DNA of 64,000 nucleotides from Paracoccus caeni (GTDB taxonomy: Bacteria; Pseudomonadota; Alphaproteobacteria; Rhodobacterales; Rhodobacteraceae), in assembly GCF_016629665.1 (NCBI RefSeq), contig NZ_JAEPRQ010000001.1:1178001-1242000 (forward strand), read 5' to 3'. Position 1 is the stretch's first letter. Every line of letters begins with the position of its first letter. Below the pieces are notes generated by a model, which was given only the letters and a program-made list of their open reading frames with translations, had not been told where the DNA came from and did no database searches. Position numbers and translations under genes: made by a program. Below, piece by piece: positions 1 to 64,000 of the stretch.

Positions 1-591
<591 letters not shown>

Positions 592-595
<4 letters not shown>

Positions 596-1005
596 CCGAC
601 GCCTTCCAGAAGATGTTTCAGCAGATGATGCAATCGGGTCAGGAAATGGCGCGGGCCTTCAACCCGGCGCTGGAAAACCTTGATACGCGGGCATTCGAGA
701 AGATGATCCCGACCATGCCCGCAGACATGCTGGAGATGTGGTTCGGGCGCACCTTCAACCGCGACGGGCTGGACGCGAAAACGCGGCTTCTGGTGACCAT
801 CGCGGCGCTGACCGTGCAGGGCGCGCATGCCGAGCCGCAACTGCGCCTGACCATCCGCCACGCCATTGAATCGGGCGCGACCGCCCGCGAAGTGGCCGAG
901 GTGATCTATCAGATGGGGATGTTCGGCGGCATTCCCGCGATGCAGAAGGCGCTGGAAATCGCGCAGGGCGTCTTTACCGAACACGAGGGGAAACAACCGG
1001 AATGA
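592..1005 (+). CDS. Carboxymuconolactone decarboxylase-like (AhpD-fold) protein in the nuo operon
   Basis: This 137-residue protein has the all-helical carboxymuconolactone decarboxylase/AhpD core over about residues 40-125, including a segment around [13 protein letters not shown] and a conserved helix around [16 protein letters not shown]. The family includes decarboxylases and peroxidase-linked disulfide reductases. This member has no cysteine at all, so AhpD-type thiol chemistry is excluded. It overlaps nuoJ by four bases (ATGA at 1002) and is therefore cotranslated with complex I subunits. Its job there is not known to me; an assembly or quinone-related role would be speculation. Confidence 0.85.
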
Positions 1006-1604
1006 TCACTTTTGCATTCTACCTCTTTGCGATTTCCGTCTGCACTGCGGGCTTCATGGTCGTTCTGGCGAAAAACCCGGTCCATTCGGTGCTGTGGCTG
1101 ATCCTGGCCTTCCTGTCCTCGGCGGGCCTGTTCATCCTGCAGGGGGCCGAATTCGTGGCGATGCTTCTGGTCATCGTCTATGTCGGCGCTGTCGCCGTGC
1201 TGTTCCTGTTCGTGGTGATGATGCTCGACGTCGATTTCGCCGAGCTGAAGGGCGAATTCGCCCGCTATCTGCCGCTTGGCGCGCTGATTGCCATCGTGCT
1301 GTTGGCCCAGCTTGGCATCGCCTTCGGGGTCTGGGAGACCTCGCAAATGGCCGAGGGTCTGCGTACCGCGCCGATCTCGCCCGAGGTGCAGAACACCCAC
1401 GCCATCGGCGCGTTGCTTTACGACCGCTATCTGCTGCCGTTCCAGCTTTCGGGTCTGGTGCTGCTGGTTGCGATGATCGGCGCGATCACCCTGACCATGC
1501 GCCACCGCAAGGACATCAAGCGCCAGAACGTGCTGGAACAGATGTATCGCGACCCGGCCAAGGCGATGGAGCTTCGCGACGTGAAACCGGGGCAGGGGCT
1601 GTGA
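1002..1604 (+). CDS. nuoJ: NADH-quinone oxidoreductase subunit J
   Basis: This is a 200-residue membrane subunit of the complex I proton-pumping arm, equivalent to mitochondrial ND6. About five hydrophobic segments are visible, including the conserved stretch around [20 protein letters not shown] that contains the pi-bulge helix of the family. Length and sequence fit alphaproteobacterial NuoJ. The start overlaps the preceding stop, and its own stop overlaps a GTG that opens the inserted lipoprotein gene. In most genomes nuoK follows directly; here it is more than 1.1 kb away. Confidence 0.97.
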
Positions 1605-2098
1605 TCGGTTTCCCTCAGATGGCGTTCGGCGTGAGTAGCGTCGCACTGATGTCGGTCGTCGGCTGCACGAATGCCCCGGTCCGATCGGTGTCTCCGGGTA
1701 TGTGCAGAGTTGACGTTCTTCATTCGCATGGAGACGAGCCGAAGGATCTGGGGGGCGGCCTTATTCGCCGCGATACGAGTTTCGCCAGCTTTTCGACCGA
1801 TGAACATTACGTCGATGTGACTGACTGCCGGTCGGGCGAACAGAGAACCCTGATGCGGCGCGGTAATTTCGGAGAGGATGATCGGCCGTTCGATCACTCC
1901 GTCAATGTTGATAAGGTGCTTATCGCATTTCAGGACCGTGATACATCTAACCCGCTGGCCTATCTTGAGGCATTGGCGGAAGAACAAGGCGTCGCCGTCC
2001 AGTCAGACGTGACGAGCGAGGAGGAATGCGGTTGTCGGGCCTACTATCCCGAACTGCGGGGTGGAAAGTCATCTTATCATATCGTGGATGCGCGATGA
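1601..2098 (+). CDS. Putative lipoprotein inserted between nuoJ and nuoK
   Basis: The frame can start at GTG 1601, overlapping the nuoJ stop as GTGA, or at ATG 1619 (159 aa). A short hydrophobic N-terminus ends in a lipobox-like VVGC, so export and lipidation are likely, although the n-region lacks positive charge. The mature part is polar and ends with a CGCRAYY motif. The order C-x-V, V-x-x-DC, C-x-C-x-x-YY also occurs in the next gene, which suggests that the two are diverged paralogs. No known domain is recognised. The DNA looks less GC-rich than the nuo genes on each side, consistent with an insertion. Function unknown. Confidence 0.75.
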
Positions 2099-2676
2099 AC
2101 CAGTCGATGCGACAAGCACTGGCGTTTTGCGGCGGGATGGGCAGCGTTCTTTCAGTAACGCTCGTAGCAACTGGCCCGGCTTTTGGATGTATTCCGATCG
2201 GGCCCGAAGAGAACGCGGTAATCCGTGGCGAGCAATGCTCGGTATCTTATGTTTCCAAGGATGGGCCTAGCGTGAGTTCGGGGGCCGCAGTTGATCTTGG
2301 CCATGGAATCGTGCGCCAATATATCAGTGCCAGTACCAATGCTTGCGATATAGGGGAAAACATCATCGTCTATTACGACTGCACGGGTGCGGTCGGCGTC
2401 TGGCTTGGAGGCGGCGATTTGCCGATGGATGCGGCTGTGCCGCCTATTCCTGACCATGAGCCGAAGCCAATATTAGGTGTTGAATCGGTTTCGGAGGCGT
2501 TCATACGAACCGAAGAGTCAGGCTTCACTGGCGATGAGACATCCGAGACGATCCTTGCCCGCGCGCAGCGGCTGGATTGGGTTGCCGAGTCCGGCACTCT
2601 GTCGCAATCAAGAGTGTCGGTGAACGGTCATAGTTTCGACATGAGCTGCGCCTGCGCGATGTACTATCGCAACTAA
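2095..2676 (+). CDS. Exported hypothetical protein inserted between nuoJ and nuoK
   Basis: The start is the ATG at 2095, which overlaps the previous stop (ATGA). This gives 193 residues with a clear signal peptide: a short polar start, a hydrophobic run and a likely cleavage near residue 30 around TGPAFG. The mature protein has several cysteines and ends in CACAMYYRN, matching the C-x-C-x-x-YY ending of the upstream gene. Together the two look like a tandem duplicated pair of secreted, disulfide-bonded proteins. I do not recognise the family. It lies about 70 bases before nuoK, so it is probably on the complex I transcript. Confidence 0.8.
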   Translation: MNQSMRQALAFCGGMGSVLSVTLVATGPAFGCIPIGPEENAVIRGEQCSVSYVSKDGPSVSSGAAVDLGHGIVRQYISASTNACDIGENIIVYYDCTGAVGVWLGGGDLPMDAAVPPIPDHEPKPILGVESVSEAFIRTEESGFTGDETSETILARAQRLDWVAESGTLSQSRVSVNGHSFDMSCACAMYYRN

Positions 2677-2683
2677 GATGTAA

Positions 2684-3055
<372 letters not shown>

Positions 3056-3061
3056 GCGGTC

Positions 3062-5233
3062 ATGGTGCAATTCATCCTTTTCGCGCCGCTGGTCGGTGCG
3101 CTGATCGCGGGCTTTGGCTGGCGGGTCATCGGCGAACGCGCCGCACAGTTCCTGACCACGGGCATTCTCTTCATCGGGGCGTTCCTGTCGTGGATCGTCT
3201 TTCTGACCTTCGACGGCCAGACCCAGCATATCCCGGTTCTTGACTGGGTCGTCTCGGGCGATTTCACCAGCGAATGGGCGATCCGGCTGGACCGGCTGAC
3301 GGCGATCATGCTGATCGTGGTCAACAGCGTCTCGGCGCTCGTCCATATGTATTCGATGGGCTACATGGCCCATGACGACAACTGGACCCATCACGAACAC
3401 TACAAGGCGCGCTTCTTTGCCTATCTGTCCTTCTTCACCTTCGCCATGCTGATGCTGGTGACAGCGGACAACCTTCTGCAGATGTTTTTCGGCTGGGAAG
3501 GCGTCGGCGTCGCCTCTTACCTGCTGATCGGCTTCTACTATCGCAAGGACAGCGCCAATGCCGCAGCGATGAAGGCGTTCATCGTCAACCGGGTCGGCGA
3601 TTTCGGTTTCCTGCTGGGCATCTTTGGCCTGTGGTGGATGACCGGCTCGATCCAGTTTGACGAGATTTTCGCGCAGGTGCCCGCGCTGGCGCAGACGCAG
3701 ATCCATTTCCTCTGGACCGACTGGAACGCGGCGAACCTGCTGGCCTTCCTGCTGTTCATCGGGGCCATGGGTAAATCGGCGCAATTGTTCCTGCACACTT
3801 GGTTGCCGGACGCGATGGAAGGCCCGACGCCGGTTTCGGCGCTGATCCACGCCGCGACCATGGTGACCGCCGGTGTCTTCCTTGTTTGCCGCATGTCGCC
3901 GCTGTTCGAATTCGCTCCCGAGGCGAAGATGTTCGTCACCATCATCGGTGCGACGACCGCCTTCTTCGCCGCGACCGTGGGTCTGGTGCAGAACGACATC
4001 AAGCGCGTGATCGCCTATTCGACCTGTTCGCAGCTTGGCTATATGTTCGTGGCTGCGGGAACCGGCGTCTATTCGGTCGCGATGTTCCACCTGTTCACCC
4101 ACGCCTTCTTCAAGGCGATGCTGTTCCTTGGCGCAGGCTCGGTCATCCATGCGATGCACCATGAGCAGGACATGCGGAACTATGGCGGTCTCAGGAAGAA
4201 AATCCCGCTGACCTTCTGGGCGATGCTGATCGGCACGCTGGCGATTACCGGTGTCGGCATTCCGCTGACCCATTATGGCTTTGCAGGCTTCCTGTCGAAA
4301 GACGCCGTCATCGAAAGCGCCTATGCTTCGGGGATCAGCTATGCGTTCTGGATGCTGGTGATTGCCGCACTGATGACCAGCTTCTATTCGTGGCGGCTGA
4401 TGTTCCTGACCTTCTGGGGCGAGCCGCGCGGCGATCATCATGCGCATGACCATGCCCATGAGAGCCCGCCGGTCATGACCATTCCGCTGGGCGTGCTGGC
4501 CGTCGGCTCGGTTCTGGCCGGGATGATCTGGTATAGCAGCTTCTTCGGCGACAATGTCTATCGCTTCTTCGGCATCCCCGAGGCGGAACATGCCGAAGCG
4601 ACGACCGGAGATGACGGCGAACCCGCCGCAGATCACGCCACCGACGCCGCACCGGGCGAGGCTGACGGCCACGCTGTCGCAGACACGGCGGCGGCGGAAG
4701 CCGAGGGCGAAGCGGCAGTTGCCGACACCGCCGCTGAGGGCGAGGGTCATGCCGAGGGTGAGGCCCATGCCGCTGTCGAGGTGACGCCGGGCGCGATCTA
4801 CATGCATCCCGACAACCACGTCATGCATGACGCGCATTACGTGCCGAAACTGGTGAAAATGTCGCCTTTCTTCGCGATGCTGATCGGGTTTGGCCTGGCA
4901 TGGCTGATGTATATCAAGTTCCCGAACGCGCCCGCGAAACTGGCGGCGCAGCAACCGGCCTTGTATCAGTTCCTGCTGAACAAGTGGTATTTCGACGAGA
5001 TCTACAACTTCCTGTTCGTGCGTCCGGCGCAATGGCTGGGCCGCAAGCTATGGACGGTCGGGGACGGAGAGATTATCGACGGCACCATCAACGGGGTGGC
5101 CATGGGAATCATCCCGCGTCTGACGCGCTTCGCCGGAAAGGTGCAGTCGGGCTATCTCTTCCATTACGCCTTCGCGATGGTGCTTGGCATCGTGGGCCTG
5201 CTGATCTGGGTGATGTCGCGGAGCATGCACTGA
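3062..5233 (+). CDS. nuoL: NADH-quinone oxidoreductase subunit L
   Basis: This is the largest antiporter-like subunit of complex I (ND5 homologue), 723 residues, predicted to have the usual membrane helices plus the long lateral helix. Conserved parts include [18 protein letters not shown] and the [20 protein letters not shown] region with its charged residues. An Ala/Glu/His-rich stretch of roughly 100 residues (about 455-590) separates late helices and makes the protein longer than most homologues. The start is ATG 3062, six bases after nuoK; nuoM begins one base after its stop. Confidence 0.97.
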
Positions 5234-5234
5234 T

Positions 5235-6815
5235 ATGACGAACCTGCTTTCAATCATCACCTTCCTGCCCATCGTCGCGGCGGCGATCCTTGCGATCTTC
5301 CTGCGTGGCGACGATGAGGCTGCGCAGAAAAATGCCAAGTATCTGGCGCTGATCGCGACCACGGCGACCTTCCTGATCTCGCTCTTCGTGCTGTTCGGGT
5401 TCGACCCGGCCAATACCGGCTTCCAGTTCGTCGAGGATCACGAATGGATCATGGGTCTGCGCTACAAGATGGGCGTGGACGGCATCTCGATCCTGTTCGT
5501 GATGCTGACCACCTTCCTGATGCCGCTGACGATCCTGTCCACATGGGATGTGAACACCCGCGTCAAGGAATACATGATCGCCTTTCTGGTTCTTGAAGGG
5601 CTGATGATCGGCGTCTTCACGGCGCTGGATCTGATCCTGTTCTACCTGTTCTTCGAAGCAGGCCTGATCCCGATGTTCCTGATCATCGGCATCTGGGGCG
5701 GCGCGAACCGCATCTATGCGGCGTTCAAGTTCTTCCTCTACACCTTCCTTGGCTCGGTGCTGATGCTGGTGGCGATGATCGCGATGTACTGGATGTCGGG
5801 CACCACCGATATCGCGGCGCTGCTTGACCCGTCCCGCACGCCATTCCCGTCCGAGACGATCCGCGTGCTTGGCATCAGCGTGATCGGCGGCGTGCAGACG
5901 CTGCTGTTCATCGCCTTCTTCGCCAGCTTCGCGGTGAAGATGCCGATGTGGCCGGTTCACACATGGTTGCCCGACGCGCACGTTCAGGCGCCGACGGCGG
6001 GCTCGGTGGTGCTGGCGGCGGTGCTGCTGAAAATGGGCGGCTATGGCTTCCTGCGCTTCAGCCTGCCGATGTTCCCGGTGGCAAGCGATATGCTGCAACC
6101 GCTGGTCTTCTGGATGTCGGCGATTGCCATCGTCTATACCTCGCTGGTGGCGCTGGCGCAGACCGATATGAAGAAGCTGATCGCCTATTCCTCGGTTGCG
6201 CATATGGGCTACGTGACCATGGGCATCTTTGCCGCGAACCAGCAGGGTCTGGACGGGGCGATCTTCCAGATGCTGTCGCACGGCTTCATCTCGGGCGCGC
6301 TGTTCCTCTGCGTGGGCGTGATCTATGACCGCATGCATACGCGGGAAATCGACGCCTATGGCGGGCTGGTGAACCGGATGCCGGTCTATGCGCTGGTCTT
6401 CATGTTCTTCACCATGGCCAATGTCGGCCTGCCGGGCACCTCGGGTTTCGTGGGCGAGTTTCTGACCCTGATGGGGACGTTCAAGGCCAATACCTGGGTG
6501 GCCTTTGTCGCCGCGACCGGCGTTATCCTGTCAGCGGGCTATGCGCTCTGGCTTTACCGCCGGGTGACGCTTGGCGCGCTGGTCAAGGAAAGCCTGAAGA
6601 CGATCAACGACATGACCGCCCGCGAGAAGTGGATATTCGCGCCGCTGATCGCCATGACCCTGATCCTTGGCGTCTATCCGCGCCTTGTGACCGACATCAC
6701 CGGCCCCGCCGTTCAGGCGTTGCTGGTCAACTATCACGACGCCCTGCCGCATGACGGACGCGACGGGCTGGCCGTTACCGCCGCTGCGGCGGAACCGGCC
6801 GAAGCCAGCCATTGA
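5235..6815 (+). CDS. nuoM: NADH-quinone oxidoreductase subunit M
   Basis: This 526-residue antiporter-like subunit of complex I (ND4 homologue) has about fourteen hydrophobic segments. The conserved lysine/histidine proton-channel region around [20 protein letters not shown] is clear, as is the upstream glutamate in [17 protein letters not shown]. The C-terminal tail is Ala-rich. It follows nuoL directly and is followed by nuoN after ten bases. Confidence 0.97.
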
Positions 6816-6825
6816 GGTAAGCAAG

Positions 6826-8298
6826 ATGACCGCGCTCGATTTCTCGACCATCCTGCCCGAGCTCTTGCTGGCGATCTTCGCGATGGCCGCACTGATGGCC
6901 GGGGCCTATTTCGGCAAGGACAAGATCGCCAAGCCGATCCTGTGGGCCACTGTCGCCGCCCTGCTGATCACGGCCTTCTATATCGGCTACGGCGACCGCA
7001 GCGACGAGACCGCCTTCTTCGGCATGTTCATCGACGACGCCTTCGCGCGTTTCGCCAAGGTGACGATCCTGCTGGCCGCCGCCGCCGTGCTGGCGATGAG
7101 CGTTGACTATATGGAGCGTTACAACTTTCTGCGCTTCGAGTTTCCGATCCTGATCGCACTGGCCTCGATCGGCATGATGATGATGGTGTCGGCGGGCGAT
7201 CTGCTGTCGCTTTACATGGGGCTGGAGCTGCAATCGCTGTCGCTTTACGTCGTCGCCGCCATGCGCCGCGACAGCGTGAAATCGTCGGAAGCCGGGTTGA
7301 AATATTTCGTCCTCGGCGCGCTGAGCTCGGGTCTGCTGCTTTATGGCGCATCGCTGGTCTATGGTTTCTCGGGCACCACCAGCTTCGAGGGGATCATCGG
7401 CGCGGTAACCGGCGACCATCTGTCGATGGGTCTGCTGTTCGGTCTGGTCTTCCTGCTGGTCGGCCTGGCCTTCAAGGTCTCGGCAGTGCCGTTCCATATG
7501 TGGACCCCGGACGTTTACGAAGGCTCGCCGACGCCGGTGACCGCCTTCTTCGCCACCGCACCCAAAGTCGCCGCCATGGCGCTGATCGCCCGGCTGATGT
7601 TCGAGGCATTCGGCAATGTCACCGGCGACTGGAGCCAGATCATCGCCTTCCTTGCGGTGCTGTCGATGTTCCTTGGCGCGATTGCCGGGATCGGGCAGCG
7701 CAATATCAAGCGGCTGATGGCCTATTCCTCGATCGCGCATATGGGCTTCGCGCTGGTCGGCCTTGCCGCAGGCACGGCAACCGGCGTGCAGGCGATGCTG
7801 ATGTATATGGCGATCTATGCGGTGATGAATGTCGGCACCTTCGCCTTCATCCTGTCGATGGAGCGTGATGGCCGCCCGATCACCGATATGGATAGCCTGA
7901 ACCGTTTCGCCTCGCGCGAGCCGCTGAAGGCGATTGCTGTGCTGGTCCTGATGTTCAGCCTTGCCGGCGTGCCGCCTTTCCTTGGCTTCTTCGCCAAGCT
8001 GGGCGTGCTGAATGCGGCGGTGCAGGCGGATATGGCATGGCTGGCGGTGCTGGGCGTGATCGCCTCGGTCATCGGTGCCTTCTACTATCTGCGCATCGTC
8101 TATTACATGTTCTTCGGCGGTGAGAGCGAAGGCGTGGAAAGCCGCATGAACGCGGTTCAGTATCTGGCGCTGGTGGTTCCGGCGGCTGCGCTGCTGATCG
8201 GTGCGATCACCATGCTGGGCGTCGAGGATGCCGCCGCCACCGCCGCGCAATCTCTGGTCGGGACCGAGGTCGTGGCCGAGACCCCCGCTGGTGGCTGA
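6826..8298 (+). CDS. nuoN: NADH-quinone oxidoreductase subunit N
   Basis: This is the third antiporter-like subunit (ND2 homologue), 490 residues. The ATG at 6826 is chosen because the conserved N-terminus [20 protein letters not shown] begins there; an in-frame ATG further upstream lies inside nuoM. Family motifs include [20 protein letters not shown] and [19 protein letters not shown]. The gene ends the structural nuo genes, and its last eight bases overlap birA. Confidence 0.97.
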
Positions 8299-9064
8299 TC
8301 CCGACCTGACCGGCTGGCCTGACGGGGTCGCGCGGCATGTGCTTGACCGCGTGGACAGCACCAATGCCGAGGCGTTCCGACTGGCCCCGCATCTCAGCGG
8401 TCCGGCATGGGTTTTGGCGCGCAAGCAAGAGGCAGGCCGTGGCAGGCGGGGCAGGGCATGGACCGACCCGCCGGGCAATTTTGCGGCTTCGCTGGTGCTG
8501 CGCCCGGAAGGCGCTGCGGCGGATGCGGCGCGGCTGTCCTTTGTCGCGGCGCTATCCGTGCATGACGCGCTGATCGCCTTGTGTGGGCCGCATCTGAATA
8601 TCGCGCTGAAATGGCCGAATGATGTGCTGTTGAATGGCGGCAAGCTGTCGGGCATCCTGCTGGAAAGCGCGGGATCGGGCGGGCAGGTCTCGACTCTGGT
8701 GATCGGTATCGGTGTCAATCTGGCCGCAGCGCCAGAGGCGTCCGAGGTCGAGACACAGGCAACCCGGCCCGTCAGCCTGAAGGGCGAAACCGGGCTGATC
8801 GTGACGCCGGACGAGTTTCTGGACGCGCTGGCCGTGGCCTTCGATCAATGGTCGCGACAGATGCGTGAATTTGGTTTCCAGCCGATCCGCACTGCATGGC
8901 TGGCCCGTGCGGCCAAGCTGGGCGAGACGATCACCGCCCGCACCGGCGGCAGCGAAACCACCGGCCGCTTCGAAGGCATCGATGAGACCGGCGCACTGAT
9001 CCTGACTACCGCGCGGGGGCGCACCGCCATCCCCGCCGCCGACATCTTCTTCAGCGGAGGCTGA
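8291..9064 (+). CDS. birA: Biotin--[acetyl-CoA-carboxylase] ligase, without DNA-binding domain
   Basis: This enzyme activates biotin as biotinyl-AMP and attaches it to carrier-protein lysines; a likely local client is PccA, encoded in this window. The GTG at 8291 gives 257 residues and overlaps nuoN. The biotinyl-AMP motif GRGRRGR is at residues 49-55, followed by KWPNDVLLN and GKLSGILLE. No N-terminal helix-turn-helix is present, so this is a monofunctional ligase rather than an E. coli-like repressor. A birA-like frame at the end of the nqo operon is known in Paracoccus denitrificans. Confidence 0.93.
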
Positions 9065-9069
9065 CGCCC

Positions 9070-9849
9070 ATGCTGCTTTGCATCGATACCGGCAATACCA
9101 ACACCGTCTTCTCGATCTGGGACGGCGAAAAGTTTCTGGCGCATTGGCGCATCTCGACCGATCATCGGCGCACGGCGGATGAATATTACGTCTGGCTGTC
9201 CACCCTGATCGCGGTGCGCAAGTTCGAATTGCAGGTGAATGCCTGCATCATCAGCGCCACCGCCCCGCGCGTGGTCTTCAACCTGCGCGTCTTGTGCAAT
9301 CGATATTTCGACACCCGCCCGCTGGTCGTCGGCAAGCCCGACTGCCTGCTGCCGGTTCCGCCCCGCGTGGATGAGGGCACACGCCCCGGTCCCGATCGTC
9401 TGGCCAATACCGTCGGCGCATTTGATCGCCATGGCGGCGATACGGTCGTGGTCGATTTCGGCACCGCCACCAATTTCGACGTGGTCGATGTGGATGGCGC
9501 CTATGTCGGCGGCGTCATCGCGCCCGGCGTCAACCTGTCGCTGGAGGCGCTGCACATGGCCGCCGCCGCCTTGCCCCATGTCGATGTGACCATGCCCGAG
9601 CGGGTCATCGGCACCAATACCGTCGCCTGTATCCAGTCCGGGATTTTCTGGGGCTATATCGGGCTGATCGAGGGCATTATCAAACGCATGCGGGCCGAGC
9701 GTGACCGGCCGATGAAAGTCGTGGCGACGGGGGGACTTGCGCCGCTCTTCGATCAGGGATTTGATCTCTTCGATCATATCGAAGACGATTTGACGGTGCA
9801 TGGATTGCGCCTGATTTACGATTACAACAAGGAGATGGGCAATGGCTGA
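9070..9849 (+). CDS. coaX: Type III pantothenate kinase
   Basis: This 259-residue enzyme catalyses the first step of coenzyme A synthesis, phosphorylating pantothenate. It belongs to the ASKHA fold: the phosphate-1 motif DTGNTNT is at residues 6-12, and the second acidic motif DFGTATNFDVVD lies near residue 133 before GGVIAPG. It starts five bases after birA and overlaps the next gene by eight bases, so birA, coaX and the RNase J gene form one transcription unit continuing from nuo. Confidence 0.95.
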   Translation: MLLCIDTGNTNTVFSIWDGEKFLAHWRISTDHRRTADEYYVWLSTLIAVRKFELQVNACIISATAPRVVFNLRVLCNRYFDTRPLVVGKPDCLLPVPPRVDEGTRPGPDRLANTVGAFDRHGGDTVVVDFGTATNFDVVDVDGAYVGGVIAPGVNLSLEALHMAAAALPHVDVTMPERVIGTNTVACIQSGIFWGYIGLIEGIIKRMRAERDRPMKVVATGGLAPLFDQGFDLFDHIEDDLTVHGLRLIYDYNKEMGNG

Positions 9850-11518
9850 GCGCCTGATATATCTGCCGCTGGGCGGCGCGGGCGAAATCGGCATGAATGC
9901 CTATGTCTATGGCTATGGCCGCCCCGGCAAGGAACGGCTGATCCTGGTCGACCTGGGGGTGACCTTCGGCGACATGGACGGCTCGCCCGGCATCGATCTG
10001 ATCATGCCGGATATGGCGTGGCTGGTGGCGAACCGCGACCGGCTTGACGGCATCTTCATCACCCATGGTCATGAGGATCACCTTGGCGCGCTTGGCCACC
10101 TGTGGAAGCGCCTTGATGTGCCGATCTATGCCCGCGCCTTTACCGGCGCGCTGTGTCGGCTGAAACTGCAAGAGCATGGTCTGCCTGCCGAGGCGGTGAA
10201 CATCGTCTCTGCGCGCCCCGAGGTGATCGATGCCGGGCCCTTCAAGGTGCAGTTCGTGCCGATCAGCCACTCGATCCCCGAAAGCGGCGCGCTGATCATC
10301 GATACGCCTGCGGGCCGTGTGGTCCATACCGGCGATTTCAAGCTGGATGGCACCCCGGTCGTGGGCGAGGCCTTCGATCCCGCCATGTGGCAGCAGATCG
10401 CCAGCGAAGGGCAGGGCGTCAAGGTTCTGGCCTGCGATTCGACCAACATCTTCTCACCCCATCCCGGCCGGTCCGAGGCGATGCTGGCCAATCCGATCCT
10501 CGAATGGATGGTGACGCAGCCGAACCTTGTGGTGGCGACAACCTTCGCCAGCAATATTGCCCGTCTGAAGACGCTGGCCGAGGCCGCGAAGGCGTCGGGT
10601 CGCAAGATCTGCCTGCTGGGCCGGGCCATGCGGCGCATGGTCTCGGTCGGCCTGGAAACCGGCATCCTGTCAGAGTTTCCCGAAACGATCAGCCCCGAGG
10701 AAGCCGCCGATCTGCCGCGCAACAAGGTGCTGCTGCTGGTCACCGGCTCGCAGGGCGAACGCCGCGCCGCCAGTGCGCAACTGTCGCGCGGTCGCTATCT
10801 GGGACTGTCGCTGGCGGAAGGCGACAGCTTCCTGTTCAGCTCGCGCACCATTCCGGGGAACGAGCGTTCGGTGATCCGCATCATGAACGCGCTCAGTGAA
10901 TTGGGCGTCGATGTCTATGACGCGGATGACGGCTTCTTCCATGTCTCGGGCCACGCCAACCGCCCGGATATCGAGGCGATGCACGACCTGCTGAAACCCC
11001 GGATCGTCGTGCCGATGCATGGCGAACACATGCATCTGCGCGAGCATGTCCAGCTTGCCCGATCCAAGGGCATCGCCGCCGAGATCGTCACGAATGGCGC
11101 CATGCTGGACCTGACCGGCGACGCCCCGCGTATCGTCGATCAGATCGAGACGGGCCGCATCTATCTGGACGGCAACGTGCTGATCGGCGCCATGGACGGC
11201 ATTGTCCGCGACCGTATCCGCATGGCGCTGAACGGTCACGCGCTGGTCAGCGTCATCGTGGACGAAGAGGACAACGTCCTTCCCGATGCCTGGGTCGAGC
11301 TGATGGGCCTGCCGGGCCGCACCCGCGGCGGCGAGGATCTGGCCGCGCATATCGAGGGCGAGTTGTCGGAGTTCCTCGAAGGCGCCGACAGCCGCGTGGT
11401 CCGCGACGACGCCAAGATGGAAGAGGCGATCCGCAAGGTGACCCGTCAGGTCTCCATGGAAGAGATCGGCAAAAAGCCCGAGGTGACGGTGATCATCAGC
11501 CGCCTGATGGCGGAATGA
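9842..11518 (+). CDS. rnj: Ribonuclease J
   Basis: This 558-residue metallo-beta-lactamase/beta-CASP ribonuclease acts in RNA maturation and decay. The metal-binding HGHEDH motif lies at residues 75-80, the motif HTGDFKLD near residue 161, and the C-terminal histidine motif in VPMHGEHMHLREH. It overlaps coaX by eight bases. Alphaproteobacteria commonly have a single RNase J of this type. No good T-tailed hairpin is visible directly after the stop. Confidence 0.95.
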   Translation: MAERLIYLPLGGAGEIGMNAYVYGYGRPGKERLILVDLGVTFGDMDGSPGIDLIMPDMAWLVANRDRLDGIFITHGHEDHLGALGHLWKRLDVPIYARAFTGALCRLKLQEHGLPAEAVNIVSARPEVIDAGPFKVQFVPISHSIPESGALIIDTPAGRVVHTGDFKLDGTPVVGEAFDPAMWQQIASEGQGVKVLACDSTNIFSPHPGRSEAMLANPILEWMVTQPNLVVATTFASNIARLKTLAEAAKASGRKICLLGRAMRRMVSVGLETGILSEFPETISPEEAADLPRNKVLLLVTGSQGERRAASAQLSRGRYLGLSLAEGDSFLFSSRTIPGNERSVIRIMNALSELGVDVYDADDGFFHVSGHANRPDIEAMHDLLKPRIVVPMHGEHMHLREHVQLARSKGIAAEIVTNGAMLDLTGDAPRIVDQIETGRIYLDGNVLIGAMDGIVRDRIRMALNGHALVSVIVDEEDNVLPDAWVELMGLPGRTRGGEDLAAHIEGELSEFLEGADSRVVRDDAKMEEAIRKVTRQVSMEEIGKKPEVTVIISRLMAE

Positions 11519-11628
11519 TCTGATCGGCGCGCGTGTAGGGAGACGACGGTTTCAGTTCGCGCCGCTTGATTGGCGGTCTCGAACAGCAGTTGCTTTCATT
11601 TCGCCGAACTCTTTGATCCCACGATGTG

Positions 11629-11725
11629 ATGATGCGACCCTTTCTTTGGAAAGGAAGGGTCGCATCATGCGACAAATTCATCACGGAAGCGCCACGACGA
11701 CGCACGCCGACCGAGCAGCAATAAT
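11629..11725 (+). mobile_element. Remnant of an IS481-type element within 11519-11920
   Basis: The arms 11629-11642 and 11655-11668 are a perfect 14-bp inverted repeat (ATGATGCGACCCTT), and with one G-T pair the stem extends almost to the centre. The right arm runs into an ATG at 11667 that opens a short frame MRQIHHGSATTTHADRAA, which resembles the N-terminus of IS481-family transposases. The similarity breaks off after about 18 codons, so only the left end survives. The rest of 11519-11920 holds no convincing gene; it may contain further IS debris that I could not assign. Confidence 0.6.
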
Positions 11726-11920
11726 GGGGCCCCGCCCGCCATTGAACCGAAGGCTGGCACCAATGATCGCAAGCTGACCGCAAGCCGCCTCGACAGACTG
11801 TTCGATCAGATGCTTCCCAAGCGCCGCTACGTGCAGCGTCTCACCCCCCGCACGCCTCGACAAGGTGTTCGAGACGGTGTGGCGAAGGGGCGGGCAGAGA
11901 ATCGCGCGGCCGGACCAAAC

Positions 11921-12184
11921 CTAGTCGGTAATGCCGCCGCGCCTCACCGCTTCGTCATATCCCGCCGCTGTTGCTTTCGCAGATACTAGGACCGTGTCGC
12001 CCGGCGTGTTCGGCGCAACCTTCTGCAATTCTACCCAACCGTGCTCTTCAAAATATGCGAGGGTCTTTGCGAGCGCATCTCGGTCTGCAACCCCCATATC
12101 CGTCAGAGGCACGAAATCCGGGAACCGATCGCCTAGCACTGTCAGAAGATCAAGTTGATCATCAGCATTTAACATTCTGGGCAT
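11921..12184 (-). CDS. Hypothetical protein (87 aa)
   Basis: This small soluble protein starts MPRMLNADDQLDLLTVLGDRF. A helix-rich first half followed by a short basic/hydrophobic segment around EEHGWVELQ could form a winged-helix-like fold, but that is a guess from amino-acid pattern only. No signal peptide or membrane segment is seen. It is isolated between the IS remnant and tRNA-Ala, with no operon partner. Function unknown. Confidence 0.6.
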   Translation of the reverse strand: MPRMLNADDQLDLLTVLGDRFPDFVPLTDMGVADRDALAKTLAYFEEHGWVELQKVAPNTPGDTVLVSAKATAAGYDEAVRRGGITD

Positions 12185-12329
12185 TCCTCACTCCACATGT
12201 TGAAATCCAGACATGGGGTGGGTGAAGCTACTGACAATACTGCACTTTTAGCTAAGCAATAGCGTTCCCCAGAGAGGGGTTTTCCGCTGTATCCGCCGAG
12301 AGATTATGAAGATAAGTCATTGTTTGAAT

Positions 12330-12405
<76 letters not shown>

Positions 12406-12540
12406 ACCGGAGGTCCGCAGGCACCAGAGCGCCTTGCGTGGGAGGCGTATAGGGGCAGCCGCGACAGGGTGCAAGTCGAAAATTCGCCGATTTTTCCGAA
12501 AAGACGAAAACCCGAATTCACGACAACTATCTCTATGGAT

Positions 12541-12571
12541 TAAAACGAAAAACGGAGCCGCGAGGCTCCGT
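12541..12571 (-). terminator. Rho-independent terminator for the FYDLN-acid gene
   Basis: An 8-bp perfect stem (ACGGAGCC / GGCTCCGT, 12552-12571) with a 4-base loop is followed, on the minus strand, by a run of T residues. It lies about 40 bases past the stop of the gene at 12612-12926 and points towards tRNA-Ala. Confidence 0.85.
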
Positions 12572-12611
12572 TCTACGTAATCGATGCCGGGGCGGTCAGC
12601 CGCCCTGGCGA

Positions 12612-12926
12612 TCAATCTTCGTCGTCTTCTGCCACATCGGCGATGTCGTCCAGCGACACGTCGCCGTCGTCATCGTCCTCTTCCAGCAGATCATCGTCCA
12701 GATCGCCGCTATCGTCGTCGAGATCGTTGTCTTCGACCAGATCTTCGTCGTCATCCGTCGCCGAGGCCTTCTCGCTGACCAATGCCTTGCCGCGACCTTC
12801 GGTGATGCTTTCGATCGTGAAGGTGTTGCCGCAAGCGGGGCAGGTCGTCGGGTCGTTCCTCAGGTCATAGAAGCGCGTCGCGCAGTGCGGGCACAGGCGC
12901 TTTGTACCCCATTCCTCTTTGGGCAT
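12612..12926 (-). CDS. FYDLN-acid zinc-ribbon protein (TIGR02300 family)
   Basis: This 104-residue protein has an N-terminal zinc ribbon with cysteines at residues 12, 15, 29 and 32 and the family signature FYDL at residues 19-22, followed by a very acidic Asp/Glu tail from about residue 60 to the end. It matches the alphaproteobacterial TIGR02300/FYDLN_acid family, whose function is not established. The acidic tail would suit binding of basic partners. It forms its own unit with a strong terminator. Confidence 0.9.
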   Translation of the reverse strand: MPKEEWGTKRLCPHCATRFYDLRNDPTTCPACGNTFTIESITEGRGKALVSEKASATDDDEDLVEDNDLDDDSGDLDDDLLEEDDDDGDVSLDDIADVAEDDED

Positions 12927-13055
12927 GGCATTCTCCTTCCGCCGCGTTTAGGGAAACCGGTGGACCCCCTGCCACAGCGATGCAGGGGTGTCAAAGCCTT
13001 TTCTGGAATGGCTCGCGCGACAATATAGGAAGTGATCGGCAAAGCGACAGGGGCA

Positions 13056-13745
13056 ATGACCGGAGAGATCGTTCTCAGCGATGGATTGAGGCTGCTGGTG
13101 CGGCGATCAGGCAGGGCGCGCAGGATGACATTGCGGGTGCCCAGAGACGGCGGCATGGCGGTGCTGACGCTGCCCAGATCGGCGGCCCTGGCCGAGGGCA
13201 GGGCCTTTGCCGAATCCAAGGCAGGGTGGCTGCGCAGCGCCGCAGAGCGTGTCCCGCAGCCGTTGGTCGCCGCCCACGGTGTGACCCTGCCGGTCGAGGG
13301 GCGGGGGCTGATCTTGACGCCTGCGGCGGTGCGTGTCGTCTCGGTCGAAGGGGACCGGCTGCTGCTGCCCGCCTCTCGCCCAAGCGGGCCTGTGGTACAG
13401 GCGTTTCTGAAACATCTGGCGCATCAGCGGCTGACGCTGGCCTGTGACACTCATGCCGGTTCGCTGCGGCTGCCGTATCGGGCGCTGGTGCTGCGCGATA
13501 CAAGGTCACGATGGGGAAGCTGCAGCCATGACGGGCGGCTGATGTTCTCGTGGCGGCTGGCAATGGCCCCACCCGAGGTGCTGGATTACGTTGCGGCACA
13601 TGAGGTCGCGCATTTGGCGCAGATGGACCACTCACCGCGATTCTGGGCGACGGTCGGGCGATTGATGCCTGAATACGAACGCCATCGCGGCTGGTTGCGC
13701 AAGAATGGCTCTGATCTGATGGCCTGGCGGTTTCGGGACGCCTGA
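13056..13745 (+). CDS. YgjP-like (SprT/DUF45-type) metallohydrolase
   Basis: The gluzincin signature HEVAHL followed by a third histidine in DHSPRFW is clear in the C-terminal half, as is the conserved RWGSCS segment before it. These are hallmarks of the YgjP/DUF45 family, whose substrates are unclear. The ATG at 13056 matches the usual N-terminus; a GTG at 13032 would add eight residues and neither start has a good ribosome-binding site. There is no signal peptide, so the protein is cytoplasmic. Confidence 0.85.
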   Translation: MTGEIVLSDGLRLLVRRSGRARRMTLRVPRDGGMAVLTLPRSAALAEGRAFAESKAGWLRSAAERVPQPLVAAHGVTLPVEGRGLILTPAAVRVVSVEGDRLLLPASRPSGPVVQAFLKHLAHQRLTLACDTHAGSLRLPYRALVLRDTRSRWGSCSHDGRLMFSWRLAMAPPEVLDYVAAHEVAHLAQMDHSPRFWATVGRLMPEYERHRGWLRKNGSDLMAWRFRDA

Positions 13746-13820
13746 GCGCCGGCGCAATCCGGGTCGTGACTGACAGGATCGGGGCGGTATCGCCCATGGG
13801 GGATTGACCCCGGCATGGTT

Positions 13821-13830
13821 TGTGATCACA
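13821..13830. promoter_or_regulatory. Perfect palindrome TGTGATCACA, possible GntR operator
   Basis: This 10-bp perfect palindrome lies immediately upstream of, or overlapping, the start of the FadR-type regulator gene. It resembles the short GT/AC half-sites bound by FadR-subfamily GntR proteins. Its position suggests autoregulation; this is inference from location and symmetry only. Confidence 0.4.
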
Positions 13831-13838
13831 TCCATTCT

Positions 13839-14519
13839 ATGACCGTGACCCGCTCTTCGCTTCCGACACCCGATCCCAATCTGCCGCGGCCAAATGATCC
13901 CGCCGCGCATGAGCGGCTGTATCGCAGCCTGCGCAGCCGGATCATGCTGGGCGAGTTGCCCCCCGGCAAGGCGCTGACCCTGCGGGGGATCGCGCGCGAG
14001 TATCACCTGTCGATGACACCCGCCCGAGAGGCGGTGCGGCGGCTGGTGGCCGAGGGGGCGTTGACGCTCTCCGCCTCGGGGCGTGTGACCACGCCTGCCT
14101 TGTCGGATGAGCGGATCGAGGAACTGGCCGCCCTGCGCGCCCTGATCGAGCCGGAACTGGCGGCGCGGGCGCTGCCTCGGGCGCATTTCGCGCTGATCGA
14201 CCGGCTGGCGCAGATGAATGCCCGCATCGCCGACGCGGTCGAGCGGCATGATGCGGTCGGCTATATCCGCTGCAATCTGGATTTTCACCGGATGCTGTAT
14301 CTGCGGGCGCAGGCGCCGGCGATGCTGGCCATGCTGGAGACGATCTGGCTGCAGCTTGGCCCGACCATGCGGGCGCTTTACGGGCGGGTGAAGCGGAATG
14401 AGCCGCCGCGGCATCACCGGATGATTCTGGCGGCGCTGCGGGCGGGGGATGAGCCTGCCTTGCGGCTTGCGGTGCGGGCCGATGTGACCCATGGGCTGCG
14501 TCACCTGACCAGCACCTGA
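13839..14519 (+). CDS. GntR-family transcriptional regulator (FadR/FCD subfamily)
   Basis: An N-terminal winged helix (roughly residues 27-88) contains SMTPAREAVRRLVAEGAL, typical of the GntR recognition region. It is followed by an all-helical FCD ligand-binding domain with the metal/ligand histidines in NLDFHRMLY and PPRHHRMI. Starting at ATG 13839 gives 226 residues; ATG 13815 is possible but would place a perfect palindrome inside the coding sequence. The ligand is unknown; such regulators commonly sense small organic acids. No target operon lies directly beside it. Confidence 0.88.
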   Translation: MTVTRSSLPTPDPNLPRPNDPAAHERLYRSLRSRIMLGELPPGKALTLRGIAREYHLSMTPAREAVRRLVAEGALTLSASGRVTTPALSDERIEELAALRALIEPELAARALPRAHFALIDRLAQMNARIADAVERHDAVGYIRCNLDFHRMLYLRAQAPAMLAMLETIWLQLGPTMRALYGRVKRNEPPRHHRMILAALRAGDEPALRLAVRADVTHGLRHLTST

Positions 14520-14523
14520 AGGC

Positions 14524-14552
14524 GCCGCGCCACCGATGCGGCGCGGCCTTTC
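14524..14552 (+). terminator. Terminator after the GntR gene
   Basis: Arms GCCGCGCC and GGCGCGGC (14524-14531 and 14540-14547) form an 8-bp GC-rich stem followed by CTTT. It lies between convergent genes, just past the GntR stop. Confidence 0.65.
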
Positions 14553-14554
14553 GC

Positions 14555-15154
14555 TTACATCGGGGTGCGGCCCGGCATGCTGAGAATCGGGATCGCCGAG
14601 GGGATGATGCGGTTGTATTTGGTGCCCTCGATCGAGGCACCGGCCATCAGCCCGGACTGGCCGAAGATGATCGCCACGACCGGATGTTGCGCGGTGATCG
14701 TATCGGCGCCCATCGCCATGCCGCCTGCGGGGATGGCGTAATAGGCATCGGCGCCTGCGACCCAGCCGGGGGCCGCGCGGAAAGCCGCAAGCGCCTGATC
14801 GGTCTGGAAGATCAGCACATGGGCATATTGCTGGGCACCCGCCTGAAAACCGACGCTGGCTTGCGTGGCCGAGTAATAATCAACCGTCGCCCCGCCGATG
14901 CGCAGCGCGCCCTGACCATAGGCACCGCCGACGCCAAGCGCGGCCTCGGTCATCAGCGGCATGTAGAGGACCGCCTTGGCGTTCTGGACCAGACTAGCCG
15001 AGGACGGATAGTTCTGGATCAGAAACTGATGCGTCGCATCGACGCGGGCGTCCAGTGCGGCGGTGGCGTTGGTGCCGACGGCGTTGCTGCATGCGGAAAG
15101 TGCGGCCAGTGCCACGGTTCCGGCGGCGCCCTTTAGCAGCGTTCTGCGGTTCAT
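14555..15154 (-). CDS. SYLF/YSC84-domain lipoprotein
   Basis: From the ATG at 15154 the protein begins MNRRTLLKGAAG, a twin-arginine-like start, and reaches a lipobox ending LSAC around residue 23. The mature part contains the lipid-binding SYLF (YSC84-type) pattern: KAVLYMPLMTEAALGVGGAYGQG, the YYSATQASVGFQAGAQ segment and the hydrophobic VVAIIFGQSGLMAGASIEG ending. Bacterial members are envelope proteins with poorly defined roles. A start eight codons upstream is possible. It is a single gene, and the repeat element upstream (15438-15515) may lie in its control region. Confidence 0.85.
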   Translation of the reverse strand: MNRRTLLKGAAGTVALAALSACSNAVGTNATAALDARVDATHQFLIQNYPSSASLVQNAKAVLYMPLMTEAALGVGGAYGQGALRIGGATVDYYSATQASVGFQAGAQQYAHVLIFQTDQALAAFRAAPGWVAGADAYYAIPAGGMAMGADTITAQHPVVAIIFGQSGLMAGASIEGTKYNRIIPSAIPILSMPGRTPM

Positions 15155-15437
15155 TCCTGCCTGAATTTTCCTGATCATCCTGTCCCATCCGTCGCTTGAG
15201 CGGCATTATTTGCCCGTTGCCGCGCAGGTTAGGGCAAAACCGCCCGCCTGTCACCCGCATGATCCGGTCGCAGGCGGTGGCTTGCCGTGGTTCGCGGACA
15301 AGAAAACGTGTGGAGTCGCGGGGAGTTACATCGGGTGGCCGGTTGTGTGCGTTGTTGAGCCGGGCAGCGAGGTGCAACGGGTGCGGGCGTTGCATTCGGT
15401 ATTTGCGCAACGGAGAAACCGCAGCGGTGCCGCGGAT

Positions 15438-15515
15438 CAGCAAATGCTGGGGATTTGGTTGCACAAGGCATGCACCGACGAGGCACAGCCTGTACACAGC
15501 GTGTACACCGCTTGC
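15438..15515. repeat. Dispersed repeat copy A: palindrome plus five 11-nt iterons
   Basis: A palindrome CAGCAAATGCTG (15438-15449) is followed after exactly 11 bases by five consecutive 11-nt units (15461-15515): GCACAAGGCAT, GCACCGACGAG, GCACAGCCTGT, ACACAGCGTGT and ACACCGCTTGC. The same arrangement occurs at 49310-49387, and weaker similarity extends on both sides (about 15385-15535). It lies between the start of the SYLF gene and the 3' end of hemB. Since 11 is not a multiple of three, it is unlikely to be coding. Otherwise nothing is seen in 15180-15537. Confidence 0.8.
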
Positions 15516-15537
15516 GTGCGGTGGGGTGTTGCGTGGC

Positions 15538-16542
15538 TTACTTGTGGGCCAGAGCCTCGGCCACCTCGGGGGCGAAATAGGTCAGGATGCCGTCGCAGCC
15601 GGCGCGGCGGAAGCAGAGCAGGCTTTCGGCCACCGTGTCGCGCGACAGCCAGCCCGCGCGGATCGCGCCCTCCAGCATCGCGTATTCGCCGCTGACCTGA
15701 TAGGCGAAGGTCGGGGCGCCGAAGCGGTCCTTCACCTCGCGGCAGATGTCGAGATAGGGCAGGCCGGGCTTGACCATCACCATATCCGCACCCTCGGACA
15801 GATCGCGGGCGACGCAGCGCAGGGCCTCTTCGCGGTTGGCGGGGTTGACCTGATAGGTCTTCTTGTCGCCGACAAGGCGGCCCGACGCGCCGACGGCGTC
15901 GCGGAACGGGCCATAGAAGCCGCTGGCGAATTTTGCCGCATAGGACAGGATCGCCACATCCTTGTGGCTGTTCGCCTCAAGCGCCGTGCGCAGGGCGCCG
16001 ATCCGGCCGTCCATCATGTCAGAGGGGCCCAGCAGATCGGCGCCGCATTCGGCCTGCACCAATGCCATGCGCACCAGCGCCTCGACGCTTTCATCGTTCA
16101 GGATCACCCCGTCGCGGACCAGCCCGTCATGGCCGTTGGCGTTATACGGGTCCAGCGCGATATCGGTCATCACCACCAGTTCCGGCACGGTTTCCTTGAT
16201 CGCGCGGATGGCGAGGTTGCCGATATTGTCCGGGTCCCACGCCCGTTCGCAGCCTTCGGTCCGCAGATCCTGATCGGAATGGGGGAAGATGCAGATTGAC
16301 GGGATGCCCAGTTCCGCCGCCCGCTCTGCCGCACGTTTCGCACCGTCCAGCGTCAGCCGCTCGACCCCCGGCATCGAGGCGATCTCGCCCTCGGCCCCGG
16401 TAACCTCGGTCACGAAGATCGGCCAGATCAGGTTATGGGCGGACAGGTCCGTCTCGGTCACCATGGCGCGGATATTCGCATTCTGTCGCAGACGGCGCAG
16501 GCGCGTCGCGGGAAACGGGGCAATGATCGGGTTTGCGGACAT
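15538..16542 (-). CDS. hemB: Delta-aminolevulinic acid dehydratase (porphobilinogen synthase)
   Basis: This 334-residue enzyme condenses two 5-aminolevulinate molecules to porphobilinogen in tetrapyrrole synthesis. The two active-site lysines are visible as K204 (SYAAKFASGFYGPF) and K258 (MVMVKPGLPYLD). The metal-site segment reads ALDPYNANGHDG and lacks the cysteines of zinc-dependent enzymes, placing it with the zinc-independent HemB type known from Rhodobacter and Pseudomonas. A GAGGAG ribosome-binding site precedes the ATG at 16542. It is transcribed alone. Confidence 0.97.
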   Translation of the reverse strand: MSANPIIAPFPATRLRRLRQNANIRAMVTETDLSAHNLIWPIFVTEVTGAEGEIASMPGVERLTLDGAKRAAERAAELGIPSICIFPHSDQDLRTEGCERAWDPDNIGNLAIRAIKETVPELVVMTDIALDPYNANGHDGLVRDGVILNDESVEALVRMALVQAECGADLLGPSDMMDGRIGALRTALEANSHKDVAILSYAAKFASGFYGPFRDAVGASGRLVGDKKTYQVNPANREEALRCVARDLSEGADMVMVKPGLPYLDICREVKDRFGAPTFAYQVSGEYAMLEGAIRAGWLSRDTVAESLLCFRRAGCDGILTYFAPEVAEALAHK

Positions 16543-16630
16543 GGCAGGCTCCTCATTCCGGGGAAGGGTGGCTTTCCTTCAACCCGCACCCGTTTTAAGG
16601 TCACGCCCGCGTAAGGACAAGGAAGCCCGA

Positions 16631-17203
16631 GTGCCACTTTTGAACAGCCTGCTGGGTTTTCTGGACAGCCGCTCTTTCGGCACCGTGTGGTTCTGGCTGG
16701 TCCTGCTGGGCATGTGGTCGGTCGCGGGCCGCGGCGTGCTGGGCGTGCCGATGGATGTGATCAACCGCGCCCGCGCCGCGCTGCGCCAGCAAGAGCCGGA
16801 TTCCGGCGAGGCGCTGCACCTGATGGACTGGCTGTCGCTGACCCTGCCGCGCTGGCGGCTTGGTCTGCGCGAAGGCGCGGTCTTCACCGCGCTGGTGGCC
16901 TTTGGCCTCTCGACGCTTGGCATTCTGGGCTTTGCCTATGGGCTGGAGATGGCGCAGGCGCTGACCGTGCTGCTGCTGCCGTTCCTGATCCTGTTCTGGA
17001 TGCGGATCCGTCTGGCCCGCCGCCTGACGCCCTTGCTGACCGAGGCCGAGACGGGGCAGCGCCCGCTCGACCAGATCGCGGCAGAGGCGGTGAACCAGAT
17101 GATCTGGCATCGCCGGTTCCAGACGCTTCTGTCGATGGGTGCGGTCATCGCGGCGGCGATCAGCGGCACCATCTGGGTTCTTAACCATCCGTTCGGTTTC
17201 TAA
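16631..17203 (+). CDS. Small membrane protein (SufBCD-component-like annotation in relatives)
   Basis: The GTG at 16631, preceded by AAGGAA, gives 190 residues with about four hydrophobic segments; the N-terminal part reads DSRSFGTVWFWLVLLGMW. It resembles a Rhodobacterales protein often labelled component of SufBCD complex, but nothing here links it to Fe-S assembly. It is divergent from hemB and about 50 bases upstream of mfd, with which it may share a transcript. A function beyond membrane location cannot be argued. Confidence 0.75.
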   Translation: MPLLNSLLGFLDSRSFGTVWFWLVLLGMWSVAGRGVLGVPMDVINRARAALRQQEPDSGEALHLMDWLSLTLPRWRLGLREGAVFTALVAFGLSTLGILGFAYGLEMAQALTVLLLPFLILFWMRIRLARRLTPLLTEAETGQRPLDQIAAEAVNQMIWHRRFQTLLSMGAVIAAAISGTIWVLNHPFGF

Positions 17204-17250
17204 GCCATGCCCATCTTGACACCACCTGCTGCAGCTTTACGTCACCGATC

Positions 17251-20200
17251 ATGTCCGACCATCTGATCCTCTCTGGCGCGCCCGAAGGCTATGACGCCGC
17301 GCTGATCGCGCGCGAGGCCGCGCGTGGTGCCCCTGTTATCCATATCGCCCGCGACGACCGCCGGATGGCTGCGATGCGGGCGGCGCTGGCCTTTCTGGCG
17401 CCGGGCCTTGCAGTGCTGGATTTTCCGGCCTGGGACACGACGCCCTATGACCGCGTCTCGCCGTCGCCCGATATTCAGGCGGCGCGGATGGCTACCTTGG
17501 CCGGGCTGGCGCAGGGCGCGCTGAAGCCGCCTTTCGTGCTGCTGACCACGCTGAATGCGGTGCTGCAACGGCTGCCTGCGCGCGATCTGGTATCGCAGGC
17601 CAGCTTTACCGCGCGGGTCGGCGACCGGATCAATGAGGGCGCGTTGCGGGATTTTCTTGTCCGCATGGGTTTCGTGCAATCGCCGACGGTGACCGAGCCC
17701 GGCGATTATGCGGTGCGCGGCGGCATCATCGACATTTTCCCGCCCGGCGAATCCGGTCCGGTGCGGCTGGATCTGTTCGGCGATGTGTTGGACGGTGCCC
17801 GCCGCTTTGACGCCGAAACGCAGCGCACCACCGAAAAGCTGTCGCGGGTCGAGCTTGCGCCGATGTCCGAGGTGATTCTGGACGAACCCTCGATCACCCG
17901 TTTCCGGCAAAGCTATCGCACCGAATATGGCGGCGGCAGCAATGACCCGCTGTATGAGGGCGTCAGCGCGGGGCGCAAGATGGCCGGGGTCGAACATTGG
18001 CTGCCGTGGTTCCACGAGCGGATGGAAAGCATCTTCGACTATCTGCCGGGGGCCTCGGTCGTGCTGGACGACCATATGGCGCAGGTGATCGATGCCCGCC
18101 GCGACACGATCCGCGAACAGTTCGAGGCGCGCAAGGCGGCGCTGGCGTCAAAGGCGCGCAGCGATACCGTTTATAAGCCAGTGCCACCCGATCTGATGTT
18201 CCCAACGCCCGAGGAATGGACCGCGTGGCTGGCGGCGCATAGGTCGCTGCGGCTCTCGGTGCTGCCGCAGCCGCCGGGACCGGGGGTGCTGGATGCGGGC
18301 GGGCGCGCGGGCCGCAATTTCGCGCCAGAGCGGCAGGCGGAAACGGTGAACCTGTTCAACGCTTTGGCCGGTCATGTGAAGGCGCTGTCGAAGGATCACC
18401 GGGTCATCCTTGCCAGCTTCTCGGACGGCGCGCGCGAGCGGCTGTCGGGGCTTCTGGCCGATGAGGGTCTGACCGGGCTGAAGCCGATTGCCGATCTGCG
18501 CGATCTGCCCGATACGCCGGGGTCGATCGGGCTTGCCGTCTGGCCGCTGGAGGAAGGCTTCGTGGCCGATGGGCAGGCGCTTGGGCGGCTGGCGGTCGTA
18601 TCGGAACAGGATGTGTTGGGCGACCGGCTGATCCGGGGCGCCAGAAAGCGCCGCCGGGCCGAGAACTTCCTGAAAGATACCACGACGCTCAGCACCGGCG
18701 ATCTGGTGGTCCATGTCGAACATGGCATCGGGCGCTATACCGGGCTGGAGACGATCACCGCGGCGGGCGTGCCGCATGATTGCGTGGCGCTGGAATATGC
18801 GGGCGGTGATCGGCTGTTCCTGCCGGTCGAGAATATCGAGCTGCTCAGCCGCTACGGCCATGAGGAAGGCTTGCTGGACAAGCTGGGCGGCGGTGCGTGG
18901 CAGGCGCGGAAGGCCCGCCTGAAGGAACGCATCAAGCTGATCGCGGACAAGCTGATGCGGATTGCGGCGGAGCGTCTTTTGCGTCCCGCCCCGGTGCTGG
19001 AGCCGGAAGACCACGACTGGCAAAGCTTCGCTGCGCGTTTCCCCTATAGCGAGACCGACGATCAGGCGTCAGCCATTGACGATGTGCTGGAGGATCTGGC
19101 GGCGGGTCGTCCGATGGACCGGCTGGTCGTCGGCGATGTGGGCTTTGGCAAGACCGAGGTGGCGATGCGCGCGGCCTTTGTGGCGGCCTCGCAAGGGATG
19201 CAGGTAGCGGTGGTCGCGCCGACGACGCTGCTGGCGCGGCAGCATTTCAAGACCTTCGGCGACCGTTTCCGCGGCACCGCCATCAATGTCCGGCCGCTGT
19301 CCCGTTTCGTTTCCGCCAAGGATGCCACCAAGACCCGCGAGGGGCTGGCCGATGGCAGTATCGATATCGTGGTGGGCACGCATGCGGTGCTGGCCAAGGG
19401 CGTGCGGTTCAAGAACCTTGGCCTGCTGATCATCGATGAGGAACAGCATTTCGGCGTCGCGCACAAGGAACGCCTGAAGGAATTGCGCAGCGATATCCAC
19501 GTCTTGACCCTGACCGCCACGCCGATCCCGCGCACGCTGCAAATGTCGCTGACCGGGGTCCGCGATCTGTCGGTCATCGGCACGCCGCCGGTGGACCGTC
19601 TGGCGATCCGCACCTATGCCTCGGAATTCGACAGCGTCACCGTGCGCGAGGCGCTGCTGCGCGAGAAATATCGCGGCGGGCAAAGCTTCTTCGTGGTGCC
19701 GCGCCTGTCGGACCTGCCGGATGTCGAACATTGGTTCAAGGAAAACGTCCCCGAGGTCAGTTATATCGTCGCGCATGGGCAATTGGCGGCGGGCGATCTG
19801 GATCAGCGGATGAACGCCTTCTACGATGGCAGCCATGACGTGCTGCTGGCGACATCCATCGTCGAATCCGGTCTGGATATTCCGACGGCGAATACGATGA
19901 TCGTCTGGCGGGCGGACATGTTCGGCCTGGCCCAGCTTTACCAGATCCGGGGCAGGGTCGGACGCTCGAAAGCGCGGGCCTATTGTTACCTGACCACCAA
20001 GCCCGGTGTGGCGCTGACCCCGCAGGCGATCCGGCGGCTGAAGTTTCTGGGCTCGATCGACGGGCTGGGCGCGGGCTTCAACCTTGCCTCGCAGGATCTG
20101 GATCTGCGCGGAGCGGGGAACCTGCTGGGCGAGGAACAATCCGGCCATATCAAGGAAGTCGGCTTCGAGCTTTATCAGCAAATGCTGGAGGAGACGATTG

Positions 20201-20697
20201 CCAAGCTGAAATCCGGCGAGATCGAGGGCACGCCCGAGGATGAATGGGCACCTCAGTTGAACCTTGGCGTTCCGGTGACCATTCCTGACAGCTATATCCC
20301 CGATCTGGACGTGCGGCTGGGCCTTTATCGCCGTCTGGCCGAACTGACCACCAAGGTCGAGCTGGAGGGCTTTGCCGCCGAGTTGATCGACCGATTCGGC
20401 ACCCTCCCGCGCGAGGTGAACACGCTTCTTCTGGTGATCCGCATCAAGGCGATGGCGAAGCGGGCGAATATCTCGCGGCTCGATGCCGGGCCGAAGGGCG
20501 TCACCATCCAGTTTCACGGCGACAAATTCCCGAACCCGGTCGGTCTGGTCGAATTCATCAATGACCAGCGCGGGCAGGCCAAGGTCACCGACAACAAGAT
20601 CGTGGTCCGGCGCGACTGGACCTCTGACGCCGAGCGTATCAAGGGGGCCTTTGGCGTGGCCCGCGATCTTGCCGCCAAGGCGAAGGCTGCGAAATGA
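17251..20697 (+). CDS. mfd: Transcription-repair coupling factor
   Basis: This 1148-residue DNA translocase displaces RNA polymerase stalled at lesions and recruits UvrA. Visible in order are the UvrB-like N-terminal module, the CarD-like RNA-polymerase interaction domain (GDLVVHVEHGIGRYTGLE, near residue 490), the Walker A motif GDVGFGKTEVAMR near residue 630, the DEEQH motif II, and the C-terminal TRCF domain. Length is typical. Its stop overlaps the pabB start (ATGA), so repair and folate genes are cotranscribed. Confidence 0.97.
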   Translation: MSDHLILSGAPEGYDAALIAREAARGAPVIHIARDDRRMAAMRAALAFLAPGLAVLDFPAWDTTPYDRVSPSPDIQAARMATLAGLAQGALKPPFVLLTTLNAVLQRLPARDLVSQASFTARVGDRINEGALRDFLVRMGFVQSPTVTEPGDYAVRGGIIDIFPPGESGPVRLDLFGDVLDGARRFDAETQRTTEKLSRVELAPMSEVILDEPSITRFRQSYRTEYGGGSNDPLYEGVSAGRKMAGVEHWLPWFHERMESIFDYLPGASVVLDDHMAQVIDARRDTIREQFEARKAALASKARSDTVYKPVPPDLMFPTPEEWTAWLAAHRSLRLSVLPQPPGPGVLDAGGRAGRNFAPERQAETVNLFNALAGHVKALSKDHRVILASFSDGARERLSGLLADEGLTGLKPIADLRDLPDTPGSIGLAVWPLEEGFVADGQALGRLAVVSEQDVLGDRLIRGARKRRRAENFLKDTTTLSTGDLVVHVEHGIGRYTGLETITAAGVPHDCVALEYAGGDRLFLPVENIELLSRYGHEEGLLDKLGGGAWQARKARLKERIKLIADKLMRIAAERLLRPAPVLEPEDHDWQSFAARFPYSETDDQASAIDDVLEDLAAGRPMDRLVVGDVGFGKTEVAMRAAFVAASQGMQVAVVAPTTLLARQHFKTFGDRFRGTAINVRPLSRFVSAKDATKTREGLADGSIDIVVGTHAVLAKGVRFKNLGLLIIDEEQHFGVAHKERLKELRSDIHVLTLTATPIPRTLQMSLTGVRDLSVIGTPPVDRLAIRTYASEFDSVTVREALLREKYRGGQSFFVVPRLSDLPDVEHWFKENVPEVSYIVAHGQLAAGDLDQRMNAFYDGSHDVLLATSIVESGLDIPTANTMIVWRADMFGLAQLYQIRGRVGRSKARAYCYLTTKPGVALTPQAIRRLKFLGSIDGLGAGFNLASQDLDLRGAGNLLGEEQSGHIKEVGFELYQQMLEETIAKLKSGEIEGTPEDEWAPQLNLGVPVTIPDSYIPDLDVRLGLYRRLAELTTKVELEGFAAELIDRFGTLPREVNTLLLVIRIKAMAKRANISRLDAGPKGVTIQFHGDKFPNPVGLVEFINDQRGQAKVTDNKIVVRRDWTSDAERIKGAFGVARDLAAKAKAAK

Positions 20698-21821
20698 CCG
20701 CGCAGGTCCGTTTCGACAACGGCCCGATTGCGGGCGGCACATTGTTTGCCGACCCGCTGGATCTGATCCGCGCCTATACGCCGGACGAGGTTCCGGCAGC
20801 CCTTGCCCGGATCGAGGCGGCACAGGCCGATGGCCGCTGGCTGGCCGGATATTTCTCTTACGAGCTGGGCCATGTTCTGACCCGCAAGCTGGCCGGGCTG
20901 TTGCCGCAGGATCGGGCCATGCCGTTGATCCTGATGGGGGTTTTCGATGCCCCGCAGCCTGCGTCTGACCTTCCCGGCACCGAAGGCGTGACGATCAGCG
21001 AGGCGCAACCGCTGTGGTCGCGCGCCCGCTATGACCGCGCCATCGCCGCCGTTCACCGCTATATCGAGGCGGGCGATTGCTATCAGATCAACCTGACCTT
21101 CCCGATGGAGGTGACGGTCACCGGCGATCCGCTGGCGATCTATGCGGCGCTGGCCGGGCGGCAGCAGGTGGGCGAGGGGGCCTTTGTCGATCTGGGCGGC
21201 CCGGTGGTGCTGTCCCGCAGCCCCGAACTGTTCTTCGCCGTCGATGCCGACCGGCAGATCCTGACCCGCCCGATGAAAGGCACCATGCCGCGCGGCGGCT
21301 CGCCAGATGAGGACCGCCGAAATGCAAAGGCGCTGGCCGCGTCCGAGAAGAACCGGGCCGAGAATCTGATGATCGTGGATTTGCTGCGCAACGACATCAG
21401 CCGCATCTGCCATCCCGGCACCGTCCGCGTCCCGCATCTGTTCCAGATCGAGCCTTACGAGACGATCTTCCAGATGACCTCGACCGTTACCGGCAGCTTG
21501 CAGGACGGGGTCGGATTGTCGGCGATCCTGCGGGCGCTGTTCCCTTGTGGCTCGATCACAGGGGCGCCGAAAATCCGCGCGATGGAGATCATCGCCGAAC
21601 TGGAAACCCGCGCGCGCGACATCTATTGCGGCGCGATTGGCTGGATCGACCCGGCTGGCCCGATGCGCTTCAGCGTCGCCATCCGCTCTCCGGTGCTGGC
21701 CGCGCCCGACCGCTTGCAGCTTCAGGTCGGAGGCGGCATCGTCCATGACAGCGAGACAGGCTCTGAATGGGAGGAAGCCCTGTGCAAAGCCGCATTCCTG
21801 AACCCGTCCCCGAGGGGCTGA
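20694..21821 (+). CDS. pabB: Aminodeoxychorismate synthase component I
   Basis: This 375-residue chorismate-binding enzyme aminates chorismate to 4-amino-4-deoxychorismate on the way to p-aminobenzoate and folate. Family motifs include the KGTMPRGGSPDED region, NLMIVDLLRNDISRI and GSITGAPKIRAMEII. It is the short PabB form. It overlaps mfd by four bases and its 3' end overlaps the downstream lyase gene by about 40 bases, which places the two steps of pABA synthesis together. Confidence 0.93.
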   Translation: MTAQVRFDNGPIAGGTLFADPLDLIRAYTPDEVPAALARIEAAQADGRWLAGYFSYELGHVLTRKLAGLLPQDRAMPLILMGVFDAPQPASDLPGTEGVTISEAQPLWSRARYDRAIAAVHRYIEAGDCYQINLTFPMEVTVTGDPLAIYAALAGRQQVGEGAFVDLGGPVVLSRSPELFFAVDADRQILTRPMKGTMPRGGSPDEDRRNAKALAASEKNRAENLMIVDLLRNDISRICHPGTVRVPHLFQIEPYETIFQMTSTVTGSLQDGVGLSAILRALFPCGSITGAPKIRAMEIIAELETRARDIYCGAIGWIDPAGPMRFSVAIRSPVLAAPDRLQLQVGGGIVHDSETGSEWEEALCKAAFLNPSPRG

Positions 21822-22417
21822 AGGTCATCGAAACCATGCGCGCCGAGGCCGATGGCCGGATCGCGCTATGGTCCGGGCATCTGGCGCGGCTGCGGCGCGA
21901 TTGCGCGGCGGTGGGCTTTCCGCTGGATGAGGATCGGGTGGCGGATACGCTGTCAGGGCTGTCCTTCGCCGGGCCGACGCGGTTGCGGCTGACGGTGGAT
22001 GCCCTTAGCGGGATCGGGTTGACCCATGCCCCATTGCCGCCCAACCCGCCGTTCTGGCGGGTGCAGATCTCGACGGTTCGTTTGGATAGCGATGACCCTT
22101 GGCTGCGGATCAAGACCACGCATCGCCCGGCCTATGACACCGCGCGGGAGGCGCTGGCCGAGGGAGTGGATGAGGCGATCCTGCTGAACCAGCGCGACGA
22201 GGTCTGCGAGGGCACGATTACAAACCTGTTCCTGCGGCGAGACGGGCGGCTGTTGACCCCGGCTTTGCAATGCGGCCTGTTGCCCGGCGTTTTGCGGGCA
22301 TCGCTGCTGGCAAGAGGAGAGGCAGAGGAGGCGGTGCTGCGACCTGACGATCTTTCGGATGGCGAGTTGCTGTTGGGGAATGCGTTGCGCGGGTTGATCC
22401 CGGCTCAATTACTCTGA
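21782..22417 (+). CDS. pabC: Aminotransferase class IV, probable 4-amino-4-deoxychorismate lyase
   Basis: This 211-residue PLP fold-type IV protein should release pyruvate from aminodeoxychorismate to give pABA. The catalytic-lysine segment (IKTTHRPAYDTAREAL) and the cofactor segment EGTITNLFLR are present. GTG 21782 is chosen because GGAGGA sits seven bases upstream; an ATG five codons earlier lacks such a site. It overlaps pabB in another frame. The family also contains branched-chain and D-amino-acid aminotransferases, but the pabB neighbour supports the lyase. Confidence 0.88.
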   Translation: MQSRIPEPVPEGLKVIETMRAEADGRIALWSGHLARLRRDCAAVGFPLDEDRVADTLSGLSFAGPTRLRLTVDALSGIGLTHAPLPPNPPFWRVQISTVRLDSDDPWLRIKTTHRPAYDTAREALAEGVDEAILLNQRDEVCEGTITNLFLRRDGRLLTPALQCGLLPGVLRASLLARGEAEEAVLRPDDLSDGELLLGNALRGLIPAQLL

Positions 22418-22454
22418 TGCCGTCGCGATAACCGGCATCGACCGTGAAGCCATA

Positions 22455-22494
22455 GAAAAACCCCGCCGCGCCTTCGCGCAGCGGGGTGTTTTTG
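22455..22494. terminator. Bidirectional terminator between pabC and clpA
   Basis: The hairpin ACCCCGC...GCGGGGT with an inner CGCG/CGCG stem is flanked by AAAAA on the left and TTTTT on the right, so it can stop transcription from both convergent genes. Confidence 0.88.
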
Positions 22495-22504
22495 TCACGA
22501 CAGC

Positions 22505-24826
22505 TTATTCCGCCGTCAGCAGCGGCGTCTGTTTCTTCGTGATGCGCGGGGCATCCGGGCCGGTGATGTCGAAGGCGAGCTTGTCGTCCTCGACCTTCAC
22601 GCGGACCACGCCACCTTTGGTCAGGCGACCGAACAGCAATTCCTCGGCCAGAGGTTTCTTGATGCTCTCCTGAATGACCCGGCCCAAAGGACGCGCGCCC
22701 ATCTTGTCGTCGTAACCCTTTTCCGCCAACCAGTCGGCGGCTTCCGGGGTCAGATCGATATGGACATTGCGGTCCATCAGTTGCGCTTCCAGTTGCAGCA
22801 CGAATTTCTCGACCACATGGATCACCACATCGCGCGACAGCGGCGCGAAGCTGATGACCGCGTCCAGACGGTTGCGGAATTCGGGCGTGAAGGTCCGCTC
22901 GATCGCGGCCGTATCCTCACCCTCGCGCCGCTCGCGGCCAAAGCCGATGGCAGCCTTCTGCATGTCCGAGGCCCCGGCGTTCGAGGTCATGATCAGGATC
23001 ACATTGCGGAAATCCACCTGACGACCGTTATGGTCGGTCAGCTTGCCATGATCCATCACCTGCAACAGGATGTTGAACACATCCGGGTGCGCTTTCTCGA
23101 TCTCGTCCAAGAGCAGCACACAATGCGGATGCTGGTCCACGCCATCGGTCAGAAGTCCGCCCTGATCAAACCCGACATAGCCCGGAGGCGCGCCGATCAG
23201 ACGGGAAACCGCGTGTTTCTCCATATATTCCGACATGTCGAAACGCAGCAGTTCCACCCCGAGGGTCGAGGCAAGCTGCTTGGCCACCTCGGTCTTGCCA
23301 ACGCCGGTCGGGCCCGCGAACAGGTAGTTGCCGATCGGCTTTTCAGGCTCGCGCAGACCTGCCCGCGCCAGTTTGATCGCCGAGGACAAGGCCTCGATGG
23401 CGCTGTCCTGACCAAAGACTACCCGTTTCAGGGTCGGTTCAAGATCGCGCAGCAATTGCGTGTCGTCCTTGCTGACGTTCTTCGGCGGGATCCGGGCGAT
23501 CTTGGCCACCACGGCCTCGATCTCGCGCGGGCTGATGGTCTTGCGCCGTTTGCTTTCCGACAGCAGATGCTGCGCCGCGCCAGCCTCATCGATCACGTCG
23601 ATGGCGCTGTCGGGCAGCTTGCGGTCGTTGATATAGCGCGAGGCCAGTTCAACAGCCGTGCGGATCGCCTCGAGCGTATAGCGCAGATCGTGGTGCTTTT
23701 CGAAATGCGGCTTCAACCCCATCAGAATCTTGATGGTGTCGGGCACCGAAGGCTCGTTCACATCGATCTTCTGGAACCGACGGCTCAGCGCACGGTCCTT
23801 TTCGAAATGCTGGCGATATTCCTTGTAGGTGGTCGAGCCCATACAGCGCAGCTTACCGCCCGCAAGCGCGGGTTTCAGCAGGTTCGAGGCGTCCATCGCC
23901 CCGCCAGAGGTCGCGCCGGCGCCGATCACCGTATGGATTTCGTCGATGAACAGGATCGCGTCGGGATGGTTTTCAAGCTCCTTCACGACAGCTTTCAGCC
24001 GCTCTTCGAAATCGCCACGATACCGGGTGCCGGCCAGAAGCGCGCCCATATCCAGCGAAAAGATCGTGGCACCGGACAGCACGTCGGGGGTGTCACCCTC
24101 GACGATCTTCTTGGCCAGACCTTCGGCAATGGCGGTCTTACCCACGCCGGGATCACCCACCAGAAGCGGGTTGTTCTTGCGGCGGCGGCACAGCACCTGA
24201 ATGGCGCGCTCCACCTCGAGTTCGCGACCGATCAGCGGGTCCACGTCGCCCTTCTTGGATTTCGCGTTCAGATCGACGCAGTATTTGGCAAGGGCGCTTT
24301 CGTCCTTGGCCTCCTGCGCGGTTTCGGCCCCGCGGGTTTCGGGTTCGTCCGAACCCACGACCTTGCGCGATTCATTGAAGGACGGGTTCTTCGCCACGCC
24401 ATGCGCGATGAAGTTGACCGCGTCGTAACGGGTCATGTCCATTTCCTGCAGGAAGAACGCCGCGTTCGATTCGCGTTCGGCAAAGATCGCGACCAGCACG
24501 TTGGCGCCGGTCACTTCCTGACGGCCCGAGCTTTGGACATGGATCGCCGCGCGCTGAATCACGCGCTGGAAGGCCGCCGTAGGCACCGCTTCCGAGCCTT
24601 CGACGTCGGTGATGAGGGTGGACAGGTCATCCTCGATAAAATCGATCAGCAGCTTGCGCAGCTCTTCCAGGTCCACGTTGCAGGCACGCATGACCTTGAC
24701 CGCATCCGGTTCGTCAGTCAGCGCCAGCAACAGATGTTCCAGGGTCGCCAGTTCATGTCTATGTTCATTCGCCAGCGCAAGCGCTTGATGAATGGCCTGT
24801 TCCAGGGAAGTCGAGAAGCTCGGCAC
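22505..24826 (-). CDS. clpA: ATP-dependent Clp protease ATP-binding subunit ClpA
   Basis: This 773-residue AAA+ unfoldase feeds substrates to ClpP. It has the two-repeat Clp N domain (residues 1-140), a first ATPase module with Walker [16 protein letters not shown] near residue 225, and a second with [15 protein letters not shown] near residue 505. There is no ClpB-type coiled-coil middle domain, which separates it from ClpB. The adaptor gene clpS, often directly upstream of clpA, is not found in the 318 bases before it. Confidence 0.96.
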
Positions 24827-25144
24827 GGGTCGTCTCCTGTCAGTCGACTGGCGGTATGGGCATATCTAGCGGCCCACCTGCCCAGACTGTCACGATACAG
24901 TTAAGATTTGGTGGATTGCGGCTGGCATCAAGTGCTTTTTCGACTTGCTGCCCCGTTTTTCCGGCGGTTGAGGCAGATGTGATGTGTCAGAGTGACGATT
25001 TCAAGCTGGCAGATCGGCTTGAAAGGACCAGTGCCGCGAAAATTGGCGCTTGCTGTATCGTCGAACATCGCACCTACAGACCAGCACCCACCCGATACGG
25101 CAGTAGGGTGCGTGCTTTGCACGCACCACCCGACCCATCCGTTT
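24827..25144. other. Intergenic region between clpA and the mutase gene, with one palindromic repeat
   Basis: No convincing gene, including clpS, was found in these 318 bases. The region should carry the clpA promoter and the 3' end of the mutase transcript. Near its right end is the perfect inverted repeat GGTGCGTGC-TTT-GCACGCACC (25107-25127), which recurs with the same arms at 37009-37029. Confidence 0.7.
25107..25127. repeat. REP-like palindrome, copy 1
   Basis: Nine-base arms GGTGCGTGC and GCACGCACC are separated by TTT. It lies about 20 bases past the 3' end of the methylmalonyl-CoA mutase gene, so it may also act as a transcript-end hairpin. The same arms with the loop AGA occur at 37009-37029. 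Confidence 0.75.
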
Positions 25145-27277
25145 CTACGACCGCGCTTCGCGGATCAGGTTCAGGATATCCGCCGCAGCCGAAGGAATAT
25201 TCGTGCCCGGCCCGAAGATTGCCTTGACGCCTGCCTGACGCAGATAATCGTAATCCTGTTGTGGAATCACGCCGCCGCAGATGACCAGAATATCTTCGGC
25301 GCCCTGTGCCTTCAGCGCCTCGATCAGCTTCGGCGCAAGCGTCTTATGCCCCGCCGCCTGCGATGAGATGCCCACGACATGCACATCATTGTCCACGGCA
25401 TCCTGCGCGGCTTCCTCGGGGGTCTGGAACAGCGGGCCGACATCCACATCGAAGCCGATATCGGCGAAAGCGGTGGCGATGACCTTCGCGCCGCGATCAT
25501 GCCCGTCCTGACCCATCTTCACCACTAGCATCCGGGGACGACGGCCTTCCTCTTCCGCGAAAGCCTCGACATCGCGCTGGATTTTCGCGAATCCCTCGTC
25601 GCCCTCATAGGCCGCGCCATAGACCCCGGCCAGCGTCTTCACCTCGGCCCGGTGGCGGCCAAATTCGTTCTCCATTGCCATGCTGATCTCTCCTACCGAT
25701 GCGCGGGCGCGGGCGGCCTCGACCGCGGCTTCCAGAAGGTTGCCACCCTCACGCGCGCGGCGGGCGACTTCCCCAAGGGCGGCCTGCGTCGCGGTCTCGT
25801 CGCGGCTGGCGCGGATACGCCCAAGCCGGGCGATCTGCGCATCGCGGACCTTCATATTGTCGATGTCCAGAATGTCGATCGGGTCCTCCTTGGCCTTGCG
25901 ATACTTGTTGACGCCGACGATCACTTCCTCGCCCCGATCGATCATCGCCTGACGCCGCGCCGCCGTTTCTTCGATGCGCATCTTCGGCATGCCGGACGCG
26001 ACGGCCTTGGTCATGCCGCCCATTTCCTCGACTTCCTCGATCAGCTTCCATGCCTCACTGGCCAACTGAGCGGTCAGGCTTTCGATGTAATAGCTGCCCG
26101 CCAGAGGGTCGGCGACATGGGTGATGCCGGTTTCTTCCTGCAGGATAAGCTGGGTGTTCCGGGCGATCCGGGCGCTGAATTCGGTCGGCAGGGCAATCGC
26201 CTCGTCCAGCGCGTTGGTGTGCAGCGACTGCGTGCCGCCAAGCGCTGCCGACATCGCCTCATAAGCGGTGCGGATGACGTTGTTGTAGGGGTCTTGTTCC
26301 TGCAATGACACGCCCGAAGTCTGGCAATGGGTCCGCAGCATCAGGCTGCCTGCCTTTTTCGGATTGAACTCGGACATGATGCGGTGCCACAGCAGGCGCG
26401 CGGCGCGCAGCTTGGCGATTTCCATGAAGAAATTCATGCCGATGGCAAAGAAGAACGACAGCCGCCCGGCGAACTGGTCCACATCCATCCCCGCCGACAA
26501 AGCCGCGCGCACATATTCGCGCCCGTCGGCCAGCGTATAGGCCAGCTCTTGCACAAGGTTCGCCCCGGCTTCCTGCATGTGATAGCCGGAAATCGAGATC
26601 GAGTTGAACTTCGGCATCTCGTTCGAGGTGTATTCGATAATGTCCGCGATGATCCGCATCGACGGCTCGGGCGGGTAGATATAGGTGTTGCGGACCATGA
26701 ACTCTTTCAGAATGTCGTTCTGAATGGTCCCCGACAGGACCGAGCGGTCATGCCCCTGTTCCTCGCCCGTGACGATGAAATTCGCCAGAATCGGGATCAC
26801 CGCGCCGTTCATCGTCATCGACACCGACACCTTGTCCAGCGGGATGCCGTCAAAGAGGATTTTCATATCCTCGACGGAATCGATGGCGACGCCCGCCTTG
26901 CCCACGTCACCCACGACGCGCGGGTGATCGCTGTCATAGCCCCGGTGCGTTGCCAGATCGAAAGCCACCGACACGCCCTGCTGCCCGGCATCCAACGCCT
27001 TGCGGTAGAAAGCGTTGGATTCTTCGGCGGTCGAGAAGCCTGCATATTGGCGGATCGTCCACGGGCGGCCTGCATACATCGTCGCGCGCGGGCCTCGGGT
27101 GAAGGGGGCGATGCCGGGCAGGCTGCCAAGGTGTTCCAGCCCGTCGGTATCGGCCTCGGTGTAAAGCGGCTTGACCGGAATCCCCTCCAGCGTCTGCCAT
27201 GTCAGGTCGTCGGGATTGCGGCCCTTCAATTCCTTCTCGGCCAGCGTCCGCCACTGATCCAATGTCGGTTTCGTCAT
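25145..27277 (-). CDS. mcm: Methylmalonyl-CoA mutase (single-chain, B12-dependent)
   Basis: This 710-residue enzyme isomerises (R)-methylmalonyl-CoA to succinyl-CoA. The N-terminal TIM-barrel substrate domain is followed by a C-terminal cobalamin domain with the base-off motif DGHDRG in [20 protein letters not shown] and the GG...GGVIPQQD lobe. It is the long, catalytic single-chain form. Together with pccA and pccB nearby on the same strand it completes propionyl-CoA conversion except for the epimerase. Its ATG follows a GGAAGGACGA stretch on the minus strand. Confidence 0.96.
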
Positions 27278-27334
27278 GCTTCGTCCTTCCCCCCGGCTGC
27301 GTTCCCCCTATATTCAGATGGAAGCGAGGTGCCG

Positions 27335-27871
27335 ATGAAATTGAAATTGCTGATATTCGTGATGGCTCTGGCGGCGATGGGCCCCTCGCGGGACGCGCCG
27401 CCGCCTGATGCGGACAGCATCGCCAGCGCCACGCAGGAAGAGGCGCAACCGATGAGCCCGGAAGAGGTGCCCGGCGCCACCGCGCCCGAGGTTGAGCGGC
27501 CCGAGTTGCAAATCCTCGATGCGTCCGAGGCCGAGCCGGGGGCGTTCATGTGGGAAATGCGCCCGGTGATCGTCTTTGCCGATACGCCCGGAGATCCGGC
27601 CTTCCGCGAACAGATGCGGATGCTGGAGGCCGGGGCAGATGCCCTGATCGAGCGTGACGTGGTCGTCATCACCGATGCGGATCCGGCGGCGAACAGCGCC
27701 TGGCGGCGGCAATTGCATCCGCGTGGGTTTTCGCTGGTGATCATGGACAAGGACGGGCAGGTCAAGCAGCGCAAGCCCTTCCCCTGGGACGTGCGAGAGA
27801 TCGGTCGCGCCATCGACCGCTTTCCGCTGCGTCGGCAAGAGATCGGGCGGGCAGGGGTGCTGCAGCGCTGA
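27335..27871 (+). CDS. DUF4174-type exported protein
   Basis: ATG 27335 gives 178 residues with an N-terminal hydrophobic signal (MKLKLLIFVMALAAMG), a Pro/Glu-rich linker to about residue 70 and a C-terminal domain with RPVIVFADTPGDPAF and FSLVIMDKDGQVKQR. This matches the DUF4174 pattern, a thioredoxin-fold-like domain without the CxxC. It is divergent from the mutase gene and probably periplasmic. Role unknown. Confidence 0.75.
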   Translation: MKLKLLIFVMALAAMGPSRDAPPPDADSIASATQEEAQPMSPEEVPGATAPEVERPELQILDASEAEPGAFMWEMRPVIVFADTPGDPAFREQMRMLEAGADALIERDVVVITDADPAANSAWRRQLHPRGFSLVIMDKDGQVKQRKPFPWDVREIGRAIDRFPLRRQEIGRAGVLQR

Positions 27872-27982
27872 TCCGGGGGCGGCGGGGCGTCGCAGCGGTT
27901 TTTGTTGCGAAAGCCGGTGTGAACCCCTATCTTTAGGGCATGGACGCAGTTCCTGTGTCCGTTGACGTGATGAGGTGAAGCG

Positions 27983-28165
27983 ATGGCCAACCAATCCGCC
28001 CTGCGCAAGACCGACAACGAGCCGGTCGAGCCCGCACCGCGTTCGACGCCCGAAGCTGAAGAGCTTGTGCGGCGTTTGCTGCGCGCCAGCAACTCGAACG
28101 AGATCGCGGCGGTGATCGGGCTGCCTCCCATCAAGGGTCTCTCCGGTCCGAAACTGTTCTACTGA
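27983..28165 (+). CDS. Small hypothetical protein (60 aa)
   Basis: The frame starts MANQSALRKTDNEPVEP after a GAGGTGAAG ribosome-binding site and encodes a soluble peptide with a disordered first half and a short amphipathic helix (AEELVRRLLRASNSNEIAAV). The last 35 bases overlap the 3' end of the opposite-strand gene. No domain is recognised. The good ribosome-binding site supports a real gene. Confidence 0.6.
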   Translation: MANQSALRKTDNEPVEPAPRSTPEAEELVRRLLRASNSNEIAAVIGLPPIKGLSGPKLFY

Positions 28166-28847
28166 CGCCATCCCCGACTGCGGGGGCGTCATCATCCATC
28201 GACACGTTGCGGGCAATCAGATCGTTGCCCGCTTTTTGCTTTTCCTCTTCCCGCTCTTTCGCCTCCAGTGCCTTCATCAGCGCCCGGACCGCGCCCGGCC
28301 CGCCCTTCAGGCTGGCGCTGAGAAAGAGCATCGCCGCATTCCCCTCGACCAGCGTCTCCGAGGTGAGGCTCAGGTAGTCGTCCAGCATCTCGGCGGCGCG
28401 GTCAGGATGATTGTCGGCACTGCTGCGGATATCCTGCGCCAGCGCGACGCGAACGGCGATCAGCCGGTAATAGCGGACCACCGGATCAATGACATGCTCG
28501 GGCAGGATATGGACCTGTTCGACGATGGCGCGGAAGATGCGGTCATTGGCGTCGTGCGGCAGGATCGGCACATGCTCATCGGCCAAGAGACGCTGCCGCA
28601 ACGCCAATGCAACGGCGGCAGGTTCCTGAGCCTGCTGCTGCTCTAACGCGGCGACATGGGCGCGGATCTCGGCCAGCAAGGCGCGTTGCACATCCTTTAC
28701 CTGCTCCTCACGCAGCTTGCGGTCGCGATAGCGGGACAGGGCGTGGGTCCAGAACCAGCCCGCCGCGACGACGCCACCGCCCAGAAGCGCGGTGACGAAG
28801 GCCGCAATGACCCGCTCGTTCCAGAAAATCGTCTGCAAACCGTTCAT
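28131..28847 (-). CDS. Hypothetical membrane-anchored protein
   Basis: This 238-residue protein has one N-terminal membrane segment (around FVTALLGGGVVAAGWFWTHA) followed by a long charged helical region (residues 40-90) likely to form a coiled coil, then more helices and a polar tail. No known family is recognised. The start overlaps the stop of the upstream membrane-protein gene (ATGA), which itself overlaps pccA, so it is translated at the end of the pccA transcript. Confidence 0.72.
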   Translation of the reverse strand: MNGLQTIFWNERVIAAFVTALLGGGVVAAGWFWTHALSRYRDRKLREEQVKDVQRALLAEIRAHVAALEQQQAQEPAAVALALRQRLLADEHVPILPHDANDRIFRAIVEQVHILPEHVIDPVVRYYRLIAVRVALAQDIRSSADNHPDRAAEMLDDYLSLTSETLVEGNAAMLFLSASLKGGPGAVRALMKALEAKEREEEKQKAGNDLIARNVSMDDDAPAVGDGVSRTVSDRRDP

Positions 28848-29310
28848 GCCGCCGCTCCTGCCAGTGATCTCACAGGTTTATGCACCGGGCGGACGACCCA
28901 GTCACGGACGATGAAAAGGCCGGTCAGAAACCAGATGAGATGGGCCGCATTCAGCAGCGTGAAGGCCGAGACGCCGCGAGCCATTCCGCCATAGGCGATC
29001 ACGATCCCGACCAGCACCATTGCAACGTAGAGGAACAGCAGCCGTCTCCAGCGGATCGGACCGCCCAGCCCGAGTCGCAGGACGATGGTATAGCCGAACG
29101 CGGCGGGGATGCCCCACCACGCATGGTTCGCGATATGGATCCACAGCGGGGCGCCGCCGAATACCGGCATGCCAAAGATCAGCGGCTGGTCCAGCACCTG
29201 GATCCGGCCCGTCCAGGAAGCCAGCCATAGCAAGGTCGCCGCAATATAGGCGACATATCCCGCCGTCAGTGCGGCAAGGATGATCAGCAGGCGATATGCC
29301 CAGTGTTGTC

Positions 29311-29314
<4 letters not shown>
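28844..29314 (-). CDS. Hypothetical integral membrane protein
   Basis: This 156-residue protein has about four hydrophobic segments: near residues 8-32, 60-80, 90-110 and 118-138. It begins at a GTG overlapping the pccA stop (GTGA) and ends in a four-base overlap with the next gene. Translational coupling to propionyl-CoA carboxylase is clear, but no sequence feature shows why. No catalytic or transport motif is recognised. Confidence 0.75.
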
Positions 29315-31359
<2,045 letters not shown>

Positions 31360-31469
31360 CGGCTCACCCGCTTCTGGCTGAAAGGCATGAAAAAACCGCC
31401 CGCGGCGCAAGGGCCACGGACGGCTGATACTGTCGCGCCCCGCAAGCGGGGACGGCGAAACTCAGACGA

Positions 31470-31682
31470 TCATTCGCAGAGGCGGGCGTCGTTGCACAAG
31501 GCGCCTGCGGCACCGCCGATTGCGGCACCCTTGACGACATTGTGGCCGCCGACATGGGCGATGGTCGCGCCGACACCGGCACCGATAAGGGCGCGGTCAG
31601 TGTCGGTCGGGTTGATCCCCTGGGTACAGCCTGCCAGCGCGGTGACGCCGACGATGGCTGTAAGGGCAAAAATCTTGGACAT
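31470..31682 (-). CDS. Small glycine-zipper lipoprotein
   Basis: This 70-residue protein begins MSKIFALTAIVGVTALAGC, a signal peptide with lipobox LAGC. The mature part is glycine/alanine-rich (GAGVGATIAHVGG, AAIGGAAGALCNDARLCE), like glycine-zipper outer-membrane lipoproteins. Two C-terminal cysteines are spaced as in the next gene, pointing to a conserved disulfide. The two genes look like tandem paralogs. Envelope location is likely; function unknown. Confidence 0.78.
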   Translation of the reverse strand: MSKIFALTAIVGVTALAGCTQGINPTDTDRALIGAGVGATIAHVGGHNVVKGAAIGGAAGALCNDARLCE

Positions 31683-31754
31683 GTCGTTAATCCTGTCGTT
31701 GACGTGGCGGAACCAGAACGCCGGTTCCGCCGGTTCGGTTCAAATCGACCGAAA

Positions 31755-32000
31755 TCAGTAGCGACGCTGGCAGACGCCTGCGTCGTCGCACAGCGCGCCG
31801 CCGACAGCACCGATAGCCGCGCCGGTTGCGAGGTCTTCGTCAAGCGCTTTGGCGATGACGGCACCGGCGACTGCACCACCAGCCGCGCGCTGCGCGTCGG
31901 GCGACAGGCCGGTTGCGGTGCCGTAACCCTGATCGCAGGCCGCCAGAGCCAGAAGAAGGGCAGCGCCAGCCGAAACGCGGGAAATGAGCGAGATTTGCAT
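31755..32000 (-). CDS. Small glycine-zipper lipoprotein, paralog of the neighbour
   Basis: From ATG 32000 the 81-residue protein starts MQISLISRVSAGAALLLALA and reaches a lipobox ending LAAC. The rest is Gly/Ala-rich (AAGGAVAGAVIAKALDED, GAAIGAVGGALCDDAGVC). The ending ALCDDAGVC parallels ALCNDARLC of the downstream gene, so the pair arose by duplication. A start nine codons upstream is possible but would bury the signal peptide. Confidence 0.78.
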   Translation of the reverse strand: MQISLISRVSAGAALLLALAACDQGYGTATGLSPDAQRAAGGAVAGAVIAKALDEDLATGAAIGAVGGALCDDAGVCQRRY

Positions 32001-32127
32001 GTTGTTTTGCCTGTATTGAGGGGCCACTGTCGGGCCGGTTGTGGGTCGGTGCCGACTATCGCACAGTGAAGGGCGGCGTCAAACTGACATGCCTGTGACT
32101 TCAACGGGCTAGGCGGCATATCGCGCA

Positions 32128-32547
32128 TTATCGGCCGTCCTCGTCGTCGTCTTCCCAATCGTTTTCACCGTCATCATCCCAGCCGAAATCGGGCGGATTG
32201 TCCTTGGCGAAGATTTCGGGGAACGAGGCTTCTGCAGCGGCCAGATCGACCTGCAGCAACTGTTCGTAATCGGCCGGGTCGAACTCGCCCACGGGTTTGA
32301 CCTCACGCCCGATCAGCCAGCCGAGGCGACCGGCATCAAGATTGCCGCGCTCAAAGGGCTCGTCGCCGAAATGTGTGATCAGCGCCGCCAGAAATCCGGC
32401 ATCGGCCTTGCGGTCGGCGTGTTTGCGGTCGCGAAAGCGTTCGCGCCGCGTGATCGGCGTGGCGCCTTTCTTGCGGTTCTCGCGACGGATGACGAACTGG
32501 AAATCGGTGCCGGGAAGGCGGCCCGGAAAGCCGCGATGCTTCAGCAT
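32128..32547 (-). CDS. Hypothetical protein with basic N-terminus and acidic tail
   Basis: This 139-residue soluble protein begins MLKHRGFPGRLPGTDFQFV and has a strongly basic first third (many Arg/Lys to about residue 50), a helical middle and an Asp-rich tail (FGWDDDGENDWEDDDEDGR). An AGGGG ribosome-binding site precedes the ATG. No family is recognised. It lies between two lipoprotein genes with modest gaps, so operon membership is uncertain. Confidence 0.7.
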   Translation of the reverse strand: MLKHRGFPGRLPGTDFQFVIRRENRKKGATPITRRERFRDRKHADRKADAGFLAALITHFGDEPFERGNLDAGRLGWLIGREVKPVGEFDPADYEQLLQVDLAAAEASFPEIFAKDNPPDFGWDDDGENDWEDDDEDGR

Positions 32548-32582
32548 GTTGCGCCCCTTTCAAAACAGGTAGGGCGCGGGTG

Positions 32583-32607
32583 GCGCGGGCGGTCCGGCCG
32601 CCCGCGC
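32583..32607 (-). terminator. GC-rich hairpin after the small lipoprotein gene
   Basis: A perfect 10-bp stem (GCGCGGGCGG / CCGCCCGCGC) with a 5-base loop lies just past the stop of the gene at 32629. It has no T-run, so it may be only a weak or Rho-assisted terminator, or an mRNA-stabilising hairpin. Confidence 0.45.
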
Positions 32608-32628
32608 GTGAAAGCCGTCTGGCCGAAC

Positions 32629-32772
32629 TCAGGAGCCGTATTTGCCTTGGAAAACGGGCTCTTGAGTGACCGGGGCCGGGGTCGGGGTCGGCACGTAAAC
32701 GTCAGGCTCCTGACGTTGGCATGCTGCGAAAGCCGAGACCAGCACGAGGCCAAGGATGATTTTCTTCGACAT
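32629..32772 (-). CDS. Very small lipoprotein (47 aa)
   Basis: From ATG 32772 the peptide reads MSKKIILGLVLVSAFAAC and continues with a short Pro/Thr-rich tail (YVPTPTPAPVTQEPV) ending GKYGS. The lipobox FAAC fits lipidation. Such short proline-rich lipoproteins occur as entericidin-like or outer-membrane accessory peptides, but no family can be named. A ribosome-binding site (AGGAGC) precedes the start on the minus strand. Confidence 0.7.
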   Translation of the reverse strand: MSKKIILGLVLVSAFAACQRQEPDVYVPTPTPAPVTQEPVFQGKYGS

Positions 32773-32977
32773 GAATTCTCGCTCCTGTAACGCGGACGCA
32801 TCGGCGCCCGACTGCTCTGATTGAGGCCGGCTTCTTTGTGGGCCGAACCAGAGCTCATCATAGCGTCCGCCCCGGCGCGCGGACAATCCGGGCGGCCTGT
32901 GGGGCGCAGAACTCCGCTTGCCTGTGGCTGCGCTGCATCATTCACGGGTTTGTGCATCACGTTGAAATTCCCGTCGG

Positions 32978-34510
32978 TTACAGGGGAATGTTGTCGTGTT
33001 TCTTCCACGGATTCGTCAGCTTCTTTCCGCGCAAGGACGCAAAGGCACGCGCGACCCGGCGACGGGTCGAATGCGGCTGGATCACCTCGTCGATGAAACC
33101 TTTCTCGGCGGCGATGAAGGGGTTGGCGAAACGATCCTCGTAATCCTTGGTCCGCCCGGCGATCTTTTCGGCATCGCCGAGTTCGCTGCGATAGAGAATC
33201 TCGACCGCGCCCTTCGCCCCCATCACTGCGATTTCCGCGGTGGGCCAGGCGTAATTCATGTCGCCGCGCAGATGTTTCGAGGACATGACATCATATGCCC
33301 CGCCATAGGCCTTGCGGGTGATCACGGTCACTTTCGGCACCGTCGCCTCGCCATAGGCGAACAGCAGCTTCGCCCCGTGCTTGATGACCCCGCCATATTC
33401 CTGACCCGTCCCCGGCAGGAAGCCCGGTACATCAACCAGCGTCAGGATCGGAATTTCGAAGGCATCGCAGAAGCGCACGAAACGCGCGGCCTTACGGCTG
33501 CTGTCGATATCCAGACACCCCGCCAGAACCATCGGCTGATTGGCGACGACGCCAATCGTGCGGCCTTCGATGCGAACAAAGCCTGTAATAATGTTGGCGG
33601 CGAAATCCTTCTGAATCTCGTAGAAATCGCCCTCATCCGCGACCTTCACGATCAGCTCTTTCATGTCATAGGGCTGGTTCGGGTTGTCGGGGATCAGCGT
33701 ATCAAGGCTTTCCTCGATCCGGTCGGGGCTGTCAAAAAATGGCCTGACCGGCACGCCGTCGCGATTGTTCAGCGGCAGGAAGTCGAACAGGCGGCGAATC
33801 TCGGACAGGGCTTCGACATCATCCTCGAACGCGCCATCCGCGACCGAGCTTTTGCGGGTATGGGTCGAAGCGCCGCCAAGCTGCTCGGCGGTGACGACCT
33901 CATTCGTCACCGTTTTCACCACATCCGGGCCGGTCACGAACATATAGCTGGTATCCTTCACCATGAAGATGAAGTCGGTCATGGCGGGCGAATAGACCGC
34001 GCCGCCCGCGCAAGGCCCCATGATGACACTGATCTGCGGGATCACGCCCGAGGCCAGCGTATTACGCTTGAACACCTCGGCATAGCCTGCAAGCGAGGCG
34101 ACGCCTTCCTGAATCCGCGCCCCCCCGGAATCGTTCAGCCCAATCACCGGCGCGCCGTTCTGCACGGCCATATCCATGATCTTGCAGATTTTCTGAGCGT
34201 GGGTTTCCGAAAGAGAACCGCCGAAGACCGTGAAATCCTGGCTGAAGACATAGACGATACGGCCGTTGATCGTGCCCCAGCCGGTGACGACGCCGTCACC
34301 ATAAGGCCGATCGGCTTCCATCCCGAAATCGGTCGAGCGATGGGCCACGAACATATCGAATTCTTCAAAGCTGCCTTCGTCCAGCAGCAGATCAATCCGT
34401 TCGCGCGCTGTCAGTTTGCCCCGCGCATGCTGCGCATCGATCCGCCTCTGTCCCCCGCCCAGACGGGCCTGATCACGACGGCGCTCAAGCTCTTGCAAAA
34501 TGTCTTTCAC
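32978..34510 (-). CDS. pccB: Propionyl-CoA carboxylase beta (carboxyltransferase) subunit
   Basis: This 510-residue carboxyltransferase has the crotonase-like N- and C-terminal halves; conserved stretches include [31 protein letters not shown] and the second half around [13 protein letters not shown]. The GTG at 34510 is chosen because GGGAGGAG lies seven bases upstream and the alignment starts at [11 protein letters not shown]. It transfers the carboxyl group from PccA biotin to propionyl-CoA. Confidence 0.95.
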
Positions 34511-34583
34511 GGCAAACTCCTCCCGGCGAACCTTGCGGAAGGTTAATGCGAGTGACGGGCCGAGCAAAGCAGAATGCAGAAAA

Positions 34584-34631
34584 TTTGCAAAACATTCGCT
34601 GCGACAATCGTGCGAATTGCAAAACTGCAAA
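34584..34631. promoter_or_regulatory. TTTGCAAA-type half-sites upstream of pccB
   Basis: TTTGCAAA occurs at 34584-34591, and TTGCAAA (34617-34623) followed by TGCAAA (34626-34631) lies 33 bases further from the gene. In Rhodobacter sphaeroides the regulator PccR (ScfR family) binds TTTGCAAA repeats at propionyl-CoA genes. The spacing here differs from the simple two-site form, so this is a probable but untested operator region for pccB. Confidence 0.55.
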
Positions 34632-34721
34632 GTGTATACGGTGATGGTATCAGCTAGGCTCAGTGCCCATGGCTTGTTTGATGCCGCTTACCCTGCATCA
34701 TTCAGGTGCAGAACCAGACAA

Positions 34722-34753
34722 GAAAAAGCCCCGCATCTTGCGGGGCTTTTTTA
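34722..34753. terminator. Terminator after glyA (bidirectional form)
   Basis: The perfect 7-bp stem GCCCCGC / GCGGGGC (loop ATCTT) is flanked by AAAAA and TTTTTT. On the minus strand it follows the glyA stop by about 20 bases. Confidence 0.9.
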
Positions 34754-34769
34754 TTCCAATTCGGCCGTC

Positions 34770-36065
34770 TCACATCCCGGCGTAAAGCGGGAAGCGGGCG
34801 CAAAGCTCGGCCACTTCGGCCTTCACCTTTTCCTCGACCTCGGCATTGCCGTCTTCGCCATTGGCGGCAAGTCCATCGACGACTTCGACGATCCAGCGGG
34901 CGATCTGACGGAACTCTTTCTCACCAAAGCCACGGGTGGTGCCTGCCGGTGCGCCCAGACGGATGCCCGAGGTGACGAAGGGTTTTTCCGGGTCGAACGG
35001 CACGCCGTTCTTGTTGGCGGTGATATGGGCGCGGCCAAGGGCTGCTTCGGCGGCCTTGCCGGTCACGCCTTTCGGGCGCAGGTCGGCCAGACACAGGTGG
35101 TTGTCGGTGCCGCCCGAGACGATGTCGATGCCGCCCTTCATCAGCTCATCCGCCATCGCCCGCGCATTGGCGACGACCTGAGCGGCGTAGTCCTTGAACG
35201 AGGGGTCCAGCGCTTCCTTGAACGCCACGGCTTTCGCGGCGATCACATGCATCAGCGGGCCGCCTTGCAGGCCGGGGAAGACGGCGCTGTTGATCTTCTT
35301 GGCGATGTCCGCGTCGTTGGTCAGCACGATGCCGCCACGCGGGCCGCGCAGCGATTTGTGGGTGGTGGTGGTGACGACATGGGCATGCGGCACCGGCGAG
35401 GGGTGCTGACCGCCTGCGACCAGACCGGCGATATGGGCCATGTCCACCATCAGATAGGCGCCGATTTCGTCGGCGATCTTGCGGAATTCGGCCCAGTCCC
35501 AAACCCGGCTATAGGCGGTGCCGCCGGCAAGGATCAGCTTCGGCTTATGCTCCAGCGCCTTTTTGCGGACATCGTCCATATCCAGCAACTGGTCCTGCTG
35601 ACGGACGCCGTAGCTGATGACGTTGAACCATTTGCCCGACATGTTGACCGGCGAGCCGTGGGTCAGGTGACCGCCCGAGTTCAGGTCAAGGCCCATGAAG
35701 GTGTCGCCCGGCTGCAGCAGCGCCAGAAACACCGCCTGGTTCATCTGCGAGCCCGAATTCGGCTGGACGTTGGCAAAGCCTGCGCCGAACAGTTCCTTGG
35801 CGCGTTCGATCGCCAGATCCTCGACGATATCGACATATTGGCAGCCGCCGTAATAGCGCTTGCCCGGATAGCCTTCGGCATATTTGTTGGTCAGGACCGA
35901 GCCCTGCGCCTCCAGCACCGCCTTGGAGACGATGTTTTCCGATGCGATCAGCTCGATCTCGTCGCGCTGACGGCCCAGTTCCTGCCGGATCGCATTGGCG
36001 ATATCGGCATCGCGGGTGGCCAGATCGTCGGTGAAATAGCCGGTGTCCTTGGTGTGGGCGTTCAT
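34770..36065 (-). CDS. glyA: Serine hydroxymethyltransferase
   Basis: This 431-residue PLP enzyme interconverts serine and glycine with tetrahydrofolate and is the main source of one-carbon units. The cofactor lysine lies in [14 protein letters not shown] near residue 230. The ATG at 36065 (MNAHTKDTG) gives the family length; an ATG 15 codons upstream is less likely. It is transcribed alone with a strong terminator, divergent from NAD kinase. Confidence 0.97.
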
Positions 36066-36233
36066 CTGTCGCGCGTCCTTCTTCTGGGGCAGGTGCGGAT
36101 GGGATGGCATCTCTTAGCGCAAGGACATGGTTGCCGAAAGTGTCAAAAGCGACCCGTTCGGGCAGGGCGCGACGGGACTTGCCTTCCGGGGTGGCGCAAC
36201 CGATGCTGCGCAGGCCAAGGGGGGCGGGACAGC

Positions 36234-36995
36234 ATGATGCCGAAGCTACATTTCACCGCCAGCGAGTCGAAACTTGCGCAGGATGCGTTGGCCGCGCTGA
36301 CCCGCCGCTATGGGCAATCCTCGCTGGATCAGGCCGAGCGTGTGGTGGCGCTTGGTGGCGACGGGTTCATGCTGCAGACGCTGCACGCGATGCATGGCCG
36401 CGATCTGCCGGTCTATGGCATGAACCGCGGCACCGTCGGCTTTCTGATGAACCATTATCACGAGGAAACCCTGCCCGAGCGTCTGGCCGCGGCAGAGGAG
36501 ACGGTGATCAACCCACTTTGGATGCAGGCCCGATGCGCCGATGGCAGCGTGCAAGAGGCGCTTGCCATTAATGAGGTCAGCCTGCTGCGCGAAGGCCCAC
36601 AGGCGGCGAAGCTGCGCGTTCATGTGGACGGCAAGCTGCGGATGGAGGAACTCGTCTGCGATGGCGCGCTGGTGGCGACGCCTGCGGGGTCCACGGCCTA
36701 TAATTATTCCGCCCATGGCCCGATCCTGCCGATCAATTCCGAGGTGCTGGCGCTGACCGCGATCGCGCCGTTCCGGCCACGCCGCTGGCGGGGGGCGCTG
36801 TTGCCGAAAGACGCGCATGTCGTGATCGAGGTGATGAACCCCGAGCGTCGTCCGGTCATGGCGGATGCGGACAGCCGCTCGGTCCGGCATGTGGTCAGCG
36901 TCGAAATCCGTTCGGCCACAGATATTCGTCACCGGCTGCTGTTCGACAGCGGTCATGGGCTTGAAGAGCGGTTGCTGCGCGAGCAGTTCGTCTGA
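36234..36995 (+). CDS. nadK: NAD kinase
   Basis: This 253-residue cytoplasmic enzyme phosphorylates NAD to NADP. The GGDG motif is at residues 41-44, followed by AINEVSLLR and the ATPAGSTAYNYSAHGP loop, all hallmarks of the family. Two adjacent ATG codons (36234, 36237) could serve as the start. Downstream lie a palindromic repeat and a hairpin that may end the transcript. Confidence 0.94.
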   Translation: MMPKLHFTASESKLAQDALAALTRRYGQSSLDQAERVVALGGDGFMLQTLHAMHGRDLPVYGMNRGTVGFLMNHYHEETLPERLAAAEETVINPLWMQARCADGSVQEALAINEVSLLREGPQAAKLRVHVDGKLRMEELVCDGALVATPAGSTAYNYSAHGPILPINSEVLALTAIAPFRPRRWRGALLPKDAHVVIEVMNPERRPVMADADSRSVRHVVSVEIRSATDIRHRLLFDSGHGLEERLLREQFV

Positions 36996-37008
36996 ATAGG
37001 GGCGGTTA

Positions 37009-37029
37009 GGTGCGTGCAGAGCACGCACC
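37009..37029. repeat. REP-like palindrome, copy 2
   Basis: Arms GGTGCGTGC and GCACGCACC are separated by AGA, identical in the arms to the copy at 25107-25127. It lies 14 bases after the NAD kinase stop and is followed by a second hairpin at 37048-37068 (GTCGCCCCG / CGGGGTGAC with one G-T pair), so the 3' regions of nadK and luxI are highly structured. Confidence 0.75.
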
Positions 37030-37118
37030 CTACGGTTCGGCTGAGGCGTCGCCCCGAAACGGGGTGACGACGACGGTGCCCCCTGCCTTTTGCAGGCAGA
37101 GGGCGTTGTTTGAGCCGA

Positions 37119-37739
37119 TCAGTGCGCAGCAGGTCTTGCGTCAGGCGGCAGCACTTCGCAGGAAAAGGCGAGGAATCGTCCGTCGTCGTTTCGTACCACG
37201 GCGCCCATCGGTTCGGGATGCCAGCCCAGTTTTAACGCCATTCGTAAGAAGGCGGGCGGTCCAAGGAACAGGCATTGCGTCGCATCGACCGTGAACAGAT
37301 AGGCGTTCGCGGTTTCAAGAATACGCTCGGCCAGACCGGGGACGGGCAGGGCCGCGAAGCGGGTCAGCTCCCAGCTATGCTCATCGACCGGGGGCGTGTC
37401 GTCGCAAAGATCGGTCGGCATGCCCGGCAGAAGCCCAAGATGCGCGTCCCGGATCATGTAGGAATAGACGACGACCCCGTTGCCATAGCTTTTGTCGGTG
37501 CGCTTCAGTCGCGCGCCGCCCACCACTTCGCCGCCACGATGGGCGACGACATAGGCAGTGTCGAAGGTGTCGTATTGCTCGAACTCGATCCCTTCGGCGT
37601 GGTGCAGCGGCCAAGCCATGCGGTCCACGAAGATCTGCTTGCGAAAGCGCAGGAAGGATGCGATCAGGTCGAACCGATGCATGTCGCGCGGCAAGACCAG
37701 CACTTCGACGGAGATGCCGTCGTGTGAAAAGTCATTCAT
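37119..37739 (-). CDS. luxI: Acyl-homoserine-lactone synthase (LuxI family)
   Basis: This 206-residue enzyme makes the quorum-sensing signal from S-adenosylmethionine and an acyl-ACP. Conserved LuxI residues are present: R33, F37, W43, D57, D60, R77, E124 and R127, in the blocks RFRKQIFVDRMAWPL, EFEQYDTFDTAYVV and SWELTRFA. An AAGG ribosome-binding site precedes the ATG. It lies 20 bases after a small gene on the same strand and is probably in its operon; the cognate LuxR is divergent. The acyl chain length cannot be read from the sequence. Confidence 0.95.
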   Translation of the reverse strand: MNDFSHDGISVEVLVLPRDMHRFDLIASFLRFRKQIFVDRMAWPLHHAEGIEFEQYDTFDTAYVVAHRGGEVVGGARLKRTDKSYGNGVVVYSYMIRDAHLGLLPGMPTDLCDDTPPVDEHSWELTRFAALPVPGLAERILETANAYLFTVDATQCLFLGPPAFLRMALKLGWHPEPMGAVVRNDDGRFLAFSCEVLPPDARPAAH

Positions 37740-37759
37740 GAAAACACCTTAAAAAATTG

Positions 37760-37969
37760 TTATTGTTTCAAGTAATCAGGCAGTTTCGCCAGCCCCAGAA
37801 ATTGACGGCTTTTCGTTTCGGGATGCGGCAACCACAGACCCCATTGGGTCACTTCGATCGTCAGCACCCCGTCTTCGGCATATTGGTCAAAGTAAGTCAG
37901 CATGGTCTCGACCATGTCCTTACTGAACTCGGCCGTCGCCAGCCGGGCTTCTCTGATTCCACCAACCAT
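37760..37969 (-). CDS. Small hypothetical protein upstream of luxI
   Basis: This 69-residue soluble protein starts MVGGIREARLATAEFSKDM after a strong AAGGAG ribosome-binding site at good spacing, which supports translation. It is mixed helix/strand with no cysteine, signal or membrane segment; the middle reads VLTIEVTQWGLWLPHP. It lies between luxR and luxI and shares a transcript with luxI. No known family is recognised. A role in modulating the LuxR response is possible but only suggested by position. Confidence 0.72.
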   Translation of the reverse strand: MVGGIREARLATAEFSKDMVETMLTYFDQYAEDGVLTIEVTQWGLWLPHPETKSRQFLGLAKLPDYLKQ

Positions 37970-37992
37970 GTTTTGGCACTCCTTCTTTCAAT

Positions 37993-38727
37993 ATGGTTAA
38001 TAAGCCCTGTGCGCGGCCATTTGTCTTTGACAATTTTGTAAAACTGCCTTTCCAGGATGTCCGAAAAGGCATATCGTTCGCTGCAGTTGATGAGTTTGAT
38101 GAGAATACGGTGCTGAAAGATTTGATACCGAACTTCGATGAAGAGATCGCAGCGCTCTACGAGATTGCCCCTTCTGGCTGGATCATGGGATTCAACCTGA
38201 CCTATCGGGGCCCCGAGCATCTGTTCAACGCCTATCCCGAGGCATGGCGCGCGGTCTATGAGGAAAAGAACTACTTCTTCGGCGACCCGATTGCGGTCTG
38301 GACCATCACCCATGACGGCGCTGTGCGCTGGTCCGAGGTGAAGATCCCCGATGTGCGCGGTGTGATGAGCCATGCGAGACGTTACAAGCTGAACTATGGC
38401 GTGGCGATTTCGCGTAAGGTTGCGGGAAAGCGATCTTTCCTGACGTTGTCGCACCCCACGCGAGAGTTTACCGACCCCGAAATCCTGATGGCGCAGACCA
38501 AGTTCACGCTGTGGACCGATCTGGTCCTGAACCGCGCCGCGCTGACCCAGGCAGAGCTTGACGTGCTGCGCTGTTTCCGCGACGGGATGGGGCAGGCCGA
38601 CACGGCCGAGCATCTGGGCATCGCGGAATCGACGGTCAAGCAGCGCGCGATCAAGGCCTGCAACAAGCTGGGCGCCAAGACGCGCACGCAGGCGGTGGCC
38701 TTGGCGGTGGCGCGGAACTATCTTTGA
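37993..38727 (+). CDS. luxR: LuxR-family autoinducer-binding transcriptional regulator
   Basis: This 244-residue protein has an N-terminal autoinducer-binding domain (about residues 35-165, including the conserved W in APSGWIMGFNLTY and the Y/D of FGDPIAVW) and a C-terminal helix-turn-helix with LTQAELDVLRCFRDGM and AEHLGIAESTVKQRA. Only 23 bases separate its start from the divergent small gene, and no ribosome-binding site is visible, so it may be leaderless or start later. It presumably responds to the luxI product. Confidence 0.93.
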   Translation: MVNKPCARPFVFDNFVKLPFQDVRKGISFAAVDEFDENTVLKDLIPNFDEEIAALYEIAPSGWIMGFNLTYRGPEHLFNAYPEAWRAVYEEKNYFFGDPIAVWTITHDGAVRWSEVKIPDVRGVMSHARRYKLNYGVAISRKVAGKRSFLTLSHPTREFTDPEILMAQTKFTLWTDLVLNRAALTQAELDVLRCFRDGMGQADTAEHLGIAESTVKQRAIKACNKLGAKTRTQAVALAVARNYL

Positions 38728-38899
38728 TCCGCGAAACCTTGTCGCACGCAACGCCTTGAGATTGTCCGAAAAGTCATAGCGCTTTTGGCATCGCCTGTCT
38801 GTTGCAGGCGCAGCGGACAGGCGGTGGCATGGCACCGTGCGCGTGGACTTTGAACCGCACTGCGGCTATGGAATGAAGCGATTGCGGGTGGAGCATTGT

Positions 38900-40069
38900 A
38901 TGAAGATTGCGGTTGCAGGTCTGGGCTATGTCGGCCTTTCGAATGCCGTTTTGTTGGCGCAGCATGAAAAAGTGCTGGCACTGGATATCGATGCAAGCCG
39001 GGTTGCGGCGGTCAATGCGCGGCAGAGCCCGATTGAGGATGCCGAGATCGCGCAGTTCTTTGCCACGCGCGATCTGGACCTGACAGCCACGACCGATCCG
39101 GCAGAGGCCTTTGCCGACGCCGATTTCGTTATCGTCGCCACACCCACGAATTACGATCCTGCGACGAACGGCTTTGACACCTCATCGGTTGAAGCGGTGA
39201 TCGCCACCGCGCTGCAGCACGCCCCCGATGCGCCGATCATCGTGAAATCGACGGTCCCGGTCGGCTTCACCGCCCGTCTTCGCGCCCGGACCGGCCATGA
39301 TGGCATCATTTTCTCTCCCGAGTTTCTGCGCGAGGGGAAGGCGCTTTACGACAACCTGCATCCCAGCCGGATCGTCGTCGGCGACCGTGGCGACAAAGCC
39401 CGGCAATTCGCCGATCTGCTGGTCAAAGGCGCGGTGTCCGCGGATGTGCCGGTGCTGTTCACCGACTCGACCGAGGCCGAGGCGATCAAGCTGTTTTCGA
39501 ACACCTATCTTGCGATGCGCGTGGCCTATTTCAACGAATTGGACAGCTATGCGCTGACCCATGGCCTTGATCCGCATGCGATCATCGCGGGCGTCAGTCT
39601 GGACCCGCGCGTCGGGGATTTCTACAACAACCCCTCCTTCGGCTATGGCGGTTACTGCCTGCCCAAGGATACCAAGCAATTGCTGGCCAACTACTCGGAA
39701 GTGCCGCAGAACCTGATCGCGGCCATCGTGGAATCGAACCGCACTCGCAAGGATTTCATTGCCGAACAGATCGTGGCGAGAAACCCGAAGGTCGTCGGCG
39801 TTTACCGGCTGGTGATGAAGGAAGGCTCGGACAATTTCCGCGACAGCGCCATTCAGGGCATCATGAAACGGGTCAAGGCCAAGGGCATTCCCTGTATCGT
39901 TTATGAACCGGCGCTTCCTGCCGATGATTTCTTCCGCTCGCCGGTGATCCGCGATCTGGAGACGTTCAAGCAGCAAGCGGACGTGATCATCGCCAACCGG
40001 CTGAATGCAGAAATCGAGGATGTCGCCGACAAGGTCTTCACCCGCGATCTGCTGCAACGGGACATCTGA
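38900..40069 (+). CDS. ugd: UDP-glucose 6-dehydrogenase
   Basis: This 389-residue enzyme oxidises UDP-glucose to UDP-glucuronate for polysaccharide synthesis. It has a Rossmann GLGYVG motif near residue 8, the VATPTNYD segment and the catalytic cysteine in [16 protein letters not shown] near residue 253. ATG 38900 ([14 protein letters not shown]) follows GTGGAGC and fits the family; a longer frame upstream is not conserved. The adjacent quorum-sensing genes make quorum control of exopolysaccharide plausible but unproven. Confidence 0.93.
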
Positions 40070-40075
40070 GCCAAA

Positions 40076-41221
40076 GTGACGCCCGAGGCCCGCATATCCG
40101 CCGCGATCGAGGTGCTGGACCGGGTGCTGGAGGGTCAGCCCGCCGAACAATCCCTGCTGCGTTGGTCTCGCGCCAGTCGTTTTGCCGGCTCGGGTGATCG
40201 CGCAGCGGTTCGCGATCTGGTTTTCGACGCCTTGCGGCGGCGCAATTCACTGGCTGCCGCCGGAGGGGCGCTGACCGGGCGCGGCCTGATGATTGGCCTG
40301 ATCCGTCTGGATGGTCGCGATCCGGCGCAGGTCTTCACCGGACAAGGCCACGCCCCCGCACCGCTGACCGAGGCCGAGGCGGTTGGCGCTGACGATACCG
40401 CTGCGGTCGATCTGCCCCACTGGCTTTTGCCTTTGTGGCGGGGGGCGCTTGGGGATGATGCGGATCTCATGGCGCAGATGATGACGGAACGCGCGCCGGT
40501 CTGGCTCCGGGTCAATCCCCGGCGCGGCGACCGGCAGCAGGCGATTGCGTCTTTGGCTGCGGACGGGATCGACGCAGTGGCGGATGATCGTCTGCAAACC
40601 GCGCTGAAAGTCACCGCGAATGAGCGTCGGCTGTCGCAATCCACCGCTTATCGCGATGGTCTGGTGGAATTGCAGGATCTGTCGCCGCAACTGGCCTGCG
40701 CGGCGCTGCCGCTGTCGCCGGGTCAACGGGTGCTGGATTACTGCGCGGGCGGCGGCGGCAAGGCGCTGGCGCTGGCCTCGCGGATGCAGCCTTTGCGGAT
40801 GACCGCCCATGATGCCGATCCCGCGCGGATGGCCGATCTGCCTGCGCGCGCCAAACGGGCCGGGGTGAAGATCGAGGTCGCGACGGGCGTGACCGGCGCG
40901 TTCGATCTGGTTGTGACCGACGTTCCCTGTTCCGGTTCCGGGACATGGCGGCGGACCCCCGATCAGAAATGGCGTCTGACACGGGCAAAGCTGGATGAGG
41001 TTATCGCGGTGCAGGCGGACATCCTGCGCAAGGCAGCGCCGCATGTCCGCCCCGGCGGGCATCTGGCCTATATGACCTGCTCGGTTTTCGAGGAAGAGAA
41101 TGGCGCGCAGATCGACCGCTTTCTGCAGCAATCCGGTTTCACGGAAACGCTGCGCCAGCGCTGGACGCCAATTGACGCCAGCGACGGCTTTTTCCTGTCG
41201 CTCTCGCGGCGAGACGGCTGA
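40076..41221 (+). CDS. rsmB: RsmB/NOP-family rRNA (cytosine-C5) methyltransferase
   Basis: This 381-residue SAM-dependent methyltransferase has the family cysteines in DVPCSGSGTWRR and MTCSVFEEEN, a glycine-rich SAM site VLDYCAGGGGKALALA, and an N-terminal NusB-like helical part. It most likely methylates 16S rRNA C967; another rRNA cytosine target is possible. It starts at GTG 40076, six bases after ugd, and its stop overlaps the next ATG by one base. Confidence 0.88.
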   Translation: MTPEARISAAIEVLDRVLEGQPAEQSLLRWSRASRFAGSGDRAAVRDLVFDALRRRNSLAAAGGALTGRGLMIGLIRLDGRDPAQVFTGQGHAPAPLTEAEAVGADDTAAVDLPHWLLPLWRGALGDDADLMAQMMTERAPVWLRVNPRRGDRQQAIASLAADGIDAVADDRLQTALKVTANERRLSQSTAYRDGLVELQDLSPQLACAALPLSPGQRVLDYCAGGGGKALALASRMQPLRMTAHDADPARMADLPARAKRAGVKIEVATGVTGAFDLVVTDVPCSGSGTWRRTPDQKWRLTRAKLDEVIAVQADILRKAAPHVRPGGHLAYMTCSVFEEENGAQIDRFLQQSGFTETLRQRWTPIDASDGFFLSLSRRDG

Positions 41222-43425
41222 TGTCGCGCCATCTGAGGCGCGTTAACGCTATTTTAAGCGATCTGTCGCTATCCACACCATCAGATGGTCGAAGAAAGGC
41301 TCGTCGGATGGCACATTGGGATCAACAAAGCGGTATTCCTCCGGGCAGTCTGGCGATTCTGCCGCTGTTGCTGTTGCCGATGGCGGTCACGGCTTTGCTG
41401 CTGCTGATATGGCCGGATTTGCGAGGCGGCACGGCGGCCATCATCTTCACCAGCGTGGCGCTTGGCTGGTATTTTCTTGGCGGGGCGATCTCGCTGGCGC
41501 ATCTGGTCCGGCGGATTGCGGCGCGGCGTGCCTTGATCGTGGTCCGCAGCGAGGCGCGGGCGGCGCCCGAGCCGATCTGGATCTGCGATACGGAAGGACG
41601 GGTTCTGTTCCAGAACAATCCCGCCGTTGCGACCTTTGGCGATCTGACTGGCCAGCCGATCCTTGCGCTGGTGTCGCGCTTTCGTGCCGATGCCGATGCC
41701 GAAATCGCCGAGATGACCCGTCGCGTCGCCTACGCCGCCAGTGTCGAAATGCAGCTTGCCTCGGGCGACGTGATCGCGCTCAGCGCTGCGCCGCATCCGG
41801 TATTGCAGGTCTGGTCCTTCCACGCTGCGGGCCAGCATTTGCCTGCTGTCGGCGCGGACGAGATGCTGTCGCCGAAGGATGCCGATCTGTTCGAGGCGAT
41901 TGCCGTGGCCCTGCTGAAGATCGGCCCGGACGGCATTATCCGCCGCGCCAACAGCGCCGCGCGGAATCTGCTGTCGATGCCGCCTTTGTCTGACACCGAC
42001 GAGCCGCTGCATATTTCGGCGTTACTGGAGGGGCCGGGCCGTCCTGCAGGCGAATGGATCGCCGAGGCTGCCACCGGGCTGGTCGAGCCGCGCAGCGAGA
42101 TGCTGCGCCAGCGTGGAGGAGATCAGCGAACGGAAGCCGGGGCTGAACGCCATGTGCAGGTCACGCTCTCGCCCGACCCGACCGAGGCGCCGGGGCTGAT
42201 CGCGGTGCTGAATGATGCAAGCGCGCTGAAGACGCTTGAGGCGCAGTTTGTGCAAAGTCAGAAGATGCAGGCGATTGGCCAGCTTGCGGGTGGCGTGGCG
42301 CATGATTTCAACAACCTGCTGACCGCCATTCGTGGCCATTGCGACCTGCTGATGCTGCGCCATGACAAGGGCGATCCCGATTTCTCGGATCTCGATCAGA
42401 TCAGCCAGAACACCAACCGCGCCGCTGCTTTGGTCGGGCAGCTTCTGGCCTTCTCGCGCAAGCAGAACCTGAAACTGGAAATGTTGGATCTGCGCGACAC
42501 GCTGGCCGATCTGACGCATCTTCTGAACCGGCTGGTGGGTGAGCGGGTCGGGCTGACGATCCGCAATGACAGCGCCCTGCGCCCGATCCGCGCCGATAAG
42601 CGGCAGCTTGAGCAGGTGATCATGAATCTGGTGGTGAATGCGCGCGATGCTATGCCAGAGGGTGGCGATATCGAGGTGCTGACCGACAACCAGCATCTGG
42701 ACAATCCGCTGTCCCGCGGACGGGTTGCCTTGCCCAAAGGCGAATATGTCCGCATCCGCGTCTGCGACGAAGGTCACGGCATCAGCCCCGAACTGATGGA
42801 CAAGATTTTCGAGCCTTTCTTCACCACCAAACGCACGGGCGAGGGGACCGGCCTTGGCCTTTCCACCGCCTACGGCATCGTCAAGCAGATGGGTGGCTAT
42901 ATCTTCTGCGATAGCGCGCCAGATACCGGGACGTGCTTCTCGATCTATTTTCCCGCCCATCCGCATGCGGCGCTGTCCCAGGTGCCGCAGGCCAGGCCCG
43001 TGCCCGAGCCGGTGACCGGCGATCTGCGCCCGGAACAAGGCGCGACCGTGCTTCTGGTCGAGGATGAGGCCCCGGTCCGCGCCTTCGCCGTCCGGGCGCT
43101 GCGTCTGAAAGGTTACGAGGTGCATGAGGCCGACAGCGCCGAGGCGGCCTTGCAGCTTTTGTCGGATGATCGTTTGCGTGTCGATGTCTTCGTGACCGAT
43201 GTGGTCATGCCGGGGATGGACGGGCCAAGCTGGGTCCGCACGGCGCTGGTGGACCGACCGCAGACGCGGGTGGTCTTCATGTCGGGCTATACCGACGACA
43301 TCTTCGCCGAGGGTCGCCCGCCGGTTCCCGGTTCGGCTTTCCTTGCCAAGCCGTTCACGCTGACCGAACTGACACAGATCGTCCAGCAACAGCTTGATAC
43401 GCCCGGCGAGAACAAAATCCACTGA
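41221..43425 (+). CDS. cckA: Hybrid sensor histidine kinase CckA
   Basis: This 734-residue membrane kinase belongs to the alphaproteobacterial cell-cycle phosphorelay to ChpT and CtrA. It has two N-terminal membrane helices (about residues 45-65 and 70-95), PAS-like regions, the phospho-acceptor H361 in [14 protein letters not shown], an ATPase domain with [18 protein letters not shown], and a C-terminal receiver with the phospho-aspartate in [12 protein letters not shown] near residue 660. An internal ATG at 41308 is an alternative start. The cckA-recA order is typical of Rhodobacterales. Confidence 0.93.
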
Positions 43426-43511
43426 CCAAATGCGCAGAAAAGGCGTCTGGCGGCGCTGTGGATTGCAGTTAACGCTTGAAATCCACGCCGGAATCGCGCA
43501 AATGAGAATGA

Positions 43512-43526
43512 GAACAAGAAGTGAAC
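43512..43526. promoter_or_regulatory. LexA (SOS) box upstream of recA
   Basis: GAAC-AAGAAGT-GAAC matches the alphaproteobacterial LexA-binding direct repeat GAAC-N7-GAAC exactly and lies 61 bases before the recA ATG. It should make recA DNA-damage inducible. Confidence 0.9.
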
Positions 43527-43587
43527 ATTGGCCTTGCCCGGGTAGATTGCCCCGGCCCGGAGGCTGTGAAATAACGGTGAGGACGAC

Positions 43588-44661
43588 ATGGCACAGGCAC
43601 AGGCGAGCATCTTCGACATGAATGACAAGCGCAGCGCTGACAAGCAGAAGGCTCTGGACAGCGCCTTGGCACAGATCGAGCGGCAATTCGGCAAGGGTTC
43701 GATCATGAAACTGGGCAAGGACAGCCCGGTGGCCGAGATCGAGGCGACCTCGACCGGCTCATTGGGGCTGGACATCGCCCTTGGCATCGGCGGTCTGCCG
43801 AAAGGCCGTATCATCGAGATTTTCGGGCCGGAAAGCTCGGGCAAGACCACGCTGACGCTGCATGTGGTGGCCGAGGAACAGAAGAAAGGCGGGGTCTGCG
43901 CCTTCGTGGACGCGGAACACGCGCTGGACCCGCAATATGCCCGCAAACTGGGCGTCGATCTGGACGAATTGCTGATCAGCCAGCCCGATACCGGCGAACA
44001 GGCGCTGGAGATCGTGGATACGCTGGTGCGGTCCGGCGCGGTCAATCTGGTCGTGGTCGATTCGGTCGCGGCGCTGACGCCGAAATCGGAAATTGAAGGC
44101 GATATGGGCGATATGCAGATGGGGTCGCAGGCCCGTCTGATGAGCCAGGCGATGCGCAAGCTGACCGCCTCGATCGGGCGGTCGAACTGTATGGTGATCT
44201 TCATCAACCAGATCCGCATGAAGATCGGCGTGATGTTCGGTAACCCGGAAACGACGACGGGCGGCAATGCGCTGAAATTCTACGCCTCGGTCCGTCTGGA
44301 CATCCGCCGCACCGGCGCGATCAAGGATCGTGATGAGGTGATCGGCAACGCGACCCGGGTGAAAGTGGTGAAGAACAAGGTCGCGCCGCCCTTCCGGCAG
44401 GTGGAATTCGACATCATGTATGGCGAAGGCATCAGCAAGGTCGGCGAATTGATCGATCTTGGCGTGAAGGCCGGCGTGGTCGAGAAATCGGGCGCCTGGT
44501 ATTCGCATGGCGACGAACGGATCGGGCAGGGGCGTGAGAATGCCAAGCAATTCCTGCGCGACAATCCCGATATTGCGCTGGCGATCGAGGACAAGATCCG
44601 GGCGAGCCACGGGTTGGACTTTGCGGATTCCGGCGATGATGAGGCGCTGACCGAAGAGTGA
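43588..44661 (+). CDS. recA: Recombinase RecA
   Basis: This 357-residue DNA-strand-exchange and LexA-coprotease ATPase has Walker [13 protein letters not shown], Walker [11 protein letters not shown], and loop L2 around [19 protein letters not shown]. Its acidic tail ends [10 protein letters not shown]. An exact LexA box lies upstream and a terminator-like hairpin downstream, so it is a self-contained SOS gene. Confidence 0.98.
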
Positions 44662-44688
44662 CTTCGGTAGAGAGCCTGTTTTTGTGAG

Positions 44689-44716
44689 AAGCGCGGGGGA
44701 TGACCTCGCGCTTTTT
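44689..44716 (+). terminator. Terminator after recA
   Basis: AAGCGCG (44689-44695) pairs with CGCGCTT (44707-44713), followed by TTTC, 27 bases after the recA stop. The inner GG/CC can extend the stem. Confidence 0.8.
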
Positions 44717-44737
44717 CATTATCCGGGGAAGCAAGTC

Positions 44738-44782
44738 GGGGGCGCCGCCCCCGGACCCCCGGGATATTTAGATGAAGAAGAA
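44738..44782. repeat. GC-rich dispersed repeat (CCCCCGGACCCCCG...GATATTTA), copy 1
   Basis: A GGGGGCGCCGCCCCC hairpin is followed by GGACCCCCGGGATATTTAGA and an A/G-rich stretch. Copy 2 at 56124-56164 shares CCCCCGGACCCCCG and GGATATTTAG. Such sequences recur in Rhodobacteraceae intergenic regions, to my recollection. Here it lies between recA and alaS. Confidence 0.6.
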
Positions 44783-44906
44783 GGAGACTGGGTGGCGAGT
44801 GCCTTTGGCCTGTCATTGCTGGACAGTGGGGCTGCCTGCGGCTAGACCGGCCTCAGCCCGGCGGATGCCGGAAATCCTTGCGACCGCTTTGCGATGAAGG
44901 CCCGCC

Positions 44907-47564
44907 ATGCCCAGTCTGAACGACATCCGATCCACCTTTCTCAACTACTACGGGAAGAACGGCCATCGCGTCGTGGAATCCAGCCCTCTGGTGCCGAGAA
45001 ACGATCCGACCCTGATGTTCACCAATTCGGGGATGGTGCAGTTCAAGAACCTGTTCACCGGGGTCGAGAAGCGGGATTATCAGCGCGCCACCACCGCGCA
45101 GAAATGCGTGCGGGCAGGTGGCAAGCATAACGATCTGGACAATGTCGGCTATACCGCGCGGCACCACACTTTCTTTGAAATGCTGGGCAATTTCAGCTTC
45201 GGCGATTACTTCAAGGAAAACGCGATCCCCTATGCGTGGGAGCTTTTGACCAAGGAATTCGGCATTCCGAAGGACAAGCTGCTGGTCACGGTTTACCATA
45301 CCGATGAAGAGGCGGCGAATATCTGGAAGAAGGTCGCGGGTCTGTCGGATGATCGCATCATCCGTATCGCCACCAGCGACAATTTCTGGCAGATGGGGCC
45401 GACCGGGCCTTGCGGCCCCTGCACCGAGATTTTCTACGATCACGGCGATCATATCTGGGGCGGCCCTCCGGGCAGCGCCGATGAGGATGGCGACCGTTTC
45501 ATCGAGATCTGGAACCTTGTTTTCATGCAGAACGAGCTGTTCGAGGATGGCTCGATGCGCGAGTTGGACATGCAGTCCATCGATACCGGCATGGGGCTGG
45601 AGCGGATCGGCGCGCTGCTGCAAGGCAAGCACGACAATTATGACACCGACCTGATGCGCAGCCTGATCGAGGCTAGTGCTCATGCCACCAGCAGCGACCC
45701 TGACGGACCGGGCAAGGTGCATCACCGCGTCATCGCCGACCATCTGCGGTCCACCAGTTTCCTGATCGCGGACGGGGTGATGCCCTCGAATGAGGGGCGC
45801 GGCTATGTGCTGCGGCGGATCATGCGCCGGGCGATGCGGCATGCGCATATGCTGGGCGCGAAAGACCCGGTCATGTATCGGCTGGTTCCGGCACTGGTTC
45901 AGCAGATGGGTGCGGCCTATCCCGAATTGAACCGGGCTCAGGCGCTGATCGAAGAGACGCTGAAAAGCGAGGAAAGCCGTTTCCGGCAGACGCTGGACCG
46001 TGGTTTGCGACTGCTGGATGATGAGGTTTCGCGGCTGCCGGAAGGTGCCAATCTGCCGGGCGAGGCGGCGTTCAAGCTGTATGACACCTATGGCTTCCCG
46101 CTGGATCTGACCCAGGACGCGCTGCGCGAGCAGGGCCGGTCGGTCGATGTGTCGGGCTTTGATAGCGCGATGGCAGAGCAGAAGGCCAAGGCGCGGGCGG
46201 CATGGTCGGGGTCGGGTGACACGCAGGATGCCTCGGTCTGGTATGACATTGCCGAGCAGCACGGCACCACCGAATTCCTGGGCTATGACACCGAAGAGGC
46301 CGAGGGGCAGGTTTTGGCGTTGATCGCCGATGGCGCGCAGAAGGATGAGGCGAAAGAGGGTGAGACGGTTCAGATTGTCGTCAACCAGTCGCCGTTCTAC
46401 GCGGAATCGGGCGGGCAGGTTGGCGATACCGGGTTGATCAAGACCGAGACCGGCGCGGCGCGGGTCACCGATACCAAGAAGGTTGCGGGCGTGTTCGTGC
46501 ATGTGGCCGAGGTGACGTTGGGCTCGATCCAGCGCGGGCAGGGTGCGACCCTGTCGGTCGATCATGATCGCCGCAGCGCGATCCGCGCGAACCATTCCGC
46601 CACGCATCTGCTGCACGAGGCGTTGCGCCGCGCGCTTGGCGATCACGTCGCGCAGCGGGGCAGCCTGAATGCGCCCGACCGTCTGCGCTTCGATTTCAGC
46701 CATTCCAAGGCGTTGACGCAGGATGAAATCGCGCAGGTCGAGCAAGAGGTGAACGAGTATATTCGCCAAAACACCCCGGTCGAGACGCGGATCATGACGC
46801 CTGACGATGCGCGCGGTCTGGGCGCGCAGGCGCTGTTTGGCGAAAAATACGGGGATGAGGTTCGCGTCGTTTCGATGGGTGAGCAGCCCGGCTCGGGCAA
46901 GGGCGCGAATGGCAAGACCTATTCGCTGGAGCTTTGCGGCGGCACCCATGTCGGCCGCACCGGCGATATCGGGATGTTTGCCTTGACCGCCGAGACGGCT
47001 TCGGCGGCCGGTATCCGGCGGATCGAGGCGTTGACCGGGCAGGCGGCGATGGCCGAACTGCGTCGCGTCGATCTGGAACTGTCTGAAATTGCAGGCATTC
47101 TGAAGGCGCAGGCCGGGGATGTCGTGGGCAAGGTTCGCGCTTTGGCCGATGAGCGGAAGGCGCTGGTCAATGAGGTCGCGCAGTTGAAGCGGCAGCTTGC
47201 CATGGGCAGCGGCGGCGATGCCGAGGCGAAAGAGATCGGCGGCGTAAAATTCATCGGGCGCAAGGTCGATGGCGTTTCCGGCAAGGAGCTTGGGGCGCTG
47301 GTCGATGAGATGAAGGCGCAGCTTGGCTCGGGGGCGGTGCTGCTGCTTGCGGAAGCTGACGGTAAAGCAACCGTTGCCGCTGGCGTGACCAATGATCTGA
47401 CCGACCGGATCAGTGCGGTGGCGCTGGTGCAGGCGGCGACGGCGGCGCTTGGCGGCAAGGGTGGCGGTGGCCGCCCGGATCGCGCGCAGGGCGGCGCGCC
47501 CAGTGTGGCGGCGGCGGATGCTGCCTTTGCGGATGTTGAAAAACTGATCGGAGAAAGCGCATGA
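44907..47564 (+). CDS. alaS: Alanyl-tRNA synthetase
   Basis: This 885-residue enzyme charges tRNA-Ala, including the GGC isoacceptor encoded in this window. Class II motif 2 reads [18 protein letters not shown] near residue 75; the editing-domain zinc ligands are the [11 protein letters not shown] histidines and the CGGTH cysteine; a C-terminal C-Ala domain follows. Length is standard. Its stop overlaps the DUF1330 gene (ATGA). Confidence 0.98.
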
Positions 47565-47860
47565 CTGCCCTTTGGATCGCCCATGTGACGGTGACGGATG
47601 CCGATGCCTATGGCCGTTACGCCAAAGAGGCCGGCCCCGCGATTGCAGCGCATGGCGGGGTTTTTCTGGCGCGCGGCGGTCGGTATCAGCAGATGGAAGG
47701 CAATGACCGGGCGCGGAATGTCGTCGCCCGCTTTCCCAGTTTCGAGGCTGCGGTTGCCTGTTATAACAGCAGCGAATATCAGGCGGCGCTGGATCATGCC
47801 CGTGGCGCGTCCGAGCGCGATCTCGTGATCGTGGAAGAGACGCCTCCGCCTGCGGAATAA
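47561..47860 (+). CDS. DUF1330 domain protein
   Basis: This 99-residue ferredoxin-like alpha/beta-barrel protein has the DUF1330 pattern: [17 protein letters not shown] at the N-terminus, [16 protein letters not shown] in the middle, and the [20 protein letters not shown] helix. Family members are small cytoplasmic proteins without a proven activity. It overlaps the alaS stop by four bases, so it is cotranslated with alaS. Confidence 0.9.
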
Positions 47861-47923
47861 GGTGAAATCCTTAACGACTCGTGCTAGTTCTGTGTGAAAC
47901 AGAACAATAAAACGGGGCAGGGC

Positions 47924-48718
47924 ATGTGTCGTTGGGCCGCCTATCTGGGCCAGCCGATCTTTCTGGAAGATATCGTCAGCCGTCCGGCGCATTCGCTGAT
48001 CCGGCAAAGTCAGCGCGCTCAGCGATGCATGACGCCGGTGAATGCGGACGGTTTTGGCATCGCATGGTATGGTGAACGACCCGAGCCGGGGCTTTACCGC
48101 GATGTGATGCCCGCATGGTCCGACCCGAATTTGCATAATCTTGTCAATCAGGTACGCTCTGGCCTGTTTCTGGCGCATGTCCGCGCCTCGACCGGGACGG
48201 CGACCAGCCGGAACAATTGCCACCCCTTTGTCGTCGGGCGGTGGAGCTTCATGCATAACGGGCAGTTCGGCGGCTATGATGCCTTTCGCCGGGATGCGGA
48301 TTTCATGATCCCGGATGAATTCTACCCACATCGCAAAGGCGCGACCGATAGTGAGGCACTGTTCCTGATCGCGCTTGGCGAGGGGTTGGAGCGTGATCCG
48401 AAGGGCGCGATGGAGCGGGCGGTGGCGCGGCTGACCGAGTTGTCGGTGCGCCGGGGCACTGCGCCGCATGTGCGGATCGCCTGTGCCTTTTCCGATGGGG
48501 AGCGGCTTTATGCGGTGCGCCATGCCAGCGACGATCAGGCGCCGAGCCTGTATCACCGCTGGTCGGAAAGCCGGAACGGGCGGGCGCTGGTGTCGGAACC
48601 GTTGGAGACCGATGAGGAAGATTGGCAAGAGGTGCCGCAGGGCAGTTTCTGCATCTTCGAAGGTCGGGATTTGGTGACCGAAGCCTTTGCGCCACATGCG
48701 GACGCACGCGCCGCCTGA
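47924..48718 (+). CDS. Class II glutamine amidotransferase (YafJ/EgtC-like)
   Basis: The mature N-terminus MCRWAAYLGQP places a cysteine at residue 2, the nucleophile exposed after Met removal in this N-terminal-nucleophile family. Other conserved parts are the NADGFGIAWYG strand, LAHVRASTG, NCHPFV and FMHNG. The 264-residue protein would hydrolyse glutamine or a related gamma-glutamyl amide; the real substrate is unknown. An in-frame ATG ten codons upstream would block the Cys2 mechanism and is rejected. Confidence 0.9.
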   Translation: MCRWAAYLGQPIFLEDIVSRPAHSLIRQSQRAQRCMTPVNADGFGIAWYGERPEPGLYRDVMPAWSDPNLHNLVNQVRSGLFLAHVRASTGTATSRNNCHPFVVGRWSFMHNGQFGGYDAFRRDADFMIPDEFYPHRKGATDSEALFLIALGEGLERDPKGAMERAVARLTELSVRRGTAPHVRIACAFSDGERLYAVRHASDDQAPSLYHRWSESRNGRALVSEPLETDEEDWQEVPQGSFCIFEGRDLVTEAFAPHADARAA

Positions 48719-48750
48719 GCGCGGGCGCGGCGTCAGAATAGGCTATCAGA

Positions 48751-49188
48751 TCAATCGTTTGACGGTGGGACGCGCGGTGCGGGCGGGGTTGCTTCGCCCT
48801 GCGATTCCGGTTGCGGGCGCGCAGCATTGATCGCGGGATCTTCGGCCTTTTGCGGTGCCGCAGCCGCCGGTGTCGCCGGGCTTGGCTCGGGCGCGCGGGC
48901 GGGCGAGGCCGCGACCGGATATTCGGGTTGCGGCGCGGGTGCGGTCAGCGTCGCAGCTGCCAATTCGCGACGGAAAACCAACAGGTTATGATAGACGGTG
49001 GTGCGGCTGGTCAGGCCGCTGCGCTCTTCGCTGGGCAGGACATCGGCGCGGACATATTCCCAGCCATCGGCGGCCATGCGGTTCAGTTCCGCCGTCAGCG
49101 ACAGGGCGTAACGGTCGGTCGGCGTCTTGGCGTCCTTGGCCTTCTCACCACGGTTCGGGGCGGCGATGGCGGTGTATTCGTAGCGCAT
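48751..49188 (-). CDS. DUF4177-type protein with proline/alanine-rich tail
   Basis: This 145-residue protein starts MRYEYTAIAAPNRGEKAKD. The first 75 residues form the DUF4177-like small alpha/beta domain with ELNRMAADGWEYVRADVLP, and the rest is a disordered Pro/Ala-rich tail. No signal peptide is seen. It is a single gene whose upstream region contains the second copy of the 11-nt iteron repeat. Function unknown. Confidence 0.78.
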   Translation of the reverse strand: MRYEYTAIAAPNRGEKAKDAKTPTDRYALSLTAELNRMAADGWEYVRADVLPSEERSGLTSRTTVYHNLLVFRRELAAATLTAPAPQPEYPVAASPARAPEPSPATPAAAAPQKAEDPAINAARPQPESQGEATPPAPRVPPSND

Positions 49189-49309
49189 GGAATATCCTCA
49201 GGCTCGGGCTGAACATCTGATAGGACAGATGAACGAGTGATGAAAGTGTTGCGTTTCGGTGAGCCGGGTGTTGCGCTGTGACCTGCCGAAGGGGCGGGCG
49301 CGGAATTGT

Positions 49310-49387
49310 CAGCAAATGCTGGGAATCTGGCCGCACAAGGCGTGCACCGCTGATGCACAGCGCGTGCACAGGGCGTACACAGCTTGC
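49310..49387. repeat. Dispersed repeat copy B: palindrome plus five 11-nt iterons
   Basis: The palindrome CAGCAAATGCTG (49310-49321) is followed after 11 bases by GCACAAGGCGT, GCACCGCTGAT, GCACAGCGCGT, GCACAGGGCGT and ACACAGCTTGC (49333-49387). Spacing and order are identical to copy A at 15438-15515, with scattered substitutions. It lies in the 302-base gap between two minus-strand genes (49189-49490), which otherwise holds only the hairpins at 49435-49488. Confidence 0.8.
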
Positions 49388-49434
49388 GAACGGTGGTGTT
49401 GCGCGGGGGGCGGGAAGCCAACGCTGAGGTTGCT

Positions 49435-49488
49435 GCTGCCGGGCAGGGGCTTGCGCCTTGCTGCCCGGCAGCTTCCGGTTCAGGAAGC
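49435..49488. terminator. Two stacked hairpins after the PRC-barrel gene
   Basis: A perfect 12-bp stem (GCTGCCGGGCAG / CTGCCCGGCAGC, loop 14) shares its end with a second 6-bp stem (GCTTCC / GGAAGC, loop 6). They lie directly after the stop of the gene at 49491 (minus strand). No T-run follows, so Rho-assisted termination or 3' protection is more likely than classical intrinsic termination. Confidence 0.55.
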
Positions 49489-49490
49489 TA

Positions 49491-49790
49491 TTACGATTCG
49501 TGATGTTCGGGCATGTCTTTCAACTGATCCTTGGTCCAGTTGGTCACGCCATGCACGCTGCCATCAACGTCGCGCATCAGGTCAAGATTGGCGGCAGGCA
49601 CCGCGACCGGCTTGGCGCCGATGCCAAGGAAACCGCCGACATCGATGATGACCTGCGCGCCCGCGCCCTGTCCATGGACATGGGACACGGTGCCGATCGT
49701 CTCATCGCCGGGGCCGTAAACCGTGGCGCCGGTCAGCACCGCATCGGTCAACTCGTCCTCGTTCAGACGGATATGTTCGGAATGATCCAT
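49491..49790 (-). CDS. PRC-barrel-like protein
   Basis: This 99-residue soluble protein has the PRC-barrel pattern: LTGATVYGPGDETIGTVSHV, then AQVIIDVGGFLGIGAKPVAV, then a short helix. PRC-barrel proteins occur in the photosynthetic reaction-centre H subunit, in RimM and in small stress proteins; this one lacks a membrane anchor. Its ATG lies downstream of GGAGGAG on the minus strand. Specific role unknown. Confidence 0.85.
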   Translation of the reverse strand: MDHSEHIRLNEDELTDAVLTGATVYGPGDETIGTVSHVHGQGAGAQVIIDVGGFLGIGAKPVAVPAANLDLMRDVDGSVHGVTNWTKDQLKDMPEHHES

Positions 49791-49880
49791 GACGTCTCCT
49801 CCTGTTCCTACAACAAGGGAACGCGAGCGGGGCGGTGAACCGTTCCGTTAATAAAGGTCAGTTGACCTTCAGGGCCGGAT

Positions 49881-50864
49881 TTAGCGGCGTCGGGCCAGCC
49901 ATGCGCCCAGCCATAGACCGAACTCCAGAATCGCATAGGTGATGGCAAGCGTGATCAGCGTGGTGGTGGTCATTATCATCAGCGAAACTGCGGTGACGTC
50001 CAGCTCGAGGCCCTGCATCTCGTTGAGGTTGGACAGGCCGATAACGGTGATGACCAGAAAGACCCAATATGCTGCGATCACCAGCCAGCCGAGGATGGTG
50101 GACCAGATCGCGACACGTGCGCGTTGCTGTCGATCCGGCTGAGACCGGATTGCCGTTGCCCACCACGCGCCAAGCGCCGTTGCGACGAAGAGCGGGAAGA
50201 TCAGCTCGACCGGACCGCTGAAGCCAATGGGTCGGCCAGCGGCGTATGCGAAGAGGAACAAGAGCGCGAGGCTGATGAGCGTCAGCAGAGTGACCAGTCG
50301 GACAGTGCCGGGCGCGCGTCCCACGCCGTCGGACGGTTCGTCATCCTGCCGGATGTTGCTGAGGAGGGCAGGCGGTTCTTCGTTGGCGACGGGTGAAAGC
50401 CCGCCTGTTGAAACGGCTTCTGGCGTTTTGACGCTGGGCTGGGCGATATGCTGCCCGACCACCAGCCCGAACATGCTGGCCAGCCACAGGCCGAGGAACT
50501 GCGCGAGGCCGATGATCAGAAAGGCGCCTGTCTTTCGGATGTCGCCGAACAACAAGCTGACAAGGCTTTCGGAGAAGCTCTCGCCTGAATAAGTGGAGCC
50601 GACGATCCCGACGAGCAGCAGAAATCCAAGCGCCGCAGGAACGGCAAAGCCGAATGCCATCCAGAATGCGATCTTTGCATGCTGTCGGATTGGCAGGGTT
50701 ATCCGCACCTGCTGACTGTAGATGATACCGCAGATCAGTGCCGGAATGAGGATCGCAGGGACGATGCTCAGGATATTGGGCCAAAGCCCTGCGAACAGGA
50801 AGATCAGGCAATAGCCAAGAAAAACAAAGGCGAAGACCAGAGTGACAATCGGTCTTCGCGCCAT
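49881..50864 (-). CDS. Hypothetical polytopic membrane protein
   Basis: This 327-residue protein has about eight hydrophobic segments in two groups, separated by a polar loop near residues 145-190. The first half (VPAILIPALICGIIYSQQ, AFWMAFGFAVPAALGFLLL) vaguely resembles ABZJ_00895-type membrane proteins, but this is weak. It starts one base after the gatB stop, so it is in the gatB transcript. No active-site pattern is seen. Confidence 0.75.
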   Translation of the reverse strand: MARRPIVTLVFAFVFLGYCLIFLFAGLWPNILSIVPAILIPALICGIIYSQQVRITLPIRQHAKIAFWMAFGFAVPAALGFLLLVGIVGSTYSGESFSESLVSLLFGDIRKTGAFLIIGLAQFLGLWLASMFGLVVGQHIAQPSVKTPEAVSTGGLSPVANEEPPALLSNIRQDDEPSDGVGRAPGTVRLVTLLTLISLALLFLFAYAAGRPIGFSGPVELIFPLFVATALGAWWATAIRSQPDRQQRARVAIWSTILGWLVIAAYWVFLVITVIGLSNLNEMQGLELDVTAVSLMIMTTTTLITLAITYAILEFGLWLGAWLARRR

Positions 50865-50865
50865 G

Positions 50866-52380
50866 TCACAGTCCCAGCTTCTGCGCCACCAACTCGTTCA
50901 CCGCGGCCGGATTGGCCTTGCCGCCGGTGGCTTTCAGAACCTGCCCCACGAACCAGCCCGCAAGTTTCGGATTGGCCTTGGCCTTTTCCACCTGTGCGGG
51001 GTTGGCGGCGATGATGTCGTCCACAGCGGCCTCGATCGCGCCAAGGTCGGTGACCTGTTTCATGCCGCGCGAGTCCACGATCTCGGCGGGGTCGCCGCCT
51101 TCGGTCCACAGGATCTCGAACAGGTCCTTGGCGATCTTGCCCGAGATGTCGCCTTTGGCGATCAGGTCGATCACGCCGCCCAGTTGCGTGGCAGAGACGG
51201 GCGAGGTTTCGACCGTCAGCCCCTCTTTGTTCAGACGCCCGAACAATTCGTTGATGACCCAGTTGGCCGCCTGCTTGCCGTCGCGGCCCTGCGACACGGC
51301 CTCGAAATAGTCGGCATTCTCGACCTCGGCGGTCAGCACGCCCGCGTCATATTCAGACAGCCCCATATCCTTCACGAAACGCGCCTTCTTGGCGTCCGGC
51401 AGTTCCGGCATATCGGCGGCGATGTCGTCCACCCAGGCCTGCTCGATCTCCAGCGGCAGCAGGTCGGGATCGGGGAAGTAGCGATAATCATGCGCCTCTT
51501 CCTTGGACCGCATCGAGCGAGTCTCGCCCTTGTCGGCGTCGTAGAGACGGGTTTCCTGCACGACCTTGCCGCCATCCTCGACGATGGCGATCTGGCGGCG
51601 GGCCTCGTAATCGATGGCGGCCTGAATGAAGCGCAGCGAGTTCATGTTCTTGATCTCGCAGCGGGTGCCGAGATGGCTGAAATCGCCGGTTTCCTGATAA
51701 CGCTCGTAAGCGCCGGGCGCGCAGATGCTGACATTCACATCGGCGCGCAGGTTGCCGTTTTGCATATTGCCGTCGCAGGTGCCCAGATAGCGCATGATCT
51801 GGCGCAGCTTCGAGACATAGGCGGCGGCTTCTTCGGGGCCGCGAATGTCGGGGCGGCTGACGATCTCCATCAGGGCGACGCCGGTGCGGTTCAGGTCCAC
51901 GAAGGACATATTCGGGTCCATGTCGTGGATCGATTTGCCGGCGTCCTGTTCAAGGTGAATACGCTCGATCCTGACGCGGCGGGCGATGCCGGGGCCCATA
52001 TCCACGATCACCTCACCCTCGCCGACGATGGGGTGGTAAAGCTGGCTGATCTGATATCCCTGCGGCAGGTCCGGGTAGAAATAGTTCTTCCGGTCGAAGG
52101 CCGAGCGCAGGTTGATTGCGGCATTGATGCCAAGGCCGGTGCGGACGGCCTGCGCGACGCAGAATTCGTTGATGACGGGCAGCATGCCGGGCATGGCGGC
52201 ATCGACGAAAGCGACGTTGGAATTGGGCTCGGCCCCGAAGGTGGTGGACGCGCCCGAAAAGAGTTTCGCGTTCGAGGCGACCTGAGCATGGACCTCTAGC
52301 CCGATGACCAGTTCCCAGTCCTGTTTCGCGCCCTGAATGACTTTGGGCTCGGGCGAGGTGAAGGTCAGATGGTCAAGCAT
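50866..52380 (-). CDS. gatB: Aspartyl/glutamyl-tRNA(Asn/Gln) amidotransferase subunit B
   Basis: This 504-residue subunit of GatCAB converts Glu-tRNA(Gln) and Asp-tRNA(Asn) to the correct amides. The start [14 protein letters not shown] is chosen from the typical alphaproteobacterial N-terminus. Family stretches include [44 protein letters not shown], and the C-terminal GatB/YqeY tRNA-binding domain. gatA and gatC are not in this window. Confidence 0.96.
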
Positions 52381-52450
52381 GGCAATTCCCCGAACATGAG
52401 TGCCCTGCCTTCTAGGCGCTTGCGCCGGTCCGGGCAAGGGCAGGGGCCGG

Positions 52451-52987
52451 TCAGATCCGCATGATCCGGGCGATCTCTTCCAGCGCGTCGCGTTGGCGCG
52501 GGGAAAGGCCGTCGGCGCTTTGGCCGGTCGCGCTTTGCCCGACATCGTTCAGAACGGCCAGAAGCGTCTGAAACCCGGTCTGATCCAGCCGGTAAAGCCG
52601 CTTCGTCAGGCGCGGGATGGCGCTTTGCGGGCCTTTGCATTCACTGACCAGCCAGCGACCGACGATCATCAGCTCATCCGCGCGGGTGGCCGAGACATCG
52701 CAATTCTGCTGAAGCGACCGGGACAGCGCCTGATGCTGTTCCTGATTGGGCAGGGCCGAAAGCTCCATGAAGGCGACGCCAAGGGCGGCGATGGCAAGTT
52801 CGGGCTCTTCGACGCTTTCGACGGGGTGGATATTGGCACGACGGCGAAAGCCAAGGCGGCGCGCGGCAGAGACCACATCGCCCGCCATATCGGCCAGATC
52901 GCGGCTGACGTGCGCGGCGTTGCGGATGCGCCAGGCCCAGAAACCTGCAGCGGCCAGAAGGCCCAAAATTCCGATCAGAAACGGCAT
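52451..52987 (-). CDS. Hypothetical membrane-anchored helical protein
   Basis: From ATG 52987 the 178-residue protein has one N-terminal membrane segment ([20 protein letters not shown]) followed by a mostly alpha-helical cytoplasmic part with [19 protein letters not shown] and EELAIA-like helices. It resembles small conserved Rhodobacterales proteins of unknown role. It lies upstream of gatB on the same strand with a 70-base gap, so cotranscription is possible. Confidence 0.7.
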
Positions 52988-53137
52988 CAAAATCACCGAA
53001 GAAGCTGAAATCGGGTTTTTGTTAGCCGCGAACGCGGCACAGGTCAATCACGGGCCGGTGATCTTGCGGACCGGGTCGGGGGTCTTTAAGCCGGACCCCA
53101 TTCGTCGCCGCAAATATTTTGAGTTCGGATTGATCCC

Positions 53138-55096
53138 ATGAAACCCATTCACGCCGTCATCGGCCTTTGTCTCGCCATCGCCCTTGCCGGGCTTGCCTAT
53201 TGGCAGTTGCGCGATCCGTGGAACGCAATGAATGCGCCGCAAGCCTTCGTCTTCAAGCACGCGCAGATTTTGCGGGCCGAGGATCGCAGCGTGCCGACCG
53301 ATCTGGAAGAGGAATTCGGCTTCTTGCTTGATGTCCTCTACGAAATGCAACGCGCGGTGGCGGATGCGGGGGCTGAGGGTTATCTGCTGGCCGACCCCGA
53401 CAAGGGCGTGGTGACGTTGCATCTTTCCGGCGTCGAGGCGACTGCGCCGTTTCCGCCTGTCGAAGGGTTTGTGGATTTTGATGTGACAGCGCTTGGCGTA
53501 CCGCCGACGCGGATTAGTCGGAATGGCGCGGGCGCGATTATCGAGTCTGATTTCGACGGGATTGGCGATGGTCTTGTCATCTCGATGGATTTCGTGCCCG
53601 CAGCCGATGTTTCGACGCAGATGGCGCGGCAGAGCGCGCTTGCCGAAGAGCATGCGGCACGGATCGCGGCATGGCAGGACGAACTGGTCAGGGTCCGGGC
53701 ACAGATCGCGGCGGGTCCGGAAACAAGCGGGGATCGCTGGCGCCACGTATTGCCGGGATGGCGGGCGACGGTCCTGCTGCCGGACTGGGCCAGCTTCGGC
53801 TACAGCCCCGACTTTCCCCGCACAGAGTTTCTGGACCCGGTGGATGAGCAGCGCAAGTTCATTACCTACGCGGCGATGCCCGGCAATGGGCAGGAAATTT
53901 TCGCGGCAGAGCGCGAGCAGATGCTTGCGCCGTCCCGCGACGGTGTCGAGGTTTTGCTTGATCAGCCAGATGCGACGATCGCCGCCCGGATCGACGCGCC
54001 CTATACCGGGGTCTTCCTGACCGCTGTTGAGGGGATCGACTATATCATTTTCGTTAGGACGCCCGATCTGACGATGATCCGCGAGGTCTGGGCCGTCGCG
54101 GAATCGCTGTCGGACGCGCCGCTTGCAATGAATGCGGCGCTGTCATCGGACTTTGACGCATTGGGTCGCATTCGCGAGCGCGGAACCTTGCTGGAAGTCT
54201 CCGAAGAGTTTCAGGATCGCTTTGCCGAGGCGGTGGCAAAGCAGTTTGCCGCTGACGCTCTCATCTCGCGTCTGCATCAGTTTACCAAGCACAGGTTGGA
54301 CGAAGGAACAGGAGACGTGTTCGATCTCTGGGGCCTGTCGGACCTGATCTGCACCGTTGCAGCAGATGACGATGCACCGCTATCGACCTTGCACGAGGCG
54401 TTCATGCGCGATGACGCGCAGACACCCGACGCTGCCGGTTTTACTGAAGAGCATGCGGAATTTGTTCGCTCGGGCGCATTTCTGACGGGTGATCAGGGTA
54501 CTATGGCACTCTTTCCCAAGATACCGCGTAGCGAAGCGCAATGGTTCGAGGACGGGCCGATGCGAACTGTCGGCAGCGAGGGGCCGCTTTACTACCTTTA
54601 TCTCGCCCGTCCGGTTGGTCAGTTCCGGCAGGTCTGCCGTCTGGCCGGGGAAAACGCTCTGGGCGTTCGCGCGGCTGAGCAGATCGCAATGACTTTGCCA
54701 GTGCCCGATGTTGCGGAACAGCCGGATTGGGTCGTTCGGGACATGCGCCGTTACTGGATCGCCAGCGATTTTGGCTCGGGCCTTTATCAGGTTCTCACCG
54801 AGGATAATGGTGAAGAGAAAGTGGTGCTGGATTCGGAAGGCGAGCGGCTGATTGATCGCGAGTTTGGCTATACCTGGGATCTGCCGGAAATCGAAGCGTT
54901 CGAAGCTGGTTCGTCGTCGGAGAGTGTCGGGCTGTGGTCCTATGACGGCTTGCAGCTTCTGCCGGAAGAATTCTCCGATATTTCAGAACGAAAAGGTGAA
55001 GGCGGGCAGCCGCTGGTTCGCACGCGGCGCGAGGGCGGCGACGAATGGCAGGATTTTTCGGTCGAGGAACTTCGCCGGAAAGCTGGCGGTGAGTGA
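53138..55096 (+). CDS. Large exported or membrane-anchored protein of unknown function
   Basis: This 652-residue protein begins MKPIHAVIGLCLAIALAGLA, a signal anchor or signal peptide, so most of it is periplasmic. The mature part is acidic and mixed alpha/beta, with a coiled-coil-like segment near residues 160-190 and several Trp/Tyr-rich strands (PGWRATVLLPDWASFGYSP, PLYYLYLARPVGQFRQVC) but few cysteines. I recognise no domain. It is a single gene divergent from the 52451-52987 gene, with no obvious partner. The consistent reading frame over nearly 2 kb supports a real gene. Confidence 0.8.
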   Translation: MKPIHAVIGLCLAIALAGLAYWQLRDPWNAMNAPQAFVFKHAQILRAEDRSVPTDLEEEFGFLLDVLYEMQRAVADAGAEGYLLADPDKGVVTLHLSGVEATAPFPPVEGFVDFDVTALGVPPTRISRNGAGAIIESDFDGIGDGLVISMDFVPAADVSTQMARQSALAEEHAARIAAWQDELVRVRAQIAAGPETSGDRWRHVLPGWRATVLLPDWASFGYSPDFPRTEFLDPVDEQRKFITYAAMPGNGQEIFAAEREQMLAPSRDGVEVLLDQPDATIAARIDAPYTGVFLTAVEGIDYIIFVRTPDLTMIREVWAVAESLSDAPLAMNAALSSDFDALGRIRERGTLLEVSEEFQDRFAEAVAKQFAADALISRLHQFTKHRLDEGTGDVFDLWGLSDLICTVAADDDAPLSTLHEAFMRDDAQTPDAAGFTEEHAEFVRSGAFLTGDQGTMALFPKIPRSEAQWFEDGPMRTVGSEGPLYYLYLARPVGQFRQVCRLAGENALGVRAAEQIAMTLPVPDVAEQPDWVVRDMRRYWIASDFGSGLYQVLTEDNGEEKVVLDSEGERLIDREFGYTWDLPEIEAFEAGSSSESVGLWSYDGLQLLPEEFSDISERKGEGGQPLVRTRREGGDEWQDFSVEELRRKAGGE

Positions 55097-55404
55097 TCGG
55101 AGGTCACGATCCTGTGGTGGCGATCCTGCCCTGCGGTGCGCCTGAAACCATCGGCGGTGGTGGAATCGGGTAGGTTGCTCGCCTGTTCTTCGGAAGCGCA
55201 GCTTTGGGGCAATACAGCGCGCTGATGGCGCAAAGGTGAGTGGTCGGGCAGGGATCTGGCCGGGGCCGGGCGGTTTTCGGCGGATTTCCGAGCATGGGCA
55301 CGATGGTCGGCGGCGTGATCCTGCCGACAGATATCCACATGGCTTGCGGGATTTCGGGATCGGTCTAATGGCCTTGGATGACGAAACAACCCGACGAGAA
55401 CCCC
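55097..55404. other. Intergenic region, no feature recognised
   Basis: These 308 bases between the large unknown gene and the SLT lipoprotein are GC-rich and open on the minus strand, but the frame lacks a ribosome-binding site and gives a low-complexity Pro-rich peptide. I see no gene, RNA or repeat. Confidence 0.5.
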
Positions 55405-56025
55405 ATGCTGAAAGCCCTGTTGCCATTGGCCGCCGTTGCGATGCTTGCCGCCTGTCAGATGACGGGTGAAGATCAGAAAGATACGGCAGAAGCCAAGGCG
55501 CAACAGATGGCGCTGGCACAGACCCCGCCGATGCGGTGGGGGTCGAGCGGATCGACGGAATGGACGCGGGCGACGCTGGCGGCGCTGGACCGCGAGGGCG
55601 TCACCATCATGTCGCGGGTGCCGGAAGACATCAACGCCTTCTGCCCGAACTATGCCGAGTTGAATCATACCGGGCGGCGCGCCTTTTGGGCGGGACTGCT
55701 GTCGGCGGTGGCCAAGCATGAAAGCACCTATAACCCGTCGGCCAGCGGTGGTGGCGGGCGTTGGCTGGGGCTGATGCAGATCGCGCCGGCGACGTGGCGG
55801 AACTATGACTGCAACGGCAATATCAAGAATGGCGGCGACAATATGGCCTGCGCCGTGCGGATCATGTCGCGGCAGGTCGAGCGGGACAATGCGGTTGCCC
55901 ATGACGGCGACGGCTGGCGCGGCGTGGCCCGCGACTGGGCGCCGATGCGCAATTCCAGCAAGCGCGCCGATATCGCCGAATGGACCAGTCAGCAAAGCTA
56001 TTGCACACCCGGCCAGCAGGGCTGA
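55405..56025 (+). CDS. SLT-domain lipoprotein (lytic transglycosylase family)
   Basis: From ATG 55405 the 206-residue protein has a signal peptide MLKALLPLAAVAMLAAC with lipobox LAAC. The lysozyme-like SLT domain follows, with the catalytic glutamate in AVAKHESTYNPSASGGGGR and the downstream LGLMQIAPATWRNYDC. It would cleave peptidoglycan with anhydro-muramic product formation. Cysteines in the C-terminal half could form disulfides. A long T-tailed hairpin follows the gene. Confidence 0.9.
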   Translation: MLKALLPLAAVAMLAACQMTGEDQKDTAEAKAQQMALAQTPPMRWGSSGSTEWTRATLAALDREGVTIMSRVPEDINAFCPNYAELNHTGRRAFWAGLLSAVAKHESTYNPSASGGGGRWLGLMQIAPATWRNYDCNGNIKNGGDNMACAVRIMSRQVERDNAVAHDGDGWRGVARDWAPMRNSSKRADIAEWTSQQSYCTPGQQG

Positions 56026-56056
56026 TCGGGCACGGCACGAAGTCAGACGAGGGACG

Positions 56057-56091
56057 GAAAAGGCGGGGGATCAACCCCCGCCTTTTCTTTT
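56057..56091 (+). terminator. Strong terminator after the SLT lipoprotein gene
   Basis: A perfect 13-bp stem (GAAAAGGCGGGGG / CCCCCGCCTTTTC, loop ATCAA) is followed by TTTT, about 30 bases past the stop. Confidence 0.92.
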
Positions 56092-56123
56092 GTCCTATGG
56101 AGGTTTTTCGGGGATCGGGAAGG

Positions 56124-56164
56124 CCGGGGGTTTTGCACCCCCGGACCCCCGCAGGATATTTAGG
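56124..56164. repeat. GC-rich dispersed repeat, copy 2
   Basis: CCGGGGG-TTTTGCA-CCCCCGG forms a 7-bp hairpin and is followed by ACCCCCGCAGGATATTTAGG. It shares CCCCCGGACCCCCG and GGATATTTAG with 44738-44782. It lies 24 bases beyond the cysA stop. Confidence 0.6.
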
Positions 56165-56188
56165 GACCGCTGCAGGGCAGGGGCCGCG

Positions 56189-56908
56189 TCAGGTAGTAAT
56201 GAAATCGCGGACGAATTCGGTGGCGGGTTTCTCGCGGATGTCCTGCGGGCGGCCGATCTGTTCGATCCGGCCCATCGACATGACCACCACCAGATCGGCA
56301 AGCTCCATCGCTTCTTCCTGATCGTGGGTCACGAAAATGGTGGTCAGGCCGGTTTCGTCATGGATGTCGCGCAGCCCCTGTCGTAATTCCTTGCGGACCT
56401 TGGCATCCAGCGCGCCGAAGGGTTCGTCCAGCAGCATCATCCGTGGCTCGATCGCCAAGGCGCGGGCAAGGGCGACGCGCTGGCGCTGGCCGCCCGATAG
56501 CTGGCTGGGATAGCGGTCGCCGATCTGGGGAAGCTGGATCAGCTCCAGCAATTTGTTGACGCGGCGGGCGATCTCGGCCTTCGGCGGGCGTTCCTTGCGC
56601 GGGCGGGCGCGGAGGCCATAGGCGATGTTGTCGAACACCGTCATGTGCCGGAACAGCGCGTAGCTTTGGAAGACGAAACCGGCGCGGCGTTGCTGAACCG
56701 TCAGGCCGGTTGCGTCCTGCCCGTTGAAGAGGACGCGGCCCGAGGTCGGAAATTCCAGCCCGCCCAGGATGCGTAGAAGTGTGGTCTTGCCCGAACCTGA
56801 CGGCCCGAGCAGCGCCACAAGCGCGCCCGAGGGGATCGACAGCGACACCGGGGTCAGTGCCGCCGTGGTGCCGAATTCCTTGGAGATGTCATCGATATCG
56901 ATATGCAT
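56189..56908 (-). CDS. cysA: Sulfate/thiosulfate ABC transporter ATP-binding protein
   Basis: This 239-residue ATPase powers the CysTW permease. Walker [14 protein letters not shown], the Q-loop, the signature [16 protein letters not shown], Walker [13 protein letters not shown] and the H-loop THDQEEAM are all present. The ATG at 56908 ([13 protein letters not shown]) is chosen as the CysA-like start. Typical CysA is about 350 residues; this one ends right after the ATPase core and lacks the C-terminal TOBE-like domain. Confidence 0.93.
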
Positions 56909-56916
56909 GGCTGGCC

Positions 56917-57810
56917 TCAGTGGCGTCTGGTTGCGGCAAGCTGGTCGGCATGACGCAGTTCCAGCGCGGTTTTCAGGGTCAGGGTGATCAGCGCGAAGCC
57001 GGTCAGCAGCGCCGCCATCGAGAAGGCTGCGACCGAGAGATATTCGTTGTAGAGCATCTCGATGGTGATCGGCATGGTTGCGGTCTGGCCGCGGATTTTG
57101 CCCGAGACGACCGCGACCGCGCCGAATTCGCCCATGGCGCGGGCGGTGCAGAGCAGCGTGCCGTAAAGCAGCGCCCAGCGGATATTCGGCAGGGTCACCG
57201 TCAGGAAGGTGCGCCAGCCCGATGCGCCAAGGGTCAGGGCGGCTTCTTCCTCGGCCCGGCCCTGCTCGATCATCACCGGGATCAGTTCGCGGGCGACGAA
57301 GGGGAAGGTCACGAAGACCGTGGCAAGGACGATGCCGGGGATGGCGAAGACGATCGGATAGCCCGATGCGACCAGCCAGCCGCCAAGTGCGGAATTGGCC
57401 CCGAACAGCAGCACGATGCACAGGCCCGCAACCACCGGCGAGACCGAGAAGGGCAGGTCGATCAGGGTGATCAGGAACGCCTTGCCGCGAAAGTCGAACT
57501 TGGTGATGAACCATGCGGCGGCGATGCCGAAGGCTGCGTTCAGCGGCACGGCGATGGCGGTGATGGTCAGCGTCAGCCGGATCGCCGATTGCGCGTCGCG
57601 GCTGCCAAGGCTGGCGACGGCGGCCGCCCAGCCCTGTTTCAGCGCCTCGGTAAAGACGGCGGCAAGCGGCGCGAAGACCAGAATGCCAAGCCCGCCCACC
57701 GCGAGCAGGATCAGGATGGCGCGGGCCAGCGGCGATTCATCATTGGCGCGGCGGAACCGGGCGGGATTGTTCGCGCGGGCGCCTTGCTGGGGGATGGTGG
57801 CGTCAGACAT
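56917..57810 (-). CDS. cysW: Sulfate ABC transporter permease CysW
   Basis: This permease subunit of about 297 residues has six hydrophobic segments and the EAA loop around [24 protein letters not shown] that contacts CysA. It starts [15 protein letters not shown], overlaps the cysT 3' end by eight bases and precedes cysA by eight bases, so sbp-cysT-cysW-cysA is one operon. Confidence 0.94.
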
Positions 57811-58648
57811 GGCCAATTCTCCGGCGGCTCCAGATCTGGATCAGGTTGATCGACAGCAGCATGGCGAAAGAGATCACCAGCATGGCGATACCGATGGCGC
57901 CCGCCGCGTCGTAGTTGAATTCCTCAAGCTGGATCACGATCAGCAGCGGGGCGATCTCGGTCTTGAGGGGGATATTGCCGGCGATGAAGATGACCGAGCC
58001 GTATTCGCCGACCGCGCGGGCCAGAGCCAGTGCAAAGCCGGTCAGCGCCGCCGGGGCCAGCATCGGCAGGATCACATGGCGCAGCGTGTGCAGGCGCGAT
58101 GCGCCCAGTGTGGCGCTGGCTTCCTCGACCTCGGTTTCGATTTCTTCCACGACCGGCTGGACGGTGCGGGTCACGAAGGGTAGGCCCACGAAGACCAGCG
58201 CAAGGAAAATACCCCATTGGGTATAGGCGATCTTCCAGCCGATATCCTGCGCCAGCCCGCCAAGCACGCCGTTCGGCGCGTATAGTGCGGTCAGCGCGAT
58301 GCCTGCGACTGCCGTCGGCAAAGCGAAGGGCAGATCGACCGCGGCATCGATCAGGCGCTTGCCGGGGAAGCGATAGCGCACGAGCACCCATGCCAGCAGC
58401 ACGCCGAAGATCAGGTTGAAGAGGGCGGCGTAAAACGACAGCCGGAACGACAGGAACAAAGCCGCCCAGACCCGCTCGCGGTTCACCACCGCCCAGTTGT
58501 TGGCGATGCCGAAATTGGCGCCCTGCACAAGCAGCGCGCCAATCGGCAGCAGCACCACGATAGACACCATCGCAAGGGTGATCCCGGCCGAGAGGCCGAG
58601 ACCAGGGATTGCGCTGCGCTGAACCAGAGGGCGCGCCATAGGGATCAC
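57803..58648 (-). CDS. cysT: Sulfate ABC transporter permease CysT
   Basis: This 281-residue permease has about six membrane helices and the EAA loop around [27 protein letters not shown] at 58648 overlaps the sbp stop (GTGA); an ATG three codons later is the alternative start. It pairs with CysW to form the membrane channel. Confidence 0.94.
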
Positions 58649-59694
58649 TTCGCCGTATAGATTTGGTCGAAGATGCCGCCGTCACCGAAATGTTCCGGCT
58701 GGATTTTCTTCCAACCGCCCAGATCGTCGATCGAGATCAGGTCAAGCTCGGGGAAGCGGGCGACATCCTCGGCATTGGCGGCGCTGTCGTCCCATGCGCG
58801 GTAGTAGTGCTTGAAGGCCAGCGCCTGACCTTCGGGCGTGTAGAGGAAGTCCAGATAGGCCGTTGCCAGTTCACGCTGCGCGTCATTGGCGATATTGCTT
58901 TCGACCAGCGCCACCGGCGGCTCGGCCAGAACCGAGACCGAGGGGACGACGATGTCGAACTGATCGTCGCCCAGCTCTGCAAGTGCCAGATAGGCCTCGT
59001 TCTCCCATGCCAACAGGACATCACCGATGCCGCGCTGAGCGAAGGTCGTGGTCGAACCGCGCGCGCCGGTATCCAGCACCGGGACATGGGTGAACAACTC
59101 GCCCACGAATTCCTTGGGATCGCGGTCGTTCTTTTCGGCCCAGGCCCATGCCGCCAGATAGTTCCAGCGCGCCCCGCCCGAGGTTTTCGGATTCGGCGTG
59201 ATCACCTCGACGCCCTCATTGACCAGATCGCCCCAGTCCTGAATGCCCTTCGGGTTACCCTCGCGGACGAGGAACACGATGGTCGAGGTATAGGGGCTGG
59301 AATTGTGCGGCAACTTGGTCTGCCAGTCCTCGGGCAGCTTGCCTGCTTCGGCGATCTTGTCGATATCCGAGGCCAGCGCCAGCGTCACCACCTGCGCATT
59401 CAGCCCGTCGATGACCGAGCGCGCCTGAGAACCCGAGCCGCCATGGCTGGTCTCGATCTGCGGGGCTTCGTTGCCGTCGGCGGCCCATTTCTCGGCGAAG
59501 GCGGCGTTCACGTCACGGTAAAGCTCGCGCGTCGGGTCATAGCTGACATTCAGCAGGCTTTCAGCAGTCGCGACGGCGGGCGCTGCGGTGATCGCCGCCA
59601 AGGCGATTGCGACAGCCGGAAGGCTGTTCTGCAACAGCCGGGCAAGCGGGCGGGATGTGGTCGGGTAGCCATTGTTGGCATGGGTCTTCGGCAT
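58645..59694 (-). CDS. sbp: Sulfate-binding periplasmic protein
   Basis: This 349-residue periplasmic solute-binding protein for sulfate/thiosulfate has an N-terminal export signal ([20 protein letters not shown], cleavage after AVATA) and the family stretches [20 protein letters not shown] and [16 protein letters not shown], which line the anion pocket. ATG 59694 is chosen because GGAGAAG lies just upstream; two earlier in-frame ATGs lack such a site. It is the first structural gene of the cys operon. Confidence 0.95.
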
Positions 59695-59736
59695 TGTCTT
59701 CTCCATCAAGATCTTCGTGCCCTGCATCAGTGCTGT

Positions 59737-59955
59737 TCAGAAGCGGTGCGAGCGGGGCGATATGTCGGTGTAGCTGTCGCGAATACTGCCGGTTCGACAG
59801 GCATTGAGACCCGCACGCATCGACTGTGACTGCGCGGCGGCGGTCACCGGCTCGGCGCAGAAATCAAGTCCGGCGCGGAGATTGAACATCCAGATGTCCT
59901 GATCCGGGTTCAGCCGATTACGAAACCGGCGGAGCGTTCGAAGACCGATTGTCAT
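59737..59955 (-). CDS. Possible small protein upstream of sbp
   Basis: The frame reads MTIGLRTLRRFRNRLNPDQ and gives 72 residues, Arg-rich at the start, with two cysteines and no membrane segment. It lies on the same strand about 40 bases before sbp, in the expected leader of the cys operon. There is no strong ribosome-binding site and no recognised family, so it may be a real small gene, a regulatory leader peptide or chance. An earlier ATG at 59979 is possible. Confidence 0.35.
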   Translation of the reverse strand: MTIGLRTLRRFRNRLNPDQDIWMFNLRAGLDFCAEPVTAAAQSQSMRAGLNACRTGSIRDSYTDISPRSHRF

Positions 59956-60059
59956 CTCTGTCACACCCTTTCCTTGCATGGGATCTCATTGGCACAAATA
60001 ACGACAGGGAAAGTCGTCTATTGCAACGGAAAAGAATCTGCAAAATTGGGGCGTGAAGG

Positions 60060-60073
60060 GGAATAATATTTCC
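60060..60073. promoter_or_regulatory. Imperfect palindrome in the control region of the cys operon
   Basis: GGAATAATATTTCC is an imperfect inverted repeat in an AT-rich stretch of 59956-60277, otherwise without a gene. It resembles the kind of short AT-rich dyad used by Rrf2 or other sulfur regulators, and an Rrf2 gene lies about 0.7 kb away. The region presumably carries the promoters of the cys operon (-) and of the gene at 60278 (+). Assignment is by position only. Confidence 0.35.
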
Positions 60074-60277
60074 TATGAGCGTGTTCAGAGAATGAAATGA
60101 TGATCGTCCGAGTCGATTCGCGGCCATTTGGCGGCAATCGCGGCTTAGGCGCTATCAGCGTCGGACAGGGGCTGTATGCTTCGGTACGCAGGGGCTGGCT
60201 TGAACGATGCCGGGCCTCTGTGAATATTGTCGGATGGCGTTCATCCGGGCAGACCTGCAAAAATCAGTGGCGAGAGC

Positions 60278-60712
60278 ATGAAACACGGCGATCTGAGATC
60301 CGTTGCCCATGACATTGCAGATTCACTGGCAAGCGGGGTCAGCCTGATGACGGGAGCCTATGATCTTACCATCTTTGACGACGCGGCGCGTTCCGAGGGT
60401 GGGATGCTGACCGTCGATCTTTTGTGCGGCAAGGTGGTCAATGGGCAGCCGTCGCGGGCACTGATCGACGCTGTGGCCCGTATCCCGGCGGAATTCGACC
60501 GTCTTTGCCGGGCGAGGGGTGCCTCAAAAGCTGATTGTCGGCGCGCAATGGCGTATTTCTATTACCGGCGGGTGGATCACGGGATCACGCTGGTTGTCGA
60601 GGATAGCCGGGGAAAGGTGACGGAAACCGATTATAGCGGTATTCCGGCCCACCGCGTGACCGAACTTGATGCGCTTGGACGGCGCAGGCGCAAGCCGGTC
60701 CGCAAGTCGTAA
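60278..60712 (+). CDS. Conserved-looking hypothetical protein (144 aa)
   Basis: From ATG 60278 the protein reads MKHGDLRSVAHDIADSLASG and is a soluble alpha/beta protein with a short basic tail (LGRRRRKPVRKS). A segment KADCRRAMAYFYYRRVDHGITL looks like a structured core. No family is recognised. It is divergent from the cys operon and convergent with the Rrf2 gene. Confidence 0.7.
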   Translation: MKHGDLRSVAHDIADSLASGVSLMTGAYDLTIFDDAARSEGGMLTVDLLCGKVVNGQPSRALIDAVARIPAEFDRLCRARGASKADCRRAMAYFYYRRVDHGITLVVEDSRGKVTETDYSGIPAHRVTELDALGRRRRKPVRKS

Positions 60713-60733
60713 AGCAGGCCTGAATTGCGGGCG

Positions 60734-61186
60734 TTACGCGCCGACTACCTGATCCGCGATCAGTTCCGAACGAAGCATGTCTTCCAGCGACAGCGACTCG
60801 ATCAGGATCAGATAGGACCAGAACACCTCGGCAAAGACCTTGCGGATGCGGCAGGTCGCCTCGTCCTTGCAATCCTCGCAACGCTGATAGGCGCGGCGGG
60901 ACAGGCAGGGCAGCGGCGCGATAGGTCCGTCGATCAGCCGCAGCATTTCCGAGATCGAGATATCGGCGGGTTTCTTGATCAGCACATAGCCGCCCGAACG
61001 CCCCCGGATCGAGCCGACGACCCCGGCATTCCTGATCTCCAGCAGAATCTGTTCAAGGAAACGCTTCGGCGTGCCCGAGCGTCGCGCGATCGTCTCGATC
61101 GTAAGCGGGTCGGGCTGCTGTTTCGCGGCCTCATCGCCCAGCACCAACAGGGCCTTGAGGGCGTATTTCATCTTCTGAGTGATCAT
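60734..61186 (-). CDS. Rrf2-family transcriptional regulator with cysteine cluster
   Basis: This 150-residue regulator has the Rrf2 winged helix (YALKALLVLGDEAA, then GTPKRFLEQILLEIRNAG and GSIRGRSGGYVL) and a cysteine cluster at residues 94, 103, 106 and 112, which in this family can bind an Fe-S cluster or sense thiols. Sequence style is close to CymR/IscR-like members. Its place beside the sulfate transporter genes suggests control of sulfur assimilation, but this is inference. Confidence 0.92.
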   Translation of the reverse strand: MITQKMKYALKALLVLGDEAAKQQPDPLTIETIARRSGTPKRFLEQILLEIRNAGVVGSIRGRSGGYVLIKKPADISISEMLRLIDGPIAPLPCLSRRAYQRCEDCKDEATCRIRKVFAEVFWSYLILIESLSLEDMLRSELIADQVVGA

Positions 61187-61217
61187 GATCCGAGACTAGG
61201 TTGCGCAATATCGAGAA

Positions 61218-61233
61218 TCAATGTCGAGATTGA
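61218..61233. promoter_or_regulatory. Palindrome in the Rrf2/Lrp divergent control region
   Basis: TCAAT-GTCGAG-ATTGA is a perfect 5-bp inverted repeat with a 6-base spacer, set within repeated TCGA-containing words. It lies 32 bases upstream of the Rrf2 start and about 140 bases before the Lrp gene, so either regulator could bind it for autoregulation. Tentative. Confidence 0.35.
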
Positions 61234-61375
61234 ATTTCGACCACATGACACACCGTCTGAGTGGATGAAACAGCACAGTTTTCTGCGCCAGGGCAGGGCG
61301 AAAGAAAAACTCGATAAAGACAGTAGACATTTTCTCATTCGTCGGCATGCTGAAGCGCGCCGAAGGAATCGACTG

Positions 61376-61849
61376 ATGACACAACTAGACCTGATCGACC
61401 GAAAGATCGTTGCCGCCCTGATGGAAGACGCGACACTGCCGATTGCGCAGATCGCGGATCGTGTAGGCTTGTCGCAGACGCCGTGCTGGAAACGTATCCA
61501 GAAGCTTGAAGCGATGGGCGTTCTGACCGGGCGTGTGGCGCTGGCCGATCCGGGGAAGCTGGGCTTCGGCCTCAGCGTTTTCGTGGGGATCGAGGCGGCC
61601 GACCATAGCGCCGAATGGCGCGACAGTTTCATGGCCGCGATCGACAGCCTGCCCGAGGTGATGGAAGCCTATCGCATGGCGGGCGAGATGGATTATCTGT
61701 TGCGGGTCTCGGTCCCGGACATGGCGGCGTTCGACGATTTCTACCGTCGCCTGACCAACGCGCTGCCGATCAAGAACGTCACCTCGCATTTCTCGATGGA
61801 GCGGTTGCGGTTCACCACCGCCTATCCGGTCAATACGCGCGACAGGTAA
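61376..61849 (+). CDS. Lrp/AsnC-family transcriptional regulator
   Basis: From ATG 61376 the 157-residue protein has the N-terminal AsnC helix-turn-helix (MTQLDLIDRKIVAALMEDA, then LSQTPCWKRIQKLEAMGVL) and the C-terminal RAM ligand domain (PEVMEAYRMAGEMDYLLRV). Such regulators usually respond to an amino acid and act on transport or catabolism genes. No target gene lies directly downstream. The start follows a weak GAAGGAA ribosome-binding site. Confidence 0.92.
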   Translation: MTQLDLIDRKIVAALMEDATLPIAQIADRVGLSQTPCWKRIQKLEAMGVLTGRVALADPGKLGFGLSVFVGIEAADHSAEWRDSFMAAIDSLPEVMEAYRMAGEMDYLLRVSVPDMAAFDDFYRRLTNALPIKNVTSHFSMERLRFTTAYPVNTRDR

Positions 61850-61856
61850 GGCCGGT

Positions 61857-62243
61857 CTAGTTCAGGATCGGCACCTGCGGTTCTGCATCGTCAAGCCGAA
61901 GGTGCAGCCCGTCGCGGTTGAAGAACGCCCCCTCGCGGATCAGGGTCCGGTCGCCATTCAGCGCCCGGACCAGCGCATCCAGCCTGTCGCGGGCAAGTGC
62001 GTCCTCAACCAGACCGTCGCGATCCGCAAGGAACATGGCGACCGCGTTCCACGACACGCCTGCAGCATCGAAATGCGCTGCCATGTCGGGCCATGTGATC
62101 TCATCCCCGATCACATGCAGATGGGTCGAGCGCAGCAGATCCACCCGACCATCCCCAATGCCGATCAGCACGATCAGCAGGGTAAAGCCGTCCGTCTCGG
62201 CATAGGTGGCGCGCAGCCAGTCGTCGAAATCGGTGTCGTTCAT
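61857..62243 (-). CDS. Hypothetical protein (128 aa)
   Basis: This soluble protein starts MNDTDFDDWLRATYAETDGFT and has hydrophobic strands (TLLIVLIGIGDGRVDLL) and a C-terminal helix/strand part ending EPQVPILN. No domain is recognised. It is convergent with the Lrp gene, seven bases apart, without a visible terminator between them. Confidence 0.7.
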   Translation of the reverse strand: MNDTDFDDWLRATYAETDGFTLLIVLIGIGDGRVDLLRSTHLHVIGDEITWPDMAAHFDAAGVSWNAVAMFLADRDGLVEDALARDRLDALVRALNGDRTLIREGAFFNRDGLHLRLDDAEPQVPILN

Positions 62244-62403
62244 TGGGCCTTCACACTTGCTTTGGACGGCGTTTTGACGGGGGTTATCTCAGGGACGCGC
62301 AGGTGAGCGAAAAGATATAAGACCAGCCGCTCTGGGCAAGGGTTCTGTTCGCTGTTTTTCCAGACGTGTCGTCGGTCTGGTCCGGCGAAGGGCCACCTGA
62401 ATC

Positions 62404-62434
62404 AAAAAGGGCCGCCAGAGATTGGCGGCCCTTT
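62404..62434 (-). terminator. Terminator after the cold-shock gene
   Basis: The stem GGGCCGCCA / TGGCGGCCC flanks a short loop; on the minus strand it is followed by TTTTT. It lies about 40 bases past the cold-shock gene stop. Confidence 0.9.
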
Positions 62435-62468
62435 CGATCTGACCGGAAGCGGTCAGACAAATTCTTGC

Positions 62469-62675
62469 TTATGCAAGCGCGAGGTTCTCGGCGCTTTCGC
62501 GGCCATCGCGGCCAGCCTGAACGTCATAGGTCACTGCCTGACCGTCGTTGAGGCGGGTAAGACCGGCGCGCTCAACAGCGGAGATGTGCAGGAACACGTC
62601 TTTTCCACCGTTTTCCGGAGCAATGAAGCCAAAGCCTTTGTCGGAATTAAACCATTTCACGGTGCCATTAGCCAT
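62469..62675 (-). CDS. Cold-shock domain protein (CspA family)
   Basis: This 68-residue RNA/ssDNA-binding protein has RNP1 KGFGFI and RNP2 DVFLHI. The ATG at 62675 (MANGTVKWFNS) is chosen from the typical start; an in-frame ATG five codons earlier is less likely. These proteins act as RNA chaperones. The upstream stretch to selB may include a long leader, as is common for csp genes. Confidence 0.95.
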   Translation of the reverse strand: MANGTVKWFNSDKGFGFIAPENGGKDVFLHISAVERAGLTRLNDGQAVTYDVQAGRDGRESAENLALA

Positions 62676-62979
62676 CGTGTTATTCTCCATTTTGACCACC
62701 CGCGGGATTGCGGTGGGACGGATCAGTCGATCAAAAGCAGACTGAGGCCCGTAGGAGACAGCGCAGATAAAAGGCATCACCAGCGCTTCCTAGCACGACT
62801 GGAAAGATTTGAACAGGGTTTCGCCGTCACGATTGGGTCGGTGCGTCTGCCGGACAGCGCGAAACCGCTACCTGACCTACGGGCGAGTGATGGAGGCGTC
62901 CCCCGTATGTTTCCGGCCTATGTCCGAGGTGAAGGCCGCTCCGAGCGCTGCCGCAAGCATGCAAATCCGAACAGTTCAG
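62676..62979. other. Region between selB and the cold-shock gene
   Basis: These 304 bases hold no convincing gene. They should contain the promoter and 5' leader of the cold-shock gene and the 3' flank of the selB-selC transcript. No clear terminator was seen between the two. Confidence 0.55.
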
Positions 62980-64000
62980 CTAATTCTGCTGAAAATCTGG
63001 CGGAAGGGAATGGGAGTCGAACCCACCCGGGACAGGCTCGCTGCCCCAACCGGTTTTGAAGACCGGCCGCCCCACCGGGGACGATTCCCTTCCGTTATCG
63101 CCGAAAAGATCGACGCGATGCGGGTTGATGCGGCGCAGATCGCCGCGCCGCAATGTGACGCCAAGGCGGTCGAAGAAATCGAGGATCTCGATCGCCACTT
63201 TGCGCCCGTTCTGCACCCGATCACGAAACGCGGGCGCGGTAAACCACCCGTCTTCCGTCCGATCCGCAACGTCGCAGATGATCGCCACCATCTCGGCCAC
63301 GACCTCGCGGGCGAAGAAATGATCCCGTGCGATCTGATCGGTCCGGCCCAGCTTCTGGGTCAGCTTCAGCACCCGGCGCACCTCGCGCTCGTCGATTTCG
63401 TATTCGGTGGCGAAGTCGCGGACGCGGGGCGGACGGAAGCGGTCGTCGCCCTGAAGCGCCGGGGCGATGCGGTCCCATAGCGCCTGATCCTCGGGCGACA
63501 GGCGGACCTCGTGACCCGGCAGGCGGATGAACGCGCCGTCTAGGACAAGGTGACCGGCTGCGGTCTCGGCATGCAGGAAGGTCAGGAAGATGTCCTTGGG
63601 CAGGCGCGGTTGCAGCGTCAGGCGCAGCTTTTCGCGACCAAGGCCCGACAGGTCGGGATTGTCGCCGTGGAACTGCTCCAACACCTCGGCGGTCTGGTGG
63701 CGGAGCGTGTCCAGCGCCTTGGGGGCAATGGCAAGATCGCCGATCCGCGCGGTGCCCGCCGTCTCGACAATCGCCGGGATCGCTTCGGGCGACAGGCTGC
63801 GGTCGCGGGCGAAGGTTGCCAGATCCACCGGGGCCACGCGGGTCATTGCGGTCAGCGCCTTGGCCGGGTCGTCAGTATCGGCGGCGGCGATCAGGGCCAG
63901 ACGCTCGGGGCCGCGGCGCTTGCGGGCAGGGGCGCGCAGGTCAAGGAAACGCCCGCCGCCGATGGTGCGGCTGGCCGAGACATCGCGCAGGATGAAGCGG
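62980..64000 (-). CDS. selB: Selenocysteine-specific elongation factor SelB, C-terminal part (5' partial)
   Basis: SelB carries Sec-tRNA to UGA codons marked by a SECIS hairpin. The visible 340 residues begin with RFILRDVSASRTIGGGRFLD, the last strand of elongation-factor domain III, and continue with the winged-helix repeats that bind SECIS RNA; the last ends near RKVAIEILDFFDRLGVTLRRGD. The family normally ends about here (VDLFG), but this frame continues through the whole tRNA-Sec gene and stops with TAG at 62980. The N-terminus lies right of the window. Confidence 0.93.
   Translation of the reverse strand, partial: RFILRDVSASRTIGGGRFLDLRAPARKRRGPERLALIAAADTDDPAKALTAMTRVAPVDLATFARDRSLSPEAIPAIVETAGTARIGDLAIAPKALDTLRHQTAEVLEQFHGDNPDLSGLGREKLRLTLQPRLPKDIFLTFLHAETAAGHLVLDGAFIRLPGHEVRLSPEDQALWDRIAPALQGDDRFRPPRVRDFATEYEIDEREVRRVLKLTQKLGRTDQIARDHFFAREVVAEMVAIICDVADRTEDGWFTAPAFRDRVQNGRKVAIEILDFFDRLGVTLRRGDLRRINPHRVDLFGDNGRESSPVGRPVFKTGWGSEPVPGGFDSHSLPPDFQQN
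62998..63093 (-). tRNA. selC: tRNA-Sec (anticodon TCA)
   Basis: On the minus strand the 96-nt sequence starts GGAAGGGAATCG. The 8-bp acceptor stem (GGAAGGGA / TCCCTTCC), the anticodon loop CTTCAAA with anticodon TCA between a CCGGT/ACCGG stem, the long variable arm (GGGGCAGCGAGCCTGTCCC region) and the encoded CCA are all as expected for selenocysteine tRNA. The whole gene is contained in the 3' end of the selB reading frame. Confidence 0.95.

Follow-up and report, generated by a model that had tools for sequence, protein, structure and literature searches.

A tRNA-Sec gene nested in the selB reading frame of Paracoccus caeni, an arrangement of uneven occurrence among its relatives

The window analysed here is a stretch of 64,000 nt from Paracoccus caeni, and the locus of interest is a run of co-directional genes, fdoG(Sec)-fdoH-fdoI-fdhE-selA-selB-selC, in which selC comes last. 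An in-frame TGA separates the two halves of fdoG, as befits a Sec-containing formate dehydrogenase, and 4-nt overlaps are drawn at fdhE/selA and selA/selB in the ORF list. The features around the 3′ end of selB are as follows.

63094..64000, minus strand: 3′ portion of selB preceding the tRNA; the gene extends past the window (TIGR00475 selB, 414 bits on the full frame; Pfam SelB-wing_2, SelB_WH_2nd_bact and SelB-wing_3)
63100..63114, minus strand: codons for VDLFG, the usual SelB C terminus (SelB stops 0–7 residues past the DLF-like motif in 20/20 same-genus genomes with selC elsewhere)
63094..63099, minus strand: two-codon linker GAT AAC (Asp-Asn), free of stops, from VDLFG to the tRNA (sequence)
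62998..63093, minus strand: tRNA-Sec (selC), 96 nt with encoded CCA, whose frame 0 reads GRESSPVGRPVFKTGWGSEPVPGGFDSHSLPP (ARAGORN; Rfam RF01852, 85 bits; translation)
62980..62997, minus strand: five codons for DFQQN and the TAG stop of the extended selB frame (sequence, translation)
62469..62684, minus strand: cold-shock-domain gene, between selC and the displaced ORF (Pfam PF00313, 83 bits)
61857..62243, minus strand: 128-aa ORF (MNDTDFDDW...), starting 736 nt beyond the selB stop (tblastn, 66–78% identity to ORFs in 14 nested relatives)

Past VDLFG the selB frame enters tRNA-Sec at a codon boundary, traverses all 96 nt of it and continues for five sense codons to the TAG at 62982–62980 (...GTC GAT CTT TTC GGC GAT AAC / GGA AGG GAA ... 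CCG CCA / GAT TTT CAG CAG AAT TAG), so that the extended selB, counted from its first ATG to this stop, has 676 codons. The tRNA-encoded part, GRESS...SLPP, thus opens with Gly (GGA) and closes with Pro (CCA). ARAGORN places the tRNA at 62998–63094 on the minus strand (97 nt), and the RF01852 match spans 63093–63002, followed by a discriminator G and the encoded CCA to 62998; we therefore assign tRNA-Sec a length of 96 nt and place G1 at 63093. The RNA fold of 62940–63180 is stabler than that of shuffled sequences (z −2.67); it contains the acceptor, D, anticodon and variable arms, plus an imperfectly drawn T arm. Sequence, translation, ARAGORN and Rfam together bear out the overlap as a sequence-only reading had described it, running across the whole tRNA to the TAG at 62980. 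Its geometry for RNase P is likewise correct: were the enzyme to cleave at the 5′ end of the tRNA, the selB mRNA would end exactly after AAC, without a stop codon.

The selB stop of the window does not overlap the start of the next ORF. The displaced ORF at 61857–62243 matches nothing in Pfam or NCBIfam at E 0.001, and its relatives lie directly 3′ of selC, overlapping the selB stop, in 14 nested relatives; it may be one of Mukai's ORF1/ORF2. A search of 62600–63600, confined to sigma-70-like sites, returned no candidate promoter for selC. Nor do the codons of selB betray an internal selC promoter: across 62 rows (L015, L017–L020, L061 and L097 excluded), the last 25 aligned columns have no consistent drop in third-position entropy relative to those upstream, although late columns are few (four-fold sites 1.114, n 4, versus 1.153, n 42; two-fold 0.730, n 9, versus 0.762, n 34; six-fold 1.089, n 9, versus 0.897, n 46). 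Synonymous variation has no dip at the selB 3′ end in the same 62 rows. A literature search on RNA start sites in Paracoccus listed nothing useful.

The arrangement has been known in kind since 2021, and the window is another case of it. Mukai 2021 (PMC8124441) described alphaproteobacterial selB genes with selC nested inside them, likewise in this frame, and put forward the same hypothesis of RNase P cleavage and a nonstop mRNA. The text names a few Rhodobacterales groups and presents the finding as the first of its kind, no complete tRNA having been reported inside a bacterial coding frame before; the tRNAs there are mostly 96 or 93 nt, with a CCA or CCN end, and 'in many cases' the stop and the next ORF's start overlap. 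The window shares with those pairs a whole tRNA-Sec in the selB ORF in direct orientation, its 96-nt length, the Gly (GGA) start and Pro (CCA) end, and linkage to an fdoGHI-selAB cluster for a Sec-containing formate dehydrogenase. Unlike many of them, it has a cold-shock gene in between and a stop free of any next-ORF overlap. In the partial overlap of Dyella and Luteibacter (PMC8124441) the selB frame enters the tRNA as it does here but stops at tRNA nucleotides 46–48; the selB stops of L055 and L139 fall in the same place, where that of the window does not. A more distant likeness comes from the mitochondrion of Armadillidium vulgare, where, as Mukai 2021 relates, tRNA-Lys lies inside the cox1 coding frame and a comparable competition has been proposed; this case differs in its mitochondrial setting and compact genome. 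Mukai 2021 demonstrates no tagging, nonstop message or tailed SelB. A 2026 review (PMC13188914) restates the nested selBC hypothesis; among the papers listed by a search of the literature from 2021 on, and in passages of that review, we found no experimental test of the consequence of nesting, and only Mukai 2021 on nested selBC itself.

How widely the overlap is kept was judged from a census of selC loci. Among 101 genomes of the genus, 79 have selC: 23 loci are nested, 1 has the selB stop inside the tRNA, 35 have it before the tRNA and 20 are without selB within 700 nt upstream, so that 35/59 same-genus pairs with selB at most 700 nt upstream are not nested. A family sample of 394 genomes held 12 with selC over 65 bits, the window and one same-genus genome among them, and contributed one further nested locus from another genus (L012). 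With two Pseudogemmobacter loci included, 24/91 selC loci of the genus and family set are nested. From an extra set of 12 relatives' contigs (8 Paracoccus, 4 Pseudogemmobacter), L073 and L076 alone enter this 91-locus table, L068–L072, L074 and L075 being set aside as duplicates of genomes already in it and L077–L079 for having no selB match upstream of selC (tblastn, query core). A class-wide sample of 385 genomes yielded 55 with selC, the window's own included; among the other 54 loci, 2 are nested (one genus), 1 stops inside the tRNA, 24 stop before it and 27 are without selB nearby, where selB was sought within 800 nt, some loci lie at contig ends (for example, L135) and the HMM could miss a distant SelB. 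L109, with a gap of 459 nt, is counted as stopping before the tRNA. The comparison of related SelB C termini proposed by the sequence-only reading thus came out mixed, with an overlap that recurs and is lacking in most pairs of the genus. In L103 and L104, the D-arm region of selC (ATCAAACCCGGTGGTTTGG) differs from that of most other same-genus selC genes.

Many of the non-nested pairs come close to the tRNA. The selB stop lies 0–2 nt from it at 16 of the 35 genus loci that are not nested, and RNase P would therefore cleave there at the stop codon or just past it. The stop codon directly abuts tRNA nucleotide 1 in L083, L084, L085, L090, L100, L106, L107 and L108, so that the cleaved message would have its stop codon as its last codon.

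An open frame through tRNA-Sec is weak evidence alone, and its recurrence is the signal. The tRNA is open in most frames (83, 90 and 78 of 91 selC loci for frames 0, 1 and 2, respectively), such that loss of one stop codon suffices for nesting. The frame that is used is nevertheless constant: frame 0 in 24/24 nested loci of the 91-locus set, in 2/2 of the class sample and in both loci that stop inside the tRNA, versus phases 0, 1 and 2 in 15, 14 and 15 of the 44 non-nested selB genes of the 91-locus set. This single shared frame looks non-random, with the caution that these are raw counts of sequences that cluster on the tree, and that the independent cases of nesting are for this reason much fewer than 24. 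The linker from the (D/H)LF motif to the tRNA is 3 residues in the window (GDN) and 3, 7, 10, 12 or 21 in nested relatives. Use of one frame throughout, preserved across linkers of various lengths, is a hint of some selection on the frame and is not what an overlap that is simply tolerated would predict.

On the best SelB tree (68 rows, tail omitted; L061 left out because only 89 residues were recovered), the nested state requires 5 changes or more; when strongly supported branches alone are counted, 1 is forced, and the basal branches are left open. Few origins of nesting would be compatible with this tree, and the apparent lability rests partly on weak branches. A local contrast surrounds L116: the codon preceding the tRNA is CAG there and TAG in L100, L106, L107 and L108, in a stretch whose neighbouring codons vary too. 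L116 alone among them also has a TAA that overlaps the start codon (ATG) of the following ORF of 351 aa, the others having CAA. The forks around it carry bootstrap values of 84–94. L116 may have acquired its nested state recently, together with coupling, and is the only locus that looks like a fresh gain.

The best explanation is probably a nested selB-selC pair of the Mukai 2021 kind that is tolerated and labile. The fdo-sel transcript would supply the selC RNA from its 3′ end, and each RNA would meet one of two fates. In the first, the tRNA folds and RNase P cuts its 5′ end, which would give tRNA-Sec and a stopless selB message whose ribosomes would need rescue by tmRNA. In the second, ribosomes would cross the tRNA and yield SelB with 39 extra residues, probably without function. 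Nesting probably lowers SelB output somewhat, and in related species read-through would bring ribosomes to the overlap with the start of the next ORF; for the window, which is without this stop/start overlap, its loss would be the simplest account. The genome encodes tmRNA (298.5 bits) and SmpB (180.5 bits), two factors that could rescue such a message, in keeping with the proposed call on trans-translation. The overlap is dispensable, given the share of same-genus pairs that do without it; its role may be to fine-tune SelB or to couple selB to the ORF that follows, or it may simply be tolerated.

Coupling to the next ORF could itself be the reason for the extended frame, with ribosomes that pass the tRNA re-initiating downstream and the tRNA merely in their way. 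In 16/24 nested loci the selB stop overlaps the start of a following ORF that is 60 aa or longer (12 as ATGA, 3 by 8 nt and 1 as TAATG); the overlapping ORF is a relative of the window's 61857–62243 ORF in 14/16, with other ORFs in L097 and L116. A TDFDDW-type ORF within 1.3–1.9 kb downstream of selC is found, in raw counts, at 16/24 nested versus 0/44 non-nested loci, the copies of the window and L097 being further off, and L116 combines its lost stop with a TAATG that its sisters do not have. Against this, 8/24 nested loci, the window among them, have no ORF of at least 60 aa over the stop, so coupling cannot explain their frame except by inheritance; L082 has a 55-aa ORF that overlaps the stop by 11 nt, below the threshold, and L046 a 5-codon ORF. 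Moreover, 11 non-nested loci have a 350–351-aa ORF of another type starting 14–25 nt past the tRNA with no such overlap. Coupling as the reason for the frame is conceivable, and we regard it as doubtful.

A regulatory switch, proposed by Mukai 2021 and again by the sequence-only reading, would have SelB and tRNA-Sec as alternatives from each transcript that hold their ratio, with the overlap kept by selection. The junction at a codon boundary, the presence of tmRNA and SmpB, the recurrence of nesting in frame 0 and prior publication of the hypothesis (PMC8124441) speak for it, and regulation by mutually exclusive fates is plausible. What tells against it is how often the overlap is missing, in 24/27 class-sample pairs as well as the genus pairs counted above, and the 20/79 same-genus selC loci that are without selB within 700 nt upstream. 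Mutual exclusion would hold for the single RNA molecule only, and was already published in 2021; as a required device for setting the SelB:tRNA-Sec ratio, the overlap fails, because 35/59 same-genus loci do without it. We consider a selected switch of this kind unlikely.

The tRNA-encoded tail is read-through rather than a SelB domain, judging from the 20/20 unlinked genomes of the genus whose SelB ends 0–7 residues past a DLF-like motif; a tail is present only where the tRNA adjoins. The usual C terminus had been placed near VDLFG, and these genomes agree. In the 339-residue piece of SelB within the window, VDLFG occupies residues 296–300 and the tRNA-encoded part begins at residue 303, while Pfam and solved-structure (PDB) homology to SelB stops by residue 290. 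That the tail is a functional part of SelB is highly improbable: its amino acids are nearly invariant in 7 aligned nested sequences, but the tRNA imposes this by itself; the tail is missing from the same-genus genomes whose selC lies elsewhere, and homology to solved SelB structures ends before it. An AlphaFold2 model (7 sequences) is poor at the C-terminal part (mean pLDDT 62.8; residues 274–339 below 50) and says nothing on the tail, because the low-pLDDT stretch also takes in part of the known winged-helix region. Remnants of a tRNA in unlinked selB, of the type reported for S. meliloti, are absent in 20/20 same-genus genomes, and open frames of 1,088–1,092 aa in three unlinked genomes, considered as C-terminal extensions, proved not to be such, their SelB ending at DLFG or DLFGEA. 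One genome (G440) has a second, divergent SelB-like frame (L205, 32% identity) beside a closer SelB (L194, 62%).

We thus favour, as the likely reading, nesting as a tolerated and evolutionarily labile arrangement and not an essential switch. This analysis adds a census across the genus, the SelB end that is the default where selC is unlinked, the case of L116 and the absence of coupling in the window. More speculatively, and on balance we think it improbable, the frame through the tRNA could be under selection, ribosome passage against RNase P on the nascent tRNA acting as a cis-acting titrator of SelB and tRNA-Sec that in coupled species would also meter the TDFDDW protein. Paracoccus suits testing, having nested, abutting, spaced and unlinked selB-selC pairs in one genus, and L116 is useful for such a test in differing by one base from its non-nested sisters at the stop codon next to the tRNA. 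Were the frame a cis-acting titrator, the genus would offer a natural strength series: nested, stop abutting the tRNA, stop further upstream and selC unlinked.
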